This document shows positions 1 to 45,120 of a stretch of DNA of 45,120 nt, in pieces. The translations under genes and the position numbers were made by a program. Source of the stretch: Burkholderiaceae bacterium (GTDB taxonomy: Bacteria > Pseudomonadota > Gammaproteobacteria > Burkholderiales > Burkholderiaceae_C); assembly GCA_013360485.1 (NCBI GenBank), contig JABWBN010000031.1:1-45120 (forward strand), written 5' to 3'. The stretch's first letter is position 1. The number at the start of each line of letters is the position of its first letter. Below the pieces are notes generated by a model. It made no database searches. It was not told where the DNA came from and saw nothing but the letters and a program-made list of their open reading frames with translations.

Positions 1-72
1 CGCAACACCAGCGGCGGCGTACAGCCTCAGCGAGTGGCGCCAGAAGGCCTGGTGCCGCCGAGCCGAGCTCAC
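1..72 (-). CDS. 5' fragment of a protein (reads MSSARRHQAFWRHSLRLYAAAGVA...), possibly TIGR02444/DUF2390-like; runs off the left edge
   Basis: GTG start at 70-72 (rc) overlaps the TGA of the upstream gene (GTGA); only 24 codons visible, N-terminal FWRxSLxLYAxxGVA resembles TIGR02444 starts. Confidence 0.4.
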   Translation of the reverse strand, partial: MSSARRHQAFWRHSLRLYAAAGVA

Positions 73-677
73 GCGACCGTGCGCACCACCTCGGCGCACG
101 GCTGCGCGGCCGGGCCGTGACCCGTCCAGCGCTTGAAGAGCTGGTGCTCGATGCCGACCTGGTCGAGCGCCTTGCCGATGCTTTGGTGGATGATGTCCAT
201 GATTGTCTGCGGCTGGTGATAGAACGCCGGCATCGGCGGCAGGATCACCGCGCCGCAGTCGGCAGCGCGCGTCATCAGCTCGAGATGCCCCTTGTGCAGC
301 GGCGTTTCGCGCACCATCAGCACGAGCTTGCGACCCTCCTTGAGTTGGACATCAGCCGCCCGCACCACGAGGTTGTAGGTGAACGAGTTGGCAATCGCTG
401 ACAGGGTCTTGACCGTGCACGGGGCCACGATCATGCCGCGGGTGCGAAACGAGCCGCTCGCGACTGCTGCGCCGACATCCTTGTTGCTGTAGACCACGCT
501 GGCCAGGCGGCGCACGTCGTCGACCGTGTACTCGGTTTCGATGGCCAGGTTCATGCCCGCGGCTTCCGACAGGATCAGGTGCGTCTCCTGGCCCAATGCC
601 TTGAGCACGCGCAGCATCTCCACGCCATAGACGACGCCTGTGGCGCCGGTGATGGCGACGATCAACGGAAGACTCAT
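69..677 (-). CDS. ubiX: UbiX-family flavin prenyltransferase
   Basis: MSLPLIVAITGATGVVYGVEMLRVL..., IVAPCTVKTLSAIA, LMVRETPLHKGHLELM, ILPPMPAFYHQPQTIMDII motifs; ATG at 677 preferred over the longer ORF. Confidence 0.93.
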   Translation of the reverse strand: MSLPLIVAITGATGVVYGVEMLRVLKALGQETHLILSEAAGMNLAIETEYTVDDVRRLASVVYSNKDVGAAVASGSFRTRGMIVAPCTVKTLSAIANSFTYNLVVRAADVQLKEGRKLVLMVRETPLHKGHLELMTRAADCGAVILPPMPAFYHQPQTIMDIIHQSIGKALDQVGIEHQLFKRWTGHGPAAQPCAEVVRTVA

Positions 678-753
678 CGGGCACTCCTGTGGCTGGATGT
701 GGATAGGGTGATGGTGCAGGAGCTGACGGAGCTCGGCAAGGGGTGGCCCGGGT

Positions 754-1437
754 TCACGCCGCCATTGCGGGCAATTCGGATTGCACCGCTTCGTCGACTG
801 GGTATCCGGCCGCTTCCAGCGCTGCAATCACGGCTGAGATGTCACGGGTGTGGAAGCGCACGATCACAGGCCGCGCGGCATCGCAATTGCCGTTCCCCTC
901 GTCGCGGCGGCCCACGGGGTAGATCGCCTGGGGTGGCGCACCGGCGGACTCGCAGATTTGTGCGATGCGCACCAAGGTGCCTGTGCCCATTCGCAGCGGA
1001 GCCAGGGTCACGCCGCTGCGGCGCTCGCGGGCGCCCAGGCAGCGTGCTGCGTACTGGAAGATCTCGTTGGCCGAAATGACGCCGACGACCTGGTCGCCAT
1101 CCATCACCGGGAACTGGGCCACGCCCAGCTCCTGACCCTTCAGCAGGCAATGCTCCATCGTGTCCGAGGCCTGCACCGTGGCCGGTGAGCGCAGCATCAC
1201 GTCCTTGACTTGCAGCCGCGTGACGAAGAAGTTGAATTCGTCGGAGTCCTGCGTGCGCAACACGAACTGCCCCATGCGCAGCAGTCCGGCGCGCGTGACC
1301 AGGCCGCGCAGGCGGCCGTTCTCGACCACCGGCAAGGCATGCAGGTTGTTTTCGCTGATCAGTCGCTTGGCCTCCGAGACGAGCGTGTCACTGTCGATCG
1401 TCAGCGGGTGGGGATGCATGTAGTTGCGTACCAGCAT
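754..1437 (-). CDS. CBS-domain protein, probable phenylphosphate synthase third-subunit (PpsC-like)
   Basis: MLVRNYMHPHPLTIDSDTLVSEAKRLISENNLHALPVVENGRLRGLVTRAGLL... two CBS repeats; same operon as PpsA/PpsB-like genes. Confidence 0.8.
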   Translation of the reverse strand: MLVRNYMHPHPLTIDSDTLVSEAKRLISENNLHALPVVENGRLRGLVTRAGLLRMGQFVLRTQDSDEFNFFVTRLQVKDVMLRSPATVQASDTMEHCLLKGQELGVAQFPVMDGDQVVGVISANEIFQYAARCLGARERRSGVTLAPLRMGTGTLVRIAQICESAGAPPQAIYPVGRRDEGNGNCDAARPVIVRFHTRDISAVIAALEAAGYPVDEAVQSELPAMAA

Positions 1438-1462
1438 GGCAGTGGCCTTCGGTCTCCGGGAT

Positions 1463-2011
1463 TCAGAAATGTCCACCGATGCGGGCCAGCCCGAGCGCGG
1501 CCAGCGTCATCGCGTTGTCGATCTCGCCGCTGGCGATGCGGCTGCCGATCTCGGCCGCATCGAGCAGGACGACGTCGATGTCCTCGCCCGCGTCGGGCCG
1601 CGGTGGTGTCCGGTGGCTCACGTTGCGCGCCAGGTAGATCCAGGCTCGGTTGGCCAAGAGCGCCGGCTGCGGGTGCAGCACGCCCAGGATCTGCAACGGC
1701 TCATCCGTCGCGTAGCCGGTCTCCTCGGCGAGCTCACGCGCTGCGCCTCGGTCCGGTTGCTCGTCGATGCCATCGTGCAAACCGCCCGGCAACTCGAGGC
1801 TGTCGCGGCGCGAGCCATGGCGGTACTGCCGGACCATCACGACCTGGCCGCTTGTGGTCAGCGGCAAGACCGACAGCCAGTCGGCCATGTGCAGCACGTG
1901 AAAGTCGCGCGCCTGGCCTGTGCGCGGTGACTGCGCCCGGTCGCGAAACACCCGAAAGACGCCGGCATCGAACACCGGGTGCGATTGCAGCAGTGGCCAG
2001 GGTCGCGTCAT
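1463..2011 (-). CDS. Nudix hydrolase (ADP-ribose pyrophosphatase-like)
   Basis: ELPGGLHDGIDEQPDRGAARELAEETGY Nudix box; ATG overlaps the stop of the upstream gene by 4 nt. Confidence 0.88.
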   Translation of the reverse strand: MTRPWPLLQSHPVFDAGVFRVFRDRAQSPRTGQARDFHVLHMADWLSVLPLTTSGQVVMVRQYRHGSRRDSLELPGGLHDGIDEQPDRGAARELAEETGYATDEPLQILGVLHPQPALLANRAWIYLARNVSHRTPPRPDAGEDIDVVLLDAAEIGSRIASGEIDNAMTLAALGLARIGGHF

Positions 2012-3270
2012 GCTGCCTGGGCCTGCGTGCACGCCTGCGAGCGTTGATGAAGCCGCACGAACTCGTCGACGGCAGCCCGAGCGAAGTCGTTCGTGTACAG
2101 GTGCAGGTCGATCTCGCGCACGCCCTCGGGGTGATCCAGGCGATCCTTCAATCGCTGGACGAATGCCGCGTCGGCGACGGGGTCGTAAATCGGGCGGCCC
2201 TCCTTGTCGAGCGACGACCAGCCCTTCAGCGGAACAAGGAAGGTCCAGGGGCCGCGCGCCTGGTTCAGCCGCTGGGCGATCACATCGGCGGCCGCGCGCA
2301 ACTCGTCCGCAGTGGTACGCACCTGCACGCGCAGCGCATCCTGCACGTACTGGACGCGGTCCTTGGTCTTCTCGAGCATGTCGGCACGCCCGCCGTAGGA
2401 CAGGATGTCCAGGCCGCAGGGCGCCAGCACCATGGGGATGCCGGTGGTCACGGCGGCCATGAGGCGGTCGGGCCCGGGGTCGCGGTTGCCGTGAAACAGG
2501 TTCTCCATGACGCCGCCGATGCACAGGTCGAGCACGCCCTGGAAGGCGCCGTCGCGGATCATTTCCTCCATCGCGCGATCGCCCTTGCCTTGCGCATGGC
2601 AGACGATGGGAGTAAAGCCCGCGTCCTCCAGCATCCCCAGCGCCGCCTGCACCGCCATCTCGCCGAAGCCGAAGGACGACACCGCAACACACGGCTTGTC
2701 GAAGTGGATCTCGGTGCCCTGGGTCATCTCGACCATGCCGCAGATGGCGCCCACGGCGTTGGTGATCTGGGCTCGCAGCAGCGGATTCATCTTCACGATG
2801 TCCAGCACCGTGTGATGCATCGTGATGTCGCGCGTTCCCACGTACTTGTCGATGTAGGCCGGGTGCGCCGCCATCGGCGAAGCCATCACCTTGGGCATGC
2901 CGAAGGGCAACTGCTTCATGATGGATGTGGCCACCAATGTGGCTGTGCCGCCCCCGATGCCGATGATGCCGTGCACGCGGCCTTGCCTGACGAGATCGCC
3001 GACGATGGCCGCTGCGCCACGAATCTGGTTGTTGGTCGCGGTGTCGCGGTCCGATCGGTACTTCTCGCGCACCACCTCGATGGGCAGCCCGCCGCGCTTG
3101 GCCACATCGTCAGTGCGAATGTCGCCAGGGAAGGGCGGTGGCTCCTCCATGCTGAAGTCGAGCAAGATGGGGTCGTGCCCGCGGCCGCGTATCAGGTCAC
3201 GCACGAAGACGATGTCCTCGCCGCGCGTGTCGAGGTTGCAGACGATGACGATGCCTTTGCGGGAACTCAT
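2008..3270 (-). CDS. Tm-1-like ATP-binding / UPF0261 family protein
   Basis: MSSRKGIVIVCNLDTRGEDIVFVRDLIRGRGHDPILLDFSM... GIIGIGGGTATLVATSIMKQLPFGMPKVMASPMA. Confidence 0.88.
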   Translation of the reverse strand: MSSRKGIVIVCNLDTRGEDIVFVRDLIRGRGHDPILLDFSMEEPPPFPGDIRTDDVAKRGGLPIEVVREKYRSDRDTATNNQIRGAAAIVGDLVRQGRVHGIIGIGGGTATLVATSIMKQLPFGMPKVMASPMAAHPAYIDKYVGTRDITMHHTVLDIVKMNPLLRAQITNAVGAICGMVEMTQGTEIHFDKPCVAVSSFGFGEMAVQAALGMLEDAGFTPIVCHAQGKGDRAMEEMIRDGAFQGVLDLCIGGVMENLFHGNRDPGPDRLMAAVTTGIPMVLAPCGLDILSYGGRADMLEKTKDRVQYVQDALRVQVRTTADELRAAADVIAQRLNQARGPWTFLVPLKGWSSLDKEGRPIYDPVADAAFVQRLKDRLDHPEGVREIDLHLYTNDFARAAVDEFVRLHQRSQACTQAQAA

Positions 3271-3342
3271 GGATGGGGCGATCCGTAGCAGGGTTCGAGG
3301 AAGGCCCGGGCTCCTTTGCCCGGGCCGCCGCGGCGGTGGCGT

Positions 3343-4854
3343 TCAGCCGGCCTTGGGCTTCTTGACTTCGGGGCGGGTGAGGCGTCCGATCATGTCGGCC
3401 ACCGGGCTGGCGCCCTTGAAACCATAGTCGCTCCAGCGATCGGACACCTTCTGCAGCACCGCGCGATCCATGAAGATCTCCTGCGGCTTGTTGGCCCACT
3501 CATAAGGCGTGCAGGCGTCCAGGATGATGCGGCTGGTGATGTCGCGCGCCTCGATGGGTAGGCCCGGATCCAGCGGTGTGGAGCGGCCACGGTCGATGAT
3601 CTGCGCCGAACGCTTGGGGTCGAAGCGCGTGGCCAGCGCCCACCACACGCGGTCCATGTCGTCGGCCTCGATGTCGTGGTCAACCACGATCACGCCCTTG
3701 AGGCCATAGTGACCGGTGGTGCTGGCGATCACGGCGTTGCCCACATGGTTCGAGTGGCCCGGGTACATCTGCTTGACCGACACCACCGCCCAGAAGCGGC
3801 CGGTGGCGGCCGCAGGCAGGTACACGCTCTGGATGCCGGGCACGCGCATGGTCTCCAGGTCGTACCAGAGGGTTGCCGTCCGGTTGAGCGACTGGATCAT
3901 GTGGATGTCGTTGATCGGCTTGCCCACCGTCGTCGACCAGAACACCGGCTTGTTGCGGTGCAGGATGCGTTTGACGCGCAGCACCGGCTTGGGATAGTCC
4001 TTGCCCTTGTTGCCCGAGTAGTAGCCGGTGTACTCGCCGAAGGGGCCTTCCTCCATCAATTCGTTGGGGTCGATGTATCCCTCGGCGATGATTTCGGCGT
4101 TGGCGGGCAACGTCAGCCCGGTCAGGTCGGACTTGAACACTGGCACGGGGCGGCCGCGCAATGCACCGGCGACATCGTATTCATCGGTCTGCGAGCTCAC
4201 CAGGGTGGAGCCGGCCAGGAACAGCACCGGATCGCAGCCGACGACCGCCGCGGCCGGCATCAGCTCGCCGCGTTCCTGGTACTTCTTCATGTGCATGTCG
4301 CCATGCTTGCCCTTGATGATCTGTGAGCCGAGGATGTTCTTGCCCAGAACCTGCGAGCGATAGGTGCCCAGGTTGGTCCATCCGGTGTCGGGGTCCTGGG
4401 TGACGAGATAGCCCGCGGTGACAAAAAAGCGGCCCCCGTCGTCCGGGTAGAACCAGGGCACTGGAAAGCGCTCGAGGTCGACGGCATCGCCCGAGATGAT
4501 GTTCTCCATCACCGGAGGGTTGTCCACATACGCCGGCTTGATCATCTGCTTCGTGGTCAATTCCATCCAGCGCTTGGACAGCTGGCACATCGACAGCGAC
4601 GGATCCTGCTCGAGCGCGATAGCCAGCCGCTTGGGCGTCGTGAAGGCGCTGGTGAACACGGGGATGTCATTGCCCTTGACGTTCTCGTACAGCAGGGCCG
4701 GCCCCTTGGTCTCCTCGTTCACCTTGGAGACGTGGCAAAGCTCGAACTTCCAGTCCACTTCGGTCTTGACGCGGTGGAGTTCGCCGTTGGCTTCGAGCGC
4801 GGCGATGTAGCTGCGCAGATCGTCGATGGGCCTGACTTCGGTACGTGCGTTCAT
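3343..4854 (-). CDS. UbiD-family (prenylated-FMN) decarboxylase/carboxylase, candidate phenylphosphate carboxylase catalytic subunit
   Basis: TNLGTYRSQVLG and EEGPFGEYTGYYSG (UbiD Arg and E-x4-E active-site motifs); 503 aa. Confidence 0.92.
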   Translation of the reverse strand: MNARTEVRPIDDLRSYIAALEANGELHRVKTEVDWKFELCHVSKVNEETKGPALLYENVKGNDIPVFTSAFTTPKRLAIALEQDPSLSMCQLSKRWMELTTKQMIKPAYVDNPPVMENIISGDAVDLERFPVPWFYPDDGGRFFVTAGYLVTQDPDTGWTNLGTYRSQVLGKNILGSQIIKGKHGDMHMKKYQERGELMPAAAVVGCDPVLFLAGSTLVSSQTDEYDVAGALRGRPVPVFKSDLTGLTLPANAEIIAEGYIDPNELMEEGPFGEYTGYYSGNKGKDYPKPVLRVKRILHRNKPVFWSTTVGKPINDIHMIQSLNRTATLWYDLETMRVPGIQSVYLPAAATGRFWAVVSVKQMYPGHSNHVGNAVIASTTGHYGLKGVIVVDHDIEADDMDRVWWALATRFDPKRSAQIIDRGRSTPLDPGLPIEARDITSRIILDACTPYEWANKPQEIFMDRAVLQKVSDRWSDYGFKGASPVADMIGRLTRPEVKKPKAG

Positions 4855-4893
4855 GAATGCTCCGTGGGTTGACGCGTTGGTGTCGAAAGGCGT

Positions 4894-6021
<1,128 letters not shown>

Positions 6022-6027
6022 GGTGGC

Positions 6028-7863
6028 TCAGCGCGCGATGGTGATGGCACCGGTGGAGCCATCCACCCGCAGCAACATGCCGGTCTTGATGATCTTGGTG
6101 GCATGGCCAGTGCCCACCACGGCAGGCATGCCGTACTCGCGGCAGACGATGGCCGCATGGCTCATCACACCGCCCACGTCAGTGACGCATGCCCCGATCT
6201 TGGCGAATGCCGGCGCCCAGGAAGGCGAGGTTGTCGGCGCGACGAGGATCTCGCCCTGTTGCAGCTGCCCCACCTCCCCAACGGTGCGGCACACCCGCGC
6301 TCGACCTTCGATCACCCCCGGGCTGCCCGCGAAGCCCTTGAGCTCGGTGATGCTGTCGGGGTCCTTCACCTCCTGCACCGCGGCCCAGTCGGCCAGTGAC
6401 TTGTTCGTCACGCCCCACAGCACGATGGTGAACGGCTCCTGGATGACCTCGGGCGCCGTGCCGATGGCCGGTGGCGCGTTCCACTCCTTGAACTTTGCCA
6501 TCACCCCCTTGCGCCACTCGACTTCCTTGGGCCAGGTCTGCGTGCCGCGCGGCGTGACGCCGGTGGCCCAGGCGGTGACGATGTCCCAGAGCGCCTGCTT
6601 GATCTCGTCGCGCCGCATCAGCCAGACGTCCTCGACATCAGCGATGACGCCGTGCTCCTTCATCACCGCTGCGACCTCGCGCATCTTGTTCCAGAACACC
6701 GAGTGGAACCAATGCTCCACGTAGAAGAGGTGGTTCTCCACATACGGGAACACCGTCTTTGCGCAGCCCAGGAGTTCGTCGAACTGCTTGCGGTCCTCGT
6801 CCTTCTCGATCAGGCCGCGGTACTCGGCAGTGATGCGGTCTCGTTCAGCTCGCACCTGCTCCATGGGACGCTCGATGCTCTCGCCCTTGCGGATCTTCTG
6901 GACGTAGGTCTGGATCCCCGTGAGCGGGATGTTCATCGCGTCGTTCCACGAACGGTCGTGGTGGAACCATCCGGTTCCAGTGGAGACGTTGAACCACGGC
7001 TCGCGTGACAGGCTCAGCGAGGTCAGCCACTGCGTGCCCCGCGGTGAGTTCTTGAGCGCTGCCTCGACCACGGTCCACTCAGGGCTGGAGTTGACGATTT
7101 CGTCAACGTGCAGTTCGACGGCCAGATGTGCGAGCTTCTTCAGCTCCTCGTCGGGCTGGTACATGATGACGTCGATGCCCGAGATCATCTGTGTCACCCG
7201 CTGTGCCGGAATACTGGGGAACAGCTTCTGCACGAAGTCGAGGAAGAACACGTAGGCGGCGTACCCGAGGTTCAAGAACTCGAAGTGGTACTGCCAGCAC
7301 TTGATGCCCAGGTTGATCAGGTCGTCGTAGTTCTTCAGCAGGTGGTAGCCCTTGGACTCACCCAGGGCGCCGGTGACCACCGATATGTCTTCCATGTCCG
7401 CCAGCCGCGGAATCTCGAGCTTCTCGAGTTCGCGGATCGTGGCCTCCATCTTGACCTTCCACTTGGCCTCGAGGTCGTCCCAGTTCTTGTAGTAGTGCCC
7501 CGCTCGCTCCATGAAGTGCGGCACGCGGCTGCCGATCTCCTCAGGGTCCTTCACCGGCACCGGCGAGATGTAGACGTAGCCGTTGATGATGCGGTGATCC
7601 ACGCCGCGCACCGGCGGAACCATGAAGATGCGGTTGTTGTACTGCGACAGTGCGAGGTACCAGGCTTCGTCCCAGATCGTGTCGAACGGATACAGCGGCT
7701 CGGGATAGTGCAGGCCGTCGTAGAACCAGAACATCTCCTTCTCGTACTGGTTGCGCACCGGATCGTCGGTGACGAACTGGTACTGGTACGGATACATGCG
7801 CTCCCAGCCTTCAGTGCCGGGTATGGTCTTGGCCTTCACGTCGTGCGGAACCGGGAACTTCAT
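6028..7863 (-). CDS. ppsA: PEP-utiliser mobile-domain (phosphohistidine) protein, phenylphosphate synthase subunit 1 (PpsA-like)
   Basis: 611 aa; C-terminal GGVMSHAAIVCREYGMPAVVGTGHAT phospho-His domain; partner gene 6 bp downstream; N-terminus unlike canonical PEP synthase. Confidence 0.85.
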   Translation of the reverse strand: MKFPVPHDVKAKTIPGTEGWERMYPYQYQFVTDDPVRNQYEKEMFWFYDGLHYPEPLYPFDTIWDEAWYLALSQYNNRIFMVPPVRGVDHRIINGYVYISPVPVKDPEEIGSRVPHFMERAGHYYKNWDDLEAKWKVKMEATIRELEKLEIPRLADMEDISVVTGALGESKGYHLLKNYDDLINLGIKCWQYHFEFLNLGYAAYVFFLDFVQKLFPSIPAQRVTQMISGIDVIMYQPDEELKKLAHLAVELHVDEIVNSSPEWTVVEAALKNSPRGTQWLTSLSLSREPWFNVSTGTGWFHHDRSWNDAMNIPLTGIQTYVQKIRKGESIERPMEQVRAERDRITAEYRGLIEKDEDRKQFDELLGCAKTVFPYVENHLFYVEHWFHSVFWNKMREVAAVMKEHGVIADVEDVWLMRRDEIKQALWDIVTAWATGVTPRGTQTWPKEVEWRKGVMAKFKEWNAPPAIGTAPEVIQEPFTIVLWGVTNKSLADWAAVQEVKDPDSITELKGFAGSPGVIEGRARVCRTVGEVGQLQQGEILVAPTTSPSWAPAFAKIGACVTDVGGVMSHAAIVCREYGMPAVVGTGHATKIIKTGMLLRVDGSTGAITIAR

Positions 7864-7960
7864 GGCTTGCCTCGTCCTTGTCTGTGGTGGGGCCCGGTCT
7901 TCTCATGGTTGGTCCCGATTCGAATCAGGAACCCGCGACCGGGCAACGCACACCTGCATC

Positions 7961-7976
7961 TGCATAAGGCGTGCCA
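7961..7976 (-). promoter_or_regulatory. sigma54 -24/-12 promoter for the pps-like operon
   Basis: Minus-strand TGGCACGCCTTATGCA: GG-N10-GC, one mismatch to TGGCACGN4TTGCA; ~98 bp upstream of the ATG at 7863. Confidence 0.85.
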
Positions 7977-8113
7977 TACCCGACCGCCGAGAGCCGACCG
8001 AGGCGTGGAACGAGCCTGTCGACCGACGCGCGCTCCTCGACAACGACGTCGCTGCATCGGCGCGCACGACCCGCTGCGCCGCGTGTCGCTGCGCTGGCCA
8101 CGTTGGGCGACAC

Positions 8114-8170
8114 GTGATCAATTCGTCAACTGGTCGTTCACCAAAACCGGTGACTTCATCAATTGGTGAG
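8114..8170. promoter_or_regulatory. Putative upstream activating sequences for the divergent XylR/DmpR-type activator
   Basis: GTGATCAATTCGTCAA (8114-8129) and TTCATCAATTGGTGAG (8155-8170) approximate TTGATCAATTGATCAA (3 and 4 mismatches); also TCACC-N5-CGGTGA arms between them. Confidence 0.6.
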
Positions 8171-8310
8171 AAGCACCGTGTCGGGTGTTCAGCCGCCTCG
8201 GCTGGGAGTCGCACTAGGGATCTACCCGCGACCACCCCACGCATTGACGTGCATCAGCGCCAGGCGGTGAAGCGCCGCCTACAAAACCAGGTTCCGCAAG
8301 ACTTCTAAGG

Positions 8311-10062
8311 GTGACCGTGGCGAAGCTGCGCAGCGTTCCCCGCACCGACGGGCACGACCTGCGCGCCCAGGTGCATTTCTGCCCCGAGACCGGACAGATC
8401 TGGCTGCACGAGCACCGCATGCTGCTCGTGCACGCCGAAGCGCAGGCCACGTTGCGCAAAGAACTGATCGACACCCTGGGCATGGAGCGCGCGCAGGGCT
8501 TGCTCACCCGCATGGGCTACGCATCAGGCCTGCGCGATGCCGAACTCGCGCGCAGTCGTGCCGAGAACGCGAGCGACCTCGAGGCATTCATGACCGGGCC
8601 GCAGTTGCACACGCTCGAGGGCATCGTGCGGGTGACGCCGGTCCGGGTCGAGATCGACCGGCCAGGCGGCAAGTTCTACGGCGAATTCCTCTGGGAGAAC
8701 TCCTGGGAGGGCCAATGGCACCGCCACTACTACGGCATCCACTCCGAGCCGGTGTGCTGGACGCAGATCGGCTATGCCTGCGGCTATACGTCGGCGTTCA
8801 TGGGTAGGCCCATCCTCTACAAGGAAGTCGAATGCGTCGGAATGGGCGACAACGGTTGCCGCATCATCGGCAAGCCGGTGGAGGAGTGGGAAGATGCCGC
8901 GGAGCACATGCGCTTCCTGGCGCCTGAGTCGATCGCCGATCAGTTGATCGACTTGCAGTCGCAGGTGGGTCTGCTTCGCGCCACGATCGATGAACAGCAG
9001 AAGCTGCCCGAGGACATGGTGGGCCGTTCGCCGGGCTTCCAGGCCGCCTACGACCTGCTGCGCCAGGCGGCGGGCAGCCAGATCACGGTGCTGCTGCTGG
9101 GTGAAACCGGGGTGGGCAAGGAACTCTTCGCGCGCGCGCTGCACGGCATGGGTCCGCGACGCGGCGAGCCGTTCGTGGCCATCAACTGCGGCGCGATACC
9201 ACCCGAGCTGCTGGAGTCGGAGCTCTTCGGTGTGGAAAAGGGCGCTTACACCGGCGCGCTGGTGTCCCGCCCGGGCCGGTTCGAGCGGGCGAACGGCGGC
9301 ACGTTGTTCCTCGACGAGATCGGCGACCTGCCGCTGTCGGCACAGGTGAAGCTGCTGCGCGTGCTTCAGGAGGGCGAGATCGAGCGCCTGGGTGACCAGA
9401 AGGTGCGGCGCGTCAACATCAGATTGGTCGCCGCCACCAATGTGGACCTGCTGCAGCGCGTGAAGGAAGGCCGATTCCGCCCCGATCTGTACTACCGGCT
9501 CAACGCCTACCAAGTGAGCATACCGCCGCTGCGCGAGCGCAAGGAAGATGTGTCCGTACTGGCCAAGCGATTCCTCGAAAAGTACTCGGCCGTGCATGGC
9601 AAGAAGTTGCGAGGCTTCACGGACAAGGCCAAGCGAGCATTGCTGACGCACCCCTGGCCGGGAAACGTTCGCGAACTGCAGAACATGGTCGAGCGCGGTG
9701 TGATACTCGCGCCTGCGGGCAGCCGCATCGAGGTGAACCACCTGTTCACGTCGTACAGCGTGGAGCACCCGCGCGAGTTCGGCCTCGATGTCAACGGTGA
9801 CCTGGACATCAGGCGCTGGGACGCCGGGCGCGGCTTGTGCGAGGCGGTACTCAATGGCGTGATGACGCTCGACCAGGTCGAGTCCATGCTGCTCGAAACC
9901 GCTGTCGACAAGGCGCGGGGCAACCTGTCGTCGGCGGCACGTCTGCTGGGCATCACGCGGCCCCAACTGGCCTACCGACTCAAGCGCTTGCACGAGGGCA
10001 CCAGTACGGGGTCCGAGCTGGCTCCAGCGGCGGAAACTGGCCCAGACGGCAGCACGACGTGA
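8311..10062 (+). CDS. XylR/DmpR/PoxR-type sigma54-dependent aromatic-responsive activator
   Basis: XylR_N-like N-terminus, V4R region with Cys residues ([40 protein letters not shown]), Walker [26 protein letters not shown]-terminal HTH_8. Confidence 0.93.
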
Positions 10063-10526
10063 GCGGCAACGAACTGCGCGATCGGATTCGCCGCTACCTG
10101 CACGAGCACCATGTGGCCGCGTTGGCCACGCAGGGAGCGCAGGGGCCCTGGGCGGCGGCAGTGTTCTACGCAGGCGATGAGACCGGGCTGTACTTCCTGT
10201 CCTCGCCGCGCAGCCGTCATGCGGTCAACCTGAGTCAGCATCCGCGTGTGTCGGCGGCCATACAGGACAACTGCACCGACTGGGCCGAGATCCGGGGCGT
10301 TCAACTGGAGGGGTTGTGTGCGGAACTCGAGGGGCGCGACCGTGAGCGGGCCCAGCGGCAATACGCGCAGAAGTTCCCGCTCATCGCGCATCCCGCGCGC
10401 GCGCCGTTGGCCATCGCAGAGGCCCTGGCACGGGTGCGCTGGTACCGGCTCGTTCCGGACCGCCTCTACCTGCTCGACAACTCACGGGGATTCGGACACC
10501 GTGAGGAGCTCACGCACTTCGGTTGA
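10059..10526 (+). CDS. Pyridoxamine 5'-phosphate oxidase-like FMN-binding protein
   Basis: HHVAALATQGAQGPWAAAVFYAGDETGLYFLSSPRSRHAVNLSQHPRVSAAI; GTG start overlaps upstream stop. Confidence 0.8.
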   Translation: MSGNELRDRIRRYLHEHHVAALATQGAQGPWAAAVFYAGDETGLYFLSSPRSRHAVNLSQHPRVSAAIQDNCTDWAEIRGVQLEGLCAELEGRDRERAQRQYAQKFPLIAHPARAPLAIAEALARVRWYRLVPDRLYLLDNSRGFGHREELTHFG

Positions 10527-11451
10527 GCACGCGGTCCCGTGTGGGCCAGGTTGCCAGCAAGAGGCCCGCGAGCGCCAGCGCGAAGGCCGCCAGGTGAGCG
10601 GGACCGAAGGGCTCGGCCAGCAGAACGACGCCCACCAGTGCTGCGCTGATCGGCAGCAGCACCGTGAACACGCCGGCTTGCTGTGCCGGCACCCGCGCCA
10701 GGCCCTTCATCCACAACCAGACCGTCACGACGCTGGCCGCGATGGCGTAGAACACCAGCAGCACCCATGTGCCACGCGCCACAGCCCCGAAGTCGAACGA
10801 GACGGCTTGCCAGAGCCCCAGCGGCGTGACGAGCGCGAATCCCCAGAGGTTGATGAGCGCACTGATGCGACGGGGCGAGACCTGCGCCGTGAGTCGTTTT
10901 CCGATCACCACATAGCTGGCCTCGCAAAGCATCGCGCACACGAGCAGGGCCGGGCCGACCCAGGATGGCCAGTCACCGGCCAACGGAGCGGCAACCGCCC
11001 CTGAAACGCCGCCGTGAGGCTTGACCCAGGCGAGCGCAGCAATACCGGCCACTGCGCAGGCCGTGCCGGCCATGGCGCGTGGCGTCATGCGTTCGCCGAG
11101 GAACACTCTCGACAGCACCGCCACGGCGACAGGTATTGCCGCCATCACGACACCGGCGAACACCGCCGAGGTCAGCGATACGCCGAACAGCATGCAGATC
11201 GAGAACAGAAAGTTGCCCAGAAAGCTCTCGAGAAAGAGAAGTCGGCGCTCGTGCGAGGTCAAGTGCGGCTCGCCGGCTGACCGCGGCAGCCAGTGCGGCA
11301 TGGCCAGTGCGGCGATACCGAACCTCAGCCAGGCCAGGAGGAACACCGGGAAGCAGGCCACCAACAGGCGTGACAGGCCGACGTAGCTGCCGACCAGCGC
11401 CATGCTGCCGGCCAGGCAGGCATAGGCCGCCCAGGGAACGGGTCGATGCAT
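10510..11451 (-). CDS. DMT-superfamily (EamA) transporter
   Basis: 313 aa, ~10 hydrophobic segments in two EamA-like halves. Confidence 0.85.
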   Translation of the reverse strand: MHRPVPWAAYACLAGSMALVGSYVGLSRLLVACFPVFLLAWLRFGIAALAMPHWLPRSAGEPHLTSHERRLLFLESFLGNFLFSICMLFGVSLTSAVFAGVVMAAIPVAVAVLSRVFLGERMTPRAMAGTACAVAGIAALAWVKPHGGVSGAVAAPLAGDWPSWVGPALLVCAMLCEASYVVIGKRLTAQVSPRRISALINLWGFALVTPLGLWQAVSFDFGAVARGTWVLLVFYAIAASVVTVWLWMKGLARVPAQQAGVFTVLLPISAALVGVVLLAEPFGPAHLAAFALALAGLLLATWPTRDRVLNRSA

Positions 11452-11463
11452 GCGGTCGCGGCG

Positions 11464-12816
11464 TCAGAACATCGCCGCGTAGCGCCGCAACTCCCAGTCG
11501 CTGACCTGCAACCGGTAGTCCAGCCACTCGCGTCGCTTGAGCTGAAGGAACTGACTGGCGAGCTCGTGGCCCAGTATGGCCGTGATCACGCTGTCGCGCT
11601 CCAGGGCATCGAGCGCCTGGTCCAGGCTCTGCGGCAGCAAGGGGATGCCCCGCCCGCGAATCTCGCCCAGGGTCAGCGCAAACAGGTCGACGTCTTGAGG
11701 TGGCGGGCACTCAAGCGCGCGTTCGATGCCGTCGAGGCCTGCCGCGATCAGGCCCGCCGTGGCCAGGTAGGGGTTGGCGCTGGCATCGGGCAACCGCCAC
11801 TCGAAGCGCCCCGGCAGCGTGCGAACCAGGGCCGTCCGGTTATTGGAACCGTGGGCAATGTAGGCGGGGGCCCAGCTGGTTCCCGACAGGACGTCACTGG
11901 CGACCAGGCGCTTGTAGCTGTTGACGGTGGGAGCGGCGAGGGCGCAGAGCGCGGGCGCGTGGGCCAAGACGCCGGCCACGAACTGCCGGCCCAGCGGCGA
12001 CAAGCCCGCCTGGGGCAGTGCAGCACCATCGGGCGCATGCGGCACGAACAGGTTCGAGGCGTCGTCGCCCGTTCCTTTCCACAGCGAGACGTGGAAGTGC
12101 AGGCCACTGCCGGGCTGGTTGGCAAAGGGCTTGGGCATCATCGAAAACACCATGCCTTGCGACTCTGCCAGGGCGTGCGCGGCCATCTTGAAGAGCATCA
12201 GATGGTCGGCGCTGGCCACGGCTTCATCGAATCCGAAGTTGACTTCGAATTGCCCGTGTGCATCCTCATGATCGAGTTGCAGCACATCCAGGCCGCAGGC
12301 CTGCAATGCCAGCTCGAGCTCACGCAGGAACGCACGCTGGCGCGGCAGCGACTTCAAGTCGTAGCTGGGTTTGTCCAGCCGGTCGAGGTCGTCGGCGGGC
12401 AGCCATCGCCCGGCCTCCTGCTTGAGCAGGAAGAACTCGGGCTCGATCCCGGTGCGCAGGTGCCAGCCCCGCTGGGCCAGCTTGGTGCAGGCCCGCTTGA
12501 GCACCTGCCGTGGGCAGGCCTCGAAGGGCTCGCCCGCAACCCAGCCATCGCAGACGATGCGCGCATGTCCTGGCAGCCAGGGCAGCACAACGGCCGTGCT
12601 GGCGTACCCGCGCGCCCAGTACTCGGACCGCGCACCCGTGCGCGGCAAGCCCGTTCCCTCGATCGACGGGCCGCTGAAAACGGCGCCGTCGGTGAGCAGG
12701 TCGTCCAGATGCGCCAGTGGCACGTACTTGCCTTTGGCCACGCCATGGATGTCGGTGAACTGCGCCAGCAATGTGTGCACGCCGGCAGACGCCAGTTTCT
12801 CGCGCAGGTCCTTCAT
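11464..12816 (-). CDS. Glutamine synthetase family protein (GlnT / glutamylpolyamine synthetase-like)
   Basis: GSGLHFHVSLWKG, GIEPEFFLL, NNRTALVR, RLPDASANPYLA. Confidence 0.88.
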   Translation of the reverse strand: MKDLREKLASAGVHTLLAQFTDIHGVAKGKYVPLAHLDDLLTDGAVFSGPSIEGTGLPRTGARSEYWARGYASTAVVLPWLPGHARIVCDGWVAGEPFEACPRQVLKRACTKLAQRGWHLRTGIEPEFFLLKQEAGRWLPADDLDRLDKPSYDLKSLPRQRAFLRELELALQACGLDVLQLDHEDAHGQFEVNFGFDEAVASADHLMLFKMAAHALAESQGMVFSMMPKPFANQPGSGLHFHVSLWKGTGDDASNLFVPHAPDGAALPQAGLSPLGRQFVAGVLAHAPALCALAAPTVNSYKRLVASDVLSGTSWAPAYIAHGSNNRTALVRTLPGRFEWRLPDASANPYLATAGLIAAGLDGIERALECPPPQDVDLFALTLGEIRGRGIPLLPQSLDQALDALERDSVITAILGHELASQFLQLKRREWLDYRLQVSDWELRRYAAMF

Positions 12817-12865
12817 GGCAACCTTCGTTCAGTGGGTGGATGGCGTGAAGTGTGCACGCGCCAGT

Positions 12866-14359
12866 TCAGTCGATGCGCAACCAGGTGGTCTTGAGCTCCG
12901 TGTACTTGTCGAAGGCGTGCAGCGACTTGTCCCGGCCATTGCCGCTTTGCTTGTAGCCACCGAACGGCACCGTGATGTCGTCCTCGTCATACTGATTCAC
13001 ATGCACCGTGCCGGCCCGCAGCGCCCGGGCCACGCGGTGGGCACGATTGATGTTCTCGCTCCAGACGCTGGCCTGCAAGCCGTAGCTGCTGTCGTTGGCG
13101 ATGGCAATGGCCTCGTCCTCGGTGCGGAAGCGAATCACGCCCATCACCGGGCCGAAGATTTCCTCGCGCGCGATCTTCATCTGGTTCGTGACACCGTCGA
13201 ACACCGTTGGCTCGACGTAGTAGCCGCCAGAGGCGGTTCGCGCCTGCCGGCCACCGGCTGCGCAACGGGCGCCCTCGGCCTGGCCGGCGTCGATGTATCC
13301 GAGCACGGTACGCAGTTGCGTATCGTCGACCAGGGCACCCATCACGGTGGTTGCATCCAAGGGATCGGCAGGCTGGTACTTCGGCGCTTGCGCCACCACG
13401 CGTTCGACAAACGCGTCGGCCACACGCTCATGCACCAGCACCCGCGAGGGCGCGTTGCAGCTTTCGCCCTGGTTGAAAAACATGCTGCCCGCCACGGTTG
13501 CAGCAGCACGATCGATGTCGGAGAAGTCGTCGAACACGACGAACGCAGACTTCCCACCCAACTCGTTGAACACGCGCTTGAGGTTGGATCGGCCTGCGTA
13601 CTCGAGCATGCGCCGCCCCGTGCGCGTGGATCCGGTGAACCCGATGGCGTCGACCTGCATGTGCAGCGCCAATGCTTCGCCGGCCTCGTGGCCATAGCCG
13701 GGCACCACGTTGAACACGCCTGGCGGTATGCCCGCCTCGACCGCCAACTCGGCCAGGCGCAGCGCCGTCAGGGGGCTCTTTTCGCTGGGCTTGAGCACCA
13801 CCGAGTTGCCCGCCGCCAGCGCCGGCCCGAGCTTCCAGGCGGCCATGATCATCGGGTAGTTCCAGGGCACGACGACGCCGACGACGCCCACTGGCTCGCG
13901 CGTGATCAAGGCGAGCGCGCTGCGCGGCGTGGGCGCGATCTCGTCGTAGATCTTGTCGGTCGCCTCGGCGTACCACTGGATGCATCGCGCGGTCGAGGGT
14001 ACGTCCACCGACAGCGCATACTGTATGGGCTTGCCCATGTCCAGCGTTTCGAGCAGTGCAAGCTCGTCCTTGGCGGCGAGGATCTTCTCGGCGAACCGCT
14101 GCAGGAGGCGTTTGCGCACGGCCGGCGGCTTGTGGGCCCAGCGGCCGTCATCGAACGCTGCCCGGGCGCTGGCCACGGCAGCGTCGATATCGGGTTGGCG
14201 GCCGCGGGCGATTTCGCCGAGGCTCTGGCCATTGATGGGCGAGATGCAGGCGAACGTTTCGCCGTTCAGCGCATCTCGGCGCTCGCCTTCGATCACGGCG
14301 CGACCGTCGACGCGAATCTCGCGCGCACGCGCGTGCCAATCGATAGGGGGATGAGCCAC
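12866..14359 (-). CDS. puuC: Aldehyde dehydrogenase, gamma-glutamyl-gamma-aminobutyraldehyde dehydrogenase-like
   Basis: NYPMIMAAWKLGPALAAGNSVVLKPSE, FNELGGKSAFVVFDD, FFNQGESCNAPSR; GTG start chosen from AAGGAG 6 nt upstream. Confidence 0.88.
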   Translation of the reverse strand: MAHPPIDWHARAREIRVDGRAVIEGERRDALNGETFACISPINGQSLGEIARGRQPDIDAAVASARAAFDDGRWAHKPPAVRKRLLQRFAEKILAAKDELALLETLDMGKPIQYALSVDVPSTARCIQWYAEATDKIYDEIAPTPRSALALITREPVGVVGVVVPWNYPMIMAAWKLGPALAAGNSVVLKPSEKSPLTALRLAELAVEAGIPPGVFNVVPGYGHEAGEALALHMQVDAIGFTGSTRTGRRMLEYAGRSNLKRVFNELGGKSAFVVFDDFSDIDRAAATVAGSMFFNQGESCNAPSRVLVHERVADAFVERVVAQAPKYQPADPLDATTVMGALVDDTQLRTVLGYIDAGQAEGARCAAGGRQARTASGGYYVEPTVFDGVTNQMKIAREEIFGPVMGVIRFRTEDEAIAIANDSSYGLQASVWSENINRAHRVARALRAGTVHVNQYDEDDITVPFGGYKQSGNGRDKSLHAFDKYTELKTTWLRID

Positions 14360-14455
14360 GGTAACTCCTTCAATGAATGCGGTAGCCGCCACCAGCACGG
14401 TTGGCCGGCGGCGGATGGATCAGACAACGGGGAGGCTTATCCCCGGGGCGCGAGA

Positions 14456-15853
14456 TCAGAAACTGACGACGACCGAAGCGCCGAACAACGAATTGCTGCG
14501 TCGGTATTCGCCGGTGCGGATGTCCAGGAACACGGGCAGGTTGGCCCTATCGATACGGTACTCGGCCTTCAATGTGGTGTTGAGGTCCAGCAGATAGCTC
14601 AGGCCGAGAGACAGTGCACTGCGATTGGCGCCCTTGTCACATGCGTCGATCCATTCGACATCGCAGCCCAGGGTCGGGTCCGGACCCAGGCCGTTGCGAT
14701 CATCGGCAAAGGTGTACCCCAGGAGCCCGCCACCATTCTTTCGGTTGCGGATGTGATCGAGTCGACCGATGGCCTCCAGGCGGGGCGTCACCCGATAGGC
14801 CAGCAAGGTGGACAGACCCGTCCAGCTGGAGTCGCGAAGCTCACCTGTCTCGGGGTGGGCATTGATGGCAGCAGCGCGCTGTCGGCCATAGCTGAGTTGT
14901 CCTTGCCACGTGAAGTCGCCGCGGATGAAGTAGGCATCGAACTCGAACAGGTCGAGTCGTGTGTCGCGGGTGTCGTAGTCCTCTCCGGTCACCGGGTTGA
15001 CATCGTCGGCACGGAAGTTGGCGGCCTTGCCGTGCACACCAGCAAAGCCGAACCCCTGGAACTCGCCGCGCGAGTAGTCGACCCGATATGTCACCGCCGG
15101 TGCAGCCTCGTTCGCCTGTCGCCGGCTGGCATTCATGTTGGCCAGTGCACCCCTGATCCACCACTTGCCCCGGGTGATGTCCATGCCTGCACCGGTGTAG
15201 CTGGTCGGGAGGGTGAAGTCGAACAGCAGGTTGTGCGTGATCAGCTTGTTCAGCGTCGGTTGCAGATACTCATAGCCGGACCAGTCGGGAAGATGTCCAG
15301 CGATGAAGCGTGTTTGCAGGTCGCTCAGAGGCACCGAGATCGAAGCCTCATGAACCACACCGCCATTGCCGATGACCGAATCGGTGCCTCGGTTGGGTAC
15401 GAGCGTCAGCCGCCAGCGCGTGCCACTGTCGGTCTCTTTCTGGAAGTCGAGAGCGACAGCCCCGAAGTAGGAGTTGTCGTAGTTGTAGCCGTCGTCGCCG
15501 ACGTTGTTGATGAACTGGAATCCACCGCGACGTTGGCGCGCGTTGTAGATGTAGGTCGGATCGGCATAGCCGCTGATCGTCAGCATCTTCAGCCCCTGCG
15601 CCTCGACCGCATCCTCCATGGCTTCGGCCTTCACCGCCACCCGGTTGAGTTCGCGTGCTTGCTCCGGGGTCATGCCCCATTGGGCGGAGCCGGCCGGTGC
15701 CTTGCCTTCCTGCGCCTTGAGCTTGGCTTCGAGCTCGGTGACCTTGGCCTTGAGCTGCTGCAGTTCCTTGAGGATATCGGCATTGCTCTGGGCCAGCGCC
15801 GGAAACGCAGCGGCCAGCGCGACGGCCAGGAGGGTGTGACGGATCGGCTTCAT
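14456..15853 (-). CDS. Outer-membrane porin-like protein (DUF3138-type)
   Basis: Signal peptide MKPIRHTLLAVALAAAFPALAQ, coiled coil, beta-rich body, C-terminal aromatic F (VVVSF). Confidence 0.8.
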   Translation of the reverse strand: MKPIRHTLLAVALAAAFPALAQSNADILKELQQLKAKVTELEAKLKAQEGKAPAGSAQWGMTPEQARELNRVAVKAEAMEDAVEAQGLKMLTISGYADPTYIYNARQRRGGFQFINNVGDDGYNYDNSYFGAVALDFQKETDSGTRWRLTLVPNRGTDSVIGNGGVVHEASISVPLSDLQTRFIAGHLPDWSGYEYLQPTLNKLITHNLLFDFTLPTSYTGAGMDITRGKWWIRGALANMNASRRQANEAAPAVTYRVDYSRGEFQGFGFAGVHGKAANFRADDVNPVTGEDYDTRDTRLDLFEFDAYFIRGDFTWQGQLSYGRQRAAAINAHPETGELRDSSWTGLSTLLAYRVTPRLEAIGRLDHIRNRKNGGGLLGYTFADDRNGLGPDPTLGCDVEWIDACDKGANRSALSLGLSYLLDLNTTLKAEYRIDRANLPVFLDIRTGEYRRSNSLFGASVVVSF

Positions 15854-15925
15854 GGGGTCGTGCTCCTCTTGCGTGTGAATTGTTCGGTGTGGGTTTAGGG
15901 TCGTACGGGTATCGAGTCCACGGGT

Positions 15926-16783
15926 TCAATTGCGCGCGGCGGCAGCCAGCTCGAGTCCGCGCCTGCGCTCGGCACGCGCGATCCAGTAGCTGGCGGCAAT
16001 GACGCCGACGCTGACCACGGCAACGATGATGGTGGCCACAGCATTGACGCTCGGATTCAGGCCCAGGCGTGCCCTGGAGAAGATGACCAGCGGCATGGTC
16101 GTGGAACCCGGACCCGAGAGAAAGGCCGAGAGCACGACATCGTCGAGCGACAGCGTGAATGTGAGCAACCAGGCCGACATGAGGCTCTGCGCGATCATGG
16201 GCAGCGTGACCAGACCGAACACTTGGTGCGGCCGGGCTCCAAGGTCCATTGCAGCCTCTTCCAGTTGCGGGTTCACCTCCTGCAGCCGAGCCTGCACCAC
16301 GACTGTGGCGTAGGCCATGCCCAGCAGCAGGTGGCCCAACCAAATGGTCAGCACTCCGCGCTCAGGGAATCCCCAACCGAAAGCCGACTGCGTTGCGCGC
16401 TGGATCGAAACCAGCATCAACAGCAGCGACAGCCCGACCACCACTTCGGGCATGACCAGCGGCGCGCTGACCATGCCGCTGAACATGGTGCGCCCTGTGA
16501 AGCGGCGGTACTTGACGAGCGCGAACGCGGCAAACGTGCCCAGCACGACCGATCCGCAGGCAGTCAGGAATGCGATCTTCAGGCTCAGCCAAAGTCCAGC
16601 GAGCATCTCGCGGTCTTGTGCCAGTGCCGCATACCACTTGAGCGTGAAGCCGCGCCACACGTTGGGCAGCGGCGAGTCGTTGAAGGAGAAAATCACCAGC
16701 GCCACGATGGGCAGGTACAGGAATGCGTAGCCCGCCGCAAGCCAGCCCTTGGCGAACCAACGGTTGAAGGCGCTGCCGGTCAT
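15926..16783 (-). CDS. potI: Polyamine ABC transporter permease PotI
   Basis: Order with PotH/G/F; FSFNDSPLPNVWRGFTLKWYAALAQDREML, EAAMDLGARPHQVFGLVTLP. Confidence 0.9.
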   Translation of the reverse strand: MTGSAFNRWFAKGWLAAGYAFLYLPIVALVIFSFNDSPLPNVWRGFTLKWYAALAQDREMLAGLWLSLKIAFLTACGSVVLGTFAAFALVKYRRFTGRTMFSGMVSAPLVMPEVVVGLSLLLMLVSIQRATQSAFGWGFPERGVLTIWLGHLLLGMAYATVVVQARLQEVNPQLEEAAMDLGARPHQVFGLVTLPMIAQSLMSAWLLTFTLSLDDVVLSAFLSGPGSTTMPLVIFSRARLGLNPSVNAVATIIVAVVSVGVIAASYWIARAERRRGLELAAAARN

Positions 16784-17712
16784 CGGGCACGCTCCTGCGA
16801 CTCGGCCTGGTACTTGTTGAACAGTGCGAGCGGCACGATGATCAGCAGGATCATCACCACAGCCACGGCCGAGGCCATCGGCCAGTCGTTGTTCTGGAAG
16901 AACTCGTCCCAGAGAACGCGGCCGATCATCAGTGTCTCGGGGCCGCCGAGCAATTCGGGAATGACAAACTCACCGACACAGGGAATGAACACCAGCATCG
17001 ATCCGGCGACGATCCCTGCCTTGGACAGCGGCACCGTCACCTTCCAAAATGCCAGCCAGGGCGACGCACCTAGGTCGGCAGCCGCCTCGAGCAAGCGCAG
17101 GTCCATCTTGGCCAGGTTGCCGTACAGCGGGAGGATCATGAACGGCAGGTAGGTATAGGTCATGCCCAGTACCAGCGAAAACGGCGTGTGCATCAGCTTG
17201 CCAGGGGCAGCGATCAATCCTGTTGCGGCCAACAGCTGGTCAAACCCGCTTCCGATCAGCACCTCGGCAACCCAGCCATTCTCGGACAGCAGACCTTTCC
17301 AGGCGTAGACACGCAACAGGAACGATGTCCAGAAGGGAAGCATCACCAGCATGAGCAAGGCGGGCTGAACGGTGGGCTTGGCCCGAGCCATGAAGTAGGC
17401 GAATGGGTACCCAACCCACAAGCACAGTGCCGTGGTGGCAGCCGCATATCGGACGCTGCGTACATAGGCATCCAGATACAGCGTGTCCTCTGACATGAAC
17501 ACGTAGTTCGACAGCTTCAGGGTGAGCTGCAGCAGACCGTCCTTGTAGGTGATCAGGTCCTTGAAGTTCACCGTCTCCATTTCCGAAACGCTGATCTTCA
17601 ACAGGATCAGGAACGGAAGAAGGAAGAACGCCAGCAACCAGCCGTAGGGCAGGGCGATGACCCAGGTTCGGCCGCGGCGCAGCCAGGGTTGCAGGCGGTT
17701 CCAGGCGTTCAT
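16780..17712 (-). CDS. potH: Polyamine ABC transporter permease PotH
   Basis: MNAWNRLQPWLRRGRTWVIALPYGWLLAFFLLPFLILLKIS..., EAAADLGASPWLAFWKVTVPLS; ATGA overlap with potI. Confidence 0.9.
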   Translation of the reverse strand: MNAWNRLQPWLRRGRTWVIALPYGWLLAFFLLPFLILLKISVSEMETVNFKDLITYKDGLLQLTLKLSNYVFMSEDTLYLDAYVRSVRYAAATTALCLWVGYPFAYFMARAKPTVQPALLMLVMLPFWTSFLLRVYAWKGLLSENGWVAEVLIGSGFDQLLAATGLIAAPGKLMHTPFSLVLGMTYTYLPFMILPLYGNLAKMDLRLLEAAADLGASPWLAFWKVTVPLSKAGIVAGSMLVFIPCVGEFVIPELLGGPETLMIGRVLWDEFFQNNDWPMASAVAVVMILLIIVPLALFNKYQAESQERAR

Positions 17713-17734
17713 GGCTATCGGTGTCCGCCGCTGT

Positions 17735-18868
17735 TCACTGGGTGAGCACCACGTGGGCCGAGCGCGACCAGTGCGCCCAGACCTCGTCGCCCCAGGTGAG
17801 CTCATCTTCCTTGTGGCGCGCCGTGTTGGCCTGGCTGATCTTCAGCCGTGCGCCGCTGGCGAGCTCGACGTGATAAACGGTGAAGCTGCCAAAGTACGAC
17901 AGCTCCTTGATGCGGCCGCAGGCGCTGTTGTAGTCGTCGGCTGGCTTGTGGCGCGAGACATGGATTTTCTCGGGCCGCAGCGCAACCGTGACTGGCATGC
18001 CGACGTGGCCCGTGATGCCGTGTCCGACGTAGTGCTTGCAATCGGCTGAGTCGATGACGACATGGTCCGGTTCGTCGACCTCCACGGTGCCTTGCACCAG
18101 ATTCACGTTGCCGATGAAGTCGGCCACGAATCGGGTGGCGGGCGTTTCGTAGATCTCTGACGGCGCGCCCACTTGCAGGAAGCGGCCCTCGCTCATGATC
18201 GCGATGCGCGAGGCCATGGTCATCGCCTCCTCCTGGTCATGGGTGACCATGACGCAGGTCACGCCCACCTGCTCGATGATGTTGACCAGTTCGATCTGCG
18301 TCTCTTCGCGCAACTTCTTGTCGAGAGCACCGAGGGGCTCGTCGAGTAACAGCAACTGCGGCTGCTTGGCCAGGCTGCGGGCCAGCGCCACCCGCTGCTG
18401 CTGACCACCCGACAACTGGTGCGGCTTGCGCTGGGCGAACTTGCCCAGCTGCACGAGCTTGAGCATCGCATCCACGCGGTCCGCAACCCGATCGCGCGGC
18501 AGGCCGTCGCGTCGCAGTCCGAAGGCAATGTTGTCCCACACAGTCAGGTGCGGGAACAGCGCGTACGACTGGAACATCATGTTCAACGGGCGCTCATACG
18601 GCGGCAGGCCTGCGAGGTCGCGCCCGTTGAGCACGATGCGTCCGGAGGTGGGCGTTTCGAAGCCCGCCAACATGCGCAGCAGCGTCGTCTTGCCGCAGCC
18701 GGACGATCCGAGCAGCGCGAAGATCTCACCCTTGGCGATATCCAGGCTGACGTGATTCACGGCCAAGTAGCCGTTGAACTCCTTGACCACATCCTGAATC
18801 TGCAGGAACGACGACTGCTCAGGTGCTACTGGCGTGGTAGCGCCGGTGCTGGATCCGTTGACAGGCAT
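17735..18868 (-). CDS. potG: Polyamine ABC transporter ATP-binding protein PotG
   Basis: Walker A LLGSSGCGKTTLLRMLAGFE, signature LSGGQQQRVALARSLAKQPQLLLLDEPLGALD, TOBE-like C-terminus. Confidence 0.92.
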   Translation of the reverse strand: MPVNGSSTGATTPVAPEQSSFLQIQDVVKEFNGYLAVNHVSLDIAKGEIFALLGSSGCGKTTLLRMLAGFETPTSGRIVLNGRDLAGLPPYERPLNMMFQSYALFPHLTVWDNIAFGLRRDGLPRDRVADRVDAMLKLVQLGKFAQRKPHQLSGGQQQRVALARSLAKQPQLLLLDEPLGALDKKLREETQIELVNIIEQVGVTCVMVTHDQEEAMTMASRIAIMSEGRFLQVGAPSEIYETPATRFVADFIGNVNLVQGTVEVDEPDHVVIDSADCKHYVGHGITGHVGMPVTVALRPEKIHVSRHKPADDYNSACGRIKELSYFGSFTVYHVELASGARLKISQANTARHKEDELTWGDEVWAHWSRSAHVVLTQ

Positions 18869-19979
18869 GACCCTTCGACTCCTCCTCGGGCGCATCCGGC
18901 GGCCACAACGGGCCGCGCGGAGCGCTGCTCAGTTCCGGTGCGGGAATCATCTTCTTCAGGTCGGCCTCAGGCAGGAAGACCGTGGGGTTGCTCGCCACCT
19001 CGGGCTTGATGTGCTTCTTGGACTCCAGATTGGGATTGGCGTAGAAAACCTTGTTGGTCAGGCTCGCATGCACATCGCCGCGCAGGATGTAGTTGATGAA
19101 CTTGTGGGCGTTGCCAGGGTGCGGCGCATCGGCGGGTATCACCATCACATCGAAGAAGAGCAGACCGCCAGTTGATGGGATCAGCGCCTGGATGTTCTGC
19201 CCTGTCTTGCCATCAATGGCCCGCTGCCGTGCAATGTTGATGTCTCCGGACCAACCCAGTGCCAGGCAAATGGAACCATTGGCCATGTCGTTGATGTAGC
19301 CAGACGAGCTGAACAGCGTCACGTGCGGACGTACCGCCTTGAGCAGGCTGGCCGCTGCAGAGTAGTCAGCGCGCTCCTTGCTGAAAGGGGGTTTGCCCAG
19401 ATAGTGCAGAGCAGCAGGAACAACCTCAGAAGACGAATCGAGGAACGAGACCCCACAGGACTTGAGCTTGGAGATGTACTCCGGCTTGAAGATCAGGTCC
19501 CAGGCATTGGCTGGCATGGTGGTGCTTCCCAGCGCGGTTTTCACCTTCTCGACGTTGATGCCGACAGTCGTGAATCCCCACAACCAGTTCACCATGAACT
19601 CGTTTCCGGGGTCCAGCCGCGCGAGCTGCGCCTGGACGCCCGGGTCGAGGTTCTTGTAGTTCGGTATCCGGTTCTTCTCGATCTTGGCGAGCAGGCCGCC
19701 GTCGATCTGGAGCTTGGCCCAGTTGGAGGAGGGCACCACAACGTCATAGCCGCTCCTGCCGGCCACCAGCTTGGCGTGGACAATCTCGTTGTTGTCGAAA
19801 TTGTCGTAGCGGACCTTGATGCCCGTTTCCTTCTCGAAGTTGCGGATGGTCTCCTCGCCGATGTAGTCGGACCAGTTGTAGACGTTGAGGACTTTCTCCT
19901 CCTCCTGGGCCAGGGCGCCGGAACCCAGCGCCAGGGCCAGGCTCGCCAACGCGAGCGATCGACGGGACAGCAGCTTCAT
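18819..19979 (-). CDS. potF: Putrescine-binding periplasmic protein PotF; C-terminus looks atypical
   Basis: Signal peptide, VLNVYNWSDYIGEETIRNFEKETGIKVRYDNFDNNE. Confidence 0.9.
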   Translation of the reverse strand: MKLLSRRSLALASLALALGSGALAQEEEKVLNVYNWSDYIGEETIRNFEKETGIKVRYDNFDNNEIVHAKLVAGRSGYDVVVPSSNWAKLQIDGGLLAKIEKNRIPNYKNLDPGVQAQLARLDPGNEFMVNWLWGFTTVGINVEKVKTALGSTTMPANAWDLIFKPEYISKLKSCGVSFLDSSSEVVPAALHYLGKPPFSKERADYSAAASLLKAVRPHVTLFSSSGYINDMANGSICLALGWSGDINIARQRAIDGKTGQNIQALIPSTGGLLFFDVMVIPADAPHPGNAHKFINYILRGDVHASLTNKVFYANPNLESKKHIKPEVASNPTVFLPEADLKKMIPAPELSSAPRGPLWPPDAPEEESKGHACQRIQHRRYHASST

Positions 19980-20115
19980 GGGTCAACCTCCGGAATGGTG
20001 CGTTCTAAGAAGGGAGCAAAAACAACCAAGTCTAAGCAGGCCCGCAGACCTGTTCATCGGGGGAAGCAAGGGGGTGGTGGCCACGGCACCTGCCGCATCG
20101 TCCAGCCGCAACGAT

Positions 20116-21498
20116 TCATGCAAGCCAACCCTCACGCTGGGCGTCGGCCAGTGTCAGGTCGAGGCAGCGGCGGATGAGCGCCATCATCTCGTCGATCTGC
20201 GCGCGGGTGATCACCAGAGGGGGCGCGATGATCATGCGGTTGCCCACCGCGCGCATGATGAGACCGTTGGCAAAGCAGTGCCCCCGACAGACCATGCCAA
20301 TGGACAGCGACGGGTCGAACGGGGCGAGCGTCGCCTTGTCCTTGACCAGCAGCAGCGCGCCCATCAGGCCACAGGTCTCGGCCGTTCCCACCAAGGGATG
20401 ATCGCGAAGGCTCTCGTAGCACCGCGCGAGATAGGGCCCGACGTCGTCGTGCACACGCTGCACGAGCCCGAGCTCGCGCACGAGCTTGATGTTCGCCAGG
20501 GCCACCGCGCAGGCCACCGGGTGGCCCGAGTAGGTGTAGCCATGCTCGAACTCCCCGCCTTGCTCGATCAGCACCTTGGCAACCCGGTCGCCCACCATCA
20601 CGCCGCCCAGCGGGATGTAGCCGCTGGTGACGCCCTTGGCGAACGTCATCAAGTCGGGCCGGGTGCCAAAGGTCTCGCAGCCGAACCAGCGTCCAGTGCG
20701 TCCGAATCCGCAAATGACCTCATCGCTGACGAGCAGGATGCCGTACTTGTCGCAGATGCGCTGGATCTCCGGCCAGTAGGTGGCAGGCGGGATGATCACG
20801 CCGCCTGCGCCCTGCACGGGCTCGCCGATGAACGCTGCCACCTTCTGCGCGCCGATGGCCAGGATCTTGTCCTCCAGCCAGCGCGCCGCCACCAAGCCGA
20901 ATTCATCGTGGCTCATGCCTCGGCCATGTTCCACCCGGTAGGGCTGGCCGATGTGCTCGATGCCGGGTATGGGCAACCCGCCCTGGGCATGCATGCCGCT
21001 CATGCCACCGAGCGAGGCGCCTGCCATCGTCGAGCCGTGGTAGGCGTTCTGCCGGCTGATGATCACCTGGCGCTCGGGCTGGCCCAGGATGTCCCAGTAA
21101 CGCCGGACCATGCGAACGATGGTGTCGTTGCCCTCCGACCCCGAGCCGGTGAAGAACACATGGTTGAACTGCGGGGGGGTGACCTCCGACAGGAGTTCCG
21201 CCAGTTCGATGGCCGGCGGTGTGGCCGTCTGGAAGAACGCGTTGTAGAACGGCAGTTCCTGCAGCTGCCGGGTGGCGGCATCGATGAGGGCGCGCTGGCC
21301 GTAGCCGACGTTCACGCACCACAGGCCGGACATGGCATCGAGGATCTTGTGGCCCTCGCTGTCCCACAGGTAGATGCCTTCGGCGCGCTCGATGATGCGC
21401 GAGCCTTTGCGGGCCAGCGCCTGAAAGTCGGTGAACGGATGCAGGAAGTGGGCCGAATCGACGGCCTGCCACTGCGCGGTTGTGCGGTTGGTGCTCAT
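20116..21498 (-). CDS. Class III PLP aminotransferase (putrescine/diamine-pyruvate, SpuC-like)
   Basis: LHPFTDFQALARKGSRIIERAEGIYLWDSEGHKILDAMSGLWCVNVGYG, FGRTGRWFGCETFGTRPDLMTFAKGVTSGY. Confidence 0.9.
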   Translation of the reverse strand: MSTNRTTAQWQAVDSAHFLHPFTDFQALARKGSRIIERAEGIYLWDSEGHKILDAMSGLWCVNVGYGQRALIDAATRQLQELPFYNAFFQTATPPAIELAELLSEVTPPQFNHVFFTGSGSEGNDTIVRMVRRYWDILGQPERQVIISRQNAYHGSTMAGASLGGMSGMHAQGGLPIPGIEHIGQPYRVEHGRGMSHDEFGLVAARWLEDKILAIGAQKVAAFIGEPVQGAGGVIIPPATYWPEIQRICDKYGILLVSDEVICGFGRTGRWFGCETFGTRPDLMTFAKGVTSGYIPLGGVMVGDRVAKVLIEQGGEFEHGYTYSGHPVACAVALANIKLVRELGLVQRVHDDVGPYLARCYESLRDHPLVGTAETCGLMGALLLVKDKATLAPFDPSLSIGMVCRGHCFANGLIMRAVGNRMIIAPPLVITRAQIDEMMALIRRCLDLTLADAQREGWLA

Positions 21499-21573
21499 GG
21501 TGATGGAGTGATCGGTTGAATGCTCGTGCTGCGGTGTCTGGCCTATCCGGCGACCGGCCTGTCGTACGAGGGA

Positions 21574-22941
21574 CTAGACATGCAGCAGCAGGTGTTCGCG
21601 CTCCCAGGGCGAGATGACCTTCATGAATTCGGCGAACTCGATTTCCTTGACCTCGGTGTAGACCGTGATGAAGGCCTCGCCCAGCACTTCGTGCAGGTCC
21701 GTTTCCTCGCGCAGCAACGACAGCGCTTCGCCCAGGCTGCGCGGCAACTGGAAGTCACCCAGGTACGCGTCGCCCTTGCACTCGGGGGCGGGGTCGATGC
21801 GCTTGTCGATCCCGATGTAGCCGCAGGCCATGGTGGCGGCGAGCGCGACATACGGGTTGGCGTCGGCACCGATGACGCGGTTCTCGATGCGGCGTGCTGC
21901 GGGGGGGGCAACCGGTGAGCGGATGCCGACGGTGCGGTTGTCCGTTCCCCACTGGATGTTGATGGGCGCGGCCGTGAAGCGTGCCAGGCGCCGGTAGCTG
22001 TTTACATAGGGGGCAAACAGCGCCATGGCCGCAGGTATGTAGCGCTGCAGCCCGCCGATGAACCAGTAGAACTCCTGGCTCGGCGTGCCATCTGCGTTGC
22101 TGAACAGGTTGCGGCCGGTGGCGAGGTCGGTCACGCTTTGGTGGATGTGCATGGCACTGCCCGGTTCGCCGGCGATGGGCTTGGCCATGAAGGTGGCGAA
22201 CATGTCGTGGCGCAGCGCCGCCTCTCGCACAGTGCGCTTGAAGAGGAACACCTCGTCGGCCAGTCCCAACGGATGATCATGGAAGAAGTTGATCTCCATC
22301 TGGCCCGCGCCCACCTCGTGGATGAGCGTGTCGACATTCAGGCCCATCTTCTCGCAGTAGTCGTAGACATCTTCGAACAGCGGATCGAACTCGTTGACCG
22401 CATCGATCGAATAGGCCTGGCGCGACGTTTCGGCTCTGCCGCTGCGCCCGATCGGTGGTTTCAGCGGCATGTCGGGATCGGTATTCCGGGCCACCAGGTA
22501 GAACTCGAGTTCGGGCGCAACCACCGGATTCCAACCCCTGGCGGCATACAAGTCGCATACCCGGCGCAGCACCGATCGCGGCGCGAACGGCACCAGTTGG
22601 TTGTGCTTGTCGTAGCAATCGTGAATCACCTGGGCGGTCGGATCGGCCGCCCAAGGCACGATGCGCACCGTCGACGGATCGGGCCGCAGGTGCATGTCGA
22701 GGTCGGTCGGGCTGATGACGTCGTAGTAGGGTCCCTCCTCGGGAAACTCCCCCGTCACGCCCATGGCCACCACTGCCTCTGGCAGCCGCATGCCGCGGTC
22801 TTCGGTGAATTTCTCGCGTGGCAGGATCTTGCCGCGCGCCACGCCGGTGAGGTCGGGCACCAGGCACTCGATCTCGGTCACGCGGCGTTCGTTGAGCCAC
22901 TGTTCGAGCTCGCTGAAACTGAAGTTGTCTCGGTTCGTCAT
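21574..22941 (-). CDS. puuA: Gamma-glutamylputrescine synthetase-like glutamine synthetase
   Basis: VAPELEFYLV, GEPGSAMHIHQSV, GADANPYVALAATMACGYIG. Confidence 0.9.
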   Translation of the reverse strand: MTNRDNFSFSELEQWLNERRVTEIECLVPDLTGVARGKILPREKFTEDRGMRLPEAVVAMGVTGEFPEEGPYYDVISPTDLDMHLRPDPSTVRIVPWAADPTAQVIHDCYDKHNQLVPFAPRSVLRRVCDLYAARGWNPVVAPELEFYLVARNTDPDMPLKPPIGRSGRAETSRQAYSIDAVNEFDPLFEDVYDYCEKMGLNVDTLIHEVGAGQMEINFFHDHPLGLADEVFLFKRTVREAALRHDMFATFMAKPIAGEPGSAMHIHQSVTDLATGRNLFSNADGTPSQEFYWFIGGLQRYIPAAMALFAPYVNSYRRLARFTAAPINIQWGTDNRTVGIRSPVAPPAARRIENRVIGADANPYVALAATMACGYIGIDKRIDPAPECKGDAYLGDFQLPRSLGEALSLLREETDLHEVLGEAFITVYTEVKEIEFAEFMKVISPWEREHLLLHV

Positions 22942-23024
22942 GGGATCACCCGGTATTCGGTTGTTGGCTGCGGGCGCCGCCGTCGGTCGGCGCCGGCATT
23001 TGGGTCACGGCCGAATGGGCGGCA

Positions 23025-23789
23025 CTAGGGTATGGGGCTGCGGTGCCGATCGCGATACGCGCGGCAGGCCTGCCCAAAGGCCTGCAGCATCTGCATCGAA
23101 ACCGGATTCGATGCCGCCTGCCACTCGGGATGCCATTGCACGCACAGGTTGAAGCCCTTGGCCTCGATGACCGAAAACGCCTCGACGAGTCCATCATGCG
23201 CGCGCGCCTCAACCCGAAGACCCGGTGCGAGCTGGTTGACGGCCTGCCCATGCAGCGAGTTCACCTCGAAACGGCGCCGGTCCAGCACCTCGCTCAGCAG
23301 ACCACCTGCAACCACCTCGACCTCATGTGCCGGCGCGTAGGCCTGCTCTGCCGGAAGATCATCGCCGGCTCGGTGATCGTCGTACGGATCAAGCTCGTGC
23401 ACCGCCTGGTGGAGCGATCCACCGAGCGCGACGTTCGCCTCCTGCGCGCCACGGCATATCGCGAACAACGGCATGCCGCGCTCAATCACCTTCGGCACCA
23501 GCGGCAACGTCCAGGCATCGCGCTGCGGATCGAGTGGAAGTGCCGGGTTGTGCACCTCCTGGCCGTAGTGGCTCGGATGCACATTGGACGGCGAACCTGT
23601 GAGCAGCACACCGTGCGCCATGTCCAGCAGCGCGTCGATCTCGTCAGGCATGGCCTGGGGCACCACCAAGGGCAAGGCACCGGCCAGGCGCACGGCGTCC
23701 ACATACTTGCGTCCGACTACATGAAACGGATGGTCCCCCAGCATGCGATGGCAGGCCGGCACCAGCACGACGGGCTTTCTCATCGTCAT
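23025..23789 (-). CDS. puuD: Gamma-glutamyl-gamma-aminobutyrate hydrolase (class I GATase-like)
   Basis: PLFAICRGAQEANVALGGSLHQ, GVLLTGSPSNVHPSHY, VQWHPEW. Confidence 0.92.
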   Translation of the reverse strand: MTMRKPVVLVPACHRMLGDHPFHVVGRKYVDAVRLAGALPLVVPQAMPDEIDALLDMAHGVLLTGSPSNVHPSHYGQEVHNPALPLDPQRDAWTLPLVPKVIERGMPLFAICRGAQEANVALGGSLHQAVHELDPYDDHRAGDDLPAEQAYAPAHEVEVVAGGLLSEVLDRRRFEVNSLHGQAVNQLAPGLRVEARAHDGLVEAFSVIEAKGFNLCVQWHPEWQAASNPVSMQMLQAFGQACRAYRDRHRSPIP

Positions 23790-25087
23790 GCCAACGCGTC
23801 CTTCAAGCGATACCAGGCCATGCCGAGCACCAGCGCGGGCGTACGAAGCAATGGCCCCCCCGGGAAGGGACGATGCCGAATGCGCGCAAAGGTGTCGAAC
23901 CGCGCCGCGTCACCATTCATCGCTTCGGCCACCAGCTTGCCCGCCAGGCCCGTGAGCGCCAACCCGTGGCCCGAGAAGCCTTGAAGGTAGTAGATCTGCG
24001 GTGCATCGGGCAGCCGGCCGAAATCCGGTGCTCGGTTCATCGAGATGTCCACGAAGCCACCCCAGGCGTGCGTGACCTCGGCACCCTGCAACTGCGGGAA
24101 CGTCTCGACCATGCGCTTGCGCATGCTCTGGGCCAGGTTCATGGGCGTGGCCGTGCTGTAACTCACGCGGCCACCATAGAGCAGCCGGCTGTCGGCGGCG
24201 AAGCGGAAATAGTCGAGCACGAAGTTGTTGTCGCACACGGCCGATCCCGACGGGACGAGCTGGCGTGCAAGCTCGGCACCCACGGGCTCGCTGGCCACGA
24301 TGTAGGTGCCCACCGGCATGATGCGGCGCTCAAGGTGGCGGGCTATGCCTTGCAGGTAGACGTTGCCCGCCAGCAGCACCTGGCGCGCGCTGACCCGCCC
24401 GCGGTCGGTGTTCAAGACCGGCGTGGGCGTGTGCGTGAGGCCGGTGACCGTGGTGCCCTCGTGGATGCGCACGCCGGCATGCGCCGCCGCCCGTGCCAGA
24501 CCCAGCGTGTACTTCAGCGGATGCAGATGGCCGGAGCGTGCGTCGTGCACGGCGGCCACATAGCGGGGGCTGTCGATCCACTGCCGCACCTGATCGCGCG
24601 CGACGATGGTCATCGGATAGCCGTATCGGTCAGCCAGATGGCGGGCACCCTCGACCAACGAAGCGGCCTTGCGCTCATTGACCGCCACCCCCAGGAAACC
24701 GTCGCGCCAGTCGCAAGCGATGTCGTAGCGGCGGCAACGGCTGCGAATGAGGTCGAGCGCTTCGATCGACATGTCGAACACGCGACGGGCGTCCTGGGCG
24801 CCCAGTTGCGACTCCACCTCGTCGATGTCGCAGGCCAGCCCGTGGATGGCCTGACCGCCATTGCGGCCACTGGCGCCATAGCCTACTTCACGCGCCTCGA
24901 GCAGCCGTACCGAGTAGCCACGCTCGGCCAGTTCAAGCGCAGCGCTCAGGCCAGCCAGACCGCCACCGACGATGGCGACATCGCACGAGGCATCGCCTTG
25001 CAGCGGTGGGTAGGCCGCCGACCGCACCGCCGTGGCGGTGTAGTAGGAGTGCCTCGTCAGTTCCTGGTCGGCGCTGAGGAAGTGCAT
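23786..25087 (-). CDS. puuB: FAD oxidoreductase, gamma-glutamylputrescine oxidase-like
   Basis: CDVAIVGGGLAGLSAALELAERGYSVRLLEAREVGYGASGRNGGQ; ATGA overlap with puuD. Confidence 0.9.
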   Translation of the reverse strand: MHFLSADQELTRHSYYTATAVRSAAYPPLQGDASCDVAIVGGGLAGLSAALELAERGYSVRLLEAREVGYGASGRNGGQAIHGLACDIDEVESQLGAQDARRVFDMSIEALDLIRSRCRRYDIACDWRDGFLGVAVNERKAASLVEGARHLADRYGYPMTIVARDQVRQWIDSPRYVAAVHDARSGHLHPLKYTLGLARAAAHAGVRIHEGTTVTGLTHTPTPVLNTDRGRVSARQVLLAGNVYLQGIARHLERRIMPVGTYIVASEPVGAELARQLVPSGSAVCDNNFVLDYFRFAADSRLLYGGRVSYSTATPMNLAQSMRKRMVETFPQLQGAEVTHAWGGFVDISMNRAPDFGRLPDAPQIYYLQGFSGHGLALTGLAGKLVAEAMNGDAARFDTFARIRHRPFPGGPLLRTPALVLGMAWYRLKDALA

Positions 25088-25099
25088 GAACCTGCGGGC

Positions 25100-26407
25100 T
25101 CAGGCCGCGCGCTGGATGGCGCCGCGAACGGTTTCGATGAGTTGGTCGATCTGCGCCCGTTCGATGATCAGCGGTGGCGAGAACGCCAGCGTGTCGCCTG
25201 TGGTGCGGATCAGCACGCCCTTGTCGTAACAGTCGAGAAAGACATTGAAGGCACGCTTGGCCGGCTCGCCTGGCAGGGGTGCCAGCTCGACACCGCCAAC
25301 GAGACCTATGTTGCGGATGTCGATCACGTTCGGCAGGCCCCGCAGTGAGTGCAAGGCCTCTGCAAAGTAGCCCTGCATCTGCTGCGCCCGCGTGAGCAGG
25401 CCCTCTTCGGCGTAGGTTTCGAGCGTGGCCAGGCCAGCGGCGCAGGCCAGTGGGTGCGACGAATACGTGTAACCGTGGAAGAACTCGATCAGGTGCTCGG
25501 GGCCGGTCATGAAGGCGTCGTGAATCGACTGACGCACCGCGACGGCTCCCATCGGCACGCAACCGTTGGTCAGGCCCTTGGCCATCAGGATCATGTCGGG
25601 CGTCACGCCGAACGTCTGCGCGGCAAACGGCTGGCCGGTGCGGCCAAAGCCGGTGATGACCTCGTCGAAGATCAGAAGAATGCCGTGGCGATCGCAGATC
25701 TCGCGCAGGCGATTCAGGTAGCCCTTGGGCGGAATCAGGACACCGGTCGAGCCCGCCACCGGTTCGACGATCACCGCGGCGATGGTCGAAGGGTCGTGCA
25801 GCGCGCACAAGCGCTCGAGATCATCGGCGAACTCGGCGCCGTGCTCGGGTTGGCCCACCGTGTAGCTGTTGCGGGTTGGGTCGTGCGTGTGCCGGATATG
25901 GTCGACGCCCGCGAGCATGGCGCCGAACATCTTGCGGTTGGCCACCATGCCACCCACCGAGATGCCGCCGAAGTTCACACCGTGGTAGCCCCGCTCGCGA
26001 CCGATCAGACGCGTTCGGTGCCCCTCGCCGCGAACGCGGTGGTAGGCCAGGGCCATCTTCAGCGCGGTGTCCACCGACTCCGAACCCGAGTTGGTGAAGA
26101 ACACCTTGTTGAGCTCCGCAGGCGCCAGCGCGGCGACGCGCTCGGCCAGCGCGAACGCCTTCGGGTGGGCCATCTGGAACGGCGGCGCGTAGTCGAGTTG
26201 CGCCGCCTGCTCGGCGATGGCCTGGACGATCTTCGGACGGGCGTGACCGGCATTCACGCACCACAGCCCGGCAATCGTGTCGAGGATCTGACGCCCGTCG
26301 TCGGTCCAGAAGTGCATGCCCGAGGCTTTGGCCAGCATGCGCGGTGACTTCTTGAACTGCCGGTTCGCGGTGAACGGCATCCAGTAGGCATCGAGTGTCG
26401 GGCTCAT
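25100..26407 (-). CDS. Class III aminotransferase (beta-alanine/omega-amino acid-pyruvate type)
   Basis: YWMPFTANRQFKKSPRMLAKASGMHFWTDDGRQILDTIAGLWCVNAGH, MAKGLTNGCVPMGAV. Confidence 0.9.
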   Translation of the reverse strand: MSPTLDAYWMPFTANRQFKKSPRMLAKASGMHFWTDDGRQILDTIAGLWCVNAGHARPKIVQAIAEQAAQLDYAPPFQMAHPKAFALAERVAALAPAELNKVFFTNSGSESVDTALKMALAYHRVRGEGHRTRLIGRERGYHGVNFGGISVGGMVANRKMFGAMLAGVDHIRHTHDPTRNSYTVGQPEHGAEFADDLERLCALHDPSTIAAVIVEPVAGSTGVLIPPKGYLNRLREICDRHGILLIFDEVITGFGRTGQPFAAQTFGVTPDMILMAKGLTNGCVPMGAVAVRQSIHDAFMTGPEHLIEFFHGYTYSSHPLACAAGLATLETYAEEGLLTRAQQMQGYFAEALHSLRGLPNVIDIRNIGLVGGVELAPLPGEPAKRAFNVFLDCYDKGVLIRTTGDTLAFSPPLIIERAQIDQLIETVRGAIQRAA

Positions 26408-26522
26408 CGCGGCTCCTTGGGTGGCTGCGGGCGGTTCGCAGTGTGAACCGACAGTATTGAGCAGTCTAGACGGACGCTCACGCAATGTGCTTGCGCGCTA
26501 GGGGCGGGCTGACCCTGCAAGT

Positions 26523-26537
26523 TGCAATATAGTTGCA
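26523..26537. promoter_or_regulatory. Putative Lrp/AsnC-family operator TGCAA-TATAG-TTGCA
   Basis: Perfect 5-bp arms around an AT-rich centre, 25 bp upstream of the Lrp-family ATG in the divergent intergenic region. Confidence 0.5.
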
Positions 26538-26562
26538 CAAACAACCGCTGCATTCGAATTTC

Positions 26563-27042
26563 ATGCGATCTGAGGGTCATAAGCCGCAACTCGATGCAAT
26601 CGATCGCGCCATTCTGTCCGCCTTGCAGGAGAACGGTCGGCTATCGAACGTGCAGCTCGCCGAGCGAGTGCACTTGTCGCCCTCAGCCTGCCTGCGGCGG
26701 GTCAAGCAGCTGGAAGAAGATGGCGTGATCGCGCAGTACGTTGCGCTGCTCAATGCCAAAGTGCTGGGTCAGCACGGCACCTGCTTTTCCATCATCAACC
26801 TGGAGTCCATGAACGATGGCCTGCTTAAGGCATTCGAGCAAGCCGTTCGCGACGAGCCGGAGATCCTGGACTGCTACTACGTGGCGGGCTCGAACGACTA
26901 CTTGATCCGCTTCAGCTACCGGGACGCCGAAGACCTGGAGCGCTTCCACACCCAAGTGCTCATGCGCCTGCCCGGCGTGGAACGTTCGAACTCGATGCTG
27001 GTGCTGCGCACCGTCAAGAAGACGACCTCACTGCCGCTGTGA
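26563..27042 (+). CDS. Lrp/AsnC-family transcriptional regulator
   Basis: LDAIDRAILSALQENGRLSNVQLAERVHLSPSACLRRVKQLEEDGVI + RAM domain. Confidence 0.93.
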   Translation: MRSEGHKPQLDAIDRAILSALQENGRLSNVQLAERVHLSPSACLRRVKQLEEDGVIAQYVALLNAKVLGQHGTCFSIINLESMNDGLLKAFEQAVRDEPEILDCYYVAGSNDYLIRFSYRDAEDLERFHTQVLMRLPGVERSNSMLVLRTVKKTTSLPL

Positions 27043-27058
27043 ATGTGGCCGCAGCGGC

Positions 27059-27607
27059 TCAGGGTGTCGGCGTCGCTCCTGCTTCCGCACCGCGAGCCGG
27101 AACCGCGCCCAACCGTCGGGCGGCAGGATAGACCACGTTCTCCTCGAGTGCGATGTGCTCCTGATAGAGCGTGGCAAACACGTCCACCGCATGGCGCAGG
27201 GTGTCGAGGTCGTACCAGCTGTAGCCGCGGGCCACAGCCTGCAACTGCGGCTCGAGTTCGATCCAGTCTTCCTCGAGCCAGCCGTGGTCTTGTTGGAGCC
27301 GCTCGACGCATTGCATCAGGTCGGCGTCAGCCTGGCGCAGCAGTTGCGGAAACACCTGCTGCTCTTCGGTGGCGTGGTGATCGCGCGCCGTGCTGGCGAA
27401 GAACTCACACACCATCGCGGCGTCGGCGCGTGCCTGGTCGTCGATGCCGTGGGCTTCGAGATGGTCCATGAGCCGCTCGAGGTCAGCCAGCGTGGCGAGC
27501 ATGCGCGCGTGTGTGCGGTCGAGCGCGTCGAACTCAACTGAAGCGGCCGCGTGGAGTGGTTCGCGTTGTGTGATCCTGAGCCTGCGGTTGTCGAACGCGT
27601 TCATCAC
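27059..27607 (-). CDS. Hemerythrin HHE cation-binding domain protein
   Basis: THARMLATLADLERLMDHLE..., RDHHATEEQQVFPQLL, YQEHIALEENVVYPAARRL His/Glu spacing. Confidence 0.85.
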   Translation of the reverse strand: MMNAFDNRRLRITQREPLHAAASVEFDALDRTHARMLATLADLERLMDHLEAHGIDDQARADAAMVCEFFASTARDHHATEEQQVFPQLLRQADADLMQCVERLQQDHGWLEEDWIELEPQLQAVARGYSWYDLDTLRHAVDVFATLYQEHIALEENVVYPAARRLGAVPARGAEAGATPTP

Positions 27608-27738
27608 TGGACCCCCCCGATTGGCAAGGCATATTGATCCGCGAACCCAAGGCTGGATTTGCGGTCGGTCAAGTGTGTGGGTTCACCCCAGGCTGTAGGC
27701 GCCACCCGCGCCGCCACGGTCCTTCTCCGGGTTGGCGC

Positions 27739-27868
27739 CATTTCACAATGGGAAAATGTCATTTCGCAATGTGGGATTTGCCGCTGCTGCGGCGCAGCAC
27801 CGTTTTTCATTGTGATCAAGTCGATTTCGCATCATGCAATCAATCTGGTAACTTGTTGATTTCACAAG
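27739..27868. repeat. Cluster of TTTC(A/G)CAAT-type repeats upstream of aceA
   Basis: CATTTCACAATG 27739-27750, CATTTCGCAATG 27760-27771, inverted CATTGTGA 27808-27815, TTTCGCATCATG ~27824-27835, TTTCACAAG 27860-27868. Confidence 0.65.
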
Positions 27869-27971
27869 ATAAACTTTTTAGTCTTCTATAAGACATAAGT
27901 GTTCACAGCCTCATCCCACCCCATTACGCTATGCCCATCGTCCTTTCCGATCGTCAACCCTGGAGCACCTC

Positions 27972-29270
<1,299 letters not shown>

Positions 29271-29320
29271 GCCAGGACGCAGAAGAGCCGCAGCGGGCCC
29301 TTCTTCCCCTGACCTACCGG

Positions 29321-29372
29321 TCGCGAGCTCTGCTCGCGAACGATAACGGCGCCCACGGGCGCCGTTATCGTT
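29321..29372. terminator. Tandem hairpins in the aceA / ABC-permease convergent intergenic region
   Basis: TCGCGAG-CTCTG-CTCGCGA (29321-29339) followed by AACGATAACGGCGCC-CACG-GGCGCCGTTATCGTT (29339-29372), perfect 15-bp arms. Confidence 0.75.
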
Positions 29373-29409
29373 GGTGCGCCCGGCAAGGGGCGCACTTCTT
29401 CACCACGTG

Positions 29410-30336
29410 TCACATCGCCGCGCGTCGCCGTTGCAGCACCAGCAGCGCGAAGCCTGCGGCGCCGATCAGGATGACCAGCGCAAACGCGGGTGATGCCAGT
29501 CGCAGGATCGCGTGACCCGCATCGTGTAGCAGCCAAGCGGGCAGCGTCGGCAGCATCTCGGTCAGTTGCGACTCAGGCCCGATTCTGATGCCCCCCTGGC
29601 CGGGCGCGCGATCGGCTCCGATCAGGGCACGCCCGGCATGCTCGAACAAGGCCCTGAGGGTTTCCCACATCACCCGCGAGCCGTAGACCTTCTCGGCGAA
29701 CAGTCCGCCGCCTCCGATGATGGCAGCGACCACCGGTACCCCCCACCGCTTCAGCCATGCCGACGCGGCCATGGTCATGAGGATCAACGGGCTCAGCCAC
29801 AGCGTGCACAACAGCAGGCCGAGCATCAGGCGCGCAAAGAAGAGCACGGAGGTGCCCAGGATCAAGGCCCAGGGCAGGGCGAACCAGGCGCCCAGATCCC
29901 AGGCCCTGGTCACGAACACCACGGAGACCAACAGACCACCGGCCAGACCGATGGCCAGTGCAGCCCAGGGCATCAGGACCAGGTGCATCAGCAAGGTTGC
30001 CGCGACGCTCTTGCCGTGGCCGAGAGGCAGTGACATCCAGAATTCGATGGAGCGATCCTGTTGGTCGCGCCGCGCCAGGCCGGGCGCCTGGAACAGCGCC
30101 GACATCCAGGCCAGCATCATGGTGCCCACGGCCAATCCGGCAATCGCCAGCACCGCCAACAACCCGGCGTCAGGCACGCGCTCCACCTGCGTGTCGCCAT
30201 CGCTGTGCAGATCGAGGTGCACCTGACCGAACATCGCCGCCGCCAGGAGCAACAGGCTGGGCGCGAGCATCACGATCACGAAGCCGCGCTGGTGCTGCAT
30301 CCATTCGCGCTCGAGCAGGGTTTTGAAGCGATTCAT
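29410..30336 (-). CDS. ABC-2 type transporter permease
   Basis: MNRFKTLLEREWMQHQRGFVIVMLAPSLLLLAAAM...; multiple TM segments; adjacent ATPase. Confidence 0.8.
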   Translation of the reverse strand: MNRFKTLLEREWMQHQRGFVIVMLAPSLLLLAAAMFGQVHLDLHSDGDTQVERVPDAGLLAVLAIAGLAVGTMMLAWMSALFQAPGLARRDQQDRSIEFWMSLPLGHGKSVAATLLMHLVLMPWAALAIGLAGGLLVSVVFVTRAWDLGAWFALPWALILGTSVLFFARLMLGLLLCTLWLSPLILMTMAASAWLKRWGVPVVAAIIGGGGLFAEKVYGSRVMWETLRALFEHAGRALIGADRAPGQGGIRIGPESQLTEMLPTLPAWLLHDAGHAILRLASPAFALVILIGAAGFALLVLQRRRAAM

Positions 30337-30349
30337 CGTTGCGCCTCCT

Positions 30350-31225
30350 TCAGCCTTGGGTGCGGTTCATTTCGGGGGCGCGCGTCAGCGCCACGAACAG
30401 ATCCACCAGGCTCGGGCGCACGCGCTGGCCCAGAGCCTGCACGTGCTCCGGCGGGGGACCATCGAAAAGCGCAGCGGTTCCGCCCTGCACGCGATAGCGC
30501 AACAGCGGGTGCGCCGCGGCGATCGCTTCGGCTTGCGCCGGGTCGTGGCTGAGCGCCACGAAGCGCCGGTCGACTTCTTCCAGGCTGATCGAGAGCACGA
30601 GCTTGCCTTCGTTGAGCATCAGCACGTCCGACAGCAGCGACTCGATTTCCTCCACCTGATGGGTCGACACCAGCACGCTGCGCTCACCGTCGCACCACTC
30701 GTCGATCAGCATTTCGTAGAACGCCTTGCGTGAGAGCACGTCCAGCCCCAGCGTCGGCTCGTCGAGGATCATCAGCCGGGCATCGACCGCGGCCATCAGC
30801 GCCAAGTGCACCTGGGCCACCATGCCCTTGGACAGCGTCTTGACCTTGTCCGAGGGTTTCACGCTCGTCCGCTTGAGCAGGGCGCGCGCGCGCTCGGCCG
30901 AGAAGCGCGGGTGCAACCCCGACATCAGCGTGATGAGTTGCTCCACCCGCGCCCAGCGTGGCAGGATGGCGACATCGGGTATGTAGCTCAGCTGCTCGAG
31001 CAGGCGCACCCGGTCGGCCATCGGCGCAAGGCCCAGCACGGCGAGGTTGCCGGTACAGGGCAGCAGCCCCACCAGCGCCTTCATCAGCGAAGTCTTGCCT
31101 GCCCCGTTGTGCCCCAGCAGGCCCACCACACGGCCCTTGGGCACGCTGAAGGACACGTCGTCGAGGGCCGTCTTGCGACCGTAGCGCAGGGTCAGGCCTC
31201 CTGCCTGGATCAAGGTTTCCATCAT
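30350..31225 (-). CDS. ABC transporter ATP-binding protein
   Basis: VVGLLGHNGAGKTSLMKALVGLL, LSKGMVAQVHLALMAAVDARLMILDEPTLGLD. Confidence 0.9.
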   Translation of the reverse strand: MMETLIQAGGLTLRYGRKTALDDVSFSVPKGRVVGLLGHNGAGKTSLMKALVGLLPCTGNLAVLGLAPMADRVRLLEQLSYIPDVAILPRWARVEQLITLMSGLHPRFSAERARALLKRTSVKPSDKVKTLSKGMVAQVHLALMAAVDARLMILDEPTLGLDVLSRKAFYEMLIDEWCDGERSVLVSTHQVEEIESLLSDVLMLNEGKLVLSISLEEVDRRFVALSHDPAQAEAIAAAHPLLRYRVQGGTAALFDGPPPEHVQALGQRVRPSLVDLFVALTRAPEMNRTQG

Positions 31226-31569
31226 TCCTCCCATTGGAGTTGATCGGCAGCGATGCCCAGGCGACGCAGTCGGCTGCGCAGTTCGGGCCACTCTTCGCGC
31301 AGGAATCGCTCGCGGGCTGCACTTCGCAGCCGCTCACGGGCACCCGGCCGTATGTAGATGCCCAGTCCGCGCCGGGTTTCGACCAAGCCCTCGTCCCCGA
31401 GCGCCTGTATCGCGCGCGAGACGGTCAACGGGTTGATGAGGTACCGGCTGGCCAGACTGCGCACCGACGGCATCGGCTCGCCCTCGGTCAGTTCGCCGTC
31501 CAGAAGGCGGGCCGCCAGATGGTCGGCCAGTTGCTGGTAGATCGGCAGCTTGTGGTCCCAGGTCTGCAT
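31222..31569 (-). CDS. GntR family regulator (YtrA-like, short C-terminus)
   Basis: MQTWDHKLPIYQQLADHLAARLLDGELTEGEPMPSVRSLASRYLINPLTVSRAIQALGDEGLVETRRGLGIYI; overlaps ABC ATPase start. Confidence 0.9.
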   Translation of the reverse strand: MQTWDHKLPIYQQLADHLAARLLDGELTEGEPMPSVRSLASRYLINPLTVSRAIQALGDEGLVETRRGLGIYIRPGARERLRSAARERFLREEWPELRSRLRRLGIAADQLQWEE

Positions 31570-31799
31570 GTCGCTGATCCGGTGTGTTGCTGATGTAGCA
31601 CACCATATCAAGGCGCTTCACGGTCCGCGCACCCGATGCGACGACCTGCATGGATGCCCGACGGACTGCACGAGCGCGTGCCGAACGCTGGGGCGCCTTT
31701 GCAATCGGCGCGTCGGGCAGCGTCGCCGCGGCCAACCCGGAGTTTGATGTGATTTATTGTGTTATCATAATTATGCAAACGAATTAAAGTCATCTGACC

Positions 31800-32981
31800 A
31801 TGACATTTCACCGCCCCACGCTGGCCCTTGACATGGCCGAACAGCTGCTTCGGCCAAAGGGCCTCCAAGTCAGCGTTCGGTCCGGCCTGTTCCTGGGCGG
31901 GCTGCGTCGCATCGGCAAGACCACCTTTCTGCGCGGCGACCTCGTTCCGGCTCTCGAGAACCTGGGGGCCATCGTCGTGTACGTCGACCTCTGGTCGAAC
32001 ACCAACGCCAAGCCCACTGACCTGCTGCTCGCAGAAGTGCGCAAGAAGCTGGCCGAGTTGCAGTCTGCCGACTCAAGGGCACTGGGGCTGCTCAAGCGCG
32101 TCAAGGGGCTGGACCTGGGTGCCGCCGGCTTCAAGCTCGGGTTCAGCGTGAGCGACGTGGGCAAACCAGATGGCGTGACGTTGGCCGACGTGTTCACGGC
32201 GTTGGTCGAACTGGGCAGGACCGACGTGGTGGTCATCGTCGACGAGGTCCAGCATGCGCTGGGCTCTGAAGATGGTCATGCCATGCTGCTGGCCCTCAAA
32301 GCGGCACGCGACGCGATCAATACCCGCCCGAACCCGCCAGGCCATTTCCTGTTCCTGGGTACGGGCTCGCACCGCGCTCGCGTGCGCGAGCTCACGATCA
32401 AAGGCAATCAGGCATTCAACGGCGCACTTTCGCAGGACTTCCCGCTGCTGGACGAAGACTTCGTCAAATGGCTATTGGCCGAGTCTGCGCTGGGGCGCCG
32501 CGAACCGTCGCTTATGGCCGCCTTCGAGAGCTTTCAGCGGCTGGGCCGCAGGCCCGAAGAGCTGATGAAGGCCCTGCTGGCGCTGCAAGGCGTACCAGAT
32601 GGGCAGGATCCAGACGCCGACCTGCGCGCCATCACCGAAGCCATCCGGCAATCGGCGGCCGCGTTGGATCTTGCCCGTCTGGACCAGTTGAGTCCATTGG
32701 CACAGGCCGTTTTCGGCAGGGTCGTGCGCAGTGGGGGCAGTGGCGTGCGGCGCGTGTTCTCTGAAGCCACGCTGGAGGAGTACGGCAAGGAGCTCGGTCG
32801 CACGGTCACGCTGGACGAGGTTCAGCCAGCTGCCAACGCCTTGCTCGACGCAAACCTGTTGGTTCGCGATGGCCACGGCGTCTACGGCGTGAGCGATCCG
32901 TTCGTTGCCGAGGCGTACCAGAGCCGTCTGGCGGTGCAGCTCAAGCTCGCCGGGGACGATCCGGCCGGCCCAGAGGTGTAG
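31800..32981 (+). CDS. P-loop ATPase (AAA/STAND-like, ATPase_2-type) of unknown function
   Basis: FLGGLRRIGKTTFL Walker A, DVVVIVDEVQHAL Walker B, C-terminal winged-helix-like region; monocistronic. Confidence 0.75.
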   Translation: MTFHRPTLALDMAEQLLRPKGLQVSVRSGLFLGGLRRIGKTTFLRGDLVPALENLGAIVVYVDLWSNTNAKPTDLLLAEVRKKLAELQSADSRALGLLKRVKGLDLGAAGFKLGFSVSDVGKPDGVTLADVFTALVELGRTDVVVIVDEVQHALGSEDGHAMLLALKAARDAINTRPNPPGHFLFLGTGSHRARVRELTIKGNQAFNGALSQDFPLLDEDFVKWLLAESALGRREPSLMAAFESFQRLGRRPEELMKALLALQGVPDGQDPDADLRAITEAIRQSAAALDLARLDQLSPLAQAVFGRVVRSGGSGVRRVFSEATLEEYGKELGRTVTLDEVQPAANALLDANLLVRDGHGVYGVSDPFVAEAYQSRLAVQLKLAGDDPAGPEV

Positions 32982-32996
32982 CGGCGGGCCGAGGAC

Positions 32997-34154
32997 TCAC
33001 AGACTGGCGTGCAGCATCGCCAGGTAGTCCTCACGCGTGGCGAGCCTGGGGTTGGTCTTGTGGCAATGGTCGGCCATGGCGCCATCGATCACGCGCTCGA
33101 ACATGTCAGGGGTGACGCCCATCGCGGCCAGACCCGTGGGCAGCCCCAACCGGGCGTTGAGCTCGCGCAACGCATCGGCCAGGTCGATTCCTGAGTTGTC
33201 GCAGCGCACAAGCCCGATCGCATGGGCCATGCGCTGCAGCCGGCGGTCACGCTGCATCGACTCGGCCGCGGCATTGAACCGCACAACGGCAGGCAGGAAC
33301 ATGGCGTTGAGCGTGCCGTGGTGCAACGCCGGGTTCACGCCGCCCAGGCTGTGACTGAGCGAGTGCACGCAGCCCAGCCCTTTCTGGAAGGCCATTGCAC
33401 CTTGCATGCTGGCACTCATCATGTTCCAGCGCGCCTCGCGGTCGGCGCCGTTGCGGGTGGCGCGCTCGACGTGCGCCCAACCGCGCTCCAGGCCGTCCAG
33501 CGCGATGCCATCGGCGGGCGGATTCACCGCTGCGGACATGAAGGTCTCCATGCAGTGCGCAATGGCATCCATGCCGGTGGCGGCGGTCAGCCCGGGCGGC
33601 AGCCCCAGGGTCAGGTCGGGATCGAGGATCGCCGCCTTGGGCATCAAGTGCCAGCTGTGAAATCCCAGCTTGCGCCCGTCGTCGACGATCAGTATCGCGC
33701 CGCGCGCCACCTCGCTGCCGGTGCCAGCCGTCGTGGGCACGGCGATCAGCGGCGAGACCGCTTCGGTGATGCGCGGGCTACCGCCTTCGATGGTGGCGTA
33801 GTGCTGCAGCGGCCCGTCATGGGTGGCCAGGATCGCGGCGCCTTTGGCCAGGTCGATGCTGGAGCCCCCGCCGACGGCGACCAAGCCGTCGCAACCGCCC
33901 TCGCGATAGGCGTCGACCGCGGCGCGCACGGCCGACTCCGTCGGGTTGCCGGGGGTTTGGGCGAAGACCGCATGTTCGCGGCTGCCCAGAGCTGCCAAGG
34001 CTCGATCGAGCACGCCAGCGGCGCGCACGCCGGGATCGGTGACCACCAGCGGCCGGCGCATGCCCACGCGCTCGCACTCGGCGTCCAGGCAACCGATGGC
34101 GCCGTGGTCGATCTCGATCTGGGTCAGGTACAGGATCCGGGCCATGTTGGTCAC
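32997..34154 (-). CDS. Iron-containing alcohol dehydrogenase
   Basis: GGGSSIDLAKGAAI, PTTAGTGSEVARGAIL, GCVHSLSHSLGGVNPALHHGTLNAMFLP. Confidence 0.92.
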   Translation of the reverse strand: MTNMARILYLTQIEIDHGAIGCLDAECERVGMRRPLVVTDPGVRAAGVLDRALAALGSREHAVFAQTPGNPTESAVRAAVDAYREGGCDGLVAVGGGSSIDLAKGAAILATHDGPLQHYATIEGGSPRITEAVSPLIAVPTTAGTGSEVARGAILIVDDGRKLGFHSWHLMPKAAILDPDLTLGLPPGLTAATGMDAIAHCMETFMSAAVNPPADGIALDGLERGWAHVERATRNGADREARWNMMSASMQGAMAFQKGLGCVHSLSHSLGGVNPALHHGTLNAMFLPAVVRFNAAAESMQRDRRLQRMAHAIGLVRCDNSGIDLADALRELNARLGLPTGLAAMGVTPDMFERVIDGAMADHCHKTNPRLATREDYLAMLHASL

Positions 34155-34270
34155 CTTGCCTCGTAGCGGTGGTCTGTCGGCGGGTGTTGGCAGGTGTGGC
34201 CCCAGAGTGCGACCACCGGCTGCGCAGCTGCACAGTATGCTTGCGCGCCATTCCAGGAGCCATCACCGCC

Positions 34271-35236
34271 GTGACAACCCGCTTGCTCACACCCTCCATG
34301 GCGGGTTTGCTCGAGCGCATCCACCGGGCGCGCCGCACACCCTTCCATGCCCAGACCCCCGAGCAGGCTCGCGCGAACTATCTGGCAGCAGCGGAGGTGC
34401 TGGAGCCACCCCGCGCGGCGCTGCCGCAGGTGCGCGACATCCACATTCCAGCGGCGGATGCCACACCGCTGGCCGCCCGGTTGTACCGACCCACAGCTGC
34501 AGCGATGTCGCCAGTGTTGCTGTACCTGCACGGCGGTGGATTCGTCATTGGCGGCGTCGAAACCCACGACAGCCTGTGCCGGCAACTCGCGCGCCGCAGC
34601 GGCGTGGCGGTGGTATCCCTGGAGTATCGGCTTGCCCCGGAGCATCGGTTTCCAACGGCAGTGCAGGACTGCTGGGCAGCGATGCGCTGGCTGCACGCGC
34701 AGGGCCCAGCGCTGGGACTGGATGGAACGCGTCTGGCCGTGGGCGGTGACTCGGCGGGTGGCACGCTTGCCGCCACCTGCGCCCTGCATGCGCGTGACAT
34801 CGGCCTGCCCCTGGCGCTGCAGTTGCTCATCACACCCGGCACGGCGGCGCACGCCGATACGCCATCGCATCGCCTGTTCGCCAACGGCTTCCTGCTCGAG
34901 GCGGCCGACGTGCAGTGGTTCTTCGATCACTACATCGACATCCATCATCGCCGCGACTGGCGCTTCGCTCCCCTGGAGGCCGACGACGTCGACGGCGTGG
35001 CGCCGGCCTGCGTGATCCTGGCCGAGTGCGACCCATTGGTCGACGAGGGCATGGCCTATGCCGACCGCCTGCGCGCTTGCGGCGTCCCGGTTACGCTCGA
35101 GCTGTTTCGCGGACTCACCCACGATTTCATCAAGATGGGTCGCGTACTCAAGGAAGCAAGCGTCGCCCAGGCTGCCGCCGCGCAGGCGTTGCGCACGGCC
35201 TGGGGTCTGCCCCACCCGCCGCAGGAGACCTCATGA
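34271..35236 (+). CDS. Alpha/beta hydrolase, HSL-type esterase/lipase
   Basis: LYLHGGGFVIGGVETHD, VGGDSAGGTLAATCAL, GLTHDFIKMG. Confidence 0.9.
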   Translation: MTTRLLTPSMAGLLERIHRARRTPFHAQTPEQARANYLAAAEVLEPPRAALPQVRDIHIPAADATPLAARLYRPTAAAMSPVLLYLHGGGFVIGGVETHDSLCRQLARRSGVAVVSLEYRLAPEHRFPTAVQDCWAAMRWLHAQGPALGLDGTRLAVGGDSAGGTLAATCALHARDIGLPLALQLLITPGTAAHADTPSHRLFANGFLLEAADVQWFFDHYIDIHHRRDWRFAPLEADDVDGVAPACVILAECDPLVDEGMAYADRLRACGVPVTLELFRGLTHDFIKMGRVLKEASVAQAAAAQALRTAWGLPHPPQETS

Positions 35237-36093
35237 GCGATCGAACCAGTTACCGCCACGCCGAGCGCCTAAGGGTGCGCTGGGCCGAAGTGGACATGCA
35301 GCGAGTGGTGTTCAACGCCCACTACCTGACGTATTTCGACACGGCGGTGGCCGGGTATTGGCGGGCCATGGCCTTGCCCTATACCGAAACCATGGCCTAC
35401 CTCGATGGCGACCTGTTCATGCGCAAGGCCGCGCTCGAGTACCACGCCTCGGCCCGATACGATGACCTGCTGGAGGTGGGGATCCGCACGGCCCGGATCG
35501 GCACCTCGTCCATCGTTTTCGATGGCGCGATCTGGCGCGGCAACGAGCTGCTTGTCGGCGGCGAGTTGGTCTACGTGTTCGCCGACCCATCCGGCAGCGC
35601 CTCACGGCCGGTGCCCCAGGAACTGCGGGATGTGCTGCATGCGCACGAAACCGGCAAGCCGATGACCGATGTGCGCGTCGGCCCCTGGGACGAGCTCGGG
35701 CGCGAGGCCAGCGCGATCCGCACGCAGGTGTTCGTTCAGGAGCAGAAGATCCCGGCCGACATGGAGTGGGACGCAGCCGATGCCGTGTGCCTGCATGCGG
35801 TGGCCTACAACCGATTCGGCCGCGCGCTGGCCACCGGTCGGTTGCTCGAACATGTACCTGGCGTGGCGAAGATCGGCCGCATGGCCGTGCTGCCAGGCAT
35901 GCGGGGCAGCGGAATCGGCCGCGCCGTACTCGATGCGCTGATGAACGCCGCCCGGGCTCGTGGCGACCGCGAGGCGCTGCTGCATGCGCAGCTGTCAGCC
36001 GCGCCGTTCTACTCGCTCGCCGGATTCACCCCGCGAGGGCCCGTGTTCGACGAGGCGGGCATCCCACACGTGGAGATGGTGCGCAATCTGTAG
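35233..36093 (+). CDS. Fusion: YbgC/FadM-like 4HBT thioesterase + GNAT acetyltransferase
   Basis: N-term RVRWAEVDMQRVVFNAHYLTYFDTA; C-term GRMAVLPGMRGSGIGRAVLDALMNAARARG. Confidence 0.9.
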   Translation: MSDRTSYRHAERLRVRWAEVDMQRVVFNAHYLTYFDTAVAGYWRAMALPYTETMAYLDGDLFMRKAALEYHASARYDDLLEVGIRTARIGTSSIVFDGAIWRGNELLVGGELVYVFADPSGSASRPVPQELRDVLHAHETGKPMTDVRVGPWDELGREASAIRTQVFVQEQKIPADMEWDAADAVCLHAVAYNRFGRALATGRLLEHVPGVAKIGRMAVLPGMRGSGIGRAVLDALMNAARARGDREALLHAQLSAAPFYSLAGFTPRGPVFDEAGIPHVEMVRNL

Positions 36094-36101
36094 CGCTTGG
36101 C

Positions 36102-37055
36102 TCAGGCCGGTTCCAGGGGCACCGTGTAAGGCATGGCCAGTGGCTGCAGCGTGGGCGCATCGATCGCCCCGGCATGCAAGTGCCCCCCCTCCAGTGCCGC
36201 CAGCTTCACTTCCACCAGAGCCACATGGCGAACCGCGTCGGGTTCGGGCTGCAGTGGCGCGGCGAGCACCACCATGCCGGCGGGCTGCTGCGGGTCGGCG
36301 TCGTGGTAAATCTCCTGGCCGGGCCGCAGGGGTGCGTCACTGGCGAACAGCCGGGCGCGGCGCTTGAGCGTGCCTCGGTACTGGCTGCGGGCCACGATCT
36401 CCTGCCCCGGATAGCAGCCCTTCTGGAAGTGCACGCCGCCCACCAGATCGAGGTTGACCATCTGCGGCACGAACTGTTCGACCGTCGCGGTGGTCACCCG
36501 TGGCACCCCGCTCAGGACTTCAAGGGCTGCCCACGCATGCGCAGGCAACGCGGGCAGCGCAGGCGCCGGTGCGTCAGCAGGTTGCAGCAGCAGGTAGCGC
36601 GGTGTATCGGCGACGTCCGGCAGGCGGATGACCTGGCCGGCACCGGTCGACCCGCATGACCATGGCGCCGAAGGCGCGCCGTCGCCAAGCCACGAGCGTG
36701 CCGCCGGGCCGCACAAGCCGTGGATCGCGAATTCGGCGCTGGCGTCGCCGAGCCTGCACTTGGCGCGCAGCACGAACATCGACAGGCGTTTGAGCAGTGC
36801 CGGCAGAACGTCGGCACTGCAGGCCAGCAGCAGTTCCTCAGGCGCCGGGGTCCAGACCAGCAGCGTCCCCAGCAGCCGCCCCTTTGGGGAACAGTAGCCG
36901 GCCAGCCTGGCCTGGCCAGCGCCCAGGTTCGCGATGTCCTGCGTGAGCTGCCCATGCAGGAATTGCGCGGCCTCCGCGCCGCGGGCGCAGATGACACCCC
37001 AATCTGACAAGCGGATGGAGCCTCCTGGCCCCACGTCAACAGTCGTATCACTCAT
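36102..37055 (-). CDS. ygfZ: Folate-binding protein YgfZ
   Basis: HFQKGCYPGQEIVARSQYRGTLKRR signature; FLHGQLTQDI. Confidence 0.93.
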   Translation of the reverse strand: MSDTTVDVGPGGSIRLSDWGVICARGAEAAQFLHGQLTQDIANLGAGQARLAGYCSPKGRLLGTLLVWTPAPEELLLACSADVLPALLKRLSMFVLRAKCRLGDASAEFAIHGLCGPAARSWLGDGAPSAPWSCGSTGAGQVIRLPDVADTPRYLLLQPADAPAPALPALPAHAWAALEVLSGVPRVTTATVEQFVPQMVNLDLVGGVHFQKGCYPGQEIVARSQYRGTLKRRARLFASDAPLRPGQEIYHDADPQQPAGMVVLAAPLQPEPDAVRHVALVEVKLAALEGGHLHAGAIDAPTLQPLAMPYTVPLEPA

Positions 37056-37130
37056 GGGCCCGATTATCATCGGCGCCCCATCACACCACCGCTCGGCAGG
37101 CTTTGCGTCGCAGGCCAAGCCCGACCCCGC

Positions 37131-38126
37131 ATGAAGCTGTTGCGACGCCTGTTGCTGGCTGTCTGCCTTGCCTCGCTGGCGGCCGTCGCCTCGGTGGCCT
37201 GGTGGCTGCAGCGCCCGCTGCCGTTGGCATCGGCGCCTGTCGAGCTCTCGATCGAGCCGGGTGCCTCGCCGCGCGAGGTTGCGCAGTCCTGGGTGGCTGC
37301 GGGCGTGCAGACCCATCCTGTCTTGCTGTACGAGTGGTTTCGCTGGTCGGGCCAGGCCCGACTCATCCGGGCGGGCAGCTATGCGCTCTCGGCGCCGGTC
37401 TCGCCGCGGCAGTTGCTCGACAAAATGGTTCAGGGCGACGAAGCTTACGAGCGCGTGCGTCTGATCGAAGGTTGGACCTTCCGGCAGCTGCGCTTGGCGC
37501 TGGCCCAGGCGCCTCACCTGGTGCCCACCACCCGCGACTGGAACGACACGCGGTTGATGGAGGCGCTGGGGCAGGGCGGTGTGTCGCCCGAAGGGCGGTT
37601 CTTTCCCGATACCTACGCCTACAGCCGCGGTGTCAGCGACATCACCGTGCTGCGCCGCGCGCATGCCGCGATGCGCGCGCGCCTGGAGGCGGTTTGGGCC
37701 GAACGTGCACCCGATCTGCCCTTGAAGACGGCTGACGAGGCACTCATCCTCGCCTCCATCGTCGAAAAGGAAACCGGCCGGCCCGAAGACCGCGGCCGCA
37801 TCGCCGGCGTGTTCGCCAACCGGCTGCGCATCGGAATGCCGCTGCAGACCGATCCAACGGTCATCTATGGCCTCGGGGTCTCCTTCGACGGCAACCTGCG
37901 CAAGCGCGACCTGCAGACCGATGGCCCGTACAACACCTACATGCGCGCCGGCCTGCCACCCACCCCGATCGCGATGCCGGGGATGGCGGCGCTGCGTGCG
38001 GCGGTGCGTCCCGAGCCCACCCGCGCGCTGTACTTCGTGGCTCGCGGTGATGGCAGCAGCGTCTTCAGCGACGATCTCGCATCGCACAATCGGGCCGTGA
38101 ACACGTATCAGCGCAAGCGCCCATGA
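37131..38126 (+). CDS. mltG: Endolytic murein transglycosylase MltG (YceG-like)
   Basis: [63 protein letters not shown]. Confidence 0.95.
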
Positions 38127-38821
38127 CTACCAAAGGTCGACCCGTGATCCGATCGGGATGCTTCATCACCGTCGAAGGCATCGATGGCGCTGGGAAGTCT
38201 TCTCAGGTCGATGCGCTGGCGGCCTGGCTGCGCGAGCAGGGGCACGAAGTGGTGCTCACGCGCGAGCCCGGCGGCACCCCGTTGGCCGAGTCGCTGCGCG
38301 CCCTGTTCCTGGAGCGCGACATGGATGCGCTCACGGAGGCATTGCTCGTCTTCGCTGCGCGGCGAGACCACCTGTGCCGGTTGATCGAGCCGGCCCTCGC
38401 CCGCGGCGCTACCGTGCTGTGCGACCGCTTTACCGATGCCACGTTCGCCTATCAGGGCGGCGGTCGCGGTTTCGACCTGGACGTGTTGAGCATGCTCGAG
38501 GGCTGGGTGCAGCAGGGCCGGCAGCCCGATCTCACCCTGTGGTTTGATCTGCCGGCCGACGAAGCCGCCCGGCGCCGTGCCGCCGCTCGCCCTGCAGATC
38601 GCCTGGAACGCGAGACGCTGGCCTTCTTCGACCAGGTTCGGCAGGGCTATGCACGGCGCTGCGCAGGCGCCCCGGGGCGGTTTGCGCGCATCGATGCTGA
38701 TCAACCGCGCGAGCGAGTCTGGGCTGACGTGCAGAACGCCGTGGCCAACTGCGCGGCCTTCACCGGTGCTGTCAATGTCTCAGGTGCGGCCGCACTTAGC
38801 CCCGTGCCACCACGGGCCTAG
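38123..38821 (+). CDS. tmk: Thymidylate kinase
   Basis: [52 protein letters not shown]. Confidence 0.96.
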
Positions 38822-38826
38822 CGCAC

Positions 38827-39900
38827 ATGGCCACCGCCGTTCGTACCGAATCGATGCTCCTGGGCCGCACGGGCGACCATTGGCCGCTGCCGTGGTTGGC
38901 CGAGCCCTTGGCGACCGCGCGCGCGTTCGACCGCAGCCATGCCATGCTCATCCACGGTGCGGCGGGTGTCGGCCACCTCGAGTTCGCCGGTCTGCTGGCG
39001 CAAGCCTGGCTGTGCGAAAAGCCCGGGCAAGCGCCGTGCGGCGCATGCGGGAGCTGCCACCTCGTGAGCCAGCGCGCCCATCCCGACCTCCACATCCTCG
39101 TGCCCGACGCGCTGCGAGTGGCGCTGGGTTGGCAGGGTGACGACGAGGGTGCTGGGCGCAGCGATGCCAAGCCCAGCCGCGAGATCCGCGTCGACGCCGT
39201 GCGGCAGGCGATCGACTGGTCGCACCGCACCGCAGGGCGCGGACGCGGCAAGGCGCTCATCATTCATCCGGCCGATCAGCTCAACACGGCATCGGCCAAT
39301 GCGCTGCTCAAGACCCTCGAAGAACCCGCCGGCGGCATGCGGCTGTGGTTGACCACGACCGACCCCGAGCGCCTGCTGCCGACGGTGCGCAGCCGTTGCC
39401 AGCGCCTGCACCTGGGATCGCCCGACCCCGCCAGGGCACGCACGTGGCTGCAGGGCAGGGGGCTGGCGCATCCCGAGGCCACGCTGGCGCTGGCAGGCGG
39501 CAGCCCGCTGCTGGCGCTGGAACTGGCCGCCGAAGGGCTGGATGCCGACTGGATCGGCGCGTTGCCGATGGCCGTGGCACGCGGCGACGCCCGTCCGCTG
39601 CTCGGGCGCAGTGTCGTGCGTGTGGTCGACGTGCTGTTCAAGCTGGCGCACGATCTGCAAGTGCGCTCGTTCGGCGCACCCGCGCGCTTCATCACTGCGG
39701 CGAAGTGGCCGGCACCACCCAGCCTGGATGCGCTGGCGCACTGGCAGCGTGGGCTCCGGCGCGTGGCACGGCACGACGAACACCCCTGGAATGCCGCATT
39801 GTTGATCGAGTCCCTCGTGACACAAGCCGCATCCCTGTGGCCGCGTCACGACGAGGCTGGTACCCGTGGCGGCCGCCCTTCGCTACACTCAAATCGATGA
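38827..39900 (+). CDS. holB: DNA polymerase III subunit delta'
   Basis: CEKPGQAPCGACGSCHLV zinc motif, ANALLKTLEEPAGGMRLWLTTTDPERLLPTVRSRCQRL. Confidence 0.94.
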   Translation: MATAVRTESMLLGRTGDHWPLPWLAEPLATARAFDRSHAMLIHGAAGVGHLEFAGLLAQAWLCEKPGQAPCGACGSCHLVSQRAHPDLHILVPDALRVALGWQGDDEGAGRSDAKPSREIRVDAVRQAIDWSHRTAGRGRGKALIIHPADQLNTASANALLKTLEEPAGGMRLWLTTTDPERLLPTVRSRCQRLHLGSPDPARARTWLQGRGLAHPEATLALAGGSPLLALELAAEGLDADWIGALPMAVARGDARPLLGRSVVRVVDVLFKLAHDLQVRSFGAPARFITAAKWPAPPSLDALAHWQRGLRRVARHDEHPWNAALLIESLVTQAASLWPRHDEAGTRGGRPSLHSNR

Positions 39901-40289
39901 ACGCGCCCACGCCACGCCCCGCCACGCCCGGCGCGCCACCGCCCGCTGGCGCGCGGCCCAGCGTGATCCAGCTTGTGTTCCGGGAAAAGAGCGCGCTTTA
40001 TGCCGCCTACATCCCGCTGCTGGCCGACGGCGGGCTGTTCGTGCCCACCACACGCGAGTACAGGCTGGGCGAAGACATCTACCTGCTGCTGTCGCTGCCC
40101 GACGACCCCCAGCGCTACCCCGTGGCCGGCAAGGTCGCGTGGATCACGCCGGCCAACGCCTCTGGCGGGCGCACGCAGGGCGTGGGCGTTCGTTTCCCGG
40201 CCGACGAAAAGACCCGGCTCCTCAAGATCAAGATCGAAGAGATCCTGGGCACGCTGATTTCGTCGTCCAAGCCGACGCAAACCGTCTGA
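39897..40289 (+). CDS. PilZ-domain protein
   Basis: LFVPTTREYRLGEDIYLLLSLPDDPQRYPVAGKVAWITP...RTQGVGVRFP; ATGA overlap with holB. Confidence 0.88.
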   Translation: MNAPTPRPATPGAPPPAGARPSVIQLVFREKSALYAAYIPLLADGGLFVPTTREYRLGEDIYLLLSLPDDPQRYPVAGKVAWITPANASGGRTQGVGVRFPADEKTRLLKIKIEEILGTLISSSKPTQTV

Positions 40290-40395
40290 GCTCCCTGCGA
40301 ATCGCTGATTGCGGCTTCCCGGCCCGGCCCTGCCTCAGGAACGGGCACCGCCGGCCTCGATCGGCATGACCGTGCCCGCCGGCTACGATGCGCCG

Positions 40396-41220
40396 ATGTA
40401 CATCGATTCGCATTGCCATCTGTCGTTTCCCGAACTGCTCGGCGACATCGAGCGCATCCGCCTGGACATGGCGCGCGCCCGCGTCGTCCAGGCAGTCGTC
40501 ATCTGCACCACGCTGGAGGAGTTCCCGACGGTTCACGGCCTGGCTCTGCGATGCCCCGAACTGTGGTCGACGGTCGGCGTCCACCCCGACAACGAGGGCG
40601 TGCGCGAACCCGAAGTGACCGACCTCGTGGAGCGTGCCCAGTTGCCGCGCGTGGTGGCCATCGGCGAGACAGGGCTCGACTACTACCGACTCGCCGGCCG
40701 AAGCATCGAGCAAATGCACTGGCAACGTGAACGGTTCCGGGTGCACATCCGCGCCGCGAAGGCCAGTTCCCGCCCGCTGGTGGTGCACACGCGCAGCGCC
40801 GCCAACGACACCCTGCGCATACTGCGCGAAGAGGGCCCCTGTGATGCAGGCGGCGTGTTCCATTGCTTCACCGACACGCTGGAAACGGCCCGTGGTGCGC
40901 TCGACCTGGGCTTCGACGTCTCGTTTTCCGGCATCGTGTCGTTCCGCAACGCCGAGGACTTGCGCGCCGTGGCCCGCTTCGTTCCGCTGGAGCGTTGCCT
41001 GATCGAGACCGACAGCCCCTACCTCGCCCCGGTTCCCCATCGAGGTAAGACCAACTCGCCGGCGTGGGTGCCCCATGTGGCGCAGGTCATTGCGCAAGTC
41101 AAGAACCTCCCGCTGGACATCGTGGCCGAGGCAACCAGTGCGAATGCGCGGCGCCTGTTCGCGCTGCCAGTTGCCGATCCAAAGCCTGTGTTGCCTGACC
41201 TTGAACCGCCAGCGACATGA
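40396..41220 (+). CDS. TatD-family metal-dependent hydrolase
   Basis: MYIDSHCHLSF, AIGETGLDYYR, LIETDSPYLAPVPHRGKTNSPAWV. Confidence 0.94.
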   Translation: MYIDSHCHLSFPELLGDIERIRLDMARARVVQAVVICTTLEEFPTVHGLALRCPELWSTVGVHPDNEGVREPEVTDLVERAQLPRVVAIGETGLDYYRLAGRSIEQMHWQRERFRVHIRAAKASSRPLVVHTRSAANDTLRILREEGPCDAGGVFHCFTDTLETARGALDLGFDVSFSGIVSFRNAEDLRAVARFVPLERCLIETDSPYLAPVPHRGKTNSPAWVPHVAQVIAQVKNLPLDIVAEATSANARRLFALPVADPKPVLPDLEPPAT

Positions 41221-41235
41221 CTCGAAGGTGCGGCC

Positions 41236-41889
41236 ATGAATCGCATAATCTACTTTAAGATATTATTTCAACTTGTTCTGGCCCTGGCTTTTTCTGCCGC
41301 GCACGCCGGCGCCTACGAGGACTTCTTCAAGGCTGTGACGGTCGACGACGCCACAACCGTCGAGCGCCTGCTCCAGCGCGGGTTCGATCCCAATTCGCGC
41401 AATGAGGACGGGCAGCCGGCACTGTTGCTGTGCATGCGCGAAGGTTCCGAGCGCGTGGCCGAGGTCTTGCTGCGGTCGCCGACGTTGGAGCCTGACTTGG
41501 CCAACGCCGCGGGCGAGACTGCGCTGATGATGGCCGCGCTCAAGGGGCGCACCGAGTGGGCCCGCCGGTTGGCCGAGCACGGTGCGCGCATCGACCGCGA
41601 GGGCTGGTCGCCGCTGCACTATGCGGCCACGGGCGGTCCGCCCGAGTTGTCGCGCTGGCTGCTGGACGCCGGCGCCCGCATCGACGCGCGCTCACCCAAT
41701 GGAACCACCGCGCTGATGATGGCGTCGCGCTATGGCAGCGAGGCGACCGTGCACCTGCTTCTGCAACGTGGCGCTGACGCTCGCCTGCACAACGATCGGC
41801 AACTCGATGCCGCCGCGTTCGCCAAACTCGGCGGGCGCGAACCGCTGGCCGCCATGCTGGCTGCACGGGCTGCCTCGGCGCCCGAGTGA
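41236..41889 (+). CDS. Secreted ankyrin-repeat protein
   Basis: Signal peptide MNRIIYFKILFQLVLALAFSAAHA; repeated DxxGxTALMxAxxxG units. Confidence 0.9.
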   Translation: MNRIIYFKILFQLVLALAFSAAHAGAYEDFFKAVTVDDATTVERLLQRGFDPNSRNEDGQPALLLCMREGSERVAEVLLRSPTLEPDLANAAGETALMMAALKGRTEWARRLAEHGARIDREGWSPLHYAATGGPPELSRWLLDAGARIDARSPNGTTALMMASRYGSEATVHLLLQRGADARLHNDRQLDAAAFAKLGGREPLAAMLAARAASAPE

Positions 41890-41934
41890 CCCGGGTGGTA
41901 CCGGAACGACTCGGCGCCGAGCGCTCGCGGCGCC

Positions 41935-41955
41935 GTGTCAGCGGAAATCTGACAC
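41935..41955. terminator. Hairpin after the ankyrin gene
   Basis: GTGTCAG-CGGAAAT-CTGACAC, followed by TGTTT. Confidence 0.45.
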
Positions 41956-42034
41956 TGTTTCTGCCTGCGGGCTGACTTCACTTGCGCGGCTGGGGCTCCT
42001 AAAGTGTGATCACCGATCCGCGAAGGAGCTGGCC

Positions 42035-42256
42035 ATGTCGACCCTGCAAACCCCTGCGAACCCGTTCGCCCTGCTGCTCGACCCCCAGGCCGTGCTGGCC
42101 CGGGTGGAGCATTCGCAACGCCTGGAGCGCCTGCACCGCCGGGTCTGCCGCCCCCTGGACAAGCCTGTGCTGCCCGGTCAGGGCGGCACGGCGCGTGATT
42201 TCGATCGCAGCGTTGACGAAGCCGGTGACGAGCCCGCCGAGGCCGACACGCAGTAA
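42035..42256 (+). CDS. Small hypothetical protein (73 aa)
   Basis: MSTLQTPANPFALLLDPQAVLARVEHSQRLERLHRRVCRPLDKPVLPGQ...; AAGGAG 9 nt upstream of ATG. Confidence 0.7.
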   Translation: MSTLQTPANPFALLLDPQAVLARVEHSQRLERLHRRVCRPLDKPVLPGQGGTARDFDRSVDEAGDEPAEADTQ

Positions 42257-42297
42257 GGCGCCGAGGCGCGCCCCGCCAGGCGTGCCGCCCCCGGAAG

Positions 42298-42924
42298 TTA
42301 CCAGATGCGCGAGATCACGTTGAACTTGCGGTAGTCGCTGATCCGGGGGTCGAAGAAGTCGCGGGGCTGGTAGCTCACCTTCAAATGGCGACCGGCCAGC
42401 GATTCGTAGGTGTTCACGAAATCGATGCCCGAGGGCACCGACTGCAGCCACCACAGCTTCACCGTCCGTCCCTCGCCGTCCTGTACGGTCAGGATGACGA
42501 ACGGCTCCCTTTCGACACGGGTGACCGTGCCCTCGACAGTCAGTTCCACAGTCTGACCGGCATCGCCGGGTGCCGCCGCCCGCGCCAGGCGAACCATCAG
42601 GGCCGGGCAATGCTGGGTCATGCGAGCGCCTACGAGTGCGCCGAGCCGTTCGCCGTCCTTGCGGGGGCTGTCGAGGTCGACACCATGATCGGCGCGCAAC
42701 TGCTCCTTGAAAGGAACGACGGCGCGAATCATGCAGACCCCAGCATGCATCTTGACCTCGTTGGCGGTCGCTGTTCCTGGCACGCGTTCGGCGCACTCGC
42801 AGGCTGACTTGGCAGCTGTATCGAGGTAGTCCTCGGCCATCGCCGGGGTCGCCATCCATGCGGCAGCCAATGCAACGGCCGCCATCCAGCCCGTGCGCGC
42901 CACCCGACTCGTCGCGACCGCCAT
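42298..42924 (-). CDS. Hypothetical secreted protein
   Basis: Signal peptide MAVATSRVARTGWMAAVALAAAWMATPAMA; Cys-containing mature region. Confidence 0.7.
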   Translation of the reverse strand: MAVATSRVARTGWMAAVALAAAWMATPAMAEDYLDTAAKSACECAERVPGTATANEVKMHAGVCMIRAVVPFKEQLRADHGVDLDSPRKDGERLGALVGARMTQHCPALMVRLARAAAPGDAGQTVELTVEGTVTRVEREPFVILTVQDGEGRTVKLWWLQSVPSGIDFVNTYESLAGRHLKVSYQPRDFFDPRISDYRKFNVISRIW

Positions 42925-43046
42925 ATGCGCTTCCTTGTGCGTTTCGTCCCTCAGTGTAAGTGGTGAGGTGATCGTGGCTGGATTGCAATGGGATCGTGTC
43001 TGACGCACCGGTCAGCCCGCGCAGTGGTGGACATGTACAGGTGCGC

Positions 43047-44018
43047 TCATCGGGTGGCGCTGGGACCGGATCGGTAGCGCTGCTCGTACTTGCGCTCGAG
43101 GCGGCGTTGGCGGTTGCCAGGATCGACTTCCCGCCCTTGCACGAACAGCCGCTCAATGCGGCACGCCTCGCTGGCGCAGCAGTTCCGGCATCCGCCAGGC
43201 GTCCGCACCGCCCACGATCACCAGACGCAGTTCGAAGCGCTCGGCCAGACCGAGGGCGTGGCGGATCTGAGCGAGCTCGTCGGCATGCACGAACACCGGC
43301 CGCTGCTGCTCGAACACCGGCCGCATGGCCTCCCAGCGCGCATCCCACGGGGCATTCGGGTCAGACTGCCGCAGCCTGCTGTAGGCCCGTGCCGATTCGA
43401 AGGAGTCGTCCAGCAGCCGCAGGCGCCGGCTCGTGCTGAGACGCAACTCGTCGAGCATGGGCTCTGACAAGGACGGCAACGCGTGCCGGGTCAGGCGCAT
43501 CGAGGGCAAGTGCACATGCAGCCCAACCTCGGGCACCAGCGCCATGTCCTGCCAGTTCCAGCCGTCCAGCTGAATCAGTGCAGAGGTTCCGCTGATCAAG
43601 CCCCGGCGACCGGCCAGCGGTACCGTGAGCGCGGCGAGCACGCCGTTGGCTCGGGCCACCGGGATGAGCTCACTGTCGGCATTGACCGCCACCACCGCGC
43701 GGGCATGGGGATTGACGGCGCCGGTCTCGGTGGTGTCGAGGGTGGCGCGAACCGAGTTGACCTCGACCAGGCCGAGGGACGTGTTGGCCGCGATGAGCCC
43801 GGGATAGACATGGCGCCCTGCCAGATCGAGACGGCGCGCGGCTGCCGCCGCTGGCAGCGGGTCATCGGCTCCCAGAACAGCCTTGATCCGGCCGCCGTCG
43901 ATCCTCATGCGCCCGCCAGGCAAGCTGGGCCCGCTGACTACTGGACGGGCAAAGCTGCCCGACACCGGATTCACCCCTGCGTCTGCGCTATTGAAGTACC
44001 TGCGCCGCGCAGCAGACG
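43047..44018 (-). pseudogene. Decayed imidazolonepropionase-like amidohydrolase (internal deletion + frameshifts)
   Basis: LAGRHVYPGLIAANTSLGLVEVNSVRATLDTTETGAVNPHARAVVAVNADSELIPVARANGVLAAL...VIVGGADAWRMPELLRQRGVPH*, then in another frame IERLFVQGREVDPGNRQRRLERKYEQRY*, an amidohydrolase-like C-terminus. Confidence 0.7.
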
Positions 44019-44081
44019 TGGTCTTGCCTGTGCATGTGGATGCGCTCTGCATAGACCAGGACAAACCGACGCAGCGTCGGC

Positions 44082-45120
44082 TCACCGCGGATGCGGGCCG
44101 ATGTCTTGCTCGGATGGATCGACGGTGGCTTTGCGCCGCGGCACGAAGTGCAGGGTCTGGGCTTTCGGCGCCGAGGGCGCGACAGGTGCGGGCGGTGGTA
44201 CGATACGACCGCAGTCGTCGGCCAGCGCCGCTTCGCGGGCACTGCACACGGCCAGCACGTCGTGCGAGAGATGGTCCAGGATGCGCAGCAGATGGCCCAT
44301 GCCGCGTGCGTGGGTCGTGCCGTAGCCCTTGACCAATCGACCGCATCGGGCCAGTTCCAGGCCCAGGCTGGGTTGCTCGCGCACGCCTTCGCCCACGGCG
44401 CCGAGCCATCGCTCGATGAGCCGTTGCTCCTCGGTCCAGCGGCTGCCGTGCGGGCGCACGTGGCGCAACGATGCCAGCAGGCGCAACACGGTCAACCCGG
44501 CCACCGTGTGGCTGGGCAGGCGTATCGCCCAGCCCCACGACGGCCGGCCCGATTGGACGCGCTGTGCGTCCCAACGCCGAACGCGCTCGGCCCATGCGGA
44601 AGGCAGCAGCGCTGCGATCTCGGGCACACCGGGGCGGAAGTGATCGCGGACGCGCAGCAGGTCCTCAGGGTCCGCGCCGACCTCGCGCCGCACGCGCTCG
44701 AACCGCGTGGCTGCTGCCTTGAGCTGGGCCACTCGGGCGATGTCGTCGAACGCCATCCACAGTGCCAGCCACCGCGCCGTCTCACGCGTCACGGCGTGAC
44801 CCGTGTGCGCCTGCGGATCGGCCGCCAATTCGGCCTGGTGGACGGCCCGGACCCGTTCCAGGTAGAGCTGCGCATAGGTCTCATCCTGGTACTCGCGCAG
44901 CCGCTCCACCCCTTGCGCCAGCAGCGTGTGAACAGCGGGTGCGAAGCGCTCGGCCCATGGCTGGGGCAGTGGCGATGCCGGGCGCTGCACGGCGTTGCCA
45001 CACGAGGCCCGGCCGGCAGGACCGCCCAGCACAGGCGAGGCAGTGACTGGCCCAGCGTTCGCGTCAGCCAACAGCGCCCGCACCCGGTCCCAGGCCAGCG
45101 CGAACCCTCGCAGGCTCGCC
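44082..45120 (-). CDS. 3' part of an indolepyruvate oxidoreductase family protein (DUF6537-like C-terminal region); 5' end beyond window
   Basis: Open frame through the window edge; ETARWLALWMAFDDIARVAQLKAAATRFERVRREVGA..., GRLVKGYGTTHARGMGHLLRILD. Confidence 0.65.
   Translation of the reverse strand, partial: ASLRGFALAWDRVRALLADANAGPVTASPVLGGPAGRASCGNAVQRPASPLPQPWAERFAPAVHTLLAQGVERLREYQDETYAQLYLERVRAVHQAELAADPQAHTGHAVTRETARWLALWMAFDDIARVAQLKAAATRFERVRREVGADPEDLLRVRDHFRPGVPEIAALLPSAWAERVRRWDAQRVQSGRPSWGWAIRLPSHTVAGLTVLRLLASLRHVRPHGSRWTEEQRLIERWLGAVGEGVREQPSLGLELARCGRLVKGYGTTHARGMGHLLRILDHLSHDVLAVCSAREAALADDCGRIVPPPAPVAPSAPKAQTLHFVPRRKATVDPSEQDIGPHPR

Follow-up and report, generated by a model that had tools for sequence, protein, structure and literature searches.

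A conserved sigma54 promoter and enhancer pair at a predicted anaerobic phenol-degradation operon, and a putative FNR-type promoter of its divergent activator gene

Introduction

An NtrC-type regulator gene reportedly lies divergent to the phenol cluster of Thauera aromatica. Control of a phenol operon by sigma54 and PheR is already known from the circuit of Aromatoleum aromaticum EbN1, where ppsA1 is no longer expressed once pheR is deleted and the promoter region contains a sigma54 consensus (PMC10715001). The main text of that paper does not mention FNR. The aerobic phenol hydroxylase circuits, DmpR (CapR)/Po, PoxR, MopR, and MobR, use a divergent XylR/DmpR-type activator, a sigma54 promoter, and enhancer sites (UAS) of the TTGATCAA type. 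Anoxia is linked to aromatic degradation at the AcpR/FNR-activated promoter PN of the bzd operon in Azoarcus sp. CIB, which has an FNR-type box at -41.5 overlapping the -35 region (PMC6678401).

Here, we analyzed a 45,120-nucleotide stretch of DNA from a Burkholderiaceae bacterium (the window), in which a candidate sigma54 promoter had been noticed. The locus resembles the pps-ppc system of EbN1 in its first gene, its sigma54 consensus, its directly flanking activator gene, and its XylR/V4R phenol sensor (PMC10715001). It differs in coming from another organism, with its closest ppsA relatives in the Betaproteobacteria, and in having UPF0261 and NUDIX genes between ppcB and the CBS-domain gene. 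The aerobic circuits share with the window the divergent activator, the promoter, and the UAS type, but their target enzymes are oxygenases, and the regulators of the plasmid-borne aerobic examples are approximately 45-55% identical to that of the window. The bzd promoter shares the FNR-type box and its position; however, the target of AcpR there is the catabolic operon itself (PMC6678401), whereas the box in the window precedes the regulator gene. We are highly confident that the candidate site serves an anaerobic phenol-degradation (pps-ppc) operon as its sigma54 promoter, under the control of the divergent PheR-type activator.

Results

Genes of the operon

The closely spaced genes on the minus strand were, in order, ppsA, ppsB, ppcB, UPF0261, a NUDIX protein gene, a CBS-domain protein gene, and a gene for a UbiX-type protein. 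The first gene, ppsA (6028-7863), encodes a phenylphosphate synthase subunit with a PEP-utilizer mobile domain. It is followed by ppsB (4894-6021), for the PPDK_N ATP-binding subunit of the same enzyme, which 77 of 80 loci carry on the same strand, and by ppcB (3343-4854), for the beta subunit of phenylphosphate carboxylase, a UbiD-family protein that scored above the cut-off of TIGR02724. By their domains, the next products are a UPF0261 (Tm-1-like) protein (2008-3270) and, after the NUDIX protein, a PpsC-like CBS-domain protein (757-1476). The UbiX-type flavin prenyltransferase (72-827) is the last gene before the contig ends at base 1; the operon is visible up to that point, and the remaining carboxylase subunits are not visible here. 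The CBS-domain gene of Azoarcus KH32C directly follows ppsB, whereas ppcB, UPF0261, and NUDIX intervene in the window.

A conserved sigma54 site upstream of ppsA

The -24/-12 element TGGCACG-CCTT-ATGCA was located on the minus strand at 7961-7976 (5'-GGGTA TGGCACGCCTTATGCA GATGC-3', with its T at 7976 and its A at 7961), within the 447-bp divergent intergenic region between ppsA and the regulator gene. The GG (7975/7974) and the GC (7963/7962) are separated by exactly 10 nt (GG-N10-GC), and the sole mismatch to TGGCACG-N4-TTGCW is at the first base of TTGC, where an A replaces the T. The ppsA ATG (7863) lies 98 bp downstream of the end of the site, and the start of the operon transcript is predicted near 7950, 12 nt beyond the GC. 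A search of the intergenic region for sigma70-like sites found none.

The motif by itself proves little. With the loose pattern TGGCACN5TTGCW at up to two mismatches, 31 matches were found in the GC-rich window compared to 28.7 expected, and the full pattern at up to one mismatch gave 1 match compared to 0.75 expected. Counting motifs over the whole window was uninformative because the numbers of matches equaled chance. Position and conservation carry the proof. For the correct strand of the 447-bp intergenic region, the shuffle probability of the full pattern was 0.004. Conservation was examined in 80 loci with closely related ppsA genes (80-91% protein identity). The scan covered the 79 sequences that extended far enough upstream, namely 78 relatives plus the window. 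A GG-N10-GC site with up to three mismatches, 50-110 bp before the ATG, was present in 76 of the 79 upstream regions, where shuffles predicted 1.95; with up to two mismatches, 72 regions had it compared to 0.4 expected. The core bases G, G, T, G, and C were invariant across 78 sites. When the alignment was anchored on the site, the information content was mostly 1-2.3 bits in the core and almost zero on both flanks. Outside the motif the upstream intergenic regions of the relatives aligned poorly, and mere relatedness of the loci therefore does not account for the conserved site.

The original prediction had described a near-perfect GG-N10-GC site, with one mismatch and about 98 bp before a ppsA-like ATG, as the promoter that drives the ppsA-led operon. 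Its coordinates and spacing were confirmed. "Near-perfect" is a fair description, since the mismatched A was found in 15 of the 78 sites and is therefore an accepted natural variant. The position and the conserved -24/-12 element support the proposal that the operon would be transcribed from here.

Only one sufficiently long upstream region, that of locus L050, lacked a sigma54 site, and it lacked the UAS and the regulator as well. It belongs to a second ppsA copy in one draft genome and serves as a natural negative; the other copy in that genome (L042) has the regulator, the UAS, and the sigma54 site. Separately, a palindrome, TTGCTGC-N3-GCGCAA, was seen approximately 8 bp upstream of the -24 element in some relatives (e.g. 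L001, L008, L009, and L038). With up to four mismatches it occurred in 34 of 72 regions compared to 8.6 expected, and it was absent from the window. This palindrome may be the site for a further regulator.

The divergent activator and its enhancer sites

The gene on the other side of the intergenic region (8311-10062, plus strand, GTG start) encodes a sigma54 activator of the PheR/DmpR/XylR type, with XylR_N, V4R, AAA+ (Sigma54_activat), and Fis-type HTH (HTH_8) domains. The closest solved relative of the protein is CapR/DmpR (6iy8), and alignment with it showed that the His and Trp of the phenol pocket are conserved (GPQLH and PVCW); a phenol-anchoring role has been described for these residues (PMC10715001). 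The activator loop reads GAYTGA rather than GAFTGA, which is the majority form among the relatives (60 with GAYTGA and 7 with GAFTGA). In 71 of the 80 loci a regulator gene is divergent to ppsA, and most of these regulators are 69-79% identical to that of the window. Directly after the regulator gene there is a pyridoxamine 5'-phosphate oxidase-like gene (9837-10526), which may share its transcript; the same neighbor is found in Azoarcus KH32C.

Two DmpR/XylR-like palindromes spaced 41 bp apart were found between ppsA and the regulator gene. They were scored against TTGATCAATTGATCAA, which we take to be the XylR/DmpR UAS consensus. The promoter-proximal UAS (GTGATCAATTCGTCAA on the plus strand, 8114-8129) has three mismatches to it and is centered approximately 171 bp upstream of the predicted start, and the promoter-distal UAS (TTCATCAATTGGTGAG on the plus strand, 8155-8170) has four and is centered approximately 212 bp upstream. 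The pair in the window was unmatched in 5000 shuffles. Such pairs, with a spacing of 40-42 bp, occurred in 66 of the 72 divergent regions compared (those of 71 relatives plus the window), where shuffles predicted 0.2. The operon had been tied to the divergent sigma54 activator from the outset, and the UAS pair at its conserved 41-bp spacing makes that link stronger than was stated. A consensus search for an IHF-like site between the UAS and the promoter found none in the window or in any relative. In this respect the promoter differs from the IHF-assisted type represented by Po and Pu, and any bending of the DNA must have another source.

A putative FNR-type promoter of the regulator gene

Alignment of the relatives revealed a conserved TTGA(C/T)-N4-ATCAA upstream of the regulator. 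In the window, this FNR/ANR-like box (TTGACGTGCATCAG, 8244-8257, plus strand) has 2 of 10 mismatches to TTGAT-N4-ATCAA, with its last A changed to G, and is among the weaker ones. A -10 element, TACAAA (8280-8285, plus strand), follows exactly 22 nt after the box, and the regulator transcript is predicted to start near 8292. A box with up to 2 of 10 mismatches was present in 59 of the 72 regions compared to 6.7 expected from shuffles, and with up to one mismatch in 35 compared to 0.5 expected; 13 loci had none. Of the 59, 38 had a TANAAN hexamer at an offset of exactly 22 nt from the box, and any other offset was seen at most three times. The implied leader was 15-30 nt in 35 of the 36 cases where it could be measured. 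Judged from sequence, a box centered at -41.5 with a -10 element at -12 to -7 matches the layout of class II FNR-type promoters. In Azoarcus sp. KH32C, a named isolate, the two elements read TTGATATGTGTCAA and TAGAAG and are spaced identically. The genome of the window also encodes an Fnr homolog with an N-terminal cysteine cluster (NF008365, 246 bits against a cut-off of 228).

Four aerobic phenol-hydroxylase counterparts (Ideonella, Achromobacter, MobR of Acinetobacter, and P. veronii) served as a small control set. All four had a sigma54 site and UAS-like sites, and a class II FNR-like box ahead of the regulator gene was seen in none. The open-access papers searched contained no description of an FNR-type promoter preceding pheR. 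The conserved FNR-like promoter of the regulator gene is, apparently, undescribed.

Sigma54 in the genome

Searches for rpoN with PF04552 and PF04963 gave no match in the genome of the window. The NCBIfam model detected the N-terminus of rpoN (102 codons) at the very end of another contig, where the frame runs off, and the two Pfam searches were empty because the gene is cut there. The genome therefore has rpoN as a fragment, the rest being absent from the incomplete draft. The gene was found in all 21 searched genomes that were at least 90% complete with low contamination and in nearly all related genomes.

Discussion

Various readings of the sigma54 site were considered. It is extremely improbable that the motif arose by chance and the operon is read from another, sigma70-type promoter. 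The loose pattern is as frequent in the 45 kb as in shuffles, and about one match at up to one mismatch is expected; however, chance would not account for conservation at a fixed position in 76 of 79 upstream regions, for a fitting UAS pair, or for an adjacent sigma54 activator, and the intergenic region offered no sigma70-type site. Conservation in effect refutes this reading. Slightly less remote, and still very unlikely, is a genuine sigma54 promoter regulated by some enhancer-binding protein other than the divergent activator. Four loci (L018, L026, L028, and L033) would fit this reading, as they have the sigma54 site and no regulator within approximately 4 kb upstream. However, all four retain UAS-like sites, and their regulator may sit elsewhere, as it does in L051, where it is downstream. 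The regulator is divergent in most of the loci, and the loss of ppsA1 expression upon deletion of pheR in EbN1 (PMC10715001) also speaks against another protein.

The identity of the factor at the FNR-like box is less firm. It is possible, though we think it unlikely, that the box is a third PheR site, used for autoregulation, or the site of an NO sensor (DNR/NNR). TTGA/TCAA halves are common to the UAS and to FNR boxes, DNR/NNR are members of the same family, three FNR-type regulators are present in EbN1 (PMC9765128), and FNR, ANR, and DNR/NNR boxes are indistinguishable by sequence. A third PheR site is disfavored by the center of the box, which is unlike the UAS (N4, with a T and G bias and no CAAWTG). 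The fixed 22 nt to the -10 element also argues against it, being the layout used by class II activators such as AcpR/FNR at PN of bzd (-41.5; PMC6678401).

Under the favored reading, with PheR acting at the UAS and an FNR/ANR-type regulator at the box, RNA polymerase with sigma54 would rest inactive at TGGCACG-N4-ATGCA. The PheR-type activator encoded by the divergent gene would bind the two palindromic UAS approximately 170 and 212 bp upstream, and its XylR_N/V4R domain would bind phenol or a close analog. The AAA+ domain would then remodel the polymerase through DNA looping, and transcription would begin near 7950. The activator gene itself would be read from the class II FNR/ANR-type promoter, with its box centered at -41.5. 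In that case, the protein would be produced mainly at low oxygen, and the operon would therefore need both anoxia and phenol.

The arrangement is probably a two-layer AND gate, although we hold this with less confidence than the assignment of the sigma54 promoter. An FNR/ANR-type regulator would allow PheR to be made only at low oxygen, and phenol-bound PheR would activate the sigma54 promoter. This gate would be conserved across the Betaproteobacteria and some other lineages, and the aerobic DmpR-type circuits would share its sigma54/UAS half without the oxygen half.

The UAS pair, the conservation, and the FNR-type promoter of the regulator gene go beyond the original prediction. With them, what began as one observed motif becomes a well-supported promoter, complete with enhancers, for a pathway of oxygen-free phenol removal. 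The sigma54 promoter itself is ordinary, and the putative oxygen-linked promoter of the activator is the part worth following. A conserved FNR-type promoter on the sensor gene offers a testable explanation of how the pathway may be kept off in air despite a sensor that resembles those of aerobic circuits.
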